From contig AP017959.1 in NCBI GenBank assembly GCA_002356215.1, positions 682,001-746,000 of the forward strand: DNA of 64,000 nt, read 5' to 3'. Source of the DNA: [Synechococcus] sp. NIES-970 (GTDB taxonomy: Bacteria; Cyanobacteriota; Cyanobacteriia; Cyanobacteriales; MRBY01). How positions within the stretch are numbered: the stretch's first letter is position 1; the number at the start of each line of letters is the position of its first letter. The position numbers and the translations under genes are program-made. Shown here piece after piece: positions 1 to 64,000 of this stretch. The notes beneath the pieces are model-generated. The model was not told the origin of the DNA, searched no databases, and was given only the letters and a program-made list of their open reading frames with translations.

Positions 1-2718
1 CAAGGTCTAGACCCACTCGAAGTTGCGGAGAGACAGCAATTCTATGGCCCCAATGAAATCCAAGGGGGACAGGGCCGAAATACCTGGGAAATTTTCCTCG
101 ATCAGTTTAAAAATATCATGCTGATCATGTTGATTGTGGTCGCCCTGATTTCTGGCCTCATTGATTTCGCGGAACTCCGTGCCCAGGCTCTGCCAGAGGG
201 GACGATTCCGTTCAAAGATACGATCGCCATCCTCGCCATTGTGATTTTGAATGGGTTACTGGGCTTTTTTCAAGAAAGTCGTGCGGAGAAAGCCCTGGCT
301 GCCCTTAAAAAAATGTCTTCTCCCCAGGTGCGGGTTTGCCGGGGTGGGCAAATTTTAGAAATTAAAGGAGCAGACCTTGTGCCCGGTGATGTGATGTTTA
401 TCGAAGCGGGCTCCCAGCTTAGCGCCGATGGTCTCGTCCTCGAAGCTGCCAATCTCCAGATCCGTGAATCTGCTTTAACTGGGGAAGCGAATCCTGTCAC
501 GAAACAATATCGGCCAGAGGGTCTGCCCTTGGAAACGCCCCTGGGCGATCGCCAAAATATGGTTTTTTCCGGCACCGAAGTGCTCCAGGGCCGCGGCAAA
601 ATTCTCGTCATTGCCACGGGCATGGCCACAGAACTCGGCAAAATTGCCCAAATGCTCGCAGCGGTCGAAACCAGCCAAACCCCCCTCCAAAAGCGGATGA
701 CCCACCTGGGTAAAATTCTTGTGACCAGCTCCCTCGTGTTGGTTTTCTTGGTGATCCTTTTGGGAACTCTCCAGGCAGGGAATTTTAGCAACCTCAAAAA
801 TCTCATTGAAGTTTCTTTGAGTATGGCCGTGGCCGTGGTTCCCGAAGGCCTCCCCGCCGTGATTACCGTCACCCTGGCCATCGGTACCCAACGGATGGTG
901 AAACGCAATGCCCTCATCCGGAAGTTACCCGCTGTGGAAACCCTCGGTTCCGTCGATACCATCTGTTCTGATAAAACAGGAACTCTCACCCAAAACAAAA
1001 TGGTGGTGCAGCGTCTGGAAACCCCAGCTAACTCCTTGACGGTGACTGGGGAGGGCTATGCCCCGATGGGGAATTTTTTGCTTCAGGATACGGCCCTAGA
1101 TTTAGCGCAACACCCAGAATTACAAATATTATTGCGGGCCTGCGTCCTCTGTAATGATGCGGTGTTAAGACAGGAAGCCCAGGAGTTTGTAATTATTGGT
1201 GATCCTACTGAGGGAGCTTTGCTCAGCTTGGCGGGGAAAGGGGGCTTTTTTGCGGAAACGCTCCAAGCGACATGGCCCCGCTTAGGAGAATTTCCCTTTT
1301 CTTCGGAACGGAAACGCATGAGCGTGATCTGTGAGATGCCCCCAGGGGAGCAGGCCGTAGAGGATAAACCCTACCTACTCTGTTGTAAGGGGTCACCAGA
1401 ATTGGTCTTAGAACGCTGCCAAAGCTATCAAACAGCCACGGGAATTTTCCCTCTGGAGGCCCGCGATCGAGCCGCAATCTTACAGCGCAACAACGAGATG
1501 GCCCAGGCGGGTTTGCGGGTTTTGGGATTTAGTCAACGTTATCTATCTGAAATTCCTGAAGCTCAAGCAGAGGCGATCGCCGAACAGGAAATGGTCTGGC
1601 TCGGTTTGGTGGGGATGCTGGATGCCCCCCGCCCGGAGGTCAAAGAAGCGGTGGCTAAATGTCGAGCCGCAGGGATTCGCCCTGTGATGATCACCGGCGA
1701 TCATCAGCTCACCGCCAAGGCGATCGCCCAAAAACTTGGCATTAGTGACCAAAAGGCCCAGGCCCTCACAGGGATCGAAATTAGCAAATTATCCCAGCCA
1801 GAACTTGAGGCGATCGTGGAAGAAGTCGATATCTACGCACGGGTTGCTCCAGAGCATAAACTGCGCATTGTCCAAGCCCTCCAACATCGCGGTAGATTTG
1901 TCGCCATGACCGGCGATGGCGTGAACGATGCCCCGGCCCTCAAGCAGGCAGACATTGGCATTGCCATGGGCATTACGGGTACAGATGTGAGCAAAGAAGC
2001 CAGTGATATGGTGCTCCTCGATGATAATTTCGCCACCATCGTCGCTGCTACCGAGGAAGGCCGGGTTGTATACACAAATATCCGCCACTTTATCCAATAC
2101 ATCCTCGGCAGCAATATTGGCGAAGTGATCACCATTGCCGCTTCCCCCCTACTGGGTTTATCTGTGCCCCTGATTCCGCTACAAATCCTCTGGATGAATC
2201 TGGTCACCGACGGGATCCCGGCCCTCGCCCTTGCCCTAGAGCCCGCCGAACCCAACGTCATGCAGCACCGCCCCTTTAATCCCCAAGAAAGTATATTTGC
2301 CCGGGGTTTAGGTGCGTATATTATCCGTATTGGCCTGATTTTTTCCGTGATTACCATTGCTCTCATGGCCTACAGCGCGGAGGCTTATCCCGAGACCTGG
2401 AAAACCATGGTCTTTACTACTCTCTGTCTGTCTCAGATGGGCCATGCGATCGCCGTGCGTTCTCGTACCCAATTTACCTTTACCAGCAATCCTTTCCGAA
2501 ATCCTTACTTAATCATTGCTGTGGTTGCCACGAGCATTTTGCAACTGATGCTGATCTATGTAGAGCCCCTACGGCTTTTCTTTGATACCCAACGCCTATC
2601 TAGTTCCCAACTTCTCCTTTGTCTTGGCGTGAGTTGTCTACTGTTCGGGTGGGTGGAGCTAGAAAAACTCATCATTCATTGGCACTGGACCCGAAAAAAT
2701 CCCTCAAAAAGCAGATGA
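1..2718 (+). CDS. P-type Ca2+-transporting ATPase (5' end outside window)
   Basis: Inner-membrane cation pump of the P2 (SERCA/PacL) class, which uses ATP to export Ca2+. The frame is open from base 1, so the true start lies upstream and at least 39 residues precede the first internal ATG at 118. Visible motifs are LTGE in the actuator domain, the phosphorylation site [16 protein letters not shown] in the hinge, and PEGL in M4. M5 carries SNIGEV and M6 carries NLVTDGIPA, matching the Ca2+ ligands Asn768, Glu771, Asn796, Thr799 and Asp800 of SERCA. The M8 ligand Glu908 appears replaced by Gln (LSQMGHA). A cyanobacterial PacL relative is the closest idea. Substrate is inferred from the family. 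Confidence 0.93.
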
Positions 2719-2745
2719 AAAACAACAAAAGTGAATCCGATTTCT

Positions 2746-2787
2746 GTATAGATCTTATCTGTTTTTAGGATTAGCCTTGGGTACTAT
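2746..2787 (+). promoter_or_regulatory. NtcA-like activated promoter of glnN
   Basis: GTA-N8-ATC at 2746-2759 resembles the nitrogen-control regulator site GTA-N8-TAC, with two mismatches in the right half. Exactly 22 bases later comes TACTAT at 2782-2787, which fits the TAN3T -10 box. This spacing is the classical layout of class II NtcA promoters. It lies 28 bases upstream of the chosen glnN start. The half-site is imperfect, so this is a candidate. Confidence 0.4.
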
Positions 2788-2815
2788 AGTGCGGTTAGAC
2801 CTACAGAAAAAACCT

Positions 2816-4990
2816 ATGACTGGAAACGCCGCCCGTGTCCAAGCGATTCAACAAATCACGAATCGTACGCCGATCAAGTGTGCACCGCCCATTAAACTCG
2901 ACGAAGTATGGGCGACCAATGTCTTTGACCTGAGCAAAATGCAGGCCAGCCTGCCCAAGTCCGTTTTTAAGTCCATCAAAAACACCATTACCTCTGGTGA
3001 AAAACTTGATCCTTCCATTGCTGATGCCGTAGCAACCGCGATGCGTGATTGGGCAATGGCAAAAGGGGCCCTCTACTATGCCCACGTCTTCTACCCGATG
3101 ACCAACTTGACTGCGGAAAAACATGACGGCTTCGTTTCCGTTCAAGGCGATGGCAAGGTCATTTCTGAATTTTCCGGTAAAGTGCTGGTCCAAGGGGAGC
3201 CTGATGGTTCCTCCTTCCCCAACGGTGGCATCCGTGACACCTTTGAGGCCCGGGGTTATACAGCTTGGGATGTGACCAGCCCGGCATACATCATGGAAAC
3301 CGAAAACGGTTCCACCCTCTGCATTCCCACTGTTTTCGTTTCTTGGACTGGGGAAGCCCTTGATAAGAAAGTGCCCTTGCTTCGTTCCATTGACGCGATG
3401 AACAAGGCGGCCCAAAAAGTTTTACGTCTGCTGGGTCATACAGAGATCGCCCGGGTGAATTCTAGCTGTGGTGCTGAACAAGAATATTTCCTCGTTGACT
3501 CTAACTTTGCTCACCAACGCCCTGACCTCCTTTTGGCGGGTCGTACCCTCTTTGGAAAATCGCCAGCTAAGGGTCAAGAGTTTGATGACCACTACTTTGG
3601 CGCAATTCCAGAACGGGTGCAGATCTTTATGCAGGATGTGGAAGCTCAACTCTACAAGCTCGGCATCCCCGCTAAAACGCGCCACAATGAAGTTGCTCCC
3701 GGTCAGTTTGAAATTGCCCCTGTGTTTGAAGCTGCCAACGTCGCCAGTGACCACCAACAGATGATCATGACGACCCTAAAAACCACAGCGAAAAAGCATG
3801 GTTTTATGTGTCTGCTTCACGAAAAACCTTTTGCTGGCATCAATGGTTCTGGTAAGCACGTGAACTGGTCTGTGGGTAATGCAACCCAAGGCAACCTCCT
3901 TGATCCTGGGGATTCTCCCCATGATAATGCCCAGTTCCTCGTCTTCTGTGGTGCGGTCATTCGGGGTGTCCATAAGTTTGGGCCTCTGATGCGGGCAGTG
4001 ATCGCCAATGCCAGCAATGACCACCGCCTTGGGGCCAACGAAGCGCCCCCAGCGATTATGTCGGTTTACCTCGGCTCCCAGTTGGAGGAAGTTTTTGAAC
4101 AAATCAAAAATGGCTCTGTGTCTGAGTCGAAAAAGCGGGGTGTGATGGATCTCGGTGTAGCGGTATTGCCAGAGCTCACAAAAGATGCCGGCGATCGCAA
4201 CCGTACTTCTCCCTTTGCTTTTACCGGAAACCGCTTTGAGTTCCGGGCTGTGGGTTCGAGCCAGTCTGTATCTGGGCCCCTAGTGGCACTAAATACCATC
4301 CTCGCTGATTCTCTAGAGTGGATCGGCGATCGCCTCGAGAGCGAATTGGCCAAAGGCCTAGAGGTAAGCGAAGCGATCCTCACCGTCCTCAAGGAAATCA
4401 TGAATGACCATAGCGCCGTTATTTTTGGTGGTAATGGCTATTCTGAAGAGTGGCATAGAGAAGCCGTTGAAGAGCGGGGTCTGCGCAATTTACCGACGAC
4501 CGCTGATGCCTTGCCTGTGCTAAAAGAGCCGGAAGTCGAAGCCCTCTTTGAAAAACTGCAAGTGCTGACCCCCGTCGAACTCGAAAGCCGCTTCGAGGTC
4601 TATGCCGAGCAGTACATCAACTCCATCGAAGTCGAAGCCAAGCTTGTCATGAACATGGCGAAGACCATGGTTTACCCCGCTGCGGTGGAATATCTCTCCA
4701 AACTCTCGGGGACGATTTCCGCCCTGGTCGGCCTCGGCATTTCTCTGGATAAGAAGAATGCAGAAACCGTTGCAAATCTCACCAATGCCTTGATGGTCGC
4801 CACCGAAAATCTCAGCGCCGCTTTTGCCAAAGATGATTTTGCTTCCACAGAAGAGCACATGCATTATTGTGCCAATACCATTTGTCCTCTGATGAATGAT
4901 GTCCGGAGCTATGCAGACCAATTGGAAAGCGAGCTACCCGATAGCTTCTGGCCCTTACCCACCTACCAAGAAATGCTGTTTATCAAATAG
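2816..4990 (+). CDS. glnN: Glutamine synthetase type III (GlnN)
   Basis: Condenses ammonium with glutamate using ATP; this is the large GSIII isoform that many cyanobacteria carry beside GlnA and induce under nitrogen starvation. The ATG at 2816 gives 724 residues, the usual GSIII length; an in-frame TTG at 2777 would lie upstream of the probable -10 box, so I reject it. Recognisable GSIII stretches include the N-terminal region starting [43 protein letters not shown] and [14 protein letters not shown] terminator follows 40 bases after the stop, so the gene is probably monocistronic. The NtcA-like site upstream agrees with nitrogen control. Confidence 0.96.
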
Positions 4991-5030
4991 ATAATCGTTA
5001 TTCTTGCTGGAACATTAAGTCGTTTTGTTT

Positions 5031-5056
5031 AACCCCTCCAGATTGAGGGGTTTTTT
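5031..5056 (+). terminator. Rho-independent terminator of glnN
   Basis: AACCCCTC and GAGGGGTT form an 8-bp stem around a six-base loop, followed by a run of T. It lies about 40 bases after the glnN stop. Confidence 0.85.
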
Positions 5057-5196
5057 ATTATTGTCCGCAAGTCAAATCCCCCCAGAGCAGTGAAAAATTT
5101 TCTCCCTCTGGCCACAGGAATGGCACAAATCAGACCCGAAAAAAATAGCTCACACTGACTGATAGGAGAGTTATTGCTTCCCAGAGCCACTTTTGG

Positions 5197-6156
5197 TTAG
5201 GTCGTATGGATAACGTTTGCGGGTAAATCTTGGTAGAGGGGGGTGCTGAGATAGCGTTCACCATAGCTCGGTTGAATCACCACAATCAGCTTGCCACTAT
5301 TTTCGGGACGTTGGGCGACTTTAATGGCCGCGCAGAGGGCCGCCCCCGTAGAAATGCCTGATAAAATGCCCTCTTCCCGGGCTAGACGCCGCCCAAAGTT
5401 AATCGCGGCTTCGTCGGTCACAGTCACGACTTCGTCGATAATCTCTTGGTTCAAGACACTCGGCACAAATCCGGCACCAATGCCTTGGATTTTGTGGGGG
5501 CCGGGTTTTCCGCCGGATAGAACGGGGCTATTGGCTGGTTCTACGGCGATCGCCTGGCATTCGGGCTTATATTTTTTCAAAACCTCAGCAATACCTGTAA
5601 TCGTGCCACCGGTACCAACTCCCGCAACAATGATGTCCACCTTACCGGCGGTATCTTCCCAAATTTCGAGGGCTGTGGTTTTACGGTGGGCATCGGGATT
5701 AGCCAGATTATTAAACTGCTGCAACATGTAGGCGTCGGGCAGGGTATCGACGATCTCTTGGGCTCTGGTAATGCAGGCGCTCATCCCAGCTTCCCCAGAG
5801 GTCAGCTCGAGCTGTGCTCCATAGGCCAAAAGCATCGCTCGACGCTCAACACTCATTGTTTCTGGCATGGTCAAAATGAGTTTATAACCCTTCGCTGCCG
5901 CTGCCATGGCAAGGGCAATGCCAGTGTTGCCCGAGGTGGGTTCTACAAGAATTGTTTTGCCTGGGGTAATTTCTCCAGCGGCTTCTGCTGCTTCGATCAT
6001 GTTGACCCCGATCCGGTCTTTAACTGAGGCGGCTGGGTTCATCCCCTCTAGTTTGATCACCACCTGAGCGACGCAATTTTCCTGATCAGGAATGCGATTC
6101 AACTGCACAAGGGGGGTTTTGCCTACTAATTCGGTAATGTTCTTGGCAATTTTCAT
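5197..6156 (-). CDS. cysK: Cysteine synthase A (O-acetylserine sulfhydrylase)
   Basis: PLP enzyme making cysteine from O-acetylserine and sulfide in the cytoplasm. The ATG at 6156 gives 319 residues beginning [16 protein letters not shown], the normal CysK start; the open frame continues 41 codons upstream but that extension has no family counterpart. The PLP lysine is in NPAASVKDR (Lys46), the substrate loop is PTSGNTG (73-79) and the phosphate-binding loop is [11 protein letters not shown] good -10 box (TATAAT on the minus strand, 6208-6213) lies about 50 bases upstream. The gene is convergent with glnN. A cystathionine beta-synthase is excluded by the length. Confidence 0.95.
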
Positions 6157-6207
6157 AGTGGAGGAGGGGGGCTGGATCGGGGCAGAAAAAATAGGAACCG
6201 ATAGCCT

Positions 6208-6213
6208 ATTATA
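6208..6213 (-). promoter_or_regulatory. -10 box of cysK
   Basis: Perfect TATAAT on the minus strand, about 52 bases upstream of the cysK ATG. No convincing -35 element is seen at the usual spacing. Confidence 0.45.
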
Positions 6214-6282
6214 AAGGCCGATTCCCTGAAAATATGTGCACCGAATTGTTTCGGGTAAATTGGCGATCGCCAGGGACAAATT

Positions 6283-6654
6283 CTAGGCCGGATCGAGGCT
6301 GTGGCGCTGGAGATCTTCGCGGCGGACTATCTCCAGGGCTTTGGCATGGGTTGCTTCAAGGATCACAGGGGGCGCGACCCCGATTTCGAAGGCCTCTTGC
6401 CAACGGGCAGCACAGAGACACCAGCGATCGCCCGGTTTGAGGCCCGGAAAATTGTATTGGGGCATCGGTGTACTCAAATCGTTTCCCTGATTTTTGGTGA
6501 AATCTAAAAAAGCAGCCGTCATCTGGGCACAGACCACATGGCGACCAAAATCATTGGCCCCGGTGGTGCAACAGCCATCTCGATAAAAACCCGTCATCGG
6601 GTCTGTACTACAGGGCTGGAGGGTTGTGCCTAAAACATTTTTTGCCTCGGTCAT
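6283..6654 (-). CDS. DUF2237 family protein
   Basis: A 123-residue soluble protein that I recognise as the DUF2237 family from its cysteine-rich pattern: NVLGTTLQPCS, GFYRDGCC, HVVCAQMT, FLDFTKNQGNDLSTP and GDRWCLCAARWQEA. The family is widespread in bacteria and has no established function. Cysteines occur at the N-terminal Cys16 area, the CC pair and the WCLC motif, which might hold a metal or disulfides; that is inference. Transcribed in the same direction as the neighbouring cysK but separated from it by a promoter-like element, so it is probably a separate unit. Confidence 0.85.
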   Translation of the reverse strand: MTEAKNVLGTTLQPCSTDPMTGFYRDGCCTTGANDFGRHVVCAQMTAAFLDFTKNQGNDLSTPMPQYNFPGLKPGDRWCLCAARWQEAFEIGVAPPVILEATHAKALEIVRREDLQRHSLDPA

Positions 6655-6701
6655 GGTCGTGGGCTCCTCTAGAAACGAAGGGGGCTCTAAACTCGGGGGA
6701 A

Positions 6702-8171
6702 TTAGCGAGATTTAGATAGGCTGGCGGTGGGGGGCTTGGCTTTGGCTTTAAGGGCATGGCGAGGGGTCACCACCCAGCGACGTTGACCCCGATAGGTGCT
6801 GTCGAGGGCGACAATGACGATCAAGATCTTCACCACAAAAAAGAAAGGTGAAATTAGGGTATAAAACCAGCCTTCCCGGTGCCAGATGGAACGGCCATTG
6901 GCGATTGTTGCTTGCAAATGATTACAGAGCAAAGATAGACCCATCACCGCAAAATTGTAGATCAAAAACCACTGTGGTACATCCCTCGGCCAGATCCAAT
7001 GGTGAACTGTTAAGGCAAAAATTTGAATGGCGATCGCATGGAAAAAGCTGGAATAGAGCAGCATAATCACCCAACAGGCTTTTTGCCCAAGGTCTAAGCC
7101 TTGCCAAAATAACAGCTTAAATTGATATTTCAAGGCTACCTCTAGCCAACCTTGGGTCCAACGTTGCCGCTGTGACCAAAAAGCCTTCAGGTCAACTGGG
7201 GCTAATTCGTAGGAAATAATTTCTGGGTCATGGACAATGCGGACGCCATGGCTGAGGCCACGGAGAGTCGCATCAATATCTTCGGTGAGCATGCGATCGC
7301 AAAATTCTAGCCCCTGTAAAACCCCTGTCCGCCAATAGCCATTGGACCCACCAAATAAGGCCGTATCCACCAATAGCGATCGCGCCGGATGGCTCACCCC
7401 ATAGAGACAATCAAACTCAACGGCGATCCAGCGGGTCAGCCAATTTTTGCGGTGATTCCGGATAATATTGCGACCTTGAACCACATCATAATTACCGCCG
7501 CGGAGCCAAGCCCAAGCCCTGGCTAAGGCATCCCCTGTTGGCCAATGGTCGGCATCAAAAATACAGGTCATCTCCCCTGTGACCACGGCAAGGGCTGCAT
7601 TTAAGTTTTCGGCCTTGGAGTGACTCCCCTGGACGTGGAGCAGACGAAGTTCTGGGTATTGGGCCGCGAGATCCCACAGTTCTGCTTCTACTGGGAGAAA
7701 ATGGGGCGTGTTATAGGCCAAAATTAGCTCTAATCCCCCCTCTGGGCGGATCAACCGCTGCAAAATTTGTGTGAGGGTCTCAAGAATAATCTCTTGTTCA
7801 TTGGGCAGATAGGCCACAACGATCACACTGCACTTTGGTGTGGGTCCGTCAAGCAGCATTTGCCCGGCCATGCTCCCCCGAGGTCTAATGCTTTTTTTTT
7901 TGCTTAGTAGAGCTTGGAGCAAGCCCCGTTCAGGGCGTAGGCGTGGAAAACGCCACCAGAGGATCATGCAGACTGCTTCTAGGGTGAGGACTAATGCCGC
8001 CACCAAATACAGGCTCGCAATAAAAGCGTACAACCAAGTTAACGACCACCCCTGCTCCCAGAGAAAGTGGTAAAAGCCGATGGGGATTAGTAGCCAAAAA
8101 AAGAGACTAAAACCCATCGGTAGCGAGAAGATCGAGATCAATCGACGCTTCGGAAATTGAGATATTTCCAT
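6702..8171 (-). CDS. Membrane glycosyltransferase family 2 (cellulose-synthase-like)
   Basis: Processive-type inner-membrane glycosyltransferase of 489 residues. Two transmembrane segments lie within about residues 15-75, followed by a cytoplasmic GT-A domain and then C-terminal membrane helices at about 350-460. The catalytic signatures of the cellulose synthase/hyaluronan synthase superfamily are present: DADHWP (DxD), TEDID (the TED motif) and QRQRWTQGW (QxxRW). The polymer cannot be told from sequence; there is no PilZ domain and no BcsB, BcsZ or other exopolysaccharide gene nearby. It is therefore a lone synthase, possibly making an exopolysaccharide or transferring a glucan or glycolipid. 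Confidence 0.88.
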   Translation of the reverse strand: MEISQFPKRRLISIFSLPMGFSLFFWLLIPIGFYHFLWEQGWSLTWLYAFIASLYLVAALVLTLEAVCMILWWRFPRLRPERGLLQALLSKKKSIRPRGSMAGQMLLDGPTPKCSVIVVAYLPNEQEIILETLTQILQRLIRPEGGLELILAYNTPHFLPVEAELWDLAAQYPELRLLHVQGSHSKAENLNAALAVVTGEMTCIFDADHWPTGDALARAWAWLRGGNYDVVQGRNIIRNHRKNWLTRWIAVEFDCLYGVSHPARSLLVDTALFGGSNGYWRTGVLQGLEFCDRMLTEDIDATLRGLSHGVRIVHDPEIISYELAPVDLKAFWSQRQRWTQGWLEVALKYQFKLLFWQGLDLGQKACWVIMLLYSSFFHAIAIQIFALTVHHWIWPRDVPQWFLIYNFAVMGLSLLCNHLQATIANGRSIWHREGWFYTLISPFFFVVKILIVIVALDSTYRGQRRWVVTPRHALKAKAKPPTASLSKSR

Positions 8172-8343
8172 AGATTGTGGGTGAATTTGCTCAGGGGCTG
8201 AGGGAGATTGGACTTGGAGATGAAAACGAAATTTGTGATGGATGATCGGCTAAATAAGGGTGCTTGGTTTAGTGTTAGCTAAATATTACCGCCACATTTA
8301 TTCACTTGCTCCGAGTTGCTTGGGGAATTATCAGGCGATCGCC

Positions 8344-8379
8344 TTGCGGCAACCGCTCCATAAAGGTTTGCTGCCGCAA
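8344..8379 (-). terminator. Hairpin just after chlD
   Basis: TTGCGGCA at 8344-8351 pairs with TGCCGCAA at 8372-8379, and the pairing extends inward as ACC/GGT with a small bulge. It abuts the chlD stop codon. There is no T-tract, so termination is only suspected; it could instead stabilise the mRNA end. Confidence 0.35.
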
Positions 8380-10428
8380 TTAAATTTCGGCCATTGCACC
8401 CTTTGCCATGGCGGCGATCGCCTGATCCGTCGCTTTAGGGAGACGGTAATATTTACCGCCCGCTTTAGTGGCCAATTCTTTACCGAAACCAGAGGAGATA
8501 AATTTCTTCTCGGTGTCAATAATCAAGAGTTTCATGCCAGAAGCGCGGATTTTTCCGGCAATATTCAACAGTTCTTCCTTAATATCCGGCTTTTCTTCTC
8601 CTTCCTCTGGTTGTTCACCGAGAGAGCGAGATAAAGGAATGTTGCCTCGACCATCGGTGATGGCGACAATAACCACCTCACCCACATCCCCAGACATCTG
8701 GGCATTGACGCCGATATGGACGGCTTGGGTAAGACCATGGGAGAGGGGGGAACCACCACCACAGGGCAACGTTTCCAATCTGTTTCGCGCCAGGGTAATG
8801 GAACGGGTCGGTGGCAAAAGCACCTCTGCCATTTCTCCCCGGAAGGGAATCAGGGCAATTTGGTCACGGTTTTCGTAGGCTTCCGTCAAAAGACGCATCA
8901 CCGCACCTTTTGCCGCCTGCATCCGGTTTAAGGCCATAGAACCCGACGCATCCACCAGGAAGATCATCAGGGCCCCTGCTTTGCGAGCCATCCGCTTCGA
9001 GCGCAAATCCCCCTGTTCCACAATAACTTTACGGTCTGGGTATTTTAAGCGGCGGGCTTTTTGGTAAGGAGCCGCCGCCCGGAGTGTCGCATCCACCGCA
9101 ATGCGGCGCACTTTGCCACGGGGTAACATTGGTTTGATATAGCGGCCCCGGTCATCGGAAAAAATCAGCCCCCGTTTCCCAGAATTGCCTTTATTTTGGG
9201 TCATCTGAGCAAAAGCTAAAATGCTCGGGTCAAGGATTACGCCCTCTGGGTCAAAGACAAATTCCTCGGGAATGGTCGGCTCCTGTTCAGCCTGTTCCTC
9301 CTGATCTTCATCTTGGTCATCGTCTTTGTCCTCTTGGTCCTCGTCATCCTGGGACTGATCATCCTCATCTTGCTGATCATCCTGGGACTGTGGTGGAGGC
9401 GGCGGCGGGGGCGGCTGCATGTCCTCATCTTCTGGGGTGGGAATTGTTGTCGCCCTGGGTAAAATTACCAATTCCACCGCCGTGCGTAGATCATCGGCAA
9501 TCACCACATTACGACCATCCAGGGCCGCCGCTGCCATGGCGACACGCACCGCAAACAGTTCTGCCCGGTGACCTTCGACACTGCCCCGAACAGCTTCGTT
9601 CACGAGGTATGCGACTTGATCTGTGCTGATTTTGACTTCCTTGAGCCATTCCCGGGCGAGAATAATCTGGGTACGCAGGGCATCGAGGTCTTCTTCATAG
9701 CTCTGGAGGAAATCTTTGGGGGCGGTGGCATATTGCACCACTTGCTCTACGGCGGCAACCCGCTCTTCGAGGCTGAGGGGGCGATCGGCGGATAGGGTCA
9801 CAGCAATGCGATCGCGTAAATGCTCTCTTAAATTACCTTCCTCGGGGTTATAGGTGGCGATGAGCAGGGGACGACAGGGGTGAGAAAAACTAATGCCTTC
9901 CCGTTCAATGACGTTGCGTCCTTCGGTGAGTACCGTCAGCAGTTGGTTGGCGATTTGGTCATCAAGGAGGTTAATTTCATCGATATACAGCACACCCCGG
10001 TGGGCCTGGGCCAATAGCCCTGGTTGAAAAACAGGCTCCCCCTGGCGGACAGAAGCTTCCACATCCACCGAACCCAGGAGACGATCTTCGGTGACACCGA
10101 GGGGAATTTGCACAAAAGGTGCAGCGATGACTTCGGTGGGAATATTTTCTGTCGGCACATCACCGTAGGTGGCGTCGGTGAGGTCATCCCAGTCGCTGCG
10201 GTTATTAACGTCGCAGTGGTAGGGATTATCTTTGATAATTTCGATGGGGGGCAGAAGGGAGTGAATGCCCCGCGCCATCACGGATTTAGCTGTGCCCCGT
10301 TTACCGGCGATCGCCACCCCCCCAAGAACTGGATCGACAGCCCCCAGTAACAGAGCAGTTTTGATTACATCCTGACCGACCACCGCAGTCAACGGAAAAC
10401 TTGTACGAGATGTCGTTAATGTAGGCAT
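8380..10428 (-). CDS. chlD: Magnesium chelatase subunit D
   Basis: Subunit of the ATP-dependent chelatase that inserts Mg2+ into protoporphyrin IX, the first committed step to chlorophyll; it acts with ChlI and ChlH. The protein has 682 residues. An AAA+ domain comes first, with a Walker A-like AGKRGTAKS at 41-49. A proline run at about 336-345 leads into a very acidic Asp/Glu/Gln linker to about residue 388. A C-terminal von Willebrand A domain has the MIDAS motif DASGS near residue 495. This order is diagnostic for ChlD. It is downstream of tpiA on the same strand with a 143-base gap. Confidence 0.96.
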
Positions 10429-10526
10429 CTATCTAGGAAATTTTTATAAAAAATAGAATTTAAAAAGGTGCTTGTAAAAGTAAGGAAAAAAGTCCCAGTT
10501 TTGAGATTCTTCCCCTTCGACCTTGT

Positions 10527-10550
10527 GGGGATTTACCAAAGGTAAACCCC
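10527..10550. repeat. Hairpin in the tpiA-chlD gap
   Basis: GGGG-A-TTTACC at 10527-10537 pairs with GGTAAACCCC at 10541-10550 around an AAA loop, giving a 10-bp stem with one bulged A. There is no T-run on either strand. It could attenuate or process a tpiA-chlD transcript on the minus strand. Confidence 0.5.
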
Positions 10551-10571
10551 GACTAAAATCATGCTTAATCG

Positions 10572-11297
10572 TTACACATAGTTCACTAAACGGGCAAAGC
10601 TCTCGGCCTCTAAGCTGGCGCCCCCAACCAAGGCTCCATCAATTTCCGGTTGTGCCATGATTTCATCGACATTCTCGGGTTTCACGGAGCCGCCATATTG
10701 AATGGTCACATTCTGGTTAGTGAGCTTTTCGCGGATGAGGCCAATTACACGGTTTGCTTCGGTGGCATCGCAGGTATCGCCAGTCCCGATCGCCCAAATG
10801 GGTTCGTAGGCAATGACCAGATTGTTTTGATCGATATCGACTAAATCTTTTTCCAGCTGGGCAAAAATTACGGCTTCAGTTTCGCCCGCATCTCGCTGAG
10901 CTTTGCTTTCGCCCACGCAGAGAATGGGCGTCAAACCATGACGCTGGGCGGCTTGCAAACGCTGATTCACGGTTTCATCGGTTTCGCCGAAATATTGCCG
11001 CCGTTCGCTGTGGCCGACGATGACATAACGGACGCCCATTTCCGTAAGCATCGCCCCAGAAATTTCCCCAGTGAAAGCACCTTCATCGGCCCAATGAATA
11101 TTCTGTGCTCCGAGGCGGATTCGAGTGCCGTGGAGACTTTTGGACATTAAACCAAGGTCGGTAAAGGGGGTACAGAGAACAACTTCTCGTTCCTCATGGT
11201 CGTCGGCAATTTTGGGCAGTAATGCTTTGAGAAATTCTAAAGACTCGCTTTGAGTCTTATACATCTTCCAATTACCCGCAATAATGATCTTTCGCAC
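10572..11297 (-). CDS. tpiA: Triosephosphate isomerase
   Basis: Interconverts dihydroxyacetone phosphate and glyceraldehyde 3-phosphate for the Calvin cycle and glycolysis. I choose the GTG at 11297, giving 241 residues, because AGGAAAG sits just upstream and the protein then begins at the family position ([13 protein letters not shown]). An ATG 11 codons upstream exists but adds a non-family tail. Catalytic residues visible are the Lys of GNWKMYK, the His of VGHSERR and the Glu of [16 protein letters not shown] binds the phosphate. The gene belongs to a minus-strand run with the S66 peptidase upstream and chlD downstream. Confidence 0.96.
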
Positions 11298-11380
11298 GGC
11301 TTTCCTACTAATGCTTTCCTTACAATGCACAGGGATCCAGTTTACCCCATTGCTGAGGCGGTGCTAGTGCGGGATAAGCC

Positions 11381-12277
11381 CTAAAGGAAGGATAGTAAAC
11401 CGCGATCGCCATCGAGCATGACGGGCACGCCCACGGGTAAGGCGGCGTTTTCTCCATCATGGCCAAAGGGTAACTGGGCAACGATGGGAATATTCAACTC
11501 TTTCAGGCGATCGCCCAATACTTCCATGACGCTAAAACTGTCCGCTGAACCCAGCTCATCGCAGCGACTAAAGCGACCGAGGGCGATGCCTTTGACTTTC
11601 TCGAATGCTCCCATTAGTCGCCATTGGGTTAAGAGGCGATCGATGCGATAGGGCGCTTCGGTGACATCTTCGAGGGCCAAAATTACCTGGTCAAAATCGG
11701 GTTGTAATTTCGTTTTTAAAATGTGGGTGGCCACAGTTAAATTCGCTGGCAATAAGATTCCCTTTGCTTGACCCCAGCCCCAACCTTCCCCTTGGAGTGG
11801 TGCTAACGGTTTCCCGGCTAAAAAATCAAATAAACGCTGCTTTGACCAGTCGGGCTCCGCAGCAAAAGTGGTTAAAACGGGGCCATGGAGACTGGCGATT
11901 CCCACCGTCCCTAAACTCCAGAGCAGGCTGGTGATATCTGAAAAGCCAATCAGCCATTTGGGAGTCATTGAGTCGATTTTCCAGTCCCAATCTTCCAACA
12001 GACGCATGCCGCCATAGCCGCCCCGCGCACAGAGAATGCCTTTGCATGCTGGGTCAAACCAAGCTTCGGCCAAGGCATCGCGTCTTCCCTGATCCGTCCC
12101 AGCCAAATAGCCCCAGCACGCATCCCAACCCGTCGTCAGTTCTACACGATAGCCCTGCGATCGCCAAACGTCTACCCCCGCCCAAAATGCATCCTGTTCT
12201 AACAAACGACCACTGGGGGCGATCGCCTTCAATAAATCCCCCGGTTGTAACCAAGGGGGCAGCCTCAATTTATTCAT
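11381..12277 (-). CDS. LD-carboxypeptidase (peptidase S66 family)
   Basis: Cytoplasmic serine peptidase of the muramoyl-tetrapeptide carboxypeptidase/MccF family, which removes the terminal D-alanine from recycled murein tetrapeptides. The 298-residue length is normal. The start MNKLRLPPWLQPGDLLKAIAPSG fits the family N-terminus. The oxyanion region is ARGGYGGMRLL, the nucleophile Ser is in IGFSDITS, and the Glu/His partners are probably in ALEDVTEAPYRIDR and PFGHDGEN. An MccF-like self-immunity role is possible, but no microcin genes are present, so cell-wall recycling is the better reading. It lies 35 bases downstream of the DUF3493 gene, so co-transcription is likely. Confidence 0.88.
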   Translation of the reverse strand: MNKLRLPPWLQPGDLLKAIAPSGRLLEQDAFWAGVDVWRSQGYRVELTTGWDACWGYLAGTDQGRRDALAEAWFDPACKGILCARGGYGGMRLLEDWDWKIDSMTPKWLIGFSDITSLLWSLGTVGIASLHGPVLTTFAAEPDWSKQRLFDFLAGKPLAPLQGEGWGWGQAKGILLPANLTVATHILKTKLQPDFDQVILALEDVTEAPYRIDRLLTQWRLMGAFEKVKGIALGRFSRCDELGSADSFSVMEVLGDRLKELNIPIVAQLPFGHDGENAALPVGVPVMLDGDRGLLSFL

Positions 12278-12312
12278 TTACGAACCGACAGATGGATGTT
12301 GCCAAACTAAGG

Positions 12313-12579
12313 TTATTTTTTGTTCTGACTGGCGAGTTTCTTTTTATTTTCCCAACGCCAGAGAAAAACCATTAACCCCACGACGCCAGCCTGTACCGCT
12401 AGATTTGGAATGGCCTGTTGTAAGTCTCGACCAGCGGCAATTTGCAACAAAAAGATCATCCCACCTACAGCCCCCGAAAAACCAAAACTTAAATACACAA
12501 ATTGCCGGAGGGTGCGGTAGGGATTTTGCGCTTCGGCCCGGAGCCGCGCCATTTTTTCGGGGGTGAATTTCTGTGCCAT
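12313..12579 (-). CDS. DUF3493 (LPA1/Rep27-like) membrane protein
   Basis: An 88-residue protein with a charged N-terminus and two transmembrane helices (about 25-47 and 58-76), ending in a lysine-rich tail. The pattern EAQNPYRTLRQFVYLSFG is what I know from DUF3493, a family of cyanobacteria and plastids related to the membrane part of LPA1/Rep27, which is involved in photosystem II assembly and repair. The family link is from memory and moderately secure; a role in PSII assembly here is inference. The gene lies between rseP and the S66 peptidase on the minus strand. Confidence 0.72.
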   Translation of the reverse strand: MAQKFTPEKMARLRAEAQNPYRTLRQFVYLSFGFSGAVGGMIFLLQIAAGRDLQQAIPNLAVQAGVVGLMVFLWRWENKKKLASQNKK

Positions 12580-12627
12580 GCTTATACCAATTGCTGGGGG
12601 TTGACCATGGCCAACCCCTGGGTTGAT

Positions 12628-13719
12628 TTAACGAATTAGATTCTGAAAAAAGGCCAAATTAACCGTATCGCGCACAATGAGGAAAACCCCAAGGCCCAAC
12701 AAGAGCACAAGGCCCGTTTGCATAATGTTTTCCTGGAGACGCATCGGCAAGGGCTTACCGCGAATCCCTTCGACGAGCAGAAAGGCTAACTGGCCTCCAT
12801 CGAGGGCCGGCAGGGGGAGGATGTTGATAATCGCCAGGTTGATGCTGATCAAGGAGCCAAACTGAAATAAATTGCTCAGGTCATCTTTGGCTAAATCTGC
12901 GCCCACAGCGACGATCGCCACGGGGCCAGCCACCTGTTGGGCTGTTTCGCTGAAATTAAAAATCAGTTGCCCAAACCCTTGGACTGTTAAACTCGCAAGC
13001 CGTTGAAATTCTCGAGATCCCGCCTGGAGCGCCGCGACTGGATTCCCCGCACGATTTCGAACAATTTCACCATTGGGGGCCAACATCACCCCGATTCGGC
13101 CTTGACCATCACTATCAGCATCAGGGGTTACAGTCAGGGAAAGCTCATCTTCACCCCGTTTTATCTGGAGATCGAGGGCGGTATTGGCTGCATTTTGGAT
13201 TTCTTCCCGCAGTTGTTCAAGGGCAGCCTGGCCACTGGGGAGGACCTGGCCATTGATCCCAAGGACAATGTCACCACTCTGCATGCCGGCTTGGGCCGCG
13301 GGGGAATCTACAACGGTGAGGACTTCAGGGATGCGGACACCAGGCTGGTAGTCAATATCCTGGAAACCGACAGTACCGGCCTGCACCACTAAGAGAAAGT
13401 AGGCAAAAATTAAGTTGGCAATAACGCCCGCACTGATCACAATTGCCCGGTCAAACACGGGGCGGTTACGGAGAAGATCGGGGTCTTCTGGGGGAATATC
13501 GCTGTCTGGATCATCGTCAGGAAAGCCCACGTAGCCACCGAGGGGAAAGGCGCGCACGGCGTATTCTGTTTCTTTGCCCTGGTATTTCAGGAGGGTCGGC
13601 CCAAAACCGATAGAAAAACGGTTGACATGAATCTTTTGGAGTCGGGCTGCTGAGAAGTGACCAAGTTCATGGACCACGATGAGGAGTGCCAAAACTGCGA
13701 TCGCCGCCAGTACGGACAT
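12628..13719 (-). CDS. rseP: RIP metalloprotease RseP (site-2 protease, M50)
   Basis: Intramembrane zinc protease that cuts membrane-anchored regulators such as anti-sigma factors. From the ATG at 13719 it has 363 residues; the open frame extends 41 codons further but that stretch is not family-like. The zinc motif HELGH is at residues 17-21 in the first helix. A PDZ domain covers about 125-205, and the second metal motif, PLPALDGGQL, is in the C-terminal membrane part. It is divergent from the RND adaptor gene, and the DUF3493 gene follows 48 bases downstream. Confidence 0.95.
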   Translation of the reverse strand: MSVLAAIAVLALLIVVHELGHFSAARLQKIHVNRFSIGFGPTLLKYQGKETEYAVRAFPLGGYVGFPDDDPDSDIPPEDPDLLRNRPVFDRAIVISAGVIANLIFAYFLLVVQAGTVGFQDIDYQPGVRIPEVLTVVDSPAAQAGMQSGDIVLGINGQVLPSGQAALEQLREEIQNAANTALDLQIKRGEDELSLTVTPDADSDGQGRIGVMLAPNGEIVRNRAGNPVAALQAGSREFQRLASLTVQGFGQLIFNFSETAQQVAGPVAIVAVGADLAKDDLSNLFQFGSLISINLAIINILPLPALDGGQLAFLLVEGIRGKPLPMRLQENIMQTGLVLLLGLGVFLIVRDTVNLAFFQNLIR

Positions 13720-13884
13720 AACGTTCTCTTGTATTTCGATAAATTTTGATGTTCTAGCTATTGTAGGCGATCGCCATCCGTGGCGGGCTACCGACCAAAC
13801 TCGGCTCGAAGTGCTAGAATCAGCGGCGACAAGCCCCTTCAAAAAACTTTACTTTTCCTCTATCCCTCTCTGTGGTGATCTTCC

Positions 13885-15147
13885 ATGGCTCAGCAAATCA
13901 AAGCCCCCATCGGTATCTGTGCCTCCTTACTCTTGGCCTTTGGTGCGACAGGATGCGCCCTAGAACGAAATACCAACGCCCAACCTGCCCGTAACGAAGA
14001 CCAAGCTGAGCGGCCCCCCCTAGTGGACGTGGCGATCGCCGCCAGCACAGAAACAAACTCTGACACTGCCAGCTATACCGGGACTACCGGAGCCCTTAGA
14101 ACCGTAGTTGTGCGATCGCGGGCCGAAGGACAACTCCTCGTCCTCAATGCCGATGTCGGGGATGTTGTGCGTCAAGGTCAATCATTGGCCACCATCGAAC
14201 AAAATTTACCCCTCACTGAGGTGAACCAAGCCGAAGCAGAATTGGCCGCCCGCCAGTTTGAAGTCCGGGAAGCCGAAGCCGTCCTCGCAGAAACCAAAGC
14301 CCAGGTAGAACGTAACCGGGCTGAGTTAAAGCAAGCGGAAGCCGATGCCCAGCGGTTCCAAAGTCTGGCTGAATCTGGGGCGATCGCCGCGCAACAGGCC
14401 GAAGTGGCCCAGACCCAAAAGGCCACTGCCGCCCAGGTATTACGAGCCAGCCAGGAACAGGTGACCACCAGACAACAGGCGATTTCTGCCGCAAAACAGC
14501 GGGTCACAGCGCAACAGGCGATCCTGGCCCAGGCCCGGGAACGGCTTACCTATACGCAAATCTCTGCCCCCCAAAGCGGGGTTGTGCTCAGTAAACAAGC
14601 AGAAGCTGGGGATACGCTCCAAGGGGGCCAAACCCTTTTAGAAATCGGTGACCTCAGCACAATCAAAGTAGAAATTCAAGTTTCCGACCGGGATCTGAGT
14701 CAATTCAGCTTGGGGCAAGCGGTGAATGTGAATCTTGATGCTTTCCCTGGTGAAAACTTTGCGGGGGAAGTGACCCGCATTTCCCCCGTGGCTGATGCCG
14801 CTGCCCGCTTAATCCCGATTGAGGTGGCGATCGCCAACCCCGAAGGAAAAATCGCCACCGGATTATTGGCCCGGGTGAGTATTGGGAGCCCTTCCCTCAC
14901 GGAGGCGGTAATGATTCCGGTGGAAGCGTTGAACATTGGTGAAGGAACCAATGAAAATACCCTCTTTGTGCCAGTTACCCAGGGAGAAGAAACCACCGTC
15001 CAAGCTCGTCCCGTCCAGGTTGGCCCCGAAGACAATGGCATGGTAGAAATCCTCAGCGGCCTCAGTGCCGGGGAGCGCTACATTGCCAAAAGCGATCGCC
15101 CACTAGCGACTGGTCAGACGGTACGCCTGAGCTTGCTTTCCAATTAA
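13885..15147 (+). CDS. RND efflux periplasmic adaptor (membrane fusion protein), lipoprotein
   Basis: Adaptor subunit linking an inner-membrane RND pump to an outer-membrane channel. The N-terminus has a signal sequence ending in a lipobox-like FGATGC (Cys at about 29). A biotinyl-lipoyl half (VVVRSRAEGQL) precedes a long Ala/Gln-rich coiled coil (about 105-215), then the second lipoyl half (YTQISAPQSGVVLSKQAEAGD) and the beta-barrel part. Its length of 420 is usual. Its natural partner is probably the RND pump starting at 17968, from which the arsenic cassette separates it. No outer-membrane TolC-like gene is in the window. Confidence 0.93.
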   Translation: MAQQIKAPIGICASLLLAFGATGCALERNTNAQPARNEDQAERPPLVDVAIAASTETNSDTASYTGTTGALRTVVVRSRAEGQLLVLNADVGDVVRQGQSLATIEQNLPLTEVNQAEAELAARQFEVREAEAVLAETKAQVERNRAELKQAEADAQRFQSLAESGAIAAQQAEVAQTQKATAAQVLRASQEQVTTRQQAISAAKQRVTAQQAILAQARERLTYTQISAPQSGVVLSKQAEAGDTLQGGQTLLEIGDLSTIKVEIQVSDRDLSQFSLGQAVNVNLDAFPGENFAGEVTRISPVADAAARLIPIEVAIANPEGKIATGLLARVSIGSPSLTEAVMIPVEALNIGEGTNENTLFVPVTQGEETTVQARPVQVGPEDNGMVEILSGLSAGERYIAKSDRPLATGQTVRLSLLSN

Positions 15148-15170
15148 TCGCTACGGGCTACACTAGAAAC

Positions 15171-15186
15171 ATCAAGTTTTTTTGAT
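15171..15186. promoter_or_regulatory. ArsR-type operator before arsR
   Basis: Perfect inverted repeat ATCAA-N6-TTGAT, 12 bases upstream of the arsR ATG. The same palindrome with the same spacing occurs before acr3. ArsR/SmtB repressors bind palindromes of this kind, so autoregulation by ArsR is the likely role. Confidence 0.75.
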
Positions 15187-15197
15187 TATTTGTGCCC

Positions 15198-15524
15198 ATG
15201 ATTGTCACCCAAGACCGGATCGAAACCACCACTCTGTTACAAGGATTTAAGGCGATCGCCGACCCGATCCGTTTGGAGATCCTCGAACGGCTGCGCACCC
15301 AGGAACTCTGTGTGTGTGAACTCTGTGATGTCTTGGGTCTCAAGCAATCAAAGCTGTCTTTTCACCTGAAAATTCTTAAAGAAAGTGAATTAGTCCTCAC
15401 CCGCCAGGATGGGCGCTGGATTTATTATCGGCTTAATTTAGCCCAATTCATCGCCCTAGAGACCTATTTAGCCACCTACCGCCGTTTTGGGGAGATTCTC
15501 CCCGCCCGGCCCTGCCCAGATTAA
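15198..15524 (+). CDS. arsR: Arsenite-responsive repressor, ArsR family
   Basis: Winged-helix dimeric repressor that leaves DNA when As(III) or Sb(III) binds. The ATG at 15198 gives 108 residues; a GTG two codons upstream is also possible. The metal site resembles the ELCVC motif of ArsR, with Cys38, Cys40 and Cys43 in the recognition region, next to the helix-turn-helix GLKQSKLSFHLKILKESELV. The C-terminal RPCPD adds one further Cys. The gene heads acr3, arsH and arsC, and the ATCAA-N6-TTGAT operators before arsR and before acr3 suggest that it controls both itself and the resistance genes. Confidence 0.94.
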   Translation: MIVTQDRIETTTLLQGFKAIADPIRLEILERLRTQELCVCELCDVLGLKQSKLSFHLKILKESELVLTRQDGRWIYYRLNLAQFIALETYLATYRRFGEILPARPCPD

Positions 15525-15543
15525 AATCAGGCAAAAAGCACAA

Positions 15544-15559
15544 ATCAATTTTTTTTGAT
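15544..15559. promoter_or_regulatory. ArsR-type operator before acr3
   Basis: A second perfect ATCAA-N6-TTGAT, identical in both arms and spacing to the one at 15171-15186. It lies 40 bases upstream of the acr3 ATG, in the arsR-acr3 gap, which implies an internal regulated promoter for acr3-arsH-arsC. Confidence 0.75.
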
Positions 15560-15598
15560 ATATTGTTCCTGTCCAGTTCTCACAGGAAACATTTGGCC

Positions 15599-16735
15599 AT
15601 GGTTCAACCCAAGGCGGTACAGGCTGGTGGACAGCTGAATATTTTCGAAAAATATCTCACCCTCTGGGTGGCACTCTGCATTATCGGTGGCATTGGTCTG
15701 GGTCGTCTCTTCCCGGCGATCGCCCAAACTTTGGATGCGATGAGCGTCTACAACGTCTCGTTACCGATCGCGGTGTGTCTATTTTTTATGATGTACCCGA
15801 TCATGGTGAAAATTGATTTTTCCCAGGCAGTGAAAGCGGCCCAAACGCCGCAGCCCGTAGCCTTGACCCTGGTGGTTAATTGGCTGATCAAACCCTTTAC
15901 GATGCTCGCCCTCGCCCAATTTTTTTTGGGGTATTTGTTCCGGCCGCTCCTGTCGGCGACAGAATTGATTCGGGGCAGTGAGATTGCCTTGGCGGATTCT
16001 TACATTGCCGGCTGCATTTTGTTGGGGATTGCCCCTTGTACGGCGATGGTGTTGATGTGGGGTTACCTCTCCTATAGCAATCAGGGTCACACCCTCGTGA
16101 TGGTGGCGGTGAACTCTTTGATGATGCTCTTTGTCTATGCGCCCCTGGGGAAATGGCTCCTGGCAACCAATAACTTGACCGTGCCCTGGCAAACCATCGT
16201 TTACTCGGTGCTGATCTATGTGGGGTTGCCCCTGGCGGCGGGGATGCTCAGTCGGCAGTGGATTTTGCGCCATCGCGGGCGGGAATGGTTTGAGACTGTG
16301 TTTCTCAGATATCTCAATCCCGTGGCGATTATTGCCCTGCTGACCACCCTGCTACTGTTGTTTGCTCTCAAAGGGGAATTGATTGTTAACAATCCTCTGC
16401 ATATTCTTCTCATCGCCATCCCCCTATTTATTCAGACCAACGTAATTTTTCTGATCACCTATGTTGCGGCGCAAAAACTGAGCTTTTTTTATGAAGATGC
16501 GGCCCCGGCTGCACTCATTGGAGCCAGTAATCATTTCGAGGTGGCGATCGCCACGGCCATTGTCTTGTTCGGCCTTGATTCTGGGGCAGCCCTGGCCACA
16601 GTGGTGGGCGTCTTGATCGAAGTACCTGCGATGTTAATGCTGGTGAAATTTTGCCAAAAAACTGCCTTTTGGTTTCCCCGAGAACCAGAAAAAGCCACCC
16701 TTTTCGATCCCCGCTGCCTCAATTACAAGCCCTAA
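15599..16735 (+). CDS. acr3: Arsenite efflux permease, Acr3 family
   Basis: Inner-membrane carrier that expels arsenite using the membrane potential. The ATG at 15599 gives 378 residues with about ten hydrophobic helices; a TTG 12 codons upstream overlaps the operator region and is less likely. The hallmark GIAPCTAMVLMWGYLS with the conserved, functionally important Cys in helix 4 is present, as is SNHFEVAIATAI near the C-terminus. In Synechocystis the equivalent gene is called arsB although it is of the Acr3 type. It is followed after 26 bases by arsH. Confidence 0.95.
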   Translation: MVQPKAVQAGGQLNIFEKYLTLWVALCIIGGIGLGRLFPAIAQTLDAMSVYNVSLPIAVCLFFMMYPIMVKIDFSQAVKAAQTPQPVALTLVVNWLIKPFTMLALAQFFLGYLFRPLLSATELIRGSEIALADSYIAGCILLGIAPCTAMVLMWGYLSYSNQGHTLVMVAVNSLMMLFVYAPLGKWLLATNNLTVPWQTIVYSVLIYVGLPLAAGMLSRQWILRHRGREWFETVFLRYLNPVAIIALLTTLLLLFALKGELIVNNPLHILLIAIPLFIQTNVIFLITYVAAQKLSFFYEDAAPAALIGASNHFEVAIATAIVLFGLDSGAALATVVGVLIEVPAMLMLVKFCQKTAFWFPREPEKATLFDPRCLNYKP

Positions 16736-16761
16736 TTTCCCAATCTCAATAGCTGTTATCA

Positions 16762-17382
16762 ATGCCTACTTTCGACCATCCCCCCCGGATTCTCTTTCTC
16801 TATGGTTCCCTCCGGGAGCGTTCCTATAGCCGCCTATTAGCAGAAGAAGCCGCCCGCATTATTACCGACCTTGGGGCTGAGGTGAAATTCTATGATCCCA
16901 GGGATTTACCCCTGCGGGGCCGCGTAGAAAATACCCATCCCAAAGTGCAGGAATTATTAGAACTGACCCAATGGTCAGAGGGGCAAGTGTGGTCTTCCCC
17001 AGAAATGCATGGCAACATCACCGGCATCTTGAAAAATCAGATCGACTGGATTCCTTTGGAAATCGGCTCTGTCCGGCCCACCCAAGGGAAAACCCTCGCC
17101 CTAATGCAAGTCAGTGGTGGCTCCCAGTCTTTTAATGCGGTGAATACGATGCGGATTTTGGGGCGGTGGATGCGGATGTTTACGATCCCCAACCAATCCT
17201 CCGTCGCCAAAGCTTATCAGGAGTTCCATGAAGACGGCAGGATGAAAGATTCTCCCTATCGAGACCGGGTAATCGATGTGATGGAAGAGCTCTATAAATT
17301 CACCCTCCTGCTGCGGGACAAAGTCGATTATTTGACCGATCGCCACAGCGAAAGAAAAGCCCGTGACTCGCAAGATTCCTAA
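16762..17382 (+). CDS. arsH: ArsH, NADPH-dependent FMN oxidoreductase
   Basis: Flavoprotein of the NADPH:FMN reductase family found in many arsenic operons; homologues oxidise trivalent organoarsenicals and reduce quinones or metals. The 206 residues include the FMN phosphate loop [13 protein letters not shown] and the ArsH signature [20 protein letters not shown]. The C-terminus is rich in charged residues as in family members. It is the third gene of the arsenic cassette, between acr3 and arsC, matching the known cyanobacterial order arsB-arsH-arsC. Confidence 0.95.
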
Positions 17383-17429
17383 TTTCTAACCACTGCATCA
17401 CTTATCCAATCCCATAACGGAGCAACCCC

Positions 17430-17828
17430 ATGAAACGCATTATGTTTGTGTGTCGTAAAAATTCCTGCCGTTCCCAAATGGCGGAAGGCTGGACCAGGCA
17501 CCTCGGCGGCGACAAAGTGATTGTCCATAGTTCTGGCCTCGAAGCCTCTCGCGTCCATCCGGGGGCGATCGCCGCCATGGCCGAAGCGGGCATCGATATC
17601 ACTGCCCAAACGTCGAATCCCCTGGATGAATTTAGTGCTGAAGATTATGACGCAGTGGTTTCCCTCTGCGGCTGCGGTGTCAATTTACCGCCGGAATGGG
17701 TGACCCGCGACATTTTTGAAGATTGGCAACTCCAAGATCCCGATGGCCAACCCCCGGAAGTTTTCCAACGGGTACGAGATGAAATTAAGGAACACGTCAA
17801 GGATTTGTTAAATAAGTTAAGCTCTTGA
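17430..17828 (+). CDS. arsC: Arsenate reductase, low-molecular-weight phosphatase type
   Basis: Reduces arsenate to arsenite, which Acr3 then exports. The 132-residue protein has the phosphatase-like loop C-X5-R as CRKNSCR at residues 8-14. It also has Cys80 and Cys82 in SLCGCGVNLP. The catalytic triad Cys8/Cys80/Cys82 is that described for the Synechocystis enzyme, a hybrid using the glutathione/glutaredoxin system with a thioredoxin-family fold. The start follows a purine-rich ACGGAG at 17417-17422. It is the last gene of the cassette. Confidence 0.94.
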   Translation: MKRIMFVCRKNSCRSQMAEGWTRHLGGDKVIVHSSGLEASRVHPGAIAAMAEAGIDITAQTSNPLDEFSAEDYDAVVSLCGCGVNLPPEWVTRDIFEDWQLQDPDGQPPEVFQRVRDEIKEHVKDLLNKLSS

Positions 17829-17967
17829 GGGAAATAACCTGGGTTTGCCTGGGCAAAAATGTCAAGAAACGCTTATAAATACTTTTTTTGCGGCATTTTG
17901 AACCGAAAGCAAACCCCTAACGTCCAAATAGCACCCATTGTTTTCTCTCTCCCACGGTGAATTCGCC

Positions 17968-20900
17968 ATGAGCGCAAAATCGAACCTCAGCTTGACGACC
18001 ATCGCCATCCGGCGTCATATCGGGACCTTAATGTTGACGATCGCCGTGGTGGTGATGGGTCTTTATTCCATCTTCCAGATGCCAGTAGATTTGCTGCCTT
18101 CGATCACCTATCCACGCATTGGGGTCCGGGCGGATGCCCCTGGGGTAGTACCCGAAGTCGCTGTTAACGAAATTACCCGTCCCCTCGAAGAAGCATTGGC
18201 AGCCACCGAAGGCGTTACCCAAATTTTTTCCCAGACTAGGGAAGGTCGCATCAGCATTGATTTATTTTTCCAGCCCGGCGCTGATGTGGATCAAGCCCTC
18301 AACGACACAACCGCAGCTCTTAATCGTGCGCGCAACTCTCTCCCCGACAGCATCAGCCAACCCCAGGTTTTTAAGTTTGACCCATCCCAGTTGCCTGTTT
18401 ATGAGATGGCTCTTACTTCTAGTTCGTTAGCGCCTGTCGATCTCCGTATTTTTGCCGAGAATGAACTAGCCAGAGAACTGATTCGTGTTCCAGGGGTAGC
18501 CAATGTGGATATTTCTGGTGGTGTCGAAGAAGAAATTCAAGTCAATCTCGATTTACGCCGCCTCCAGGCTCTCGGTTTAGATATTCCGACGGTCCTCAAT
18601 GCAATCCGGGAACGAAACCAAGATACCTCCGGGGGTTTGCTGAGGGGCGGTAATCAGGAATCTCTCACGCGCCTTGTGGGTCAACTGCAGGATGTCAATG
18701 AAATTCGCAGTCTTCCCGTCCGCCTAGGTACACCAGAAAACCCCCAGACGATTACCCTCCAGGATGTGGCAGAAATTACCGACGGCACTGTGGAAGAACG
18801 CCTCGTAGTGACCCTCAATGGTCAACCAGCGGTGAAGGTGAGTGTTCAGAAACAGCCCGATGCGAATACGGTGCAGGTGGTCGATGGGGTCAAGGCAAAG
18901 TTAGCTGAGCTCCAGAATGCAGGGGCCATGCCAGCGGATATGGATATGACTGCGACCCTGGATGAATCTCAGTTTATCCGCAGCTCAATTCAAAACGTGG
19001 CGGTGTCGGGTTTAACTGGGGCAATTTTGGCGGCGATCGCCGTTTTGCTTTTTCTGGGTTCTGTGCGCCAGACCTTGATTATTGTGCTGTCAATTCCCCT
19101 GGCGACCCTGACAGCAATTATCTTGATGTCTAGTTTTAATCTGTCCCTCAATGTCTTTAGTTTGGGGGGGTTGGCCCTTGGGGTCGGGGTTGTGGTGGAT
19201 AACGCCATTGTCATGCTCGAAAATATCACCACTGGTGTAGAAAAAGCGACTCAGGACAACCGCTCTCGCCGTTTGCTGCAACGCACGGTGGAAGGAAGTA
19301 GCCAAGAATTAGAATCAGCTCTCTTTGCTTCGACCACCACCAACCTCGTTTCTGTGTTGCCATTTCTGCTCATCGGGGGCTTTCTGGCACTGATCTTCAG
19401 TGAGCTGATCCTCACTATTAGTTTTTCGGTGGCGGCATCATTAATTATTGCCCTCACAGTTGTACCGGCCCTGTCGTCGCGTTTGCTGGCGATTCGTTGG
19501 TCGAGCCGCCTACAATATGCTGCTCCGATTCGGTTATTTGGGGGATTCATCGACCGCTTAACCAAGTTTTATGGTCGTTTTCTAGGTGGGATTCTCCGCC
19601 ACAGATTGTTTGTCATTGCTGGGGCGATCGCCATTTTCGGTGGCAGTAGTTTTTGGATGGTGGGCCAACTCCCCCAGGAAATTTTGCCCCGGATCAACAC
19701 AGGCCAGGCAGAACTACGGGCGAGTTTTCCACCGGGAACCACAGTCGAAGAAAATCGGCAGGCGATGCAGGTTGTGGAAGAAATATTACTCGCCCAACCG
19801 GAAACAGAATATGTCTTTACCACTTCTGGCGGGGCACTGTTTGGGAATGCCACTGTAAACAACGCTCTCCAGGGCTCCAGTAGCATCACCCTAAAACCAA
19901 ATACCAATGTCCAAGCCTACGTAGGTCGCGTCAACAATCTGATCGCAGAAGAAGTTCAAATGATTGGGACTTCAATTCGGATGCGCCCCGGTACGGTGCG
20001 GGGTTTAATTTTGAGTAATTCTCCCTCCCGGGCCGATGTGGATATTTCGCTTCAGGGGGCTAACACCGCTGCTCTAGAACAAGCTGGCGAACAGGTATTG
20101 GCAGCTCTTGAGGAACGAGCAAGCCTCGCTGCCTATGAACCCGATGCAACCCCACCCCAACCGGAAGTGCAAATTCTCCCCGATTGGCAACGGGTTGCTT
20201 CTCTAGGGCTTTCCGCCGAGGCGATTGGCAGCACGATCCAAACAGTCATCGATGGAGCAGTGCCCACCCAACTGCAGCGGGGCGATCGCCTGGTGGATAT
20301 CCGCGTTCAACTGGAGCCCCAAACAATTCAACAGGCGGCTCAACTGCGGAGCATTCCCCTTTTTACCAGTACCCAACAGCCTGTTCAACTAGGAGATTTG
20401 GCGACGATCACCTCCGGTGATGCCCCTGGGGAAATTCAACGGATTAACCAACGGCAGGTATTGATCCTCGAAGGGACCCTTGCAGAAGGCGTCAACCTCA
20501 GTGATGCCCTCACGGAAGCCAATGAGATTATTGGCAGCCTCGATCTTCCTCAGGGAGTGAGCTTGTTACCCAGTTCCGCCGCGGAAACCAATCGCCAAAT
20601 TCAACTGGCCCTGAAGGTACTGGGGGGCATGGCGGCCTTCCTGGTGTTCGTGGTGATGGCGGTACAATACAACTCTTTGATCGACCCGCTGGTGATCATG
20701 CTTACGGTTCCCCTTGCCCTGGCAGGCGGGATTTTGGGCCTGTTTGTCACCCAAACGGCGATCGGGGCGACGGTGATTGTGGGGGCAGTACTCCTCGTGG
20801 GAATCGTCGTCAACAACGCGATCATCATGGTGGAATTGGCGAACCAGATTCGGGAACGCGATCGCCTCAGTTATCGCGCGGCTATCTTAGAAGCGGCCCC

Positions 20901-21165
20901 CCAACGACTCCGACCGATCCTCATGACGACGATCACCACGGTCTTGGGCCTCTTTCCCCTCGCCCTGGGCATTGGCGAAGGGTCAGAGTTTCTGCAACCC
21001 CTGGGGATCGTGGTCTTCTCCGGCCTGTCCTTGGCCACGGTGCTGACTCTCTTTATCATTCCCTGCTTCTATACGCTGCTCCATGAGTTGGCTTCGCCCA
21101 AATCTCGCAAGCCCCGCCCGGTGGTAGTGAAAGAAGAGGAAACCCCCCCGAAGGTGCTGCAATAG
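17968..21165 (+). CDS. RND efflux pump, inner-membrane permease
   Basis: Proton-driven pump of the AcrB-like superfamily, 1065 residues from the ATG at 17968 (an in-frame TTG 10 codons upstream is not family-like). It has the duplicated layout of one helix, a large periplasmic domain and five helices, twice. Helix 4 has GVVVDNAIVMLENI, keeping one of the two AcrB aspartates, while helix 10 has VVNNAIIMVELANQ, with Asn in place of the AcrB lysine. This marks the VDN/VNN subgroup. Substrate is unknown; the adjacent arsenic genes do not prove arsenic transport. The probable partner adaptor is at 13885-15147. Confidence 0.93.
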   Translation: MSAKSNLSLTTIAIRRHIGTLMLTIAVVVMGLYSIFQMPVDLLPSITYPRIGVRADAPGVVPEVAVNEITRPLEEALAATEGVTQIFSQTREGRISIDLFFQPGADVDQALNDTTAALNRARNSLPDSISQPQVFKFDPSQLPVYEMALTSSSLAPVDLRIFAENELARELIRVPGVANVDISGGVEEEIQVNLDLRRLQALGLDIPTVLNAIRERNQDTSGGLLRGGNQESLTRLVGQLQDVNEIRSLPVRLGTPENPQTITLQDVAEITDGTVEERLVVTLNGQPAVKVSVQKQPDANTVQVVDGVKAKLAELQNAGAMPADMDMTATLDESQFIRSSIQNVAVSGLTGAILAAIAVLLFLGSVRQTLIIVLSIPLATLTAIILMSSFNLSLNVFSLGGLALGVGVVVDNAIVMLENITTGVEKATQDNRSRRLLQRTVEGSSQELESALFASTTTNLVSVLPFLLIGGFLALIFSELILTISFSVAASLIIALTVVPALSSRLLAIRWSSRLQYAAPIRLFGGFIDRLTKFYGRFLGGILRHRLFVIAGAIAIFGGSSFWMVGQLPQEILPRINTGQAELRASFPPGTTVEENRQAMQVVEEILLAQPETEYVFTTSGGALFGNATVNNALQGSSSITLKPNTNVQAYVGRVNNLIAEEVQMIGTSIRMRPGTVRGLILSNSPSRADVDISLQGANTAALEQAGEQVLAALEERASLAAYEPDATPPQPEVQILPDWQRVASLGLSAEAIGSTIQTVIDGAVPTQLQRGDRLVDIRVQLEPQTIQQAAQLRSIPLFTSTQQPVQLGDLATITSGDAPGEIQRINQRQVLILEGTLAEGVNLSDALTEANEIIGSLDLPQGVSLLPSSAAETNRQIQLALKVLGGMAAFLVFVVMAVQYNSLIDPLVIMLTVPLALAGGILGLFVTQTAIGATVIVGAVLLVGIVVNNAIIMVELANQIRERDRLSYRAAILEAAPQRLRPILMTTITTVLGLFPLALGIGEGSEFLQPLGIVVFSGLSLATVLTLFIIPCFYTLLHELASPKSRKPRPVVVKEEETPPKVLQ

Positions 21166-21243
21166 TTGCCAGAGCGTTCCCAGGAAAAATCTGCCTAAAA
21201 TGGTGCTACTGTTGAACTTCGATTGAATCTTGGATAAATTGCC

Positions 21244-21687
21244 ATGGGCGATCGCCAACTGTTTCACCTTGCCATTCCGATCACGGACCCAGCCCTTGCT
21301 AAGCAGTTTTATGCCGATGCCTTGGGCTGTGCGGTGGGCCGGGAAAATAGTGGGGCGGTAATTTTTAACTTTTTCGATCATCAACTGGTGGCCCATGTCA
21401 CCGATGAGCCCCTTTCCCCCCAGAAAGGGATTTATCCGCGTCATTTTGGGATGACTTTTCTCGATGAACAGGATTGGCAGACGGTTCTAGACCGCGCTAA
21501 AAAATATCAACTCACGTTTCGCGATCGCCCCAGGCTACGTTTTCCAGGGAAACTGACAGAACACCGCACATTTTTCCTGGAAGATCCGTTTTTCAATTTG
21601 CTGGAATTTAAGTGGTATCGCCACCCGGAGGCGATTTTTGGTGGCCGGGAAATCACTGAAATAGGCGATCGCCCCGAAACCCACTGA
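21244..21687 (+). CDS. VOC family (glyoxalase/bleomycin-resistance fold) protein
   Basis: A 147-residue protein with the paired beta-alpha-beta-beta-beta modules of the vicinal oxygen chelate superfamily. The start reads FHLAIPITDPALAKQFYADALGC, with a metal-ligand His in the first strand, and the second module holds PRHFGMTF and FFLEDPFFNLLEFKWY with the usual Glu ligand. It is not GloA, which lies at 25267-25662. The reaction is unknown; possible roles include dioxygenase or small-molecule resistance. HIP1 sites occur in and near the gene, suggesting it is resident rather than recently gained. Confidence 0.8.
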   Translation: MGDRQLFHLAIPITDPALAKQFYADALGCAVGRENSGAVIFNFFDHQLVAHVTDEPLSPQKGIYPRHFGMTFLDEQDWQTVLDRAKKYQLTFRDRPRLRFPGKLTEHRTFFLEDPFFNLLEFKWYRHPEAIFGGREITEIGDRPETH

Positions 21688-21743
21688 CTTTTTATGAACT
21701 CAATAATCTCGTTACAATCTAAGTGGAGAATAATGGCTTTCTT

Positions 21744-21962
21744 ATGACTAAACTTCTAGAACAAGCAATCAAACATCTGCAATCCTTGGATGCTGAACGG
21801 CAAGACGAAATCGCCACTTTGATTATGGAAGAACTTGAAGATGAAGCGAAGTGGGATGCTGCTTTTGCTCAATCCCAAGAACTTTTAATGGACTTGGCAT
21901 CTGAAGCAATGACTGAATATAGAACAGGAAAAACTCAAGTGCTAAAACCGGAAGAGCTGTGA
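21744..21962 (+). CDS. Antitoxin of a ParE/RelE-type toxin-antitoxin pair
   Basis: A 72-residue acidic, helical protein starting MTKLLEQAIKHLQSLDAERQ, with no recognisable DNA-binding domain. It is placed directly before the toxin with a 4-base GTGA overlap, the classic coupling of antitoxin to toxin. The ATG at 21744 is preferred over a GTG at 21723. Similar short proteins with a LPxxxQDEIA-like helix accompany RelE-superfamily toxins in cyanobacteria. The assignment rests mainly on position and size. Confidence 0.7.
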   Translation: MTKLLEQAIKHLQSLDAERQDEIATLIMEELEDEAKWDAAFAQSQELLMDLASEAMTEYRTGKTQVLKPEEL

Positions 21963-22228
21963 AATCGAGAACAACAGCTAAATTTCGTAAAGCGTTTGTG
22001 AATTTACCTGATTCTGTGCAAAAACAAGCACGTCACGCATATCAACAGTTTCAGGAAGATTCTGCCCATCCTAGTCTGCGCTTTAAACAGATTCATCCTA
22101 ACTTACCGATCTACTCAGCTCGCATCAATAAGAATTATAGAGCCGTTGGCCAACGAAATGGGGACACCATGATTTGGTTTTGGATCGGTTCTCATGCAGA
22201 GTATGACAGACTTTTATCACAAGTCTAA
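21959..22228 (+). CDS. RelE/ParE-superfamily toxin
   Basis: An 89-residue basic protein with GTG start inside the antitoxin stop. It has the short alpha/beta pattern of the RelE/ParE fold: an N-terminal strand and helix pair (TTAKFRKAFVNLP, VQKQARHAYQQF), the core segment HPSLRFKQIHPNLPIYSARI with NYRAVGQRN, and a terminal strand WFWIGSHAEYDRLL. The ending IGSHAEYDRLL is typical of this group. Whether it inhibits gyrase (ParE) or cleaves mRNA (RelE) cannot be decided by eye. The region lacks HIP1 sites, hinting at transfer. Confidence 0.8.
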   Translation: MKSRTTAKFRKAFVNLPDSVQKQARHAYQQFQEDSAHPSLRFKQIHPNLPIYSARINKNYRAVGQRNGDTMIWFWIGSHAEYDRLLSQV

Positions 22229-22231
22229 CTA

Positions 22232-22465
22232 ATGAATCTAACTACTAGGACAAAAAAGATGATTGAGTCAGTTTCTAGTTACAGCACAAGCGGCCTTCTC
22301 ATGATGCATGGTGGAATTCGGCAGTCTTTGGCGGTAGATGACAATCTGCCCAAAAACATGGAAAAACTTTATGGAGTTCGTCAATACTCCGGCTGGCGTA
22401 AATGGGCAGACAAAATTGAGGCAGAATTAGATGCTCGACAAATCAAGTACACAAAAATTGCCTGA
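22232..22465 (+). CDS. Hypothetical small protein following the toxin
   Basis: I do not recognise this 77-residue ORF. It begins three bases after the toxin stop, so it could be the third gene of the same transcript; a second ATG is at 22259. The sequence is soluble and mixed in charge, with a serine-rich stretch followed by LLMMHGGIRQSLAVDD and a C-terminal helix WADKIEAELDARQ. No signal peptide or membrane segment is visible. It could be a small accessory protein or the remnant of a larger gene. The coding call rests on spacing and an uninterrupted frame. Confidence 0.45.
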   Translation: MNLTTRTKKMIESVSSYSTSGLLMMHGGIRQSLAVDDNLPKNMEKLYGVRQYSGWRKWADKIEAELDARQIKYTKIA

Positions 22466-22518
22466 TAATGTTTCTTAGATGGCTAATTAATTTAACCGAT
22501 GTCAATTTTTTAGCTCGA

Positions 22519-24153
22519 TTAAATTCGTCTTGAAGAAAACAACCAGCGCGTCAGGAAAATTCCCCAACAAAGGCCGAGAAAGTGGCTGTAAAAACTGACA
22601 TTCGGAGAACTGAGGTCTACTATAAATTGGATCACAATAATTAGAGAGATCAGACGAAATTGGCGGCCTGCAGCCTCGATGTGGAGTCGTTGCCATCCTT
22701 GCCACAAAATCACAGCGATCGCCCCCATAATTCCCATAATCGAACCAGACGCCCCGACCCAGACTTGATAGCTGTGGCGAATTTCCCGAGTAAAGAAGAG
22801 CAGCACACCCGAAAACGTTGCATAGTCAAAGTTTTGGGCTAGCAATACTAAACCAAACAAAGTCACTGTTGCCCCAAGACCACTGCCAAGATAAACGAGA
22901 AGATAGCGCGATCGCCCCAAATGTTTTTCTGCGAATGGCCCTAGTAAAGAAAGCGTAACCATGTTCATCAGCAGATGTGTGATGCCCACATGGATAAAAT
23001 TCGCGGTAAAAAAGCGCCACCATTGCCCTTGCAACACTTGATCGGGGATAAAGCCACCCCCCTGGAGCACCGCTTCAGGATTGCTTGGGAAACCCCAGGC
23101 GATCGCCCCAAAAAAGACCAAACAATTCACTACCACCAAAAGATTGGTAATCGGGGAAGGCCCTCCTCCCACAAGGGATTGATAAAGACGTTCCTGATTT
23201 TCCTGCTGTACAAGGCGGCTTAAACGCACCAACTGTGGATAGGCGGCTCTTGGTATCAGCTTTTGGGCAAGCTTGGGGGGATGCTGTAAACGAATGGTCA
23301 CGGCATTGCGAAAACTGGGGTCAGTTTCCTGTTGAATCATTTGCAAAATGGCCTGGCCCTGGGTCCCATTCCCCGCCGCATACTGGGCGATCGCCCCCCA
23401 AAACGAACGAATCTGGGGCGGATAATGTTTGAGATTTTCGGCGAGAAGTTGCTCTAGGGTCTTTACCTCACCGCAAAAGGCCGCCGTAAAAAGCAAGACC
23501 TGGTGCCAGTAATGGCGATCGCCCCCCTGGGTGAGCTTGGCTTGGGTACTCGGCGCAAATAGCAAATCTAACAGGGATGCCAGTTGCCCCGTTTCTCCCA
23601 AGGCGCGGCAATAATAAACCAAGAGCAACGGTTCTAGGGTCTTCAATTCCCTAGCTCGGAGCCAACCCAGCAGACCTTCCCAGTCAAATTGCATCGCATA
23701 GTATTGGGCGATCGCCTGACGCGCTAAAAAGCTTTGGTGATTTTTGTATTGCCGCAGAATTTGTTTACCCTGACTGATCTGGCCCCGTTGTCCCAGCACC
23801 AGCGCTCGAATGATGTCCGGCTGTTCCCACCAACCATCAAAGGGATGTAAAACACGCAGATAAATCGCCCATTGGTAGGCTTTTTGATACTGTTGGCGAT
23901 CGATGAAACTTTGGATCTGTCGTGACCCCAGGGCCGGAAGCAAGATCAACAAAACCCAAGCACTACCGCCCCAAATTACGGCTCCCACCATGGAAACAAG
24001 GTTGATTCCCCAGGTGAGCAACAGCACAAATCCCCCGACCCAGAGCCAGCCCACCGGACGCGGCTGCGGCGATCGCCAGGTGCGAAGAATCAACGCTACG
24101 CAAGAAATTGAGATGCCATAAAACCAAAGCAGCGGCCAGAGCGCAGATGCCAT
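22519..24153 (-). CDS. Rhomboid family intramembrane serine protease with N-terminal repeat region
   Basis: A 544-residue membrane protein. Residues 1-95 hold two or three hydrophobic helices, about 100-310 is a helical TPR-like stretch (LVLGQRGQISQGKQIL, LLVYYCRALGETGQL), and the C-terminal part is a rhomboid core. The core has the HLLMNM segment, the catalytic Ser in GASGSIMG and the catalytic His in SHFLGLCWG. The long repeat domain before the core distinguishes it from minimal rhomboids such as GlpG and could recruit substrates; that is inference. It is divergent from the binding-protein gene at 24231. Confidence 0.9.
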   Translation of the reverse strand: MASALWPLLWFYGISISCVALILRTWRSPQPRPVGWLWVGGFVLLLTWGINLVSMVGAVIWGGSAWVLLILLPALGSRQIQSFIDRQQYQKAYQWAIYLRVLHPFDGWWEQPDIIRALVLGQRGQISQGKQILRQYKNHQSFLARQAIAQYYAMQFDWEGLLGWLRARELKTLEPLLLVYYCRALGETGQLASLLDLLFAPSTQAKLTQGGDRHYWHQVLLFTAAFCGEVKTLEQLLAENLKHYPPQIRSFWGAIAQYAAGNGTQGQAILQMIQQETDPSFRNAVTIRLQHPPKLAQKLIPRAAYPQLVRLSRLVQQENQERLYQSLVGGGPSPITNLLVVVNCLVFFGAIAWGFPSNPEAVLQGGGFIPDQVLQGQWWRFFTANFIHVGITHLLMNMVTLSLLGPFAEKHLGRSRYLLVYLGSGLGATVTLFGLVLLAQNFDYATFSGVLLFFTREIRHSYQVWVGASGSIMGIMGAIAVILWQGWQRLHIEAAGRQFRLISLIIVIQFIVDLSSPNVSFYSHFLGLCWGIFLTRWLFSSRRI

Positions 24154-24230
24154 ACGGGAACCATCACCAAAAAAGGGGTCAATGCTATCTTAATGGGAAT
24201 CAATTTTCGCTTGCTTTTTGGCGACTGTTC

Positions 24231-25160
24231 ATGAAAAAACAACTTCTATCTGCATTTTGTCTCCTTGCCCTCAGCCTATCTGGTTGCAATACTGCATCCA
24301 ATAATGAAACTTCTGGCACCACGAACAGTGACACTCCAGCCTCAGTCCAGCCCCTCATCACCGGGGCAATTCCCGACCAAGATCCCGAAAAATTGCAGCG
24401 TCTCTATGGCCTCCTAGCGGACTATCTCAGTGCTGAATTAGATATCCCCGTGGAATATCGACCTGTCACCGATTACCTCGCCGCAGTGACTGCTTTTAAA
24501 GTGGGCGATTTAGACCTCGTGTGGTTTGGCGGTTTAACCGGAGTCCAAGCCAGATTACAAGTGCCCGGAGCCGAGGCGATCGCCCAGCGGGATATTGACG
24601 CCGAATTCCACTCAGTGCTGATCGCTAATGTTAATAGCGGTTTGGGTGAATTAGCCACCGATGCTGATTTGGTGCAAGTCAAAGGCAAAACCCTCACCTT
24701 TGGCAGTGAATCTTCCACTTCCGGTCGCCTAATGCCCCAATATTTTCTCGAACAGGCGGGGGTATCCCTCGATGATTTCCAAGGAGAAGTGGGGTTCTCG
24801 GCTTCCCATGATGCCACGATCCAACTGGTAGAAGCTGGCACCTATGCCCTGGGGATGGTCAACGAACAGGTGTGGAATACTCGCGTTGCAGCGGGCGATG
24901 TGGACACCAATCGGGTAAAGGTCATTTGGCGATCGCCTGCTTATTTTGACTACCATTGGGTGATTTCCCCGGCGGTGGATGAGCGTTATGGGGAGGGTTT
25001 TAGAGAAAAAGTGCAGCAGGCCCTTTTGAATCTCGACCCCGCCAACCCAGAGCATCAAGAAATTTTAGAGCTGTTCGGAGCGGCCCAATTTATTCCCACC
25101 GAAAACGATAACTATGCCGAAATTGAAGCCGTTGGCCGTCAGATCGGCAAAATCCAATAA
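24231..25160 (+). CDS. ABC-type phosphonate/selenate-like substrate-binding lipoprotein (orphan)
   Basis: A 309-residue periplasmic binding protein of the PhnD superfamily. The ATG at 24231 starts a lipoprotein signal with lipobox LSLSGC. The mature part has AIPDQDPEKLQRLYGLL, PVTDYLAAVTAF, DLVWFGGLTGVQAR and AEAIAQRDIDAEFHS, which I associate with proteins annotated as putative selenate ABC binding proteins; phosphite or phosphonate binding is the alternative. Normally an ATPase (PhnC-like) and permease (PhnE-like) follow, but here a terminator follows directly, so the gene stands alone. Confidence 0.85.
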   Translation: MKKQLLSAFCLLALSLSGCNTASNNETSGTTNSDTPASVQPLITGAIPDQDPEKLQRLYGLLADYLSAELDIPVEYRPVTDYLAAVTAFKVGDLDLVWFGGLTGVQARLQVPGAEAIAQRDIDAEFHSVLIANVNSGLGELATDADLVQVKGKTLTFGSESSTSGRLMPQYFLEQAGVSLDDFQGEVGFSASHDATIQLVEAGTYALGMVNEQVWNTRVAAGDVDTNRVKVIWRSPAYFDYHWVISPAVDERYGEGFREKVQQALLNLDPANPEHQEILELFGAAQFIPTENDNYAEIEAVGRQIGKIQ

Positions 25161-25215
25161 CCCCCTTAATTTCTCCACAGGAGAGTGATCGTAGTCCTCT
25201 GTTTATAAGGGGGTT
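25159..25215 (+). terminator. Terminator-like hairpin after the binding-protein gene
   Basis: AACCCCCTTA at 25159-25168 pairs with TAAGGGGGTT at 25206-25215, a 10-bp stem overlapping the stop codon, with a long loop. Only a short T stretch follows. It lies between convergent genes and may serve both. Confidence 0.65.
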
Positions 25216-25266
25216 TAGAAGAATCCTCTTAATGAACTGAGAAAGCGAAATTTAGGGGATCTAAAA

Positions 25267-25662
25267 TTAAGCCGCCGCTTTTTTCATCTCAATCAGCTCA
25301 ATTTTGTAACCATTGGGGTCTTCCACAAAAGCGATCACGGTAGTGCCATGTTTCATGGGTCCAGGTTCGCGGCTAATCTTGCCACCGAGGCTCCGGATTT
25401 TTTCACAGGTACCATAGATATCCTCGACCCCGAGGGCAACGTGGCCAAAACCATCGCCCAGGTCGTAACTCTCGGTATCCCAGTTGTGAGTGAGCTCAAT
25501 GACAGTGTTGTTTTTTTCGTCGCCGTAACCCACAAAGGCGAGGGTGAACTTACCGCCGGGATAGTCTTTTTTGCGGAGGAGCTGCATGCCGAGGACATCG
25601 CAATAAAACTTGAGGGATTCTTCGAGGTTGCCGACTCGAAGCATGGTGTGGAGCATTTTCAT
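25267..25662 (-). CDS. gloA: Lactoylglutathione lyase (glyoxalase I)
   Basis: Isomerises the methylglyoxal-glutathione adduct to S-lactoylglutathione in detoxification. The 131 residues match GloA closely: [18 protein letters not shown] with the first metal His at position 5, [11 protein letters not shown] with Glu, [13 protein letters not shown] with the second His, and [12 protein letters not shown] with the second Glu. These four residues form the Ni/Zn site of the bacterial enzyme. Length and order are normal. It is convergent with the preceding binding-protein gene. Confidence 0.95.
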
Positions 25663-25824
25663 GGGTGTGGGTTTCTCCTATCTAAACGTCTTGCTATTCA
25701 ACACATATTGTAATGGACTGACTATCACTCCAAAACCAGGGCAATTATGCTCCCTTGCTCACAGTAATGGATGATCGGCGATCGCTTTTTCACTAGAATT
25801 GAGGTGTTTTATCAGAGTCAAGCT

Positions 25825-26433
25825 ATGGGTCAACGTCAAATTCAACAAGCCTTATTATTCTTCGGTGCGATGCTCGCTGTTTCTCTCCCTTCGGCGGCGA
25901 TCGCCCACGTTGGTGGCCATGAAACCGCAGGCTTTCTCCATGGCTTTCAGCATCCCCTAGGGGGTCTTGATCACGTTGTCGCCATGGTTGCTGTCGGCGT
26001 TTGGGCGGTACAACTAGAAAACGTCAAAGCGCCCATTGCTCTACCCCTGAGCTTTTTGGGGTTAATGTGCTTAGGCGGCCTGCTCGGCATGGTCGAGATG
26101 CCCCTGCCCGGCATTGAAGTTGGGATCATCATTTCAGACATATTGTTGGGCGCTTTTATTTTCTTTGGTACTCGCCTACCCCTCGTCTGGAGTAGTTTAA
26201 TCGTGGCAGCATTGGCCATCTTCCATGGCTATGCCCACGGCGCAGAAATGCCCGCCAATGCCCAAGGACTCCAATATGCCCTAGGCTTCTTGGGCAGCAC
26301 TGCCATTCTTCACCTCATTGGCATGGGCGTTGCAACCTTGGCACTCCGTCGCCAACAAAGCCAATTTTTTCGCATGGCTGGTGTACTAATGGTTCTGGCT
26401 GGGGTGATGGTAGCAGCCCAAGGCATTGTTTAG
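25825..26433 (+). CDS. hupE: HupE/UreJ family membrane protein (nickel/cobalt permease type)
   Basis: Six-helix membrane protein proposed to take up nickel (or cobalt) for hydrogenase or urease. From the ATG at 25825 it has 202 residues; an upstream ATG at 25771 is not family-like. A signal peptide ends in AIA followed by HVGGHETAGFLHGFQHPLGG, the family's His-rich metal motif (HX5GFXHPXXGXDH type), continuing LDHVVAMVAVGVWA. A second motif, FHGYAHGAEMP, lies in the C-terminal half. No hydrogenase or urease gene is in the window. A terminator follows. Confidence 0.92.
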   Translation: MGQRQIQQALLFFGAMLAVSLPSAAIAHVGGHETAGFLHGFQHPLGGLDHVVAMVAVGVWAVQLENVKAPIALPLSFLGLMCLGGLLGMVEMPLPGIEVGIIISDILLGAFIFFGTRLPLVWSSLIVAALAIFHGYAHGAEMPANAQGLQYALGFLGSTAILHLIGMGVATLALRRQQSQFFRMAGVLMVLAGVMVAAQGIV

Positions 26434-26469
26434 ACCCTGCCGATTCCCAAGCGAATAGAGATTGATGTT

Positions 26470-26494
26470 ACTCCTCTAATCGGGGAGTTTTTTT
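26470..26494 (+). terminator. Rho-independent terminator of hupE
   Basis: ACTCCTC pairs with GGGGAGT around a TAATC loop, followed by seven or more T. Confidence 0.8.
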
Positions 26495-26513
26495 GTGGCA
26501 ATCGAGCTGGCGA

Positions 26514-26545
26514 CAAAAAAACCGACTGGCAGAACGCCAATCGGT
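26514..26545 (-). terminator. Rho-independent terminator of fusA
   Basis: ACCGACTGGC and GCCAATCGGT form a 10-bp stem with one mismatch and an AGAAC loop. On the minus strand it is followed by seven T. It lies about 95 bases after the fusA stop. Confidence 0.8.
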
Positions 26546-26638
26546 CTTTGTTAGTGATTTAAGGCATAGGTCTGAGACGAATTCGCCCCCTGAATCTCTT
26601 GTGAAAATAGAGATTGAAAAGGAGGCAAATTCTCGAAT

Positions 26639-28723
26639 TTACTTCGCTTCAGCCCGTTCCTTAGCTTCTTTGATCACTTCATCAGCAACGTTTTTCGGAC
26701 AAGGCTCATAGTGGGAGAATTCCATGGAGAATTGGCCACGGCCAGAGGTCATAGTCCGCAGGTCGCCGATGTAGCCAAACATCTCACTGAGGGGCACTTT
26801 GGCTTTAATGCGGATCCCGGTTGCGCCAGATTCTTGGCCTTCAATCATGCCCCGGCGACGGTTGAGGTCACCGATCACATCCCCAACATAATCATCGGGT
26901 GTAAATACATCCACTTTCATGATCGGCTCGAGGATTTGAGGGCCCGCCTTGGGTAGGGTCTGACGGTAACCGCTCTTTGCGGCAATTTCGAAGGCGATCG
27001 CCGAAGAGTCAACGGGGTGGAAACCACCATCATTAAGGGTTACTTTCAGGTCAACACAAGGGAAGCCAGCCAGGACGCCCTTGTCGATGGACTGCTCAAA
27101 CCCTTTCTGAACTGCCGGCCAGAATTCCCGGGGGACGTTACCACCGGTAACTTTGGACTCGAATACAAAACCACTACCGGGTTCACCGGGCTCAATGGTG
27201 TAGTCGATCTTCCCGAACTGACCAGAACCACCGGACTGCTTCTTGTGAGTATAGCTGTCGTTAACGGCCTTGGTGATCGATTCGCGGTAGGCAACCTGGG
27301 GTTTACCGACTTCCACTTCGACGCCATAGGTCCGCTTCAGGATATCTACTTTGATGTCGAGGTGGAGTTCGCCCATCCCTTTAATGATGGTTTCGCCGCT
27401 TTCTTGGTCGGTTTCCACCTGGAAGGAGGGATCCTCTTGCACCATCTTGCTGAGGGCAACCCCCATTTTTTCGTTGCCGCCTTTGGTTTTGGGGGCGATC
27501 GCAATGGAGATTACCGGATCCGGGAAGACCATCGCTTCTAGGGTTGCCGGCTTGTTGGGGTCGCAGAGGGTATGACCTGTTTGGACATTCTTCATACCGA
27601 CGATCGCGATAATGTCACCGGCTTGGGCGGTGTCAATCTCTTCCCGGGAGTTGGCGTGCATTTCAACCATCCGGCCGATCCGCTCAGTTTTACCCGTAGC
27701 CGTATTGAGGATCGTGTCACCTTTTTTCAAGGTCCCAGAATAAATCCGCGTAAAGGTCAAGGCACCAAAACGATCATCCATGATCTTGAATGCGAGGGCG
27801 CGGAGGGGCTTCTCGGGATCAACGATCGCATAGTTGCCCGTTTCGTTACCTTCCTCATCGGTTTCTGGCTGGGGATTTACCTCTGTGGGGTTAGGCAGGT
27901 AGTCCACAACGCCATCGAGGACGAGTTGCACCCCTTTATTCTTAAAGGAAGAACCACAGTAGGTGGGGAAGAAGGCCAGATCACGGGTTCCCTTACGGAT
28001 ACAAGCCTTGATCTCGTCGATGGTCAGCTCTTCGCCTTCGAGGTATTTTTCCATCAGCGCATCATCTTGTTCAACCGCAGTCTCGATCAGCGCTTCGCGG
28101 TACTCTTCTACCTTGTCCACCATATCAGCGGGGACATCTTGGATTTCATAGTTATCAGGGTTACCAGAGTCATCCCAGATCCAAGCTTGGCGATTGAGAA
28201 CATCAACCACACCGACAAAATCATTTTCTGTCCCGATGGGTAGAGTCATTACGAGGGGCTTCGCCGCCAGAATTTTCTCGACCTGTTCGACAACTTTGTA
28301 AAAATCTGCCCCAATTCGGTCAAGCTTATTGACGTAGATCAAACGAGCGACTTTAGAATCATTGGCATAACGCCAGTTGGTTTCAGACTGGGGTTCCACA
28401 CCACCGGAACCACAGAAAACCCCGATGCCGCCATCAAGTACTTTCAGGGAACGATAAACTTCAATGGTGAAATCGACGTGACCAGGGGTATCGATGATAT
28501 TGAATTGGTGCTCTTTCCAGAAACAGCTGGTGGCAGCGGATTGAATCGTGATTCCCCGTTCTTGCTCCTGTTCCATAAAGTCGGTGGTGGCGGCACCGTC
28601 ATGGACTTCACCGAGTTTGTGGATTTTTCCGGTTAACTTCAGAATACGTTCGGTGGTGGTGGTTTTACCCGCATCGACGTGAGCGAAGATACCGATATTA
28701 CGATATTTGGTCAGGTCTTTCAT
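26639..28723 (-). CDS. fusA: Translation elongation factor G (stand-alone paralogue)
   Basis: Ribosomal translocase GTPase of 694 residues. G1 is [13 protein letters not shown]3 is DTPGH and G4 is NKLDR; domain IV ([13 protein letters not shown]) and domain V ([18 protein letters not shown]) are complete. The gene is not in the usual rpsL-rpsG-fusA-tuf cluster, and the N-terminal region ([28 protein letters not shown]) resembles the extra EF-G found in cyanobacteria, for example Synechocystis sll1098 from memory. It may be a condition-specific EF-G rather than the housekeeping copy. A 480-base upstream gap leaves room for a long leader. Confidence 0.93.
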
Positions 28724-29207
28724 AGATTTATGTTCGCTCTATAGAATTTCAATTACTAGCTATTTGCTTGGGGGGTGATCACTGTGGACTAGATTCAATG
28801 TACAGCGACAGCCCTCCGGGTCTTTGAGGTTACCCTCAAAACCAAGGGGGTCATGTGTAACAGTCAAAAGTTAGTATGTATTAGTAAGTGTCACTCTTGG
28901 TTGCGCTTTAACTGGCCGCTGGGCTCCGGAGAGACGGTAACGGCGAGCACCACAGCAAGGTCTATTAAAATCCTTACGGGGCACGATCGCAACATCACAA
29001 ATTGTAAATTATCTTGTGGTCTAGGTGAAAGGGGCAAAGACCGATCCGCTCCGGGTTTAAAGGCGTGGGAAACAGACAAGCTTTTTGAGATTAAGGTGTT
29101 TTGAGCTGGCTGACGCTCCAGTCTCCTGCCTGTTCAAATTTCTGCTACATTTTGAGCCTGTCATTCGGCCTAAAGATCACATACCCTTAGATCTGTTTTA
29201 TTTACCC
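28724..29207. other. Gene-free interval with a hairpin between fusA and trmJ
   Basis: 484 bases between divergent genes. A perfect hairpin TTTGAGG-TTAC-CCTCAAA lies at 28823-28840, about 100 bases upstream of the fusA start. Open frames here (for example 28853-29104 on the plus strand) show no recognisable protein features. No tRNA is seen. The hairpin could belong to a fusA leader. Confidence 0.45.
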
Positions 29208-29978
29208 ATGAAGTCTTTGAACACCCTAAGTCATATTCGCATTGTCGTTGTTGAACCAGCGGGGGCTCTTAATGTGGGTTCGATCGCCAGGGTGATGAAA
29301 AATATGGGGCTATCACAGCTCTATTTGGTCAAGCCCCAGTGCAATCACCTCGGTCAAGAGGCTTGTTTAATGGCTGTCCATGGGCGGGATCTATTAGAAA
29401 AAGCAATTGTCGTGCCAGATTTGCCGACGGCCTTGGCTGGCTGTAAAAAGGCGATCGCCACGACGGGGCTCCAACGTAGTCTGCCGATGCCCGTAGAAAC
29501 GCCGAAGCAAGCCCTGCCTTGGTTTCTCGAGGATGCTCAACCCAGTGCCCTGATTTTTGGCCGGGAAGACCATGGCCTGAGTAACGAAGAATTGAACCAG
29601 GCCCAGCGACTGGTGTGTATTCCGACGGGGGATGAATATATGTCCCTCAATTTGGCCCAGGCGGTCACTGTCTTGGCCTATGAACTGCGCAGTTTATCCA
29701 TGGAACTCGGTACGCCAAGGGCAAACTTTTCGCCTGAGCCAGCCCCAGCCCTTGCGGATCTCCAAGAGTTGGAAGGCTATTATCAACACCTAGAGCGGGT
29801 TTTATTACGGGTGGGCTTTCTCTATCCCCACACTGCTATCTCTCGGATGGAAGCGTTTCGCCACCTGTACCGCCGGGCGAATCCGAGCAGCCGAGAAGTG
29901 GCGATGCTCCGGGGCATTTTGCGCCAGGTGGAATGGGCGATCGCCAACCCAGAATTACCTTCCAATGAGCAATCCTAA
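29208..29978 (+). CDS. trmJ: tRNA 2'-O-methyltransferase, TrmJ type (SPOUT family)
   Basis: SAM-dependent methyltransferase of the TrmH/SpoU class, probably methylating position 32 of tRNA. From the ATG at 29208 it has 256 residues. The knotted-fold motifs are NVGSIARVMKNMGL, FGREDHGLSNEEL and LNLAQAVTVLAYEL. The C-terminal helical extension (LEGYYQHLERVLLRVGF) is typical of TrmJ. The upstream 41-codon extension of the frame is not family-like. Its stop codon overlaps the stop of the convergent panC-cmk gene by three bases. Confidence 0.88.
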   Translation: MKSLNTLSHIRIVVVEPAGALNVGSIARVMKNMGLSQLYLVKPQCNHLGQEACLMAVHGRDLLEKAIVVPDLPTALAGCKKAIATTGLQRSLPMPVETPKQALPWFLEDAQPSALIFGREDHGLSNEELNQAQRLVCIPTGDEYMSLNLAQAVTVLAYELRSLSMELGTPRANFSPEPAPALADLQELEGYYQHLERVLLRVGFLYPHTAISRMEAFRHLYRRANPSSREVAMLRGILRQVEWAIANPELPSNEQS

Positions 29979-31501
29979 GCTTTTTTTATACCTCTATATA
30001 TACGAATGATTTCAGCGACCACCTGATCAATGGTGAGACCATCGGTAATGAGCTCCACGGCATCGACGGCTTTTGTGAGGGGGGCGATCGCCCGGGTGCT
30101 GTCGAGGCGATCGCGTTCGGTGATCTCGGCCTCTAATTGCTCGAGGTTAATCGATGTTTCCCCCTGGGCTTGAAGATCCTTCGCGCGGCGCCGGGCTCGT
30201 TCTCCAGGGGTGGCCGTGAGAAAAATCTTGAGATCGGCATCAGGAAATACATGGGTCCCAATATCTCGCCCCTCTGCCACGAGGCCGCCATTTTCACCGA
30301 GGCGCTGCTGTTGCTTGACCAAAGCTTGGCGCACCTCCCCCTGGGCGGCAATTACAGAAACCTGTTTTGTGACAGTGGGGGTGCGGATCACCTGGGTGAC
30401 ATCGAGGCCATTGGCGAGAACCGTGACTGGCTGGGTAGGATCCTGGGGGGGAATTAGCTCAATGGTGGCACTACTCACTAATTCGGCTACGGCAACTTCA
30501 TCGCGAGGGTCGATTTCATTTTCTAAAACGAGGTAGGCGATCGCCCGGTACATCGCCCCCGTATCGAGGAAAAGGAGCTCTAGTTGTTCGGCTACTAGGC
30601 GGGTGACGGTGGATTTACCTGCCCCGGCGGGGCCATCGATGGCAATAATCGGCTGACGGGTTGTGAGCATGGTGTTATCAATCAAGCGGGTTTGACCGAC
30701 ATAGGCGGCGATCGCCAGTAAAGCAGATTTTTGCACCCTGGGTAGCGCTTCAAGGCTATCGGGATCGACTAATTCGAGATATTGCAACTCTACCCCTGGC
30801 CATTGTTCGATCACCTGGGTGGCCGCTGCGAGCAGTGGCTTTGCCTGCCGTTCCCCGGTTTGAAAAAGATTTTTTGCGGCTTGGAGGGCTTGGGAGAGGG
30901 CGATCGCCTCCGCCTTTTCCGCTGCTGATAAATATTGATTCCGAGAGCTGAGGGCTAATCCAGAGGGCTCCCGCACAATGGGACAACCCCGCACGGTCAC
31001 TGGCAGATGGAGATCCTGTACGAGTCGTCTAATAATCGCCAATTGTTGGGCGTCTTTTTCGCCGAAGTAGGCGATCGCTGGCCGCACCATTTGCAGCAAC
31101 TTCACCACCACCGTTGCTACCCCCACAAAATGCCCAGGGCGAAAGCGACCACAGAGACCAGTTGTTAAAGAGGGGGGCGGCAGAATTTGCACGGCCTCTG
31201 GCAATGGGTACATTTCGGCCACCGTGGGCGCAAAAACCAGGTCTACTCCCAGGGTTTCGCAAAAGCGGCGATCGTCTTCCAGTTGACGGGGATATTGATC
31301 AAGATCTTCGTTGGCGCCAAATTGGAGAGGATTGACAAAAATACTCACCACCACGAAGTCTGTTTCTCCTCTGGCCTGCTCAATCAAGCTACCATGGCCC
31401 CGGTGGAGAGCTCCCATGGTAGGCACAAAGCCAATTTTTACCGTGGGAGCCATCTGGGCGATCGCCGCCCGTAAGGCAGCTAGGGTATGGACAACTTTCA
31501 T
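29975..31501 (-). CDS. panC-cmk: Bifunctional pantothenate synthetase / cytidylate kinase
   Basis: Fusion of PanC (beta-alanine plus pantoate to pantothenate, for coenzyme A) and Cmk (CMP/dCMP phosphorylation). From the ATG at 31501 it has 508 residues; an ATG five codons upstream is also possible. PanC spans about 1-270 with MGALHRGHGSL (the HIGH-like motif) and the region FGEKDAQQLAIIRRLV. Cmk begins near 285 with the P-loop IDGPAGAGKSTVTRL and has the VAEGRDIGTHVFPDA motif. The fusion is a known cyanobacterial peculiarity; the two enzymes belong to unrelated pathways. Convergent stop overlap with trmJ. Confidence 0.96.
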   Translation of the reverse strand: MKVVHTLAALRAAIAQMAPTVKIGFVPTMGALHRGHGSLIEQARGETDFVVVSIFVNPLQFGANEDLDQYPRQLEDDRRFCETLGVDLVFAPTVAEMYPLPEAVQILPPPSLTTGLCGRFRPGHFVGVATVVVKLLQMVRPAIAYFGEKDAQQLAIIRRLVQDLHLPVTVRGCPIVREPSGLALSSRNQYLSAAEKAEAIALSQALQAAKNLFQTGERQAKPLLAAATQVIEQWPGVELQYLELVDPDSLEALPRVQKSALLAIAAYVGQTRLIDNTMLTTRQPIIAIDGPAGAGKSTVTRLVAEQLELLFLDTGAMYRAIAYLVLENEIDPRDEVAVAELVSSATIELIPPQDPTQPVTVLANGLDVTQVIRTPTVTKQVSVIAAQGEVRQALVKQQQRLGENGGLVAEGRDIGTHVFPDADLKIFLTATPGERARRRAKDLQAQGETSINLEQLEAEITERDRLDSTRAIAPLTKAVDAVELITDGLTIDQVVAEIIRIYRGIKKA

Positions 31502-31520
31502 GGGTGCTGCCACCATCAGA

Positions 31521-32387
31521 CTAGTTCAGGACATCAATTCTGACATTGGCAACACCAGAACTTACCAAGCCAATCTGTTCTGCAGACCCCCGGGACAAGT
31601 CGATAATCCGACCGGGGGTAAAAGGCCCACGGTCATTGATCCGCACGACCACAGAGCGGTTGTTGCGGAGATTCGTTACCCGGACTCTCGTGCCAAAAGG
31701 CAGAGTCTTGTGGGCAGCGGTCATGGCATATTGATTAAACGGTTCACCACTGGCGGTGCGGCGGCCATGGAAACCCGGGCCGTACCAAGAGGCGCTACCT
31801 TGCATACTCCGTTGGACTTTCAAACCTACGCCCGCATCATTTTGGGCTTTCGGAGCATTGGCAATTTCGGCGATCGGTTCAGCACCACCGAGGATGCGTC
31901 GGAAACGATTCACGGCAATTAGAGCATCCTGGGTTGTATTGCCAGTACGGTCTGCCAGAAATACCGCGTCATCGAGGGTCACCAGGGGTTCATTGTCATA
32001 TTGCAGAGCATATTGCCCTTCCCCTTCCCAGCTGGCGGTGAACTTTGTGGCGTCAAAGTCGGCTTGGGTAACGAGGCTATTTAATTCTTGGGAAACTTGT
32101 TGGGCGATCGCCGGAGTCGTATCAGGGGCAAGATCGTCAGAGTCGAGAAACGTAAGAACGGGCAATTGGTTGACGTAGAGAGTGGTAGCAGTCCGTTCTT
32201 CTTGGGGATAGGAAAAGAGAGTTGCGATGGGTTCAGAGCGTTGGGCCGCCGCAAGTATTTGATTTTGGGCCAGTCGGCCAGAGGACGTATCCTGATTTGC
32301 CAGGGTTGGCGCTGCGGTCAGGCCCAGGGGAGCCAAAGTGGTAAAAACAGCAGACAAAGCGAGCAAATGGTTACGGTTTAAAGTCAT
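31521..32387 (-). CDS. RlpA-like protein with double-psi beta-barrel
   Basis: Exported 288-residue protein. An N-terminal signal peptide (to about residue 30, LTAAPTLANQ) is followed by a poorly conserved domain (about 35-190). The C-terminal RlpA/DPBB domain has ASWYGPGFHGRRTASGE, AAHKTLPFGTRVRVTN and VVVRINDRGPFTPGRIIDLS. In RlpA the Glu and Asp of this barrel act in lytic transglycosylase activity on denuded glycan strands; GE and NDRGP are both present here. No SPOR domain follows. Probably periplasmic and involved in peptidoglycan remodelling. panC-cmk follows closely on the same strand. Confidence 0.88.
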   Translation of the reverse strand: MTLNRNHLLALSAVFTTLAPLGLTAAPTLANQDTSSGRLAQNQILAAAQRSEPIATLFSYPQEERTATTLYVNQLPVLTFLDSDDLAPDTTPAIAQQVSQELNSLVTQADFDATKFTASWEGEGQYALQYDNEPLVTLDDAVFLADRTGNTTQDALIAVNRFRRILGGAEPIAEIANAPKAQNDAGVGLKVQRSMQGSASWYGPGFHGRRTASGEPFNQYAMTAAHKTLPFGTRVRVTNLRNNRSVVVRINDRGPFTPGRIIDLSRGSAEQIGLVSSGVANVRIDVLN

Positions 32388-32718
32388 GAAAAATAATTGA
32401 ATTCAACTACCGCCGAAAACTACGCTTCACCAAAAACCTTGGTACAAGAGGGTTTTCCTTGGTTAAAGGGGGGATTGCATCGAGAAGATGCTTTAGCCCA
32501 AGCTTCAGTCAGAACGTGGTGATCACGTTACATTTCTTAAGCCGCCATACAGTAACACAGGCTTTTTCCGCTTCACATCCGTATACACAACCCCAAAAAT
32601 CAGGTTCCGAACCAAAATAAATGGCAACGGGGGAAGTTAAAGCAAGGTAAAATCAGCTTTTCGAGTTTTGTTGAACTCGACAATTTCCCTTGATCCATTC
32701 ATCAGAAATATTTATTCC
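32388..32718. other. Intergenic leader region between rlpA and purM
   Basis: 331 bases between divergent genes. Inverted repeats are AACGTG-GTGAT-CACGTT at 32513-32529 and TCGAGTT-N6-AACTCGA at 32661-32680, the latter about 40 bases before purM. TAAAAT at 32648-32653 could be a -10 box. I could not match a known riboswitch on either strand. Confidence 0.4.
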
Positions 32719-33744
32719 ATGGACTACCAACAAGCAGGTGTAGATATAGAAGCAGGGCGTTCCTTCGTCCAAACCATCAAGGATAACGTCGAAAGCACAT
32801 ATCGCCCCGGGGTGCTGGGCGGCTTGGGTGGCTTTGGGGGCTGCTTCGAAATTCCCGCTGGCTATCGTCAGCCGGTGCTGATTTCTGGCACGGATGGGGT
32901 GGGAACGAAGCTTAAAATCGCCCACCAGACCGATCAACACCACACCGTCGGTATTGATTTGGTGGCTATGTGCGTCAACGATATTCTGACAGCCGGAGCT
33001 GAGCCGCTTTTCTTTTTGGATTATCTGGCCACGGGCAAACTTGAACCTGATCAATTAGCTCAGGTGGTCGCCGGGATTGTGGAAGGTTGTAAACAGAGTG
33101 GCTGTGCCCTCCTTGGGGGAGAAACGGCGGAAATGCCTGGTTTTTACCAAGCTGGGGAATATGATCTAGCTGGCTTCTGTGTGGGGATTGTTGAAAAGAG
33201 TGAAATTTTAGATGGCTCCCGGGTACAGGTGGGGGATATGGCGATCGCCTTACCCAGTAGTGGTGTCCATAGCAATGGTTTTTCCCTGGTGCGCAAGATT
33301 ATTGAGATGAACCAACTCACCTGGGCAGACAAACCGGCAGAATTCCAAGGGAAAACCCTGGGTGAAGTTTTCCTCACCCCTACCCAGATTTATGTACAGG
33401 CGATCCAAGGGGCGCTCAAAGCTGGTTTAGAGATCCATGGTATGGCCCACATTACGGGCGGCGGTCTCCCAGAAAATCTCCCCCGTTGTCTCCAAAAAAA
33501 TCAGGCGATCGCCATCGATACGAGCAGTTGGGAAATCCCAGGATTATTTCAATGGCTCCAAAAAATGGGAGATGTCCCCCAAGCAGCCATGTGGGATACC
33601 TTCAATATGGGCGTAGGCTATGTGGTGCTTGTGCCGAAAACAAATGCGGCAAAAAGCCTTGAGTGGTTTACATCCCAAGGAATCAATGCCTGGCAAATCG
33701 GGGCAGTCGTCGACGGTACTGGAGAAGTCCTCGGGCTACAATAG
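32719..33744 (+). CDS. purM: Phosphoribosylformylglycinamidine cyclo-ligase (AIR synthetase)
   Basis: ATP-dependent ring closure giving aminoimidazole ribotide in purine synthesis. The ATG at 32719 gives 341 residues, the normal length; the 17-codon upstream extension is rejected. Motifs are [77 protein letters not shown] and [13 protein letters not shown]. All match PurM. The gene is followed after 43 bases by the CRR6-like gene and could share a transcript with it. Confidence 0.96.
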
Positions 33745-33787
33745 GGAGCGAATTTTGCAATAAATTACTGATATTGGGTTTGAATTC

Positions 33788-34231
33788 ATGTTTTCCTTTG
33801 ATAATCAAGGTCCCCAACCCCGGGAAAAATGGCGATCGCAGGTGGATTGGTTTGTCCAAGATTATCGGCCGCAATTAACTGCCCTCGCCTGGGGTTTGCA
33901 ACAGGAATGGGACAACGACGGTACAATCCTCGGCATTGATCTCAAGCCCAAACCCCATTTTGTGCCCTGTTCGTTTGAGATGCTCCAAATGCTCAATCGT
34001 CGAGTGGGAGGCCGTCTTCAAGAAATTTTAGGGATTATTGAAGGGGCTGATTTTGACAAAGAAGTGGTGATTCTCTGTCTGGGAGAAGGACAGGTGAAGT
34101 TAATTTATTTTGAAGCAGAGCCCAACCCAGTCGACTGTTTTCAGACCCATGGGGCCGACCTTGACCAACTCATTACGGCGCTAGAAGCGGTCATGGCCGA
34201 GTCTATTAGCCTCAAATCGGCATCGAAGTAA
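33788..34231 (+). CDS. DUF1817 / CRR6-like protein
   Basis: A 147-residue soluble protein without signal peptide. The pattern LAWGLQQEWDNDGTILGIDLKPKPHFVPC is what I recall for DUF1817, a family of cyanobacteria and plastids including CRR6, which helps assemble NdhI into the NDH-1 complex. The remaining part (VNRRVGG-like segment, VVILCLGEGQVKLIYFE) is conserved in style. The family assignment is from memory; the NDH-1 assembly role is inference by homology. No ndh gene is in the window. Confidence 0.6.
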   Translation: MFSFDNQGPQPREKWRSQVDWFVQDYRPQLTALAWGLQQEWDNDGTILGIDLKPKPHFVPCSFEMLQMLNRRVGGRLQEILGIIEGADFDKEVVILCLGEGQVKLIYFEAEPNPVDCFQTHGADLDQLITALEAVMAESISLKSASK

Positions 34232-34315
34232 CGATCTACTACGAAAATCCCACAAGAAATCGAGATTTTCCTAAAATTAAGACAGAAAACCCTAAAAATC
34301 TCCTAAGTAGGCATC

Positions 34316-34783
34316 ATGATTACTAAAACCGTTGCCGAAGTCATGACCCCCGCGCCCGCCGTTGTTAAAGCCAGTGACTCGCTCCAAACGGCGATCGCCC
34401 TTTTAGTCGAAAAAAAAATTAGCGCCCTGCCTGTGGTTGATGACCAAGGAAAATTGACGGGGATCATCGCCGATAGCGATCTCACCTGGCAGGAGACAGG
34501 GGTTGATACCCCCCCCTATATCATGCTGCTTGATAGTGTGATTTATTTACAAAACCCCGCCAAGCATGACGCCGCCATCCACAAGGCCCTCGGCCAAACG
34601 GTGGGAGAAGTGATGAGTAAAAAAGTCCATAGCATTACCCCCAATAAAATGGTGCGAGAGGCGGCCCACCTCATGCACGAAAAACACACTGGTCGCTTAC
34701 CAGTGGTGGATCCTGACAGTGAAAAAGTCATCGGGATTATTACCCAAGGTGATATTATTCGGGCGATGGCCCAAGCATCTTAA
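34316..34783 (+). CDS. CBS-domain-pair protein
   Basis: A 155-residue protein made only of two CBS motifs (Bateman module). The first is VAEVMTPAPAVVKASDSLQTAIALL..ISALPVVDDQGKLTGIIADSDL and the second VGEVMSKKVHSITPNKMVREAAHLM..GRLPVVDPDSEKVIGIITQGDII. An insertion of about 25 residues (YIMLLDSVIYLQNP) lies between them. Such modules bind adenine nucleotides and control partner proteins; the partner is not evident here. Cytoplasmic. nblB follows after 33 bases on the same strand. Confidence 0.9.
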   Translation: MITKTVAEVMTPAPAVVKASDSLQTAIALLVEKKISALPVVDDQGKLTGIIADSDLTWQETGVDTPPYIMLLDSVIYLQNPAKHDAAIHKALGQTVGEVMSKKVHSITPNKMVREAAHLMHEKHTGRLPVVDPDSEKVIGIITQGDIIRAMAQAS

Positions 34784-34816
34784 TGTCCCAATTGTTTCGT
34801 TTGGTAGAGGATTTTC

Positions 34817-35473
34817 ATGGCTTCTCTGGAATCTGTACAACAGCTGCTCTCTTCTGAGAATTTCGGCGATCGCATTTCTGGTCTCAACCAACTGCGGGCC
34901 TTGTCTCCAGCGGAGGCTTTCCCCCTGATTCAACCTCTCCTGAGCGATCCAGAGGCTCGGGTACGCTATGCGGCGGTCAGTCAAATGGATGCCGTGGGCC
35001 AAGGCTTTGAGGCTGAAGCCCTTGTCTTACTCCGGCAAGCACTTTTCAATGACTCAGAACTTGATGTAAAAGCCGCCGCTGCCGATGCGATCGCCGGACT
35101 CAAACTTGCGGAAGCTTATGATGATCTCGCCCAGGTTTACCATGGCACTACAGAATGGCTGTTGCAATTCAGCATCGTGGCAGCCCTAGGAGAATTGGGC
35201 AATCCGGAGGCCTTCGATCTGCTCAAAGAAGCACTCCAGTCGGATATAGAGCTAGTCCGCACCAGCGCCATTAGTGCCCTGGGCGATTTAGGCGATCGCC
35301 GGGCGATCGCCCTGTTGACCCCTTTTGTCGCTGACTCTGACTGGCAAGTGCGTTATCGCCTTGCCCAGTCCCTCGGCCGACTGGGTGGACCAGATGTGAA
35401 ACCCTTTCTAGAAACCCTAGCCCAAGATGAACAAGCCGCCGTCGCAGACGAAGCCAAGCACCACCTCGCCTAA
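34817..35473 (+). CDS. nblB: HEAT-repeat protein, NblB-like phycobilisome degradation factor
   Basis: A 218-residue all-helical protein with about six HEAT/PBS-lyase-like repeats, for example PLLSDPEARVRYAAVSQM, FNDSELDVKAAAADAIAGL, QSDIELVRTSAISALGDLGD and ADSDWQVRYRLAQSLGRLGG. This is the architecture of NblB, a relative of phycobilin lyases needed for phycobilisome breakdown under nutrient starvation. A phycobilin lyase of the CpcE/F type is the alternative, but no cpc operon is adjacent. A tandem pair of HIP1 octamers lies inside the gene. Assignment as NblB is by overall likeness. Confidence 0.72.
   Translation: MASLESVQQLLSSENFGDRISGLNQLRALSPAEAFPLIQPLLSDPEARVRYAAVSQMDAVGQGFEAEALVLLRQALFNDSELDVKAAAADAIAGLKLAEAYDDLAQVYHGTTEWLLQFSIVAALGELGNPEAFDLLKEALQSDIELVRTSAISALGDLGDRRAIALLTPFVADSDWQVRYRLAQSLGRLGGPDVKPFLETLAQDEQAAVADEAKHHLA
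35291..35311. repeat. Tandem HIP1 palindromes
   Basis: Two copies of GGCGATCGCC (HIP1 core GCGATCGC), one base apart, inside nblB. HIP1 is scattered through nearly every gene of the window; this is the tightest cluster I noticed. Confidence 0.9.
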
Positions 35474-35921
35474 GAAAAAAGCAGTGCATCACCTACCCAC
35501 CTAGTCGAAGCGCACTGTTTTAATTAAGTAAGTGGGCAAGAATTTGGTTGGGGATTTCTTCTGGGTAACCGGCATTAGATGATACGGACATGATCCTTCT
35601 AGCTAGGGAAGAGTGCTCATTTGTGACTCGCTCCTTTTCGACACTGTCTAACCTTTACTCACAGCGCCGGATGAGGCTCTGATTTTGAAAGGCTTCCTTC
35701 CCTCCTCGACATCGGCAAGGGGAGGAAGCCTGATCGGGCTGCAATGACGCATTCTGTTTCAAAAAGGTGACTAACTTCAGGCATTCCTCTCGCTGGTGGG
35801 ATATGAGACATATTCACTGGCGTCTAATCCTGTGCAAGGGGATATGGCCATAGCTACAAAAAATCCGGGTAGCCCCGGATTTTCGTAGAAAAATGACTTC
35901 AGAAATGGTGCTTGGTAAGCC
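35474..35921. other. Gene-free interval with a long hairpin between nblB and psbH
   Basis: 448 bases without a convincing gene. The chief structure is a hairpin at 35690-35731: AGGCTTCC-TTCCCT pairs with GGGGA-GGAAGCCT over about 13 bp. On the minus strand a 24-codon frame (35777-35851, ending SEYVSYPTSERNA) precedes it. Such an arrangement could be the relic of a mobile element's 3' end. The psbH terminator is at the right edge. Confidence 0.4.
35858..35883 (-). terminator. Rho-independent terminator of psbH
   Basis: AAAATCCGGG and CCCGGATTTT form a perfect 10-bp stem with loop TAGC. Read on the minus strand it ends in six T. It lies 40 bases after the psbH stop and could work in both directions. 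Confidence 0.85.
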
Positions 35922-36125
35922 TTAGAAACCGAGGGCTGTCCAATCTACCTCAAAACCTTCGAGAATCAGAGAAGAGTTGTAAATCTGGAGAATAATAAGC
36001 AGGAATACTAAAAATAACGCCATGAAGACGCCCATCAGCGGTGTAGTGCCCCAACCAGGCGCAACCTTACCGTATTCAGAATTTAAAGGCTTGAGGATAT
36101 CTCCCAACCGAGTACGCTGTGCCAT
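35922..36125 (-). CDS. psbH: Photosystem II protein PsbH
   Basis: A 67-residue single-helix subunit of photosystem II, located next to CP47 and needed for stable assembly and QA-QB function. The N-terminus [28 protein letters not shown] is the typical stromal part, followed by the transmembrane helix [21 protein letters not shown]. The cyanobacterial form lacks the plastid phosphorylation extension, as here. A TATAAT-type -10 box (36168-36173, minus strand) is about 45 bases upstream. psbN is divergently placed on the other strand, as in most cyanobacteria. Confidence 0.97.
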
Positions 36126-36167
36126 AGGATTCGTGTATCGTAAAGGATTTTTGTAATGTTCCGTAAT

Positions 36168-36173
36168 ATTATA
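36168..36173 (-). promoter_or_regulatory. -10 box of psbH
   Basis: TATAAT on the minus strand in the 80-base psbH-psbN gap. No good -35 is visible 17 bases upstream. Confidence 0.45.
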
Positions 36174-36205
36174 GAGGAAGAGTCATCATAATCTGAGATA
36201 CACCT

Positions 36206-36337
36206 ATGGATTCTGCAACAGTTCTTAGCATCGGTATTGCGGCGGTTGTGATCGCTGTGACGGGTTTTTCGATTTACACTGCTTTTGGGCCACCTTCGAT
36301 GGAACTTGAGGATCCATTTGAAGATCATGAAGACTAA
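36206..36337 (+). CDS. psbN: PsbN
   Basis: A 43-residue single-helix membrane protein: MDSATVLSIGIAAVVIAV, then the conserved TGFSIYTAFGPPS and an acidic tail ELEDPFEDHED. PsbN is required in plants for assembly of photosystem II reaction-centre intermediates and is not a permanent subunit. It is divergent from psbH with an 80-base shared promoter region, the order conserved in cyanobacteria. A strong terminator follows 64 bases downstream. Confidence 0.95.
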   Translation: MDSATVLSIGIAAVVIAVTGFSIYTAFGPPSMELEDPFEDHED

Positions 36338-36400
36338 AAAAGCCCTTGGCATATTTTTTTAACAAGCGCAAAATAACCATATCTGATTGATAAATCATCC

Positions 36401-36426
36401 AAAACAGCCTGCAGGCTGTTTTTTTT
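36401..36426 (+). terminator. Rho-independent terminator of psbN
   Basis: AAAACAGCC and GGCTGTTTT form a perfect 9-bp stem with loop TGCA, followed by further T. Confidence 0.85.
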
Positions 36427-36451
36427 GGAGATTGGCTTTGTCCCTTTGTTT

Positions 36452-37201
36452 TTAATCTTGCAGGAGAGTCGCCAGAATTTCAGGAACGAGGTCTTGCACG
36501 CCGGGAAGGACAATGCTGGCCCCCACATCTTGAAGATTGGAGGCGTACATATATTCTTTATCGTCACCAGTTTGGGCATGGGGTGGGATCACGCCAATGG
36601 CCTGCCATTGACGCTCAGGCTGCTGAATGATGGCATTGCTGATGGTGCGCATATCGGCAGCGGTATCACCCACATAGGCGACGGGGATATTAGCCTGGGG
36701 GGATTCTAATTGGGCGATCGCCGCAAATAGTCCTTTGGGATTAGGTTTTTCGGGGGCGTCCTCCATGGCGACCAAGACGGGGTTGTCTAAACCAAGACGT
36801 TTTTTCAAGACATGTTCTGCGGAAGCCCGCATTGCCCCGCTAAAAAAACCCCAGGCAAAGCCAGCGGCAGTCAATTGTTCAAAATAATGATTGGTAGCCA
36901 GGAGGGGCTCATCATTAATGTAGCCATCAAAGTTCTTGCCCCGATATTTACGTTGGAAAAAAGCAACGAGTTCTTTGAAATCTACAGCAATATTTTCATC
37001 CCAACGCCGGATGAGTTCATGGGAAGCTTTCCAGTCATTATTCCAAATTGCTTCGGCCTTGAGGCTATCGATATCGCCATTGGTGGGGCGGTATTCCCCT
37101 TTGGTGTAATGTTCAACGGTATCGGCGATCGCCCGACGGTAGGACTGGCTGACATCCCGAATCACACCATCGATGTCAAAAATTACGATCCCTCTGGCCA
37201 T
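36452..37201 (-). CDS. HAD-superfamily hydrolase (TIGR01548-like)
   Basis: Cytoplasmic phosphatase-like protein of 249 residues. Motif I is FDIDGVIRDVSQSYRRAI, containing the nucleophile and the acid/base Asp. Motif II is probably FFSGAM, motif III is in ALVAMEDAPEKPNPKG and motif IV is VAYVGDTAADMRTI. The form resembles a cyanobacterial/plant HAD subfamily known as TIGR01548; the substrate is unknown. The pattern RRWDENIAVDFKELVAFFQRKY covers the cap domain. A minus-strand terminator lies upstream, separating it from cpcG. Confidence 0.85.
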   Translation of the reverse strand: MARGIVIFDIDGVIRDVSQSYRRAIADTVEHYTKGEYRPTNGDIDSLKAEAIWNNDWKASHELIRRWDENIAVDFKELVAFFQRKYRGKNFDGYINDEPLLATNHYFEQLTAAGFAWGFFSGAMRASAEHVLKKRLGLDNPVLVAMEDAPEKPNPKGLFAAIAQLESPQANIPVAYVGDTAADMRTISNAIIQQPERQWQAIGVIPPHAQTGDDKEYMYASNLQDVGASIVLPGVQDLVPEILATLLQD

Positions 37202-37260
37202 GGCTATAATCTCTCCTGAACACTAATCACCACCATTACTATTGTCCCAAGTCTCTGACT

Positions 37261-37286
37261 AAAAAAAAAGGGGCAAACAGTGCCCG
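37261..37286 (-). terminator. Second minus-strand terminator between cpcG and the HAD gene
   Basis: GGGC-N7-GCCC (37271-37285) followed on the minus strand by nine T. The stem is short but the T-run is long. Confidence 0.6.
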
Positions 37287-37429
37287 AAAATCCCGCTTTC
37301 GCCTTTGTTAGGCGCTTTTTAAGCGTGGGGCGATCGCCCGATCTCAATAAAATTACCGCCAGTGGATATTAGTTCAAACAAGACAGAGTTGCTCAAACCA
37401 ATATTAATGACGGTAACTCGAGGTTTTTC

Positions 37430-37458
37430 AAAAAGGCAGAACGTCCCAGGGACGCCCC
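37430..37458 (-). terminator. Terminator of cpcG
   Basis: On the minus strand GGGGCGTCC pairs with GGACGTTCT (9 bp with G-U pairs, loop CTG), then GCC and five T. It is 14 bases after the cpcG stop. Confidence 0.7.
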
Positions 37459-37471
37459 GACTTTTTTCTAT

Positions 37472-38218
37472 TTACTTACGGTAAGGAACCGAAGCCAAGC
37501 TAATGTCTGCGGTGGAAACCCGGACGTTGACGGCGGGAATCCGAGCAGAACGGGCCATGGTGAGGAAGTTGGCCGGATCGCCAGCTTGGGGAACCCGGTC
37601 GGGCGTCCGGAAGCGACGGACAGCGTTTTGCCAAACCACTTGGGGGAAGCCAATCTGAGAGCGGTAGTAAGCATCGTAACGGGGAGACTTGATGTTAAAG
37701 GGAGTCTCGCCTTGGTCACGGCTCGCGAGGCTACGGCGGCGCTGGTAAGGCACAGTGTCATAGCCAAAGTTTTCCATGTACTCATCGGTGTTGAGGAGTT
37801 GGTCAACAAAAGCGGCTAGACCCTTGGTGCAAATAACGATTGACCAGGTGATTTTTTCCCGTTCGTTGTAGGGATCACGGCCAAGTACCCGTTGAATGCA
37901 CTGCTCGACAAAGCGGTAGTTACTGTTTTTGTTATAGAAACTATCAATGAAAGTCGGCGAAAGCAGCAGACCCCGGATAAAGTCACGGACGGTGATTTGA
38001 CCGTTGCGTAACTGGGATTCGAGGAGTGTTTGGCGATCGCGTTTAAAAGCGTGGAAGAAAATTTGACGGTAAGCAGCGTTGATGAGAACGTCAAAATCGG
38101 AATCGCTAATAACGTTATCGGTCGTAAAAACGAAAGGCTGCTCGTCGCCACCGACGGTATACCCTTCTACTCGAACATTTTGGCTCGAGGGGGCGTATTG
38201 TAATAAAGGAATTGTCAA
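37472..38218 (-). CDS. cpcG: Phycobilisome rod-core linker CpcG
   Basis: A 248-residue linker joining phycocyanin rods to the allophycocyanin core on the thylakoid surface. The N-terminal PBS-linker domain (about 15-160) includes [58 protein letters not shown] and [19 protein letters not shown]-type blocks. The tail ends SLASVPYRK and is not hydrophobic, so this is the CpcG1 type and not the membrane-anchored CpcG2/CpcL. It is monocistronic with a 400-base upstream gap, apart from the cpc operon as in other cyanobacteria. Confidence 0.95.
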
Positions 38219-38621
38219 ACCAGACCTCCGTTATATCAGAAGACTTTAAAAAGTAGGATTTCTTACTGATTAGCATAAGGGAGTCAGGGACTCTCCCTCA
38301 GAAAGATTAAAAAATATTACAGAAGTTAACGTTTATGTTGCTACGCTAGGGCCTAGGGGATTTTATGGTTGTAGGCCAAAGTTCTTGGAATGGGGTTTAC
38401 TCCCGGGCGATCATCTGAGCTGGGCTGACAAAAGAGAAAATTAAATTTAAAGAAAATCTATTTTTCAGAGTTGACGGTGACCTGAAAAAATGCAGTATTT
38501 TAAGGAAAGTTATTGCCCGAAGATTTTAGTTGTTATTTTTGAATGACAGGTAAGAAATTCTGGGGCGATCGCCCCTTTCGGCGGATCTAAGCTTTATATC
38601 TAAGTGTGCAGGAGTTTTCGG
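38219..38621. other. Regulatory gap upstream of cpcG and the SPOR-like gene
   Basis: 403 bases between divergent genes. GAGTC-AGG-GACTC with flanking GGG/CCC forms a small hairpin near 38280-38300. AT-rich blocks near 38310-38325 could supply the cpcG promoter. No small gene or RNA was recognised. Confidence 0.4.
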
Positions 38622-39611
38622 ATGAGCCAAGCCCCCCCTAACCAAGCAAACACCAGGTTACAGGCAGCCCTTGATAGTTTGGATTTAGATTTAGGCGTCG
38701 AATTCCAGCGCTACCAACGCCAGCGGCCAGCTCGATTGGCGCGATTGGCATCGCCACCGAGCTCAGCCCAAGCCCCCTCTTCGCTGGATCATTTAGACGA
38801 TAACTTAGCCGCCCAGTCCCATCAATATCAAACGGAGACGGTTGACGCCCTAGATGACCCTGGAGTTGCGATGTTATCTCCCTGGGAACAGACACCGCCG
38901 CCCCCTGAAGATTACTTAAAATCTTCCGAAGAGCTTCTCAAAAGTTTGGACGAAGAAGGGGAAGTGTTACCGAAAAAGTCTGCTCCCCGTTGGCAGTTGG
39001 TCCTTGGTCTTTTGGGGGCAACTTTACTGGGGGGAGGATTAGTCGCCCTGGCGATCGCCATGCCTGATCTGTTTACGCGAACCACCGCTCCAGCCGTCAG
39101 CAATGAACCGTCTCCTGTGACCACCGCTGCAGATCAAGCAACAACACCAAGTGATATTACTAATGGTTCACCCGCAACGGTAAATCTAGCTTCCCAAGAA
39201 TTCATTGAACTGCGCCTCGAAAACCTAAGCGTTATTGATCCACGCAATGGAGCAGAAACGACGACTGCTACCCCTACCGATGGCAATCCTACTGAAACAA
39301 CCGCTGACAATACAGCGACAACCCCGGAGCTAAATCCCATTGGTCTACCAGGCTTGACCAGTCCCCTCGCAACCCCCGATGGTCTCAAGGTGGGATATTT
39401 TTATATCATTTCTCGTGATACCAGTGCGGCGACCCTAGGGAAGGCGAAACAGGCAGTAGAAGGAGCATTTATCCGTCAATTTCCGGTTGGACCAGGGGTA
39501 CAAATGGCTGAGGTGGATACAGTAGCCAAGGCTCAAACCCTGGTTCGGCAGTTCCAGGGCCAGGGGATCACTGCAGAAATTTACCACCATCAACTTTCGC
39601 CGGCACTGTAA
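38622..39611 (+). CDS. Single-pass membrane protein with SPOR-like C-terminus
   Basis: A 329-residue protein I know only as a cyanobacterial hypothetical. The ATG at 38622 is supported by GGAG eight bases upstream. Residues 1-130 are hydrophilic and cytoplasmic (RYQRQRPARLARLASPP), one helix follows (about 133-158, LVLGLLGATLLGGGLVALAIAM), then a Thr/Pro-rich linker to about 265. The end (VGYFYIISRD.. AKQAVEGAFIRQFPVG..AKAQTLVRQFQGQGITAEIYHH) has the beta-alpha-beta look of SPOR domains, which bind denuded peptidoglycan. The SPOR call is inference. Confidence 0.7.
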   Translation: MSQAPPNQANTRLQAALDSLDLDLGVEFQRYQRQRPARLARLASPPSSAQAPSSLDHLDDNLAAQSHQYQTETVDALDDPGVAMLSPWEQTPPPPEDYLKSSEELLKSLDEEGEVLPKKSAPRWQLVLGLLGATLLGGGLVALAIAMPDLFTRTTAPAVSNEPSPVTTAADQATTPSDITNGSPATVNLASQEFIELRLENLSVIDPRNGAETTTATPTDGNPTETTADNTATTPELNPIGLPGLTSPLATPDGLKVGYFYIISRDTSAATLGKAKQAVEGAFIRQFPVGPGVQMAEVDTVAKAQTLVRQFQGQGITAEIYHHQLSPAL

Positions 39612-39767
39612 AACAAGCCAGCGATCGCCCATTGGAGAATTGCACTTTCGGGTCAAAAAAAGACACTTGAAAATTAGGGCGATCGCCCGGGCGGTATAAA
39701 TTGTAACGAAGGGTAAAACTTATGTTACGCTGACCTGTGGTTTTGTACATGCCCAAAGGAGAATCCT

Positions 39768-40217
39768 GTGGAACGCACATTTGTAATGGTTAAGCCGGAC
39801 GGCGTTCAGCGCGGTTTGGTCGGCGACGTTATCCGTCGTTTTGAAGCAAAAGGCTTTAAGTTAGTGGGCCTGAAGTTGGTCTCTGTTTCCCGTGAATTAG
39901 CAGAGCAGCACTACGGCGTTCACAGAGAAAGACCGTTCTTCGGTGGCCTTGTGGAATTTATTATTTCTGCCCCCGTCGTTGCGATGGTGTGGGAAGGTAA
40001 AGGGGCGATCGCCTCTGCCCGTAAACTCATCGGTGCGACCAATCCCCTCGACGCAGAGCCCGGCACCATTCGCGGTGATTTCGGTGTAGATATCGGTCGT
40101 AACCTGATCCATGGTTCCGATGGCCCCGACACCGCCGCCAGTGAAATCGCCCTCTGGTTTAACGAAGGTGAACTTGCCAGCTGGGAGCCCGCTGCTCAAG
40201 CCTGGCTCTATGAATAA
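39768..40217 (+). CDS. ndk: Nucleoside diphosphate kinase
   Basis: Transfers the gamma phosphate of ATP to nucleoside diphosphates through a phosphohistidine. The GTG start at 39768 follows AAAGGAGA at the right distance; the protein has 149 residues. Conserved blocks are [50 protein letters not shown] and the active-site region [13 protein letters not shown] with the catalytic His. A terminator follows the gene. Confidence 0.97.
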
Positions 40218-40259
40218 AAGCCTTAGGACTTACTAAAATAACCTTTTATATAACGAACA

Positions 40260-40289
40260 CCTCGCCAGATTAACAAAGCGGGGTTTTTT
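40260..40289 (+). terminator. Rho-independent terminator of ndk
   Basis: CCTCGC and GCGGGG form a 6-bp stem (one G-U pair) around a 12-base loop, followed by six T. Confidence 0.7.
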
Positions 40290-40315
40290 ATTATCAAAAT
40301 TCAATTCAAAAAATC

Positions 40316-40996
40316 ATGAAAAAAAAAGTCTTAATGTCTTGGAGTAGTGGTAAAGATAGCGCTTGGGCATTGTACACACTACAACAAAACCCGGATTTTG
40401 AAGTAGTTGGACTTTTTTGTACGATCAATAAAGAATTTGACCGCATTTCTATGCATGGTGTCAGAATCGAACTTCTACAAAAACAAGCTGAAAGCCTCGA
40501 TCTTCCTTTAGAGATCATTGAAATCCCTTACCCCTGTCGTAACATTGAATACGAAAAAATCATGGGAGATTTTGTAGAACGAGTCAAAGGCAATGGTGTT
40601 GAATATTTTGCCTTTGGTGATCTATTTCTTGAAGATGTCCGCAACTATCGGGAAGAAAAACTAAAAGGATCTGGAATTCAACCTATTTTTCCGATTTGGG
40701 GGATTCCCACCGAAAAAATCTCCCGAAAAATGGTACGAAACGGTTTAAAAACAATCACTATTTGTGTTGATTCTAAGCGAATTCCCGATAAATTTTTAGG
40801 TAAAATATTCGACGATAATTTCTTGGATTCATTACCTGAAACCATTGACCCCTGCGGTGAAAATGGAGAATTTCATACTTTTGTTTATGATGCGCCTATG
40901 TTCAAAAAGCCCATTGAGATCACCATAGGAGAAAGATTTGCGCGAGAAAATTTTGTCTATGTTGATATTTTATTGGCCACAGCTACCAATGGATAG
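40316..40996 (+). CDS. Dph6-related ATP pyrophosphatase
   Basis: A 226-residue PP-loop protein with the ATP motif SSGKDSAWAL at 10-19. The rest fits the diphthine-ammonia ligase (ATP_bind_4) family: the segment MHGVRIELLQKQAESLDLPL, EYFAFGDLFLEDVRNYREE and the C-terminal DPCGENGEFHTFVYDAPMF. Diphthamide does not exist in bacteria, so the actual substrate differs; amide or thio-group formation on a small molecule is possible. The gene is clearly more AT-rich than its neighbours and contains no HIP1 site, which suggests acquisition by transfer. It is flanked by terminator-like and AT-rich sequence. Confidence 0.88.
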   Translation: MKKKVLMSWSSGKDSAWALYTLQQNPDFEVVGLFCTINKEFDRISMHGVRIELLQKQAESLDLPLEIIEIPYPCRNIEYEKIMGDFVERVKGNGVEYFAFGDLFLEDVRNYREEKLKGSGIQPIFPIWGIPTEKISRKMVRNGLKTITICVDSKRIPDKFLGKIFDDNFLDSLPETIDPCGENGEFHTFVYDAPMFKKPIEITIGERFARENFVYVDILLATATNG

Positions 40997-41090
40997 TCAA
41001 TATATTTTTAAGTGACTTGATTTTTTGAGCGTTTAAAAAAAGAGGGATTTATTTCTTATACAATTGTGAAACAATTTTGATTTTTTGAAA

Positions 41091-41663
41091 TTATTTCTCT
41101 TCCTGCCAAAGTTTTTCCAACTGGTATTGCCAGGCAAGGAGAGCTTGACGCTGTTGCCTGGGTTTTTGGTCTAGGTCGCCCATCATGCCCTCTTCATAGA
41201 AACGGGTGATGGTTTGCATGGTTTGTTCAATCGTTTGTCCTTGGGATTTTGCCGCCCGAATAATTTCTCGCACTTTTTCTTCTGCAAGTTGATTAAAGAA
41301 AGCACTCAGTCCCTGACGATGGAGGGCCAACATCTCTGTTAACACTTGCTGGAAAATACTGGCACTCAGATGCTGGAGGGGGTATTTAAAGACGCCCCAG
41401 AGCAAATTTTGATTCATCGCATAGCGCACCAGTTTATTTTCATTAAAGTTGCCTTCGAGTAGCTGCAAATAGTAGGGAGCCGCCTCTTCCTGGGTGGCAA
41501 TAGGAATAAACACCCGGAGCATTTGCCCATCGCTTGAGAGACTGACTAACACATGCAGGCGGGTTTGAACTTGATGGATTTTCCAGGTCTTGCCATCTGT
41601 GTGGTTAATTTTGGCATCGGGAAAAAATTCAGCGAGGGTGGCGGAAATGGCGTCTGGGGTCAT
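41091..41663 (-). CDS. YbjN-like conserved hypothetical protein
   Basis: A 190-residue protein from the ATG at 41663 (the frame runs 25 codons further upstream, into dacB). The N-terminal 130 residues look like the YbjN/type III secretion chaperone fold: LAEFFPDAKINHTDGKTWKIHQV, LRVFIPIATQEEAAPYYLQLLEGNFNENKLVRYAM and LWGVFKYPLQHLSASIFQQVL. The C-terminus is a charged helical tail. In cyanobacteria such proteins are common and uncharacterised. The gene follows dacB by 23 bases on the same strand and is probably co-transcribed. Confidence 0.65.
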   Translation of the reverse strand: MTPDAISATLAEFFPDAKINHTDGKTWKIHQVQTRLHVLVSLSSDGQMLRVFIPIATQEEAAPYYLQLLEGNFNENKLVRYAMNQNLLWGVFKYPLQHLSASIFQQVLTEMLALHRQGLSAFFNQLAEEKVREIIRAAKSQGQTIEQTMQTITRFYEEGMMGDLDQKPRQQRQALLAWQYQLEKLWQEEK

Positions 41664-41686
41664 GACTCTAGAGGGCGGGTGAAATT

Positions 41687-43174
41687 TTAATTCGGCGCAT
41701 GGGCGTTTGGCGATCGCCCCATGGTACAACGTTGCCAATCATGGACAGCGACGACTATTTCATCCATGGCTTGCCTGGTGATGCTGGCAGGTTGACCCGT
41801 TTGATTAGCCATAATTCCCACAAGCATTGTGTTGTCGTTGGGCAGATCCAGATAACCAGTCAGGGTAGATACATGGGTCATCGTCCCAGTTTTGCCGAAA
41901 AATTGATTGACCACTGGGGTATTTTGAAAGCGATTTTGCAGCGTACCAGTGCGGCCGGCGATCGCCAAGGAATCTCGAAATACAGATCCTTGGGTGTGAT
42001 TATCCATCGCAGCGAGGGCTTGCACTAAGGCTGTCGGTGTCACAAGGTTATGGCGAGACAGCCCCGACCCATCCCGAAGCCGATAGCTACCGGCCTCAAT
42101 ACCTAAGGCAGAGAAAGCAGCGGTTAGATCGAGCTCTTGGGTTTGTAAAGTTTTGAGTAGAGTCTCCGCAAAAAGATTGTTGCTATCTTGGTTGGTGGTT
42201 TTGATGATTTCTGCCAAGGGAGGAGAGGCGATCGCCGTCAGGGGTTCTATCTCATACCGTTGGCTTTCTTCACCTAGAGGATCTGGCAGTAAAGAAGCGA
42301 GATCACCATGAACGACCCGGCCCCCTCCGTAGGTAATCCCCTGCTCTCGGAGAATCAGCTGTACTGTTTCTAGGGCATAACGGCCGGGATCAGGCACCGA
42401 TAAAAACCAGCGCCTCGGCGCGGCATCTGCTGCTAAAGATCCGCGCAGACTGAGGGTATTTGTACCATAGGTTTGGATCGGCTCTGGGGGAATCGCTGGC
42501 CCATCGGTGCTAGTGAACTGTTGGTTATCAAGACGCCACTGACGGCCGGCGATCGCATCGGACCAATTGAGATTGACTGGCGCCCCCACACGGCTTGGGG
42601 TAACAGTCGCTTCGACCGTATTTTCATTGAGGATCAGCCGATTGACTGCCGTTGCATAATACCAAGGCAAATCAGACCATTCCCAAGTTGAATTCAGGGT
42701 TTGGCTGGGGGGGCTGTCGAGAATGATCACTTCTTCCACGGCGGTAATGCCCTGGGTTTGTAGAGTGGCGAGGGCATCCCGGAGTTTTGCGGTCGTTAGG
42801 GTAGGGTCTCCTTTTCCTTCAATAACGAGGTAGCGCACATCTCCGTGGATATGGCGGACGAGGGAAATGGGGGTCTGGAATTGATAATCGGCTCCCAATA
42901 ATTCTAGGGCCGCAGCGGTGGTCAACAGTTTAAGGGCAGAGGCGGGGACAAAAAATTGATCCCCGTTGTGTTCATAGATGGTTTGCTCCGTGTGGGCATC
43001 TTGGATCGCAATTCCCCACTGGCTTTGTCGCTGTTCTGGACGGTCGAGAATCTGGGCGATCGCCCCCGGTAAATCACAGGTATTTTGGGCCAGACTCACA
43101 GAAGTAAAGAGCAAGGGGAGACTGCCCCCCAGAATCAGGATGCTCCCGATTTGCTGCGATCGCCTGGTTCCCAT
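41687..43174 (-). CDS. dacB: D-alanyl-D-alanine carboxypeptidase/endopeptidase (S13, PBP4 type)
   Basis: Periplasmic penicillin-binding protein that trims or cuts peptidoglycan peptides. The 495 residues start with a signal peptide (to about 30, VSLAQ). The active-site triad of motifs is complete: SALK at 79-82, SNN in NQDSNNLFAETLL and KTG in FFGKTGTM. The large insertion between the first two motifs is normal for class C low-mass PBPs. The gene is followed closely by the YbjN-like gene. Confidence 0.93.
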   Translation of the reverse strand: MGTRRSQQIGSILILGGSLPLLFTSVSLAQNTCDLPGAIAQILDRPEQRQSQWGIAIQDAHTEQTIYEHNGDQFFVPASALKLLTTAAALELLGADYQFQTPISLVRHIHGDVRYLVIEGKGDPTLTTAKLRDALATLQTQGITAVEEVIILDSPPSQTLNSTWEWSDLPWYYATAVNRLILNENTVEATVTPSRVGAPVNLNWSDAIAGRQWRLDNQQFTSTDGPAIPPEPIQTYGTNTLSLRGSLAADAAPRRWFLSVPDPGRYALETVQLILREQGITYGGGRVVHGDLASLLPDPLGEESQRYEIEPLTAIASPPLAEIIKTTNQDSNNLFAETLLKTLQTQELDLTAAFSALGIEAGSYRLRDGSGLSRHNLVTPTALVQALAAMDNHTQGSVFRDSLAIAGRTGTLQNRFQNTPVVNQFFGKTGTMTHVSTLTGYLDLPNDNTMLVGIMANQTGQPASITRQAMDEIVVAVHDWQRCTMGRSPNAHAPN

Positions 43175-43286
43175 AATGTCTCCTCGCTGAAATTATCGCT
43201 ATTCGTCCTACTATACTGCCGTTTTTCGGGGATTTCAGTACACTGCGGGAAGAATTGTCTATTTTATTTCAGGGGGCAAAGCTTTC

Positions 43287-43898
43287 ATGGGCGAACAATT
43301 TTTTCAACGCAAGCAGACCTTTTTTGATCGCTGGGCGAAAAATTACGACATTTTATTCACCACGCCTTTTTATCAAGCAGTTCACAAGCGATTACTCACC
43401 CACGCAGATTTCCCCAAGGATGGCTATGTGCTAGATCTCGGCTGTGGTACGGGCAAGCTCTTTAAACGTTTGGGCAAACTTTATCCGGACTTAACCGGGG
43501 TTGGTCTGGATTTGTCCCCAGGAATGCTTGCCCAGGCCCGGACGAAAAATCGCCATGGCGATCGCTTTAGCTTTGTGGAAGGCAATGCGGAGGCGCAACC
43601 TTTCCCGGACAATAGCTTTGACGCAGCCTTTAATACGATTAGTTTTTTGCATTATCTAAACCCTGAAACGGTTTTGGGGGAAGTGCAACGGGTGCTCAAG
43701 CCAGGGGGCAAATTTTATCTCGCGGACTATGGCAAAGGGGAATTGCTCCAAGGGGATAGTTTTCCTTTTTCACCGGGGGGCTTGCGTTTTTATTCTCGCG
43801 CCGAGCGCACCGCCATGGGGGAACGGGTTGGCCTCAAAACGTTGGCGCACCATTATTTGATGTTTGGCGTACTGTTGACGATTTTCGAGAAATCTTGA
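43287..43898 (+). CDS. Class I SAM-dependent methyltransferase
   Basis: A 203-residue Rossmann-fold methyltransferase of the UbiE/Methyltransf_11 group. Motif I is VLDLGCGTGKLFKRLG, motif II region is GVGLDLSPGMLAQA, and later blocks are VEGNAEAQPFPDNSFDAAFNTISFLHY and VLKPGGKFYLADYGKG. The short C-terminal part gives no substrate clue. It could act on a quinone, lipid or other small molecule. It is transcribed towards dxr, with a 95-base gap and no evident terminator. Confidence 0.88.
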   Translation: MGEQFFQRKQTFFDRWAKNYDILFTTPFYQAVHKRLLTHADFPKDGYVLDLGCGTGKLFKRLGKLYPDLTGVGLDLSPGMLAQARTKNRHGDRFSFVEGNAEAQPFPDNSFDAAFNTISFLHYLNPETVLGEVQRVLKPGGKFYLADYGKGELLQGDSFPFSPGGLRFYSRAERTAMGERVGLKTLAHHYLMFGVLLTIFEKS

Positions 43899-43993
43899 GC
43901 ATTCGTCCCAGGCGATCGCCAATTTTCCCCGACCACTGATCCCCGATTATGGGATGATTATTTCCAACAGACGGGTTCACAGAAACAAGCACT

Positions 43994-45172
43994 ATGACTA
44001 ACGCCAAAGCCATCTCTATCCTTGGTTCCACCGGCTCCATCGGGACCCAGACCCTCGACATCGTGCGATCGCACCCCGATAAATTTCGCGTTGTGGGGAT
44101 GGCGGCGGGTCGCAATATTCAACTTTTGGCGGCCCAGGTGCGGGAGTTTCAGCCGGAAATTGTGGCGACCAGTGAAGAAAGTTTGTTACCCGAACTGAAA
44201 GCATTACTCGCTGATTTGCCCTACACCCCCCAACTGATTGCTGGAAAAGAGGCGATCGCCGAAGTCGCCCGCTATGGTGATGCCGAAAGCGTGGTCACAG
44301 GGATTGTCGGTTGCGCCGGACTGTTGCCGACCATTGCGGCGATCGAAGCCGGCAAAGACATTGCCCTCGCCAACAAAGAAACCTTAATTGCCGGTGGCCC
44401 TGTCGTTCTCCCGTTAATCGAAAAACATGGCGTCAAATTGTTGCCCGCCGATTCAGAGCATTCCGCCATCTTCCAATGTTTACAAGGCGTGCCCGCAGGG
44501 GGTTTAAAACGAATTATTTTGACCGCCTCCGGGGGGGCTTTCCGGGATTTGCCCGTCGAAAAACTGGCGACAGTCACCGTTAAAGATGCCCTCAAACATC
44601 CCAACTGGTCCATGGGCCAAAAGATCACCATCGATTCAGCAACCTTGATGAACAAAGGTTTAGAAGTCATCGAGGCCCATTATCTTTTCGGTCAAGGTTA
44701 CGACAATATCGATATTGTGGTGCACCCCCAGAGCATTATTCACTCCCTCATCGAGTTGCAGGACACCTCTGTTTTAGCCCAACTCGGCTGGCCCGATATG
44801 CGCTTGCCCCTGCTCTATGCCCTGTCTTATCCAGAGCGCATTTATACCGATTGGGAGCAGTTTGATTTAGTCAAAGCGGGCGATTTAACGTTCCGAGAAC
44901 CAGACCACGCAAAATATCCCTGCATGAATCTTGCCTATGCGGCGGGCCGGGCTGGGGGCTCGATGCCAGCGGTACTGAATGCCGCCAATGAACAAGCGGT
45001 AGCTCTCTTCCTCGAAGAAAAAATTGAGTTTCTCGATATTCCCCGCCTGATTGAAAAGGTTTGCGATCGCCACCAGAACGACAACAAATCTAATCCCAGC
45101 CTAGAAGATATTCTCGAGGCAGACCAATGGGCAAGGGCACAAGTTCTCAGTCTCCAGCCCCAGCTTGCCTAA
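43994..45172 (+). CDS. dxr: 1-deoxy-D-xylulose 5-phosphate reductoisomerase
   Basis: NADPH-dependent enzyme making methylerythritol 4-phosphate, the committed step of the plastid-type isoprenoid pathway that supplies carotenoids, phytol and quinones. The 392 residues show the nucleotide loop [14 protein letters not shown], the GNKET-like [12 protein letters not shown], the metal site [12 protein letters not shown], and [22 protein letters not shown]. Length is normal. It is convergent with the PIN toxin gene, only seven bases apart. Confidence 0.97.
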
Positions 45173-45178
45173 ATTTTA

Positions 45179-45604
45179 TTAAGTTTTGCGATCTTTGACC
45201 CAGGTTAAAAAATCCTGAGCTGTCAAAATTTCAACGTCTTGGAAAGGGTTAAGAATCAGCAGATCTTGATCCCCTGTAACGAGAAAATCAGCATTGCCAT
45301 TGACGGCTAATTCAAGGAATTTATTATCTTTGGGATCGCGGCAGGCAGAAATTTTCTCCATCACAGAGACAATTTCTGATTCAAAGGCCAAGCTGGTTAA
45401 AAAGTCTTCTCGAATCGATTGAGTAAGATAACGGTCAAATTTTTTGCGGCTCAGAACTTGGTTTAGTTCTGTCAGGACAGCAATTGAAGTGAGGATAGTT
45501 CCCTGCTGTTTGGCAAAGGTAACCACTTCCCTACAGTTGGAACTGCCAAATACCAAAGCGCTCACTAAAATGTTGGTATCAAGGGCAATTCGGAGCTTAT
45601 TCAT
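45179..45604 (-). CDS. PIN-domain toxin (putative ribonuclease, COG1569 type)
   Basis: A 141-residue PIN-fold protein from the ATG at 45604. The acidic residues expected for Mg2+ binding are visible: Asp in RIALDTNILVSALVFG, Glu in LTELNQVLSRKKFDRYL, Asp in CRDPKDNKFLELAV and Asp in ADFLVTGDQDLL. It follows the small gene at 45597-45815 with an 8-base overlap, the arrangement of VapBC-like toxin-antitoxin pairs. The toxin activity is inferred from family and context. Confidence 0.85.
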   Translation of the reverse strand: MNKLRIALDTNILVSALVFGSSNCREVVTFAKQQGTILTSIAVLTELNQVLSRKKFDRYLTQSIREDFLTSLAFESEIVSVMEKISACRDPKDNKFLELAVNGNADFLVTGDQDLLILNPFQDVEILTAQDFLTWVKDRKT

Positions 45605-45815
45605 CTGCCAGAATATCGGCAAGGATTTCTGGTGTGATGCCGTTGGCGATCGCCTGTTGACTGGCTGTTTCCATCACCGCTAAAAGGGGCTTGGGGTTGA
45701 TGGTTTTTTCGAGGAAAAGATTGAGTAAAAGCTGGATTTTTTCCTGCTGTTCTGGTTCCGCCTGCTGATAAGCAGCAGCGAGTTGTGGTTCGACAGGGAT
45801 TGTAATACTTGTCAT
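45597..45815 (-). CDS. Antitoxin partner of the PIN toxin
   Basis: A 72-residue protein from the ATG at 45815 (the frame extends 16 codons upstream). It starts MTSITIPVEPQLAAAYQQA, resembling a short beta strand followed by helices, and then has EQQEKIQLLLNLFLEKTI, a pattern I associate with small antitoxin-like proteins of cyanobacteria. It overlaps the toxin start by 8 bases. It is acidic and small, as expected for an antitoxin. Assignment depends on its position. Confidence 0.72.
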   Translation of the reverse strand: MTSITIPVEPQLAAAYQQAEPEQQEKIQLLLNLFLEKTINPKPLLAVMETASQQAIANGITPEILADILADE

Positions 45816-45877
45816 GGCCTTAGCCTCAAGAATGCTTACCTCTAGGGTAAGAGGAACTGTCAAAAAAGAGATGTTAA

Positions 45878-47644
45878 TTAAACCCGTGCTCCCGTTTGCA
45901 CTTGCCAGAGACTGTAATAAAGCCCTTGCCGTTCTACAAGTTCTTCGTGGGTTCCTTGCTCAACGATTTTGCCTTGGTCCATCACATAGATGCAGTCGGA
46001 ATGGCGAATGGTCGAGAGGCGGTGGGCGATCGCAATGGTGGTGCGATGCTGGGTGATTTTTTCGAGGGACTTAGCGATCGCCGCTTCGGTTTCGTTGTCC
46101 ACGGCGGAGGTGGCTTCATCCAGAATGAGAATGGGCGGATCTTTTAAAATGGCCCGGGCGATCGCCAGCCGTTGCCGCTGACCACCGGATAATTTTTGCC
46201 CCCGTTCCCCGACGATGGTGTCGTACTGCTGGGGTAGGGTGTCAATGAAATCGTGGGCCTCGGCTAGTTTTGCCGCCTGGATAATTTCAGTTAACGTCGC
46301 ATCGGGGTTGCCATAGGCGATATTTTCGGCCACGGTGCCGTGGAAAAGAAACACATCCTGACTCACCAGGCCGATCGCCCGCCGCAGATCCTTGAGATAA
46401 ACATCACGAATATCTAGGCCATCGATGGTAATTTGCCCGCCGCTAATCTCGTAAAAGCGCAGGAGCAGTTTCACGATCGTACTTTTGCCAGAACCGGTTG
46501 CCCCCACAATCGCAATGGTTTGGCCAGCGGGAATCTGGAGGGAGAAATTTTCTAAAACGGGCGATCGCTCAAAATAAGCAAAGGAAACATTGTCGAGGTT
46601 GATCTCGCCTTTGACATTGTGGGTAGGGAGGGCCGTATCGCCAGAGCGAATTTGAATTTCCGTATCCAGCAGGTTAAATACCCGGTTACTGGAAGCCATC
46701 GCCCGTTGGTAGAGATCCAAGGTTTGCCCCAAGCGTGTCAGGGGCCAGAGCAGCCGTTGGGTCATAAACACCAAAACGCTGTAGGTGCCCACGGCCAGCA
46801 GACCCTGTTCCACCTGGAGGCCGCCGAAAAAGAGAATCGCCGTAAAACCCGCCAGAATCGCGATCCGAATCAAGGGGATAAAGGCCGCACTCAAGGCGAT
46901 CGCCCGTTCATTACTCCTTAGATAAGCATCACTATCAAACCGGAGCCGTTCTAGCTCATAGTGCTCCGTCGTAAAGCTTTTAATCGTCGTGATGCCACTG
47001 AGGTTGTTCGATAGCCGCGCACTGAGTATTCCCACCTTTTCACGCACATCGGCATAACGGGGCGCTAACTTTTTCTGGAAGGCCACAGAACCCCAAATAA
47101 TAATCGGGATCGGCGCCATCGCCATCCAGGCCGCCGATGGGGTCGCGTAGAAAAAGAGTGCTCCAATCAAAATCACCGTAGTGATTACCTGTAAAATTTC
47201 GTTGGCCCCTACATCCAGAAACCGCTCCAACTGGTTAACATCATCATTGAGGAGGGCCAGTAATTCCCCCGTGCTGCGCTCCTCAAAATAGCCTAGTTCC
47301 AGCTCTTGTAAATGGCTATAACCATCGAGACGGAGGTTATGCTGCATCTTTTGGGCAAGGTTACGCCAGAGCCGCTGGTAAAAATACTCAAAAATCGACT
47401 CGGCTCCCCAGATGATGAAGGAAAGCCCCCCAATCACCAGCAACTGACCAATGATGCTGGTGACCCCAAACTGCGCCACAAAGGATCTATCCCGCTGCAC
47501 TACTGTATCCACGGCCACCCCGATTAATACCGGTGGCGCTAAATCAAAAAGCTTATTCAAAATTGAACAGGCGATCGCCCAATTGATTTGCTTACGGTAG
47601 CGATCGCCGTAACGAAACAGCCGGGTGAGAGGGTGGGACGACAT
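45878..47644 (-). CDS. ABC exporter half-transporter (MDR/lipid A type)
   Basis: A 588-residue fusion of a six-helix membrane domain (about 15-315) and an ATPase domain (about 340-580), working as a homodimer or heterodimer in the inner membrane. The ATPase has Walker [10 protein letters not shown], signature [16 protein letters not shown], Walker [13 protein letters not shown] and the H-loop AIAHRLST. The start ATG at 47644 is chosen over a TTG three codons upstream. The substrate is unknown. No second half-transporter is next to it, so a homodimer is simplest. Confidence 0.92.
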
Positions 47645-47692
47645 ACAGACCAAAAATCAGCGTAGGGGAAAATTGATCATAACCTGTTGTGC

Positions 47693-48130
47693 TTAATCCT
47701 GGCCCGGTTCGAGCACTTGCACTTCCACGGTTTTTACCGTTGCACCATCGCTGTCAATATCTGCCGTTGATTCTACTTCCACCGCCGCCACTTCCACCGT
47801 ACCTTCTGGGGTCGAGCGCTGGAAGGTTTTTTCGGTGATCTGCACCACTTCGCCACAGCTCGGACAACGGGCCATGGAGTTATTTAATCCCGTAAATTCA
47901 TAACTGCATACCGGGCAAGCCGCTTCCACCAAATTGCGCTTCAGCCACCACTGGAAGCCTACAACCCCCAAGGCGATCGCCACTGGGATCAGCACAACAA
48001 GAATAATCAGCCCATTGACGACCCAACCTAGGCCCACTGAAGTTAGTAAGGCTGCAATCAAAATAAGACTTAAAACGCAACCCAAGCCTGAAGAAGAGAA
48101 TTGAATATTACGGGAGAAAGGATCGTTCAC
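47693..48130 (-). CDS. Two-helix membrane protein with zinc-ribbon
   Basis: A 145-residue hypothetical protein. Two close membrane helices (about 15-60, LGCVLSLILIAALLTSVGLG and GLIILVVLIPVAIALGVVGF) are followed by a rubredoxin-like zinc ribbon, with CPVC at about 73-76 and CPSC at about 89-92. The tail is acidic and valine-rich (EVAAVEVESTADIDSD). No family name comes to mind beyond generic zinc-ribbon. It lies between the ABC exporter and the divergent hemE. Confidence 0.72.
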   Translation of the reverse strand: MNDPFSRNIQFSSSGLGCVLSLILIAALLTSVGLGWVVNGLIILVVLIPVAIALGVVGFQWWLKRNLVEAACPVCSYEFTGLNNSMARCPSCGEVVQITEKTFQRSTPEGTVEVAAVEVESTADIDSDGATVKTVEVQVLEPGQD

Positions 48131-48233
48131 AATATTTCTTAATAATTGTTAACTGCCGACGCGAGTGCCTCAAGCTTATTTCACAAACCGAGATGATAAG
48201 CTTACAAATGCACAAAAATTATTTTAATAAATC

Positions 48234-49286
48234 ATGTCGGAAAGCAATAATACACCTCTTTTATTGAGGGCTGCACGGGGGGAAAAAGTTGAGCGGACAC
48301 CAGTTTGGATGATGCGCCAAGCTGGACGTTATATGAAAATTTATCGCGACCTACGGGATAAATATCCGAGTTTTCGGGAACGTTCCGAAAATCCCGATCT
48401 CGCCATTGAAATTTCGCTCCAACCTTGGCACGCATTTCAGCCTGACGGTGTAATTATGTTTTCGGATATTCTCACCCCCTTACCCGGGATGGGCATTCCC
48501 TTCGACATTATTGAGAGCAAGGGGCCAATGATTGATGACCCAATCCGCACCCAAGCCCAAGTGGATGCCATGACCCCTTTTGATCCGGCAGAATCGCTGC
48601 CCTTTATCAAGACTATTTTGGGAACATTGCGCCAGGAAGTCGGCAATGCTTCGACTGTACTGGGGTTTGTCGGTGCTCCCTGGACTTTGGCGGCCTATGC
48701 GATCGAAGGCAAGAGTTCTAAGAACTACGCTGTCATCAAAAATATGGCCTTCTCTGAGCCAGCAATTCTCCACAGCTTCCTCGGAAAAATCGCCGATGCG
48801 ATCGCCGACTATGTTTGCTACCAAATCGAATGTGGCGCCCAGGTGATCCAAATGTTCGACTCTTGGGCCGGCCAACTGAGCCCCCAAGACTATGATATGT
48901 TTGCCCTGCCTTACCAAAAGCGAGTCGTCGATAAAGTCAAAGCGAAATATCCCGACTTTCCCCTGATCCTCTACATCAGTGGCAGTGCTGGTGTTCTCGA
49001 ACGCATGGGCAAATCCGGTGTGGATATCGTCAGCGTCGATTGGACCGTCGACATGGCCGATGCCCGCCAGCGCCTCGGTAAAGATATGAAAGTCCAGGGC
49101 AACATTGATCCTGGTGTACTGTTCGGCTCCCAAGACTTTATCAAAGGACGCATTATCGACACTGTACGCAAAGCTGGCAACTGGGGTCACATCCTCAATC
49201 TCGGTCATGGTGTTCTTGTCGGCACTCCCGAAGATAATGTCCGTTTCTTCTTTGAAACCTGTAAAAATGTCCAGAGCTTTCTCTAG
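48234..49286 (+). CDS. hemE: Uroporphyrinogen decarboxylase
   Basis: Removes four carboxyl groups from uroporphyrinogen III to give coproporphyrinogen III, for haem, chlorophyll and bilins. The 350 residues begin with the signature [18 protein letters not shown], containing the Arg residues that hold the substrate, and the catalytic Asp lies in [15 protein letters not shown]. Further blocks are [29 protein letters not shown] and [16 protein letters not shown] long terminator stem follows 24 bases after the stop. Confidence 0.97.
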
Positions 49287-49309
49287 GCTGCAAAAAAATA
49301 CCTAGTCTT

Positions 49310-49351
49310 AAAAAGCGTTTTGGGAGATTAACACTCCTAAGACGCTTTTTT
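49310..49351 (+). terminator. Rho-independent terminator of hemE
   Basis: An uninterrupted stem of about 17 bp including G-U pairs, from AAAAAGCGTTTTGGGAG to CTCCTAAGACGCTTTTT with loop ATTAACA, ending in T. One of the strongest hairpins in the window. Confidence 0.88.
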
Positions 49352-49443
49352 GATGGCCACCGCCGCCTGCCATAGGCAGCGCCGACATTTCTCGATAGAA
49401 TTTGCTAGCGTTTGCTTTTTATTTAGTTGCGGGCAAGAAAGGG

Positions 49444-50379
49444 ATGACAGTTCAACCAAAATTGATTATTCATGGTGGTGCAGGTAGTTCTCTCAAAGGG
49501 AAAGGGGGCTTGATCGCGGTACGAGAATCGCTCCACAAGATTGTCCAGGATATCTATAATTTGCTTGCTCAAGGCGGGAGTGCCGTGGATGCGGTAATCC
49601 TGGGGGCGAAACTTTTAGAAGACGAACCCCGCTTTAATGCTGGTACAGGTTCGGTGCTGCAATCTGATGGTCAAATTCGCATGAGTGCATCTTTGATGGA
49701 TGGGGCTGCTCAACGCTTTAGCGGCGTGATCAATGTGGGTCGGGTGAAAAATCCGATTGAAATTGCCCAAGCACTGCAAGCAGAAGATGACCGGGTTTTG
49801 TCCGATGTGGGCGCAGCGGAAATGCTCAGGGTTTTGCAACTACCGATCCATGATCCCCTCACAGATCTGCGTTTGCAGGAATGGATGGAAGAACGCAAAG
49901 GAAACTTCAGCAGTAGTATGGCTGGGGTCGTCGCTGAAGATGAAATGGCCCGGCGGGGAACCATTGGGGTAGTGGCGCTGGATCAAGCGGGCCGGGTGGC
50001 AGCAGCAACTTCCACCGGGGGTAAGGGTTTAGAGCGTATCGGCCGGGTGAGTGATTCGGCAATGCCCGCAGGCAATTATGCGACGAACCTAGCTGGGGTC
50101 AGTTGCACCGGAATTGGGGAAGATATCATCGAAGAATGTTTGGCGGCGAAGGTCGTTATCCGCGTCACTGATGGTTTCAGTTTGCAGGCTGCCATGGAAA
50201 AATCCATCGAAGAAGCAACCATAAATCGGCGAGATCTCGGGGCGATCGCCTTAGATGCCCAGGGAAATATTGTCTGGGGAAAAACCAGTGAAGTGCTGTT
50301 GGCGGCCTACCATGATGGCACTGCGGTGGGGGATACCCTAGAGTGGCAAATTGAACCGGGAGTTGGCTCCCAGGCGTGA
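49444..50379 (+). CDS. iaaA: Isoaspartyl peptidase / plant-type L-asparaginase
   Basis: N-terminal nucleophile hydrolase that cleaves isoaspartyl dipeptides and asparagine after self-cleavage. From the ATG at 49444 it has 311 residues. The start is PKLIIHGGAGSS, and the autoprocessing site is GT in MARRGTIGVVALD, with nucleophile Thr173; DRVSDSAMPAGNYA-like and GEDIIEECLAAKV segments complete the active site region. Its stop overlaps the GTG of the next gene, a DppB-type permease, so the two are translationally coupled. In E. coli iaaA also precedes a peptide (glutathione) importer. Confidence 0.93.
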   Translation: MTVQPKLIIHGGAGSSLKGKGGLIAVRESLHKIVQDIYNLLAQGGSAVDAVILGAKLLEDEPRFNAGTGSVLQSDGQIRMSASLMDGAAQRFSGVINVGRVKNPIEIAQALQAEDDRVLSDVGAAEMLRVLQLPIHDPLTDLRLQEWMEERKGNFSSSMAGVVAEDEMARRGTIGVVALDQAGRVAAATSTGGKGLERIGRVSDSAMPAGNYATNLAGVSCTGIGEDIIEECLAAKVVIRVTDGFSLQAAMEKSIEEATINRRDLGAIALDAQGNIVWGKTSEVLLAAYHDGTAVGDTLEWQIEPGVGSQA

Positions 50380-51332
50380 TCGTGCGTACCTTTCTCACAC
50401 GGACGGCGATCGCCTCGGGGACTCTCCTGGCCATTAGCTTTGTGGTCTTTACCATCTTGGCCTTGGCCCCGGGAGACCCCTTAAGTGAATTTGCCAACAA
50501 TCCGGCGATCACCGCAGAGGTGCGGGAAAATATCCGGCGATCGCTCGGCCTCGATCAACCTTTCCAGATTCGTTATTTCAAATGGCTCTGGGCCCTGATT
50601 CAGGGTGACCTGGGCTATTCCTTCACGAGCAAAAGCCCGGTGCTAAGCTTAATCTGGCAACGGCTGCCGACGACCCTCTGGGTAGTGGGCATTGCCTATG
50701 GGGTGAGTGTGGCGATCGCCTTACCCCTGGGGATTATTTCTGCCCTGCGTCGCAATTCTCTGTTCGATCAACTGGCCACCACCGCCGCATTTTTGGGTTA
50801 TTCTCTGCCCACTTTTTTCACGGGGCTCCTGGCGATTATCCTCTTCAGCGTGCAGTTGCAATGGCTCCCCTCGATGTATAACAGCACTTTAGTGGTGAAT
50901 AACCTTGCCAGTTTTGGGCAGCAAATCCAACAATCGATTTTGCCGATTGCTGTACTGGCGTTGTATCAGACGGCTGTTTTGACTCGCTTTGTGCGCAATG
51001 CAATCCTCGAAGAGTTGCCCCAAGATTATGTGCGAACGGCCTATGCCAAAGGTTTGGGAGAATTCGCCGTACTACGCAAACATATTTTGCGAAACGCCTT
51101 AATTCCCGTTGTCACCCTCGTCGCCTTGGATGTGCCGACAATTTTTACCGGCGCGTTGATCACGGAGCAAATTTTTCGCGTGCCAGGAATTGGGGCATTG
51201 CTGATTGAATCGATTAACCGCAGCGATACCCCTGTCGTCATGGGGATTACGATGATTTACGCAATCCTAGTGGTCATTTTTAATGCGATCGCCGACTTGA
51301 GTTATCGTCTCCTCGATCCCCGCATTAAATAA
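50376..51332 (+). CDS. ABC peptide transporter permease, DppB/GsiC type
   Basis: Inner-membrane subunit of a peptide/nickel-type importer, 318 residues with six helices. The N-terminal segment FLTRTAIASGTLLAISFVVFTI and LAPGDPLSEFANNP are typical, as are FTSKSPVLSLIWQRLPTTLWV and the EAA-like loop RTAYAKGLGEFAVLRKHILRNALIPVVT. The family end DLSYRLLDPRIK is intact. The GTG start overlaps the iaaA stop (GTGA). The binding protein, DppC-type permease and ATPases are not in the window, so this subunit must work with distant partners. Confidence 0.92.
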   Translation: MIVRTFLTRTAIASGTLLAISFVVFTILALAPGDPLSEFANNPAITAEVRENIRRSLGLDQPFQIRYFKWLWALIQGDLGYSFTSKSPVLSLIWQRLPTTLWVVGIAYGVSVAIALPLGIISALRRNSLFDQLATTAAFLGYSLPTFFTGLLAIILFSVQLQWLPSMYNSTLVVNNLASFGQQIQQSILPIAVLALYQTAVLTRFVRNAILEELPQDYVRTAYAKGLGEFAVLRKHILRNALIPVVTLVALDVPTIFTGALITEQIFRVPGIGALLIESINRSDTPVVMGITMIYAILVVIFNAIADLSYRLLDPRIK

Positions 51333-51392
51333 TCGACTTTTTCCTATCTTTTCCCATAAATCCTCCCCTTGGGGGGAAGTTCAGAGGAGAAT

Positions 51393-53966
51393 TTATTCTT
51401 CTTCAGCGATGCTGTCCATAGCCTCTGAACCCTCTCCTTCGGCGGCAGGGGGCACCAGGGCCACCGCGACGATCGCATCATCCTCATCAAGGCGCTGCAC
51501 CCGTACCCCGGTAGCGTTGCGGGATTGGAGGGAAGTAGATTCCACTGCCTGGCGAATCATGATGCCCCGCCCAGTGACTAACATCAACTCATCACCTGCA
51601 TTCACAATCCGCAAGGAAGCGAGGCGGTCATCTGCTGATTTGAACTTAATCGCCCGCAGGCCAACCCCAGCCCGATTTTGCAGACGGAAACGACCCACGG
51701 GAACTCGCTTACCGAAACCTTTGGTTGTCACAGCAATTACCCAGGGGCCTTGGTCAGCGCTTTCGGTGACTTCTTCGTTCTCGTCATCTTCCTCTGCATT
51801 GTCCGCCGAGGCGATCGCCGCCGTAATTTGCGCCGAAACAATGTCCATACTCACAAGGCGGTCTTCATCGGACTTGAGTTTCATGGACCGCACCCCCCGG
51901 GTAGAACGACCTAAGGGACGCAGTTGATGATGGTCGGCTTGGAAATGGATTGCCATCCCTTCACTACTGGCGACAATAATGCTGTCCTCCTGGCGGGCCA
52001 AACGGACCCAACGCAACTCATCCCCATCTTCGAGGGAAATAGCAATCAGACCATTGGAGCGAATTTTGGCGAAGGCGGAGAGGGCGGTTTTCTTGATGTA
52101 ACCTTTTTGGGTCAACATCACGAGGTATTCATCCTCGGTAAACTCGCTCACCGCCAACATCGCCGTAATTTTTTCTTCCTTGGGAATGGGCAGCAGTTGA
52201 ATGGCAGGTAAGCCCCGGGCCGTACGAGAACTCTGGGGAATTTGGTAGGCACTGATCGAATACACGACCCCCCGGTCTGTGAAAAACAGCACATGGTCAT
52301 GGTCACAACAAGTGAGGAAGTGATCCACGCCGTCATCTTCCTTCATTTTGGTGGCTGCTTTCCCACGGGTAGCTCGGTTTTGGGCGTCAAAGGTGGCCAC
52401 GGGCATCCGTTTAATGTAGCCCTGTTCTGTAAGGAGAATTGCCGCCTGTTCATTGGCAATTAGGTCGATATCTTGCAAATCACCATCGTCAAGGACTAAC
52501 TCAGTGCGGCGATCGCTCTGGTGAATGGACTTAATCTCTGCTAGTTCTTCCTCAATGATCGCATTCACCCGTTCCCGGCGGGCGAGGATGTCCTCTAGGT
52601 CAGTAATTTTGAGCAGTAAATCCTGGTGTTCCGCTTCAATCTTGTCTGCTTCCAGGGCTGTCAAGCGACGCAACTGCATCTGTAAAATGGCGTCGGCTTG
52701 AGCTTGGCTGAGACTATAGCCATCCATCAACTCCTGGCGAGCGGTGATGGTATCGGCAGCTTGGCGAATCAGGCGAATGACGGCATCGAGGTTTCCTAGG
52801 GCAATGAGCAGACCTTGGAGAATGTGATCCCGTTCCTGGGCTTTACGCAGTTCGTAGCGAGTACGGCGGGCGATGACCTCGATGCGGAAATCTAAGAAAA
52901 CTTCGAGGAACTGCTTCAGGTTTAGCAGCTGGGGTTCCCCGTTAACAAGGGCCAGCATATTCGCACCGAAGTTCGCCTGGAGGGGGGTGTGTTTGTAGAG
53001 ATTGTTTAAAACAACCCGGGGATAGGCATCCCGTTTCAGTTCGATGACGATGCGCATCCCCTGGCGATCGCTTTCATCGCGAATATCAGAAATTCCATCT
53101 AGTTTCTTATCGTTGACCATATCGGCAATCCGTTCGATGAGAGCCGCTTTATTGGTCTGGTAGGGAAGTTCTGTGACAATAATTGCTTCTTTTTCTCGAC
53201 CGTTTTGTTGAAGCGTTTCAATGGTCGCGACCCCCCGCATGGTGATTGAGCCACGTCCGGTGAGATAAGCATCCCGAATGCCGGAACGACCAAGAATTTG
53301 CGCCCCCGTCGGGAAATCTGGGGCCGGGATAAATTGCATCAATTCTTTGATGGTGATCTCAGGATTGTGGATCAGGGCGGTCACTCCATCAATGATTTCG
53401 CCGAGATTGTGGGGCGGAATATTTGTCGCCATCCCCACGGCAATCCCCGATGAGCCATTCACCAGCAGTTGGGGCACCCGAGAAGGTAAGACCACAGGCT
53501 CTTGTTGGGAGCCATCAAAAGTATCAGCAAAATCAACGGTATCAGCTTCAATGTCTCGCAGTAGAGCATTGGTGGCGAGAGATTGGAGACGACATTCGGT
53601 ATAGCGCATCGCCGCCGCCGGGTCGTTGTCAATGGAGCCAAAGTTGCCATGGCCATTGATCAGCGGGTCGCGCATCGAAAAATCTTGGGCCATCCGCACC
53701 AGGGCATCATAGACCGCCGTATCACCGTGGGGATGGTATTTACCGAGGACTTCCCCGACGACCCGGGCACATTTTCGAAAAGGGCGATCAGGGGTCAAAC
53801 CCAGCTCATACATAGCATAGAGAATGCGGCGATGTACGGGCTTGAGACCATCCCGCGCATCGGGTAGCGCCCGCCCCACAATCACGCTCATGGCATACTC
53901 TAGGTACGAGCGTGACATTTCATTACTCAGATCAGTGGGGATAATGCGCTCCTGGGGGGAGATCAT
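51393..53966 (-). CDS. gyrA: DNA gyrase subunit A (type IIA topoisomerase)
   Basis: DNA breakage-reunion subunit, 857 residues. The catalytic Tyr122 is in RYTECRL, and the start [30 protein letters not shown] is canonical. In the quinolone-resistance region [13 protein letters not shown] the place of E. coli Ser83 is Thr, with Asp87 kept. The C-terminal six-bladed pinwheel is complete, with [16 protein letters not shown] in place of the classical GyrA box and an acidic tail. Cyanobacteria also have a ParC-like paralogue, so ParC is the alternative. A hairpin with T-run lies just upstream. Confidence 0.9.
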
Positions 53967-54004
53967 AGGATTTTGGCTCCGCTAGGTCAAAAAAGGTCAA
54001 AAAT

Positions 54005-54047
54005 CAGCAAAAGAAGCATTTAGAAACCCTGTTTCCTCTTTTTGCTG
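54005..54047 (-). terminator. Bidirectional terminator hairpin between comEC and gyrA
   Basis: CAGCAAAA at 54005-54012 pairs with TTTTGCTG at 54040-54047, and an inner GAAAC-CCT-GTTTC stem is nested within. On the minus strand ATTTTTG follows, fitting the end of comEC; on the plus strand eight T follow. Confidence 0.65.
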
Positions 54048-54125
54048 GGTTTTTTTTCGTGAATTCAGACTCTAATTCTATCACAATCTAGAGGCTATAA
54101 ACGGCCTCAGGTAAGGGCTTTGGGC

Positions 54126-56315
54126 CTAGAAATTAGTCGGCGCCAGGCTGCTTAAGCCCCGCTGGGGAGTCCACTGGAGGGTTCCCTCGGTAGCGGTCCA
54201 ATGGACGATCGCATTGGGGGCTAAAAAATGCCCTTGGGGGGAACCGATGGCGATCGCCCGCTGGGGCCGGAGGGTCTGCCAAATTTTCGCGTCGAGGTCT
54301 GATGGTTGGGCGATGAGAATCCCAGGGTTCCACTGGGCAATAAAATCTGCTTCTGGATTTTGTTTCGCCAAAAGATAAAAAGATTGTCCCTGGAGCCGAA
54401 TTTCCAGCAAATGTACATTCTCTTGGAGCAGTTGCAGATCGATCGCCCCGATGCGTTGGGGTTCGAGGGTGCGGAGGGCGATCGCCTCTGGGTTGGTTTC
54501 TGGCTCAAGGGTGAAAGACTGCTGAATTGGGAATGTCTGGGGCGTCTCTGGCAACTCTTGATCTGTCGCTGTAAAGTTCACCAGAGCCTCGATTTGACTA
54601 ATTCCGTTACGTCGCAAAAAAGGCACGAGATTATAATCCCAAAAACCACTGGAGCCGCCATTGATCACGACCGTTTTGCCGCGAGCCTGGGCGACAATCA
54701 CCGGGGTTTGGCGATCGCTAAAAATCGTCACCTGGGTCGTATTGAAATGGCGATAAATGAGCAGCACGATAAACAGCGTCAGCAAGCTCGCACTGAGAAA
54801 AACAAAACGTTTCTGGGCCCATTTCGTCCGCCAAATCAGCAGCATCACCCCATAGAAAACCAGCAACTGAGACCAATGGAGGGCCGCCACTGTCATCTGC
54901 GCCCCCGGTAACGCCACCACCCGTTCTACCAGCCAAATCATTCCCCCTAGGGGCCAAACCAAAATGTAGGCGATCGCCCCGCCCAACTGGGGACTCAATA
55001 GGCCCAAAAATCCACTAATCATCCCCCCTAAACTCACCAGGGCGATCGCCGGGGACAGCACAATACTTGTAAACACTGAATAGCTGGCGATCACATTGAA
55101 CTGATAGGCCAACAGGGGCAACGTCCAGAGGCTGGCGGCGATGGGAATGGCGATCGCCGTGGCCACATTGAGCGGCAGGAAGTCCAGTTTTTTCTGAATG
55201 GGTTCGAGGGTCGTAAACAGGCCAAAGGTTGCCAAAAAACTCAGTTGAAAGCCCAAATCCCAAAGCCACAAAGGATTGATCAGCAGCAACACCGTCGCCG
55301 TTACCAGTAACAAACTGATGGGTTTCACTTGGCGATCGAGCAACAGGGCCACCAGACCGCCCATGCCCATCAGGGCCGCCCGCAGAATAGAAGGTTGTAA
55401 CCCCGTCAGCAGCACGTAACCCAGGAGAACACCTGCGGCAACAGCAAACTGAATTTTGACCGCGCGATCGCGCAGGAGCCATAACACCAATCCCAACAGC
55501 AAGGACACATGGAATCCTGACGCCGCCACCGTATAGGCTAAGCCTGCCTTCACCCAGAGGTCATAGATCTCGCGATCCAAATTAGCCGCCTGTCGCCCCA
55601 GCACCATGGAACTAAGCAAACTGGCCGGGCGCTCTGCTAAAAATTGCCCGTGACTCCGTTGAATCCGTTGGCGAATCCGGTCAGAAATTGGGCGATCGCG
55701 TCGCTGTAAATCTGCTTCCCAGGCACTAAAACCCAAGAAAGTATTGCGTTGGCGCAGGTAATCGGGAAAGCTGAAGGCAAACCGATTTTGGGGTGGTCGG
55801 GGGGCATACAAGCGGCCCGTGAGCTGGAGGCGATCGCCCCGGTGCAAAGCCGGAAAATCCCCCGTTAAGGTGACATACAAATTTTCCGCTGGAGCCGCCA
55901 CATTTTGCCCTTGCCGCACCTCGGTTGTGCGGAGCCAAAACCTTTGGTGCTGGGGGTCAGCGCTGTTGGTTGTTTGATAAATTTCGCCGCGAATTTCTAC
56001 GGGACTTTGTAATAAATTGGGCTGGGCTTGGGTGAGGGCAAATAAACCATTGGCGGCGGGGCGAGGTAAACGAACTTGGCCATAGCCCACCGCCAAAAGC
56101 ACCACCAATCCAAACAGGGGCCACCAGCGACGCGGCAGTTGCCAGAAATAGCGGGGGAGAAAGACCGTTGCCAGCATTGTGACAAAGGCGATCGCACTGA
56201 CCATCATCCCCCATTGCAATCCGTCAGGCCTGGGATTTAATGGCCCCCAAAATCCGGTTAAGCCAAGGCCCAAAATATACCCTAGACAAAGCAAAATACC
56301 ACGGTAGAAAGTCAT
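54126..56315 (-). CDS. comEC: ComEC/Rec2 competence membrane protein
   Basis: Polytopic inner-membrane channel for single-stranded DNA uptake in natural transformation, 729 residues. The N-terminal part has helices plus an OB-like soluble domain (about 90-200, LYVTLTGDFPALHRGDRLQLTGRLY). The competence domain follows with GLAYTVAASGFHVSLLLGLVLWLLR and LQPSILRAALMGMGGLVALLLDR. The last 190 residues occupy the place of the metallo-beta-lactamase-like domain but lack the HxHxDH motif (IEALVNFTATDQE at that point). DNA uptake is well known in related Synechococcus strains. Divergent from the ATP-grasp gene. Confidence 0.9.
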   Translation of the reverse strand: MTFYRGILLCLGYILGLGLTGFWGPLNPRPDGLQWGMMVSAIAFVTMLATVFLPRYFWQLPRRWWPLFGLVVLLAVGYGQVRLPRPAANGLFALTQAQPNLLQSPVEIRGEIYQTTNSADPQHQRFWLRTTEVRQGQNVAAPAENLYVTLTGDFPALHRGDRLQLTGRLYAPRPPQNRFAFSFPDYLRQRNTFLGFSAWEADLQRRDRPISDRIRQRIQRSHGQFLAERPASLLSSMVLGRQAANLDREIYDLWVKAGLAYTVAASGFHVSLLLGLVLWLLRDRAVKIQFAVAAGVLLGYVLLTGLQPSILRAALMGMGGLVALLLDRQVKPISLLLVTATVLLLINPLWLWDLGFQLSFLATFGLFTTLEPIQKKLDFLPLNVATAIAIPIAASLWTLPLLAYQFNVIASYSVFTSIVLSPAIALVSLGGMISGFLGLLSPQLGGAIAYILVWPLGGMIWLVERVVALPGAQMTVAALHWSQLLVFYGVMLLIWRTKWAQKRFVFLSASLLTLFIVLLIYRHFNTTQVTIFSDRQTPVIVAQARGKTVVINGGSSGFWDYNLVPFLRRNGISQIEALVNFTATDQELPETPQTFPIQQSFTLEPETNPEAIALRTLEPQRIGAIDLQLLQENVHLLEIRLQGQSFYLLAKQNPEADFIAQWNPGILIAQPSDLDAKIWQTLRPQRAIAIGSPQGHFLAPNAIVHWTATEGTLQWTPQRGLSSLAPTNF

Positions 56316-56415
56316 TGCTGGTTGCAGGCAGTCTGTATAAGATTGAACACAAAAACATTTATGCCCTTAAGTTAAAATAACAAAGCTATTCAGGATCGTT
56401 GGAAAAACTGCATTA

Positions 56416-57570
56416 ATGATGGAATTTGTTTACGATTTCAGTCAACTACCAAACTACCTTGAAATACTCAAGAAAAAGTTAAGAATTGCCGTCATTTATG
56501 GGGGAGATAAAACAGCTCAAGGGGCCGTTATTTATCAGACTCACAATCCCCGTTCCACCAAAACCTATGAAGTAGTTGCCCGGGACATTGCTGCTGCTCT
56601 CACAGATTTAGGTTTCCAACAGGTTTGCGTTTTACCTGATGATGCAACTTTGGGCGATCGCCTGCGAGAAAAGCAAATTCACTTGGCTTGGCTCAATACA
56701 GGCGGGGTGCAAGGTTACAACCCTGTTTGCCACACTCCGGCAATCCTAGAAATGTTGGGGGTTCCCTACATCGGCCATAATCCCCTCAATAGCTCGATTT
56801 TAGATAATAAACATGCCTTTAAACGGGAGTTACAAGGGCTCGGTTTCCCCACCGCCCCGTTTATGATTTGGCATCCCGCCCAGGGCAAATTTACAGCAAA
56901 AAATAACCCCCGCTTCCAGAAAACGTTTGCCGATTATCAAGGGGCTTTTTTGGTAAAACCGGTATCGGGTCGGGCTTCATTAAATATTCATTTCATCGCC
57001 CAACCTGAAGATCTCGGTGAGGCGATCGCCAACATTCATCAACAGACCCACAACACCGCTTTAATTGAACCTTTCCTGACAGGGCGAGAGTTTTGTGTCT
57101 CCGTTTGTGGCTATGTGCGTCACCGCCAAGACAAATTTGAAAAATTAGCCGCGCCTTTTACATTTTCTGTTTTAGAGCGACTTTTGGAACCAGACGAAAA
57201 GATTTTTACTTCCATGGATAAAAAAGCAATTACTGGCCAAAGAATTCGCTTTTTAGAAGACAGTGACCCAGCCAAAGAAAAGTTAATGAAATTAGCGCAA
57301 CAAGTCTACTGGGAATTTAGTTTAAATGCCCTCATTCGCATTGACGCGCGGATGGATGGAGCGGGGAATATCCAAATTTTAGAAGCAAACCCCAAGCCCG
57401 ATCTCAAACGACCAGGGGCCAATGTTACTAGTCTTGTGGCCCAGGGGCTCTCAGAACAACAAATGACCTATGAAGATTTGATTCTGTCTCTGATTAGCGA
57501 TCGCCTGGATTATTTGTTCACCAACCACGCCCAGATCATCCCCCAGATCACCGCATTGCTGGCCGCCTAA
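56416..57570 (+). CDS. ATP-grasp protein, D-alanine-D-alanine ligase-like
   Basis: A 384-residue ATP-grasp ligase. The N-terminal domain starts near residue 24 with LRIAVIYGGDKTAQGAV, the central part has LEMLGVPYIGHNPLNSSILDNKHAFKRELQGLGFPTAPF, and the metal/ATP end has ALIRIDARMDGAGNIQILEANPKPDLKRPG. These fit the Ddl family, but the length exceeds the usual 310-350 and the omega loop is unusual, so it is probably not the housekeeping Ddl. Other D-Ala ligase relatives join amino acids in peptide or mycosporine-like products; no mys genes are near. Function unknown. Confidence 0.75.
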   Translation: MMEFVYDFSQLPNYLEILKKKLRIAVIYGGDKTAQGAVIYQTHNPRSTKTYEVVARDIAAALTDLGFQQVCVLPDDATLGDRLREKQIHLAWLNTGGVQGYNPVCHTPAILEMLGVPYIGHNPLNSSILDNKHAFKRELQGLGFPTAPFMIWHPAQGKFTAKNNPRFQKTFADYQGAFLVKPVSGRASLNIHFIAQPEDLGEAIANIHQQTHNTALIEPFLTGREFCVSVCGYVRHRQDKFEKLAAPFTFSVLERLLEPDEKIFTSMDKKAITGQRIRFLEDSDPAKEKLMKLAQQVYWEFSLNALIRIDARMDGAGNIQILEANPKPDLKRPGANVTSLVAQGLSEQQMTYEDLILSLISDRLDYLFTNHAQIIPQITALLAA

Positions 57571-57612
57571 CAAATAAATTTACAAATTTACAGCGGGGGC
57601 GATCGCCTGCTA

Positions 57613-57618
57613 TATAAT
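57613..57618 (+). promoter_or_regulatory. -10 box of the B12 uptake operon
   Basis: TATAAT 23 bases before the start of the cobalamin aptamer, placing the transcript start at about 57625. A clear -35 is not seen. Confidence 0.5.
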
Positions 57619-57640
57619 TAAATCTTGATAATTAAAATCA

Positions 57641-57765
57641 ATTCGGTTTTACCGGGGACCAGCCGGTAAAAGTAATGGGGAAAGAACGGTGAAAATCCGT
57701 CGCTGTCCCGCAGCTGTAAAGAAATTTGCAAAATTTCTAAGTCAGAATGCCCGCCGAATCCAGAA
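57641..57765 (+). promoter_or_regulatory. Cobalamin (AdoCbl-class) riboswitch
   Basis: Closing stem ATTCGG (57641-57646) with CCGAAT (57754-57759). Inside is a perfect 9-bp hairpin TTTTACCGG/CCGGTAAAA (57647-57671), then the conserved core AATGGGGAAAGAACGGTGAAAATCCG, the strongly conserved GCTGTCCCGCAGCTGTAA, and a B12-box variant AGTCAGAATGCCCGCC (57740-57755). Together these are diagnostic. It leads btuB, so excess cobalamin should lower expression of the uptake genes. Confidence 0.95.
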
Positions 57766-58074
57766 AATACACATTACTTAAACCATCTGCGAGGTACGGA
57801 TGTTGACCCTCAATTCTTTTTTTCTCGCCCGCGATCAATTTCCTTTGCCAAGACTGCAATATCGCTACAGCCAGCGCCAGTTTTGTTAAGACAATGCCCA
57901 TTTTTACATCGGCAGCTTCGTGATTAATCACGGGCTTAATCGGTTTTGATCAAACAGATTTTTTACTGATTTAGGGTAATCAGTAGCAGTTTTTCTTTGA
58001 TTTTTTACTGAGAATTCTGCCGATTAACGGTCAATATCGCTACATCTAATTCACATTTTTTTGAACTTACTTCA
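57766..58074 (+). other. Leader between the aptamer and btuB
   Basis: About 310 bases without a gene. It contains the perfect 14-base palindrome CGTGATTAATCACG (57919-57932), a hairpin TACTGATT/AATCAGTA (57964-57985) followed after four bases by TTTTTCTTT, which could be the riboswitch-controlled terminator, and a 13-base direct repeat CAATATCGCTACA at 57857 and 58032. Confidence 0.5.
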
Positions 58075-60057
58075 ATGGCCCAATTTTCCTTTGTTAAGAC
58101 CGTTTCTTGTGTTTTTCTTTATTTGTTCTGTGGCGCGATCGCCGCTGCTGCTCAAACGGAAATCAACCTTCAAGCAGACTCAGAAACTGAAGATCAAGAA
58201 ACCGTTGATTTTGAGTTGACAGTAATCGATCAGCTTTTAAATCAAACGGTTTATGGCCCTTCCCGCCGTGAAGAAACGGTTAAAGATGCCACCCGCGCCG
58301 CCTATGTGATTAACCGTGAGCAGATCGAAGCCCAGGGTTATCGCACGGTGAATGAAGCCTTGCGGTATTTTCCTGGCATTTTTACGGATAGTACCTCTGG
58401 ATCCCGCTTGGGAGCCCAAAGTTCCCAAATTTTGCGGGGGGCGAACAACTCTTCCCAAACTCTGATTTTGCTTGATGGCAGACCGATTAACCGTTTTGAT
58501 TCTGGTGCTTTCGATCTATCGACTTTAACAACGGATAATGTGGAGCGGATCGAGGTCATCCCTGGGGGCGGTTCGGCGCTATTTGGCTCCAATGCCATCG
58601 GCGGGGTGATCAACATCGTCACGCGGCAACCGGAATTTAATCAACCGGTAGTGGTGGAAACGGGTCTTGATTTGGGGAGCTTTGGCTATAATCGCCAGCG
58701 GGTCGGGGTGAGTTTTGGGTCGGAGGCCCAGGCTGTTCGCGTTGCCTATGACCGCACGGCTGCAGATAATGACTTTGAGTTTGATATTCCGGTCAGTGGT
58801 CTAGCGGGAATCCGAGATAATGCCGCTAGTAATATTCAAAATGTGAACCTCCAGGCAGTTACCCAGTTAGGCGATCGCCATCGACTGCGCTTTAGCGGTA
58901 TCTATAGCAGCAAGGATCTCGAAATTCCGGGGAGTGTGACTTTCCCTAGCCCTAACGCGACGCAATACGACAATAATTGGCTACTGTCATTGGATTTAGA
59001 GTCTCGCCTCGGCAATGGCGATGATTCAATGCTGACAACGAAGGTTTTCGCAGATTTCAATGATTTTCGTTTCTTCAATGATCAATTTGGGACGACCGAT
59101 GCCCGCTATGAAAACCGTTCCTTTGGCACACAAATCCAGCATAACTGGCAACTCAGCGAGACCCAAAACCTCACCTATGGCGTGGATTACCGCTATTTAA
59201 CCGCAACAGCAGAAGATCCTGGTGTGTTTGGCTTTAGCTATGACGAAAACCTCAGTCAGGGGGCGATTTTTGCGCGCTATGGCTGGGATGTTTCCCCGGA
59301 ATTTGCCCTCAATTTTGGTCTACGCCAAGACTTTAATAGTTTGGCGGATGGTTCGGTGACGTCTCCGAGTGCCGGGTTTGCCTGGCAAGTAGGAACAGCC
59401 ACCCGCATCCGGGGTAATTATGCCCGCAATTTCCGCGTTCCCACAGCGGTGGATCTATATTTCCCTGGGTTTAGTAATCCTGATTTAGTCCCGGAAACGG
59501 CCAATAGTTTTGACTTGGGCATTGACCACCGCTTTTCTGACCGGGCACTGGTGCGACTAACCTATTTTAATAACACCCTCGATGATGCCATTGTTTTCGA
59601 CCTCGGCACATTCACCCCCCAAAATATTCAAAAAGCCCGGAATCAAGGTTTAGAGGCAGAGTTAACAGTGCAACTGGCGCCTTCTCTTTCTGCTTTTGCT
59701 AACTACACTTGGAACAACTCTAAAATTCTCGCCGACACTAATCCTGCATTCGTTGGCAATGAGGTCGCCTTTGCGGGGACGGATTATTTCAATATTGGCC
59801 TCGCCTACGAAAATCCCCAGGGTATTTATGCGGGTGTTTTCCTGAAGCGGGTGGGCGATCGCCTAACAAATAACGCCAATACAAACTCCCTTGAAGGCTA
59901 CACCAATGTGGATTTGCGGGCTCGCTACCCCCTCAGTGAAACCGTGAATCTGACGGCGAGTGTGGAAAATTTATTTGACGCAGATTTTGAAACCTTCCCG
60001 GGCTACCCTGGAGTGGAACGGCGCTTCCAAATCGGCGTGAATGCCCGCTTCCGTTAA
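58075..60057 (+). CDS. btuB: TonB-dependent outer-membrane cobalamin receptor
   Basis: Outer-membrane gated barrel of 660 residues that imports vitamin B12 with energy from TonB. The signal peptide ends near residue 27 (AIAAAAQ). A short linker with a TonB-box-like stretch (ELTVIDQLLNQTVYG) leads into the plug domain (about 65-185) with TRAAYVINREQIEAQGYRTV, ILLDGRPINRF and IEVIPGGGSALFGSNAIGGVINIVTR. The barrel ends in RRFQIGVNARFR, with an extra Arg after the usual terminal aromatic. The upstream cobalamin riboswitch and downstream BtuF/BtuC genes specify the substrate. Confidence 0.92.
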   Translation: MAQFSFVKTVSCVFLYLFCGAIAAAAQTEINLQADSETEDQETVDFELTVIDQLLNQTVYGPSRREETVKDATRAAYVINREQIEAQGYRTVNEALRYFPGIFTDSTSGSRLGAQSSQILRGANNSSQTLILLDGRPINRFDSGAFDLSTLTTDNVERIEVIPGGGSALFGSNAIGGVINIVTRQPEFNQPVVVETGLDLGSFGYNRQRVGVSFGSEAQAVRVAYDRTAADNDFEFDIPVSGLAGIRDNAASNIQNVNLQAVTQLGDRHRLRFSGIYSSKDLEIPGSVTFPSPNATQYDNNWLLSLDLESRLGNGDDSMLTTKVFADFNDFRFFNDQFGTTDARYENRSFGTQIQHNWQLSETQNLTYGVDYRYLTATAEDPGVFGFSYDENLSQGAIFARYGWDVSPEFALNFGLRQDFNSLADGSVTSPSAGFAWQVGTATRIRGNYARNFRVPTAVDLYFPGFSNPDLVPETANSFDLGIDHRFSDRALVRLTYFNNTLDDAIVFDLGTFTPQNIQKARNQGLEAELTVQLAPSLSAFANYTWNNSKILADTNPAFVGNEVAFAGTDYFNIGLAYENPQGIYAGVFLKRVGDRLTNNANTNSLEGYTNVDLRARYPLSETVNLTASVENLFDADFETFPGYPGVERRFQIGVNARFR

Positions 60058-60099
60058 CGTTGCCTGTGAAGTCCCCTGCCATTTAACCCCCAATTTTCT

Positions 60100-60867
60100 A
60101 TGGTCAGAATCGCCCAAATTACCGATACCCATCTCCTCGATCGCCCGGGGGCAGAAATGCGCGGCGTCAAAACCGATTCGTCTTTTCAGGCGGTGTTGGC
60201 GGCGGTGCTACGGCAGAAGCCAGATCGGCTCATTTTGACGGGGGATCTGGCCCATGACGGCGAAGCGATCGCCTACGAGCGGCTGCGGGATCTGGTTGAA
60301 GCGACCCAGATTCCCAGCTATTGGCTGCCGGGGAACCATGATGATCCAGAGGTGATGGCCGGGATTTTGCAGGGAGATTATCTTTCAGCGGAAAGGAGCA
60401 TTTCCCTAGACCAGTGGCAATTGCTGCTGTTGGATTCGCACCACGAAAACCCAGCATATGGCGAAGGCTTTTTAAGCGCCCAGCAATTGGCTTGGTTGGC
60501 CGCCCAATTAGAGCAGCATCAAAATTTGCCGGTGGCGATCGCCTTACATCACCATGTAGTGCCGGCGGGGATTGATTGGCTCGACCAAATTAACGTGACC
60601 AACTGCGGCGAATTTTGGCAAGTTGTCCAACAGCATCCCCAGGTGAAAACTGTTTTCTTTGGCCATGTGCACCTGGAATATAGCGTTACCCAAGGGGGAA
60701 TTCCCTGTTTTGGGACGCCCTCTACTTGTACCCAGGTGACGCCCCCGAATCAGGAATTAAAAGAAGGCGATCGCCAACGGTGGGAGCAACCGGGCTTCCG
60801 TTTATTTGACCTCCACGACGATGGCCGCTTTGCCACAACTGTGCAACGAATCCCATGGTTTTTGTAG
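60100..60867 (+). CDS. cpdA: Calcineurin-like phosphodiesterase, CpdA type
   Basis: Cytoplasmic dinuclear-metal phosphoesterase of 255 residues. The metal motifs are complete: DTHLL, GDLAHDG, PGNHDD, LHHHVVP and GHVHLEYS. The best family match is class III cyclic nucleotide phosphodiesterase (CpdA). It lies inside the B12 operon, 42 bases after btuB and with its stop next to the SD of btuF. Why a cAMP-type phosphodiesterase is there is not known; it might instead hydrolyse a nucleotide-like part of corrinoids, which is inference. Confidence 0.88.
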   Translation: MVRIAQITDTHLLDRPGAEMRGVKTDSSFQAVLAAVLRQKPDRLILTGDLAHDGEAIAYERLRDLVEATQIPSYWLPGNHDDPEVMAGILQGDYLSAERSISLDQWQLLLLDSHHENPAYGEGFLSAQQLAWLAAQLEQHQNLPVAIALHHHVVPAGIDWLDQINVTNCGEFWQVVQQHPQVKTVFFGHVHLEYSVTQGGIPCFGTPSTCTQVTPPNQELKEGDRQRWEQPGFRLFDLHDDGRFATTVQRIPWFL

Positions 60868-60875
60868 GAGAAAAA

Positions 60876-62090
60876 ATGCCCCTTCCTTTGTTTCGATACC
60901 GCTCCTTTCCCCTCCTGGGCTTGGGTTTATCCCTATGGCTAGTGGGTTGTGGCCCGACCCAACAAACGGTAGAAACCCCGACTGCAACGGCGGCCTGTGT
61001 CGAAAATTATGATCCGGCGGTTGATTATTTCCCGGAGAAAGTGGCGCCAGAATTTGCGGCGGGTTTCCAGGTGACTTATCACAACCATTACAAAGTGGTG
61101 ACCGTGCGCCAACCTTGGGAAACAGCCCAGCAGGATTTGACCTATGTTTTCGTCCAGTGCGGCACACCCATTCCCGAAGATTACCCAGAGGCCACCATTG
61201 TCGAAGTGCCCGTCCAGCGCATCATTGCCCTTTCGACGACCTATTTACCCCATCTGGAAGTACTCGACTATCAATCACAGTTACTTGGGGTAGGCGATCG
61301 CCAGCTCATTTACAGCCCCGAAATTCGCGCTGCCATTGAAGCGGGTGAAATCCAAGAAGTGGGCAATTTAGAACTTGACCGAGAAAAACTCCTCACGCTC
61401 CAGCCCGATGTGGTTTTAAATTATCGCCTTGATACCAGTGAAGGGAACAATACAGCGGCCCTCGATGCCTTGGGGTTAACGGTGGTGCTAGATGCGGCCC
61501 ACCTGGAACCAACACCTTTGGGCCGGGCGGAATGGCTTAAATTTACAGCTCTGCTGTTCAATAAAGAGGCCGCAGCTAACGACATTTTTGGGGCGATCGC
61601 CAACCGTTACGAAGCCCTGATGGATCAAGTCCGAGATTTAGAAGCCATTCCCACGGTGCTGAGTGGTTCCCCCTACCAAGGGGTCTGGTATGTGCCTGGG
61701 GGCGAAAGCTATGTGGCCCAACTGTTTCGGGATGCTAATGTGAACTATCCCTGGGATGCGACAACGGCTCGCCTCAGTTTACCCCTCGATTTAGAAGCGG
61801 TGTTAAATCGAGCCCAGGACGCCGATCTTTGGCTAAACGTAAATCCCGCTTGGCAGAGTACCGCCGATATTTTCCAAGAAGACCGCCGCTATGACCTATT
61901 TACAGCGGTGCAAAATCAACAGGTCTATGCTGCCAACAAGCGGGTCGCCCCCGGGGGGGGGAATGATTTTTGGGAAGGGGGCGTGTTAAATCCGGATGTG
62001 ATCCTCGCCGATGTGATCAAAATTGCCCACCCTGATGTGTTGCCCGACCACGAACTTTTCTATTACCAACATCTGCAAGATCCCCAGTGA
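60876..62090 (+). CDS. btuF: ABC cobalamin/iron-complex binding lipoprotein, BtuF-like
   Basis: A 404-residue periplasmic binding protein of the helical-backbone class. The ATG at 60876 has AGGAG at a good distance; an in-frame ATG at 60855 overlaps cpdA and is less likely. A lipoprotein signal has lipobox LVGC (Cys near 25). The two lobes appear as VPVQRIIALSTTYLPHLEVLD and GVWYVPGGESYVAQLFRDANVNYP, joined by a long helix. The protein has an N-terminal extra stretch as seen in archaeal and cyanobacterial relatives. Context in a riboswitch-led operon suggests cobalamin rather than siderophore. Confidence 0.88.
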   Translation: MPLPLFRYRSFPLLGLGLSLWLVGCGPTQQTVETPTATAACVENYDPAVDYFPEKVAPEFAAGFQVTYHNHYKVVTVRQPWETAQQDLTYVFVQCGTPIPEDYPEATIVEVPVQRIIALSTTYLPHLEVLDYQSQLLGVGDRQLIYSPEIRAAIEAGEIQEVGNLELDREKLLTLQPDVVLNYRLDTSEGNNTAALDALGLTVVLDAAHLEPTPLGRAEWLKFTALLFNKEAAANDIFGAIANRYEALMDQVRDLEAIPTVLSGSPYQGVWYVPGGESYVAQLFRDANVNYPWDATTARLSLPLDLEAVLNRAQDADLWLNVNPAWQSTADIFQEDRRYDLFTAVQNQQVYAANKRVAPGGGNDFWEGGVLNPDVILADVIKIAHPDVLPDHELFYYQHLQDPQ

Positions 62091-63139
62091 AAATTCCCTA
62101 CTCCACTACCCCTTTAACCTTTTTGCCGTGGCCCACTGTGCGGTGGCGATCGCCCTCTTTACTGCTGGTGTTGGGGCTGGTCTGGGGAGGCTTGTTTTTT
62201 CTGAATTTAGGGCTGGGCTCGACGACAATTCCCTGGGATCAACTGTTGGCGATCGCCCTAGGCCGCCCCGTCGATAATCCAGTTTGGGCCAATATCGTTT
62301 GGCAACTGCGTTTACCGCGGGCGATCGCCGCGACCTTTGCGGGGGCCGCCTTGAGTATTAGTGGTCTCCAGATGCAAACCCTGTTTAACAATCCCCTCGC
62401 CGGCCCCTTTGTACTGGGGATCAACTCTGGTGCGAGTTTAGGGGTGGCGATCGTCCTGCTCGGGACGGGGTTTATGGGCGGTGTGCTCGGCACGTTGAGC
62501 GTGGCCATGGCTGCCAGTCTCGGGGCCGTTGCTGTTTTTTTATTAATTTTGGCGATCGCCCGGCGTGTCCCCCACAACAGCACCTTACTAATTTTGGGGC
62601 TGATGTTGGGCTATGTGAGCAATGCTTTAGTGACCCTCCTGTTGCACTTCAGTCCTGCTGAAGCCCTGCGCCTCTATCTCAGTTGGACATTCGGCAGTTT
62701 CGCGGCAATCCACCGGGAACAGTTACCTATTTTTATTACCCTCATTCTTGCTGGTGGCTTACTGGCATTTTTCCAAGCGAAACCCCTCAATGCTCTCCTA
62801 TTAGGCAAACAATACGCCGAGAGTGTGGGCCTCAATCTCCGGGCTACCCGCCGCCAAATCATTGCTAGTACAGCGCTGCTGGCAGGTTCTGTCACTGCTT
62901 TTTGTGGCCCTATTTCCTTTATCGGGATTGCTGTGCCGCACCTTTGTCGAGGCTTACTGAAAACCGTTGACCATCGTCTATTGGTTCCGGCGGTAACTCT
63001 TTTGGGGGCAAGTTTAGCGCTCTTGGCAGATATCATCGTGCAATTGCCGGGCAGCGAACTGACTTTACCCCTAAATGCGGTTACAGCAATGTTTGGCGCT
63101 CCAATTATTATTATTTTAATTTTACGTCGGCATTCTTAA
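62087..63139 (+). CDS. btuC: ABC cobalamin/iron-complex permease, BtuC-like (FecCD family)
   Basis: Inner-membrane permease of 350 residues with about ten helices. The GTG start overlaps the btuF stop (GTGA), showing translational coupling. Family signatures are IVWQLRLPRAIAATFAGAALSISGLQMQ, NNPLAGPFVLGINSGASLG, ESVGLNLRATRRQIIAS, CGPISFIGIAVPHLCR and PGSELTLPLNAVTAMFGAPI. Such permeases dimerise with an ATPase (BtuD or FecE); that gene does not follow here. With btuB and btuF this completes the outer-membrane, periplasmic and membrane steps. Confidence 0.92.
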   Translation: MKIPYSTTPLTFLPWPTVRWRSPSLLLVLGLVWGGLFFLNLGLGSTTIPWDQLLAIALGRPVDNPVWANIVWQLRLPRAIAATFAGAALSISGLQMQTLFNNPLAGPFVLGINSGASLGVAIVLLGTGFMGGVLGTLSVAMAASLGAVAVFLLILAIARRVPHNSTLLILGLMLGYVSNALVTLLLHFSPAEALRLYLSWTFGSFAAIHREQLPIFITLILAGGLLAFFQAKPLNALLLGKQYAESVGLNLRATRRQIIASTALLAGSVTAFCGPISFIGIAVPHLCRGLLKTVDHRLLVPAVTLLGASLALLADIIVQLPGSELTLPLNAVTAMFGAPIIIILILRRHS

Positions 63140-63201
63140 CTGCGGCGAGGTGCACGGCAGATCGAAGCTTTCAAATTGTTTATCTGCATTTTCGAATCAC
63201 C

Positions 63202-63810
63202 ATGGAAGAATATTTAAGAGCCAGTCAGGTTATTGATTGTCAACATCCTGAAATTGTTAACCTTGCACAAAAAATTGCATTAGGCCACCAAAGCTCAACA
63301 GCGATCGCCAAGAAATGCTTTGAGTGGGTACGAGATGAAATTCGTCACAGCTTTGATTACCAGATGAACCCTGTGACTTGTCGCGCTTCTGATGTTCTTA
63401 GACATAAAACAGGTTATTGCTATGCTAAGAGCCATTTGTTGGCGGCCTTATTGCGGGCAAACCAGATTCCCGCAGGGTTTTGTTATCAGCGCTTGAGCAT
63501 CGATGATCAAGGCGCCCCTTATTGCCTACATGGTTTCAATGCAATCTATTTACCTGAAATAGGTTGGTATCGTGTTGATGCAAGGGGCAACAAAGAAGGA
63601 GTTAACGCTCAATTTTCTCCCCCTCAGGAACAGTTAGCGTTTAAGATTCAATTTCCTGAAGAGGCAGATTTTCGGGCAATTCTTCCTGAGCCACTGCCAA
63701 TTGTAGTTGAGGCATTGCAAGCCCAAACAACTTGGGAGGGGATGCTTCAGAGACTTCCAGATGTAACCCTAGCCTCTGCAAATAGCTATGGTCTGGCACT
63801 CGATCATTAA
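63202..63810 (+). CDS. Transglutaminase-like cysteine protease-fold protein
   Basis: A 202-residue protein with the transglutaminase core: the catalytic Cys in RHKTGYCYAKSHLLAALLRA, the His in YCLHGFNAIYLPEIGW, and the Asp in YRVDARGNKEG. No signal peptide or membrane helix is visible, so it is cytoplasmic. In bacteria these proteins mostly act as peptidases or amidases rather than crosslinkers. It starts 62 bases after btuC on the same strand and might be co-transcribed, but a link to B12 is not evident. Confidence 0.88.
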   Translation: MEEYLRASQVIDCQHPEIVNLAQKIALGHQSSTAIAKKCFEWVRDEIRHSFDYQMNPVTCRASDVLRHKTGYCYAKSHLLAALLRANQIPAGFCYQRLSIDDQGAPYCLHGFNAIYLPEIGWYRVDARGNKEGVNAQFSPPQEQLAFKIQFPEEADFRAILPEPLPIVVEALQAQTTWEGMLQRLPDVTLASANSYGLALDH

Positions 63811-63945
63811 TCCAAGCTTAGTGATAGATGGTGTCGAATCCATATTTTCTTGTCTCACATGGCTGTTTAGTGCCATAAAAATGTCGTTGAGATGGATAAC
63901 TTCACGTACTGCATTTAACAACTTACCCGATGGGGATGCTGCCAT
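63769..63945 (-). CDS. Possible small protein antisense to the transglutaminase end
   Basis: A 58-codon frame starting MAASPSGKLLNAVREVIHLN and ending LMIECQTIAICRG. The frame stays open another 14 codons upstream of the ATG to a TAA. It overlaps the last 42 bases of the transglutaminase gene antisense. Residue composition looks protein-like and partly helical, but I know no homologue; the plus-strand frame in the same interval (63788-63976) is less convincing. Confidence 0.25.
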   Translation of the reverse strand: MAASPSGKLLNAVREVIHLNDIFMALNSHVRQENMDSTPSITKLGLMIECQTIAICRG

Positions 63946-64000
63946 ATACAGCTTTTTAAGCTTTATATCTTCATAAAAGCACTGTACAGATTATGCCTAG

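Follow-up and report, generated by a model that had tools for sequence, protein, structure and literature searches.

Among the described systems, the closest to the locus studied here is the btuB-cpdA-btuC-btuF operon of Synechococcus sp. PCC 7002, which is controlled by a cobalamin riboswitch (Perez, Rodionov and Bryant 2016, as cited in PMC8123684), and the presence of a cpdA gene in a B12 operon is therefore not new. In the portions of the open-licence literature returned by our search, the role of the cpdA product is not described beyond the operon mention in PMC8123684. The Anabaena PCC 7120 cluster alr4027-btuB2-alr4030-btuF-btuC-btuD likewise combines a riboswitch with BtuB, BtuF and BtuC, but it includes BtuD, and the available portion of PMC10878165 names no phosphodiesterase there. 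Class III phosphodiesterases share the motif D-(X)n-GD-(X)n-GNH[E/D]-(X)n-H-(X)n-GHXH, and their sequence does not predict their substrate (PMC4222275). Regarding corrinoid metabolism, CbiR hydrolyses the phosphoribosyl bond of cobamides to Cbi-P and alpha-ribazole, after which CobU, CobS and other enzymes can rebuild a cobamide, and remodelling is also carried out by CbiZ and by V. cholerae CobS (PMC7733943). Almost all cyanobacteria encode the pseudocobalamin route, and very poor binding of cobalamin has been stated for their MetH (PMC12903740).

Here, we analyse a 64,000-nucleotide stretch (the window) of the 3.12 Mb genome of [Synechococcus] sp. NIES-970, in which an open reading frame of 255 residues with an ATG start encodes a calcineurin-like metallophosphoesterase (Table 1). 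The gene lies 42 bp downstream of a TonB-dependent receptor gene, its 3' end shares 13 nt with the start of btuF, and btuF in turn overlaps btuC by 4 nt. A cobalamin riboswitch aptamer sits upstream in the same direction, making this a cobalamin riboswitch operon. The tight spacing and the riboswitch-led setting that a sequence-only reading of this DNA had described are thus both confirmed. The same four genes make up the PCC 7002 operon, although the review gives the last two in the opposite order (PMC8123684; available portion), and the window's order recurs in Picosynechococcus sp. PCC 7117 (locus L009), the nearest named relative fetched, with 83-87% protein identity (83% in the cpdA-like protein). 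An uninformative scan of positions 57500-63300 listed 11 terminator-like sites (7.7 expected) and 3 promoter-like sites (5.5 expected), none of them within the btuB-cpdA gap. Directly after btuC follows a transglutaminase-like frame (63202-63810) and no ATPase; this transglutaminase-core frame has no match in the PCC 7117 locus, where a 515-residue frame follows btuC. Elsewhere in the window, positions 36024-36084 match the plastid psbN 5'UTR RNA (RF04353, 55.3 bits).

Table 1. Coordinates of the operon features in the window and of related features in other loci and contigs.
Feature	Position	Strand	Basis
Cobalamin riboswitch aptamer, operon leader	57627-57772	+	RF00174, 67.6 bits (gathering 31.5)
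BtuB-like TonB-dependent receptor	58075-60057	+	PF00593/PF07715; best NCBIfam match TIGR01779, under cut-off
CpdA-derived metallophosphoesterase, btu-linked clade	60100-60867	+	PF00149, motifs, AF2 model, tree, residue counts
BtuF-like substrate-binding protein	60855-62090	+	PF01497; lipoprotein-like start by eye
BtuC-like FecCD permease	62087-63139	+	PF01032; best NCBIfam match BtuC NF003001, under cut-off
DUF7676 genes	L024:3768-4637, L050:3820-4707, L058:3136-4017, L131:4989-5861, L151:5084-5965		
metE riboswitch region	L146:3819-9760 (contig C2, about 78818-84760)		

The btu names are given by context. The receptor scores 209.2 bits against the BtuB model TIGR01779 (cut-off 599.7), the permease also 209.2 bits against the BtuC model NF003001 (cut-off 334), and the BtuF-like protein has no NCBIfam match at E<=0.001, being recognised by PF01497 alone; the names are therefore based on the riboswitch, together with the order of the genes and the operon described for PCC 7002, and we refer to the receptor as BtuB-like and to the permease as BtuC-like.

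The metallophosphoesterase itself matches PF00149 with 59.3 bits (cut-off 21.5) and carries the complete class III phosphodiesterase motif set (D9/H11, G48-D49, G78-N79-H80-D81, H150-H151 and G188-H189-x-H191). Its AF2 model (pLDDT 95.0) has the calcineurin-like fold, with GpdQ (2zo9; Z 31.5, rmsd 3.1 over 243 residues) and Rv0805 (3ib7; Z 30.2, rmsd 2.7 over 241 residues) as the nearest solved structures; the modelled fold is the expected one and leaves the substrate undecided, and absences in the fold searches were given no weight as evidence. At E<=0.001, the only Pfam matches are Metallophos and Metallophos_2, and PF01261, the family of CbiR, is not among them. As no signal peptide was seen by eye, the protein is taken as cytosolic. 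The sequence-only reading had called it a CpdA-like phosphodiesterase with all motifs intact, and this much stands; on the curated equivalog model for the 3',5'-cAMP phosphodiesterase CpdA/Icc (NF008359), however, it reaches 204.8 bits and falls short of the cut-off of 225. The likeness to CpdA consists of full-length similarity and the metal-site motifs.

We compared the gene order around relatives of the window protein in two sets. One comprised the best 80 of 348 relatives, a set that leans towards the window protein because the search patterns were derived from it. In 16 of these 80 loci, btuB, btuF and/or btuC adjoin the cpdA-like gene, in genera including Adonisia, Leptolyngbya, Nodosilinea, Spirulina, Acaryochloris, Prochloron, Cyanothece and Picosynechococcus. 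Two loci with a TonB receptor (29% and 24% identity) some kilobases from CpdA (L018, L156) were counted as unlinked. The placement of the gene varies, being before btuF in the window's genus and after btuF in most others, where the common order is btuB, a DUF7676 gene in some, btuF, cpdA and btuC. In 10/16 linked loci, btuF and cpdA overlap by 4 nt, with starts chosen mechanically. The other set, a survey of 120 genomes, the window's own included, starts from whole genomes and covers relatives of the same order only. A BtuF of the window type (E<=1e-20) was found in 22 of these, and a cpdA-like gene adjoins it in 14; the remaining eight (G029, G054, G057, G061, G087, G091, G107, G111) have BtuF without the cpdA-like gene, and the notion that cpdA always accompanies btuF across cyanobacteria thus fails. 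By contrast, confinement of the linkage to one strain, named beforehand as an outcome that would overturn the sequence-only reading, is ruled out by the same two comparisons (16/80 loci, 14/22 BtuF genomes). The linkage of cpdA and btu genes is neither chance nor a single-strain feature, and it recurs in distant cyanobacteria.

A cobalamin riboswitch was detected in 18 of the 21 distinct cpdA-linked loci scanned, from which L015, L019, L125, L129, L135 and L136 were excluded. The three misses are L016, where the contig stops 475 bp before the btuB frame, L134, where it stops just before cpdA and lacks btuB, and L130, which has no btuB within 14 kb. A search for BtuD, with three BtuD-like queries that themselves come from L141, L142 and L145, covered 29 linked loci, including two duplicates. 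A BtuD-like ATPase match lies near only one of the 27 distinct cpdA-linked loci (L137, divergent), with matches of 27% identity at about 70 bits in L131 and L135 set aside, versus six of the eight BtuF loci without cpdA; four of these six follow btuC, that in L140 is on the other strand and that in L143 lies beside a second permease. These counts are suggestive of mutual exclusion between CpdA and BtuD, but the exclusion is not strict, and no mechanism is drawn from the pattern because loci stop at contig ends and because the window genome has an ATPase 49% identical to a BtuD-like protein, its best BtuD candidate, on contig C2 (22816-23553).

Two further features of these operons were observed. 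In cyanobacterial btu operons, whether or not they contain cpdA, a gene for a DUF7676 protein is repeatedly found between btuB and btuF, and some DUF7676 proteins carry a weak C-terminal match to 2Fe-2S ferredoxin; the protein is perhaps involved in reduction of the imported corrinoid, and the ferredoxin-like alr4030 of Anabaena may be the counterpart of the DUF7676 gene seen in several operons of the cpdA type. Additionally, a CbiD gene lies just upstream of the btu operon in four genomes (G014, G042, G082 and G098; L131:1362-2441, likewise L133, L135 and L136).

Phylogenies separate the linked proteins from other CpdAs. In a tree of 80 rows, the 17 linked proteins form one side of a branch with SH-aLRT 99, and in a tree of 75 rows, including 6 of 22 gammaproteobacterial rows, 27 linked and two unlinked rows form a single clade (bootstrap 100/SH-aLRT 99). 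The two clade members without adjoining btuB, btuF or btuC are L151 (genome G068), which lies near genes for DUF7676 and CobW proteins, and L158 (G018), which has no B12 gene among the neighbours scanned. Ordinary CpdAs occur in other cyanobacteria away from btu genes: 26 further unlinked CpdAs from the 120-genome survey all fall outside the clade, and the stretches fetched around them contain no match to btuB, btuF, btuC or DUF7676. Since these 26 are all of the remaining unlinked CpdAs, a clade member is present in 16 of the 120 genomes, two of which (G010 and G068) carry an ordinary CpdA as well.

The clade also differs in its scores against the CpdA model. The score threshold was applied as E<=1.5e-66, set near 225 bits by interpolation between individual NF008359 scores, and was reached by none of the 29 clade members versus 38 of 40 unlinked cyanobacterial CpdAs. 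The latter are 40 of the 41 unlinked cyanobacterial loci in the 80-locus set; L069, with an in-frame stop near the start of its matched stretch, was dropped from this set and from all trees. Individually scored, six clade members gave 167.7 to 204.8 bits and three unlinked cyanobacterial proteins 248.4 to 262.8 bits. By trees and model scores, the operon cpdA belongs to a separate subfamily whose members mostly sit in the operon and score below the CpdA equivalog cut-off, a clade that split from CpdA and is tied to the B12 uptake operon under riboswitch control in cyanobacteria. As far as the literature was searched, this is an addition to what is known of this operon.

Residue counts were made for the 29 clade members and 77 other CpdAs (72 cyanobacterial and 5 of 22 gammaproteobacterial), leaving out L126, L132 and L153, which come from a genome already represented, as well as L134 and L072 (planctomycete). 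All nine metal-site residues checked (D9, H11, D49, N79, H80, H150, H151, H189 and H191) are kept in 29/29 clade members, which makes an inactive paralogue unlikely. Positions typical of CpdA have been lost or are free to vary: Q192, adjoining the GHxH motif, is found in one clade member versus 75/77 other CpdAs, F213 in none versus 71/77, and K99 in 12/29 versus 75/77. Conversely, R21 (28/29 versus 2/77), H152 (29/29 versus 10/77), E122 (28/29 versus at least 2/77) and an insertion of two residues before G123 (28/29 versus 2/77) are characteristic of the clade, and the loop after Q212 is shorter in most members. That the metal site is intact while positions next to it have changed points to an active enzyme whose pocket is altered; the changed positions would presumably face the substrate. 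W160, D162, N168, Q212 and R234 are common to the clade and ordinary CpdAs, and a nucleotide substrate therefore stays plausible. Metal-site residues are missing from a few ordinary CpdAs of the window's order (D49 replaced by N in 3/32; single cases of H11, N79, H80 and H191), hinting at inactive copies.

For the genomic context of B12 metabolism, CobU, CobS and CbiD were queried in 24 genomes, 16 with a clade member and 8 with BtuF but no clade member. CobU and CobS were both found in all 24 and do not discriminate between the groups. CbiD was chosen as the marker of de novo synthesis instead of CbiC, which was set aside because it is matched in 116 of the 120 genomes, in many of them with two or more copies. 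CbiD is matched in 8/16 clade genomes versus 8/8 comparison genomes, and the clade genomes without it are six of the window's genus, the window genome among them, together with G048 and G018, representing about three lineages. As a single marker, the absence of CbiD does not prove auxotrophy; in the related strain PCC 11901, multiple pathway genes are missing (PMC9313322; available portion). The control genome of E. coli has CobU and CobS and no CbiD match. In the window genome, a second cobalamin riboswitch, on the 138-kb contig C2, precedes metE, followed by close-packed small frames and a methyltransferase. Class III adenylate cyclase (PF00211) is matched in 114/120 genomes and in 15 of the 16 clade genomes, G018 being the only exception, and was rejected as a discriminating partner. 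G018 also has no CbiC or CbiD match, nor a BtuF match at 1e-20.

In cobamides, the phosphoribosyl bond is a ribose ester formed through the 3' oxygen, of the kind cut by cAMP phosphodiesterases, and a CpdA whose pocket has been reshaped is therefore a reasonable origin for an enzyme acting on it. From the operon position, the metal-site residues, the single clade, the lost CpdA residues and the presence of CobU and CobS in the 16 genomes, all of which were computed, we infer a corrinoid substrate. Our main reading, to which we assign a probability of roughly 37%, is that the protein is a dedicated phosphodiesterase, cytosolic and metal-dependent, which opens the nucleotide loop of cobamides after their import, as the unrelated CbiR does, and so supplies CobU and CobS. 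It would hydrolyse the phosphoribosyl ester (the P-O3' ribose ester) in the loop to give cobinamide phosphate and a ribosylated lower ligand, and CobU and CobS would then rebuild the form preferred by the host, probably pseudocobalamin; importers of foreign cobamides would gain by swapping the lower ligand, and when B12 is abundant, the riboswitch would shut uptake and processing together. The broader proposal, that the btu-linked clade is a new family of cobamide-remodelling metallophosphoesterases arisen from the cAMP-phosphodiesterase lineage, with imported cobalamin rebuilt into pseudocobalamin and with uptake and remodelling under one riboswitch, is rather doubtful. The parallel to CbiR extends to the proposed reaction and to the genomic setting, in which the phosphodiesterase gene neighbours corrinoid genes and the host has CobU and CobS (PMC7733943; available portion). 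The folds differ, CbiR being a member of the AP endonuclease 2 superfamily and the window protein a calcineurin-like metallophosphoesterase for which the corrinoid reaction is proposed. Nucleotide-loop processing, raised by the sequence-only reading, gains circumstantial backing from the recurrent linkage, the separate clade, the lost CpdA residues, CobU and CobS in 16/16 clade genomes, the lack of CbiD in half of them, G018 without a cyclase and the CbiR precedent. Speaking against it, CobU and CobS are equally present in the 8/8 comparison genomes, half of the clade genomes have CbiD, E. coli keeps CobU and CobS without this enzyme, L151 and L158 lack adjoining btu genes, G018 has no BtuF match, 8/22 BtuF genomes do without the gene, other remodelling enzymes exist, and five residues are common with ordinary CpdAs.

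Other substrates would fit parts of the same evidence. The coupling of B12 to cAMP, also raised by the sequence-only reading, would require a genuine 3',5'-cAMP (or cNMP) phosphodiesterase under riboswitch control, with cAMP falling when B12 is short. Such an enzyme agrees with CpdA being the best curated model, with GpdQ and Rv0805 as the nearest solved folds and with the intact motifs, as well as with the one class III cyclase match in the window genome and the cyclase matches in 15 of the 16 clade genomes; as this genome has no second match at E<=1e-20, the protein would be its sole CpdA-class enzyme. We nevertheless regard a cAMP substrate as unlikely, since no clade member attains the CpdA score, residues that unlinked cyanobacterial CpdAs share with those of gammaproteobacteria have been lost, the cyclase-less G018 has a clade member, and G010 and G068 hold an ordinary CpdA in addition. 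It is quite unlikely that the operon captured a general phosphodiesterase, acting on 2',3'-cyclic nucleotides or glycerophosphodiesters, that plays no particular part in B12 use: among solved structures Rv0805 and GpdQ come closest, Rv0805 and SpdA prefer 2',3'-cNMP (PMC4222275; available portion), and both the variable position in the operon and the BtuF genomes lacking the gene would suit such an enzyme, but the linkage persists through different gene orders in diverse cyanobacteria and clade membership tracks it with two exceptions.

That the protein instead acts in the lower-ligand branch, as an alpha-ribazole phosphate or cobamide-5'-phosphate phosphatase replacing CobC, is very unlikely. 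CobC was not found in any cyanobacterial genome according to the available portion of PMC12903740, the gene is placed in a B12 operon, and monoesterases exist among the metallophosphoesterases; the nearest solved relatives, GpdQ and Rv0805, are nevertheless phosphodiesterases. The gene cannot be the general missing CobC because the distribution of the clade (16/120 genomes) is too narrow in comparison with that of CbiC (116/120).

The name CpdA leaves unexplained why the gene sits in the published PCC 7002 operon, and, judging from the clade's sequence features, may be misleading for its members. The clade evidence yields a short list of substrates that can be tested in a genetically tractable cyanobacterium. 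If the cAMP reading were true, the operon would link a vitamin directly to a second messenger through a riboswitch. If remodelling of imported cobamides is true, the clade would bring a further fold to the remodelling enzymes, of which CbiZ, CbiR and V. cholerae CobS have been named (PMC7733943), and would help to account for the retention of CobU and CobS in genomes without CbiD. The cobamide that a cyanobacterium can use shapes the exchange of B12 in aquatic communities.
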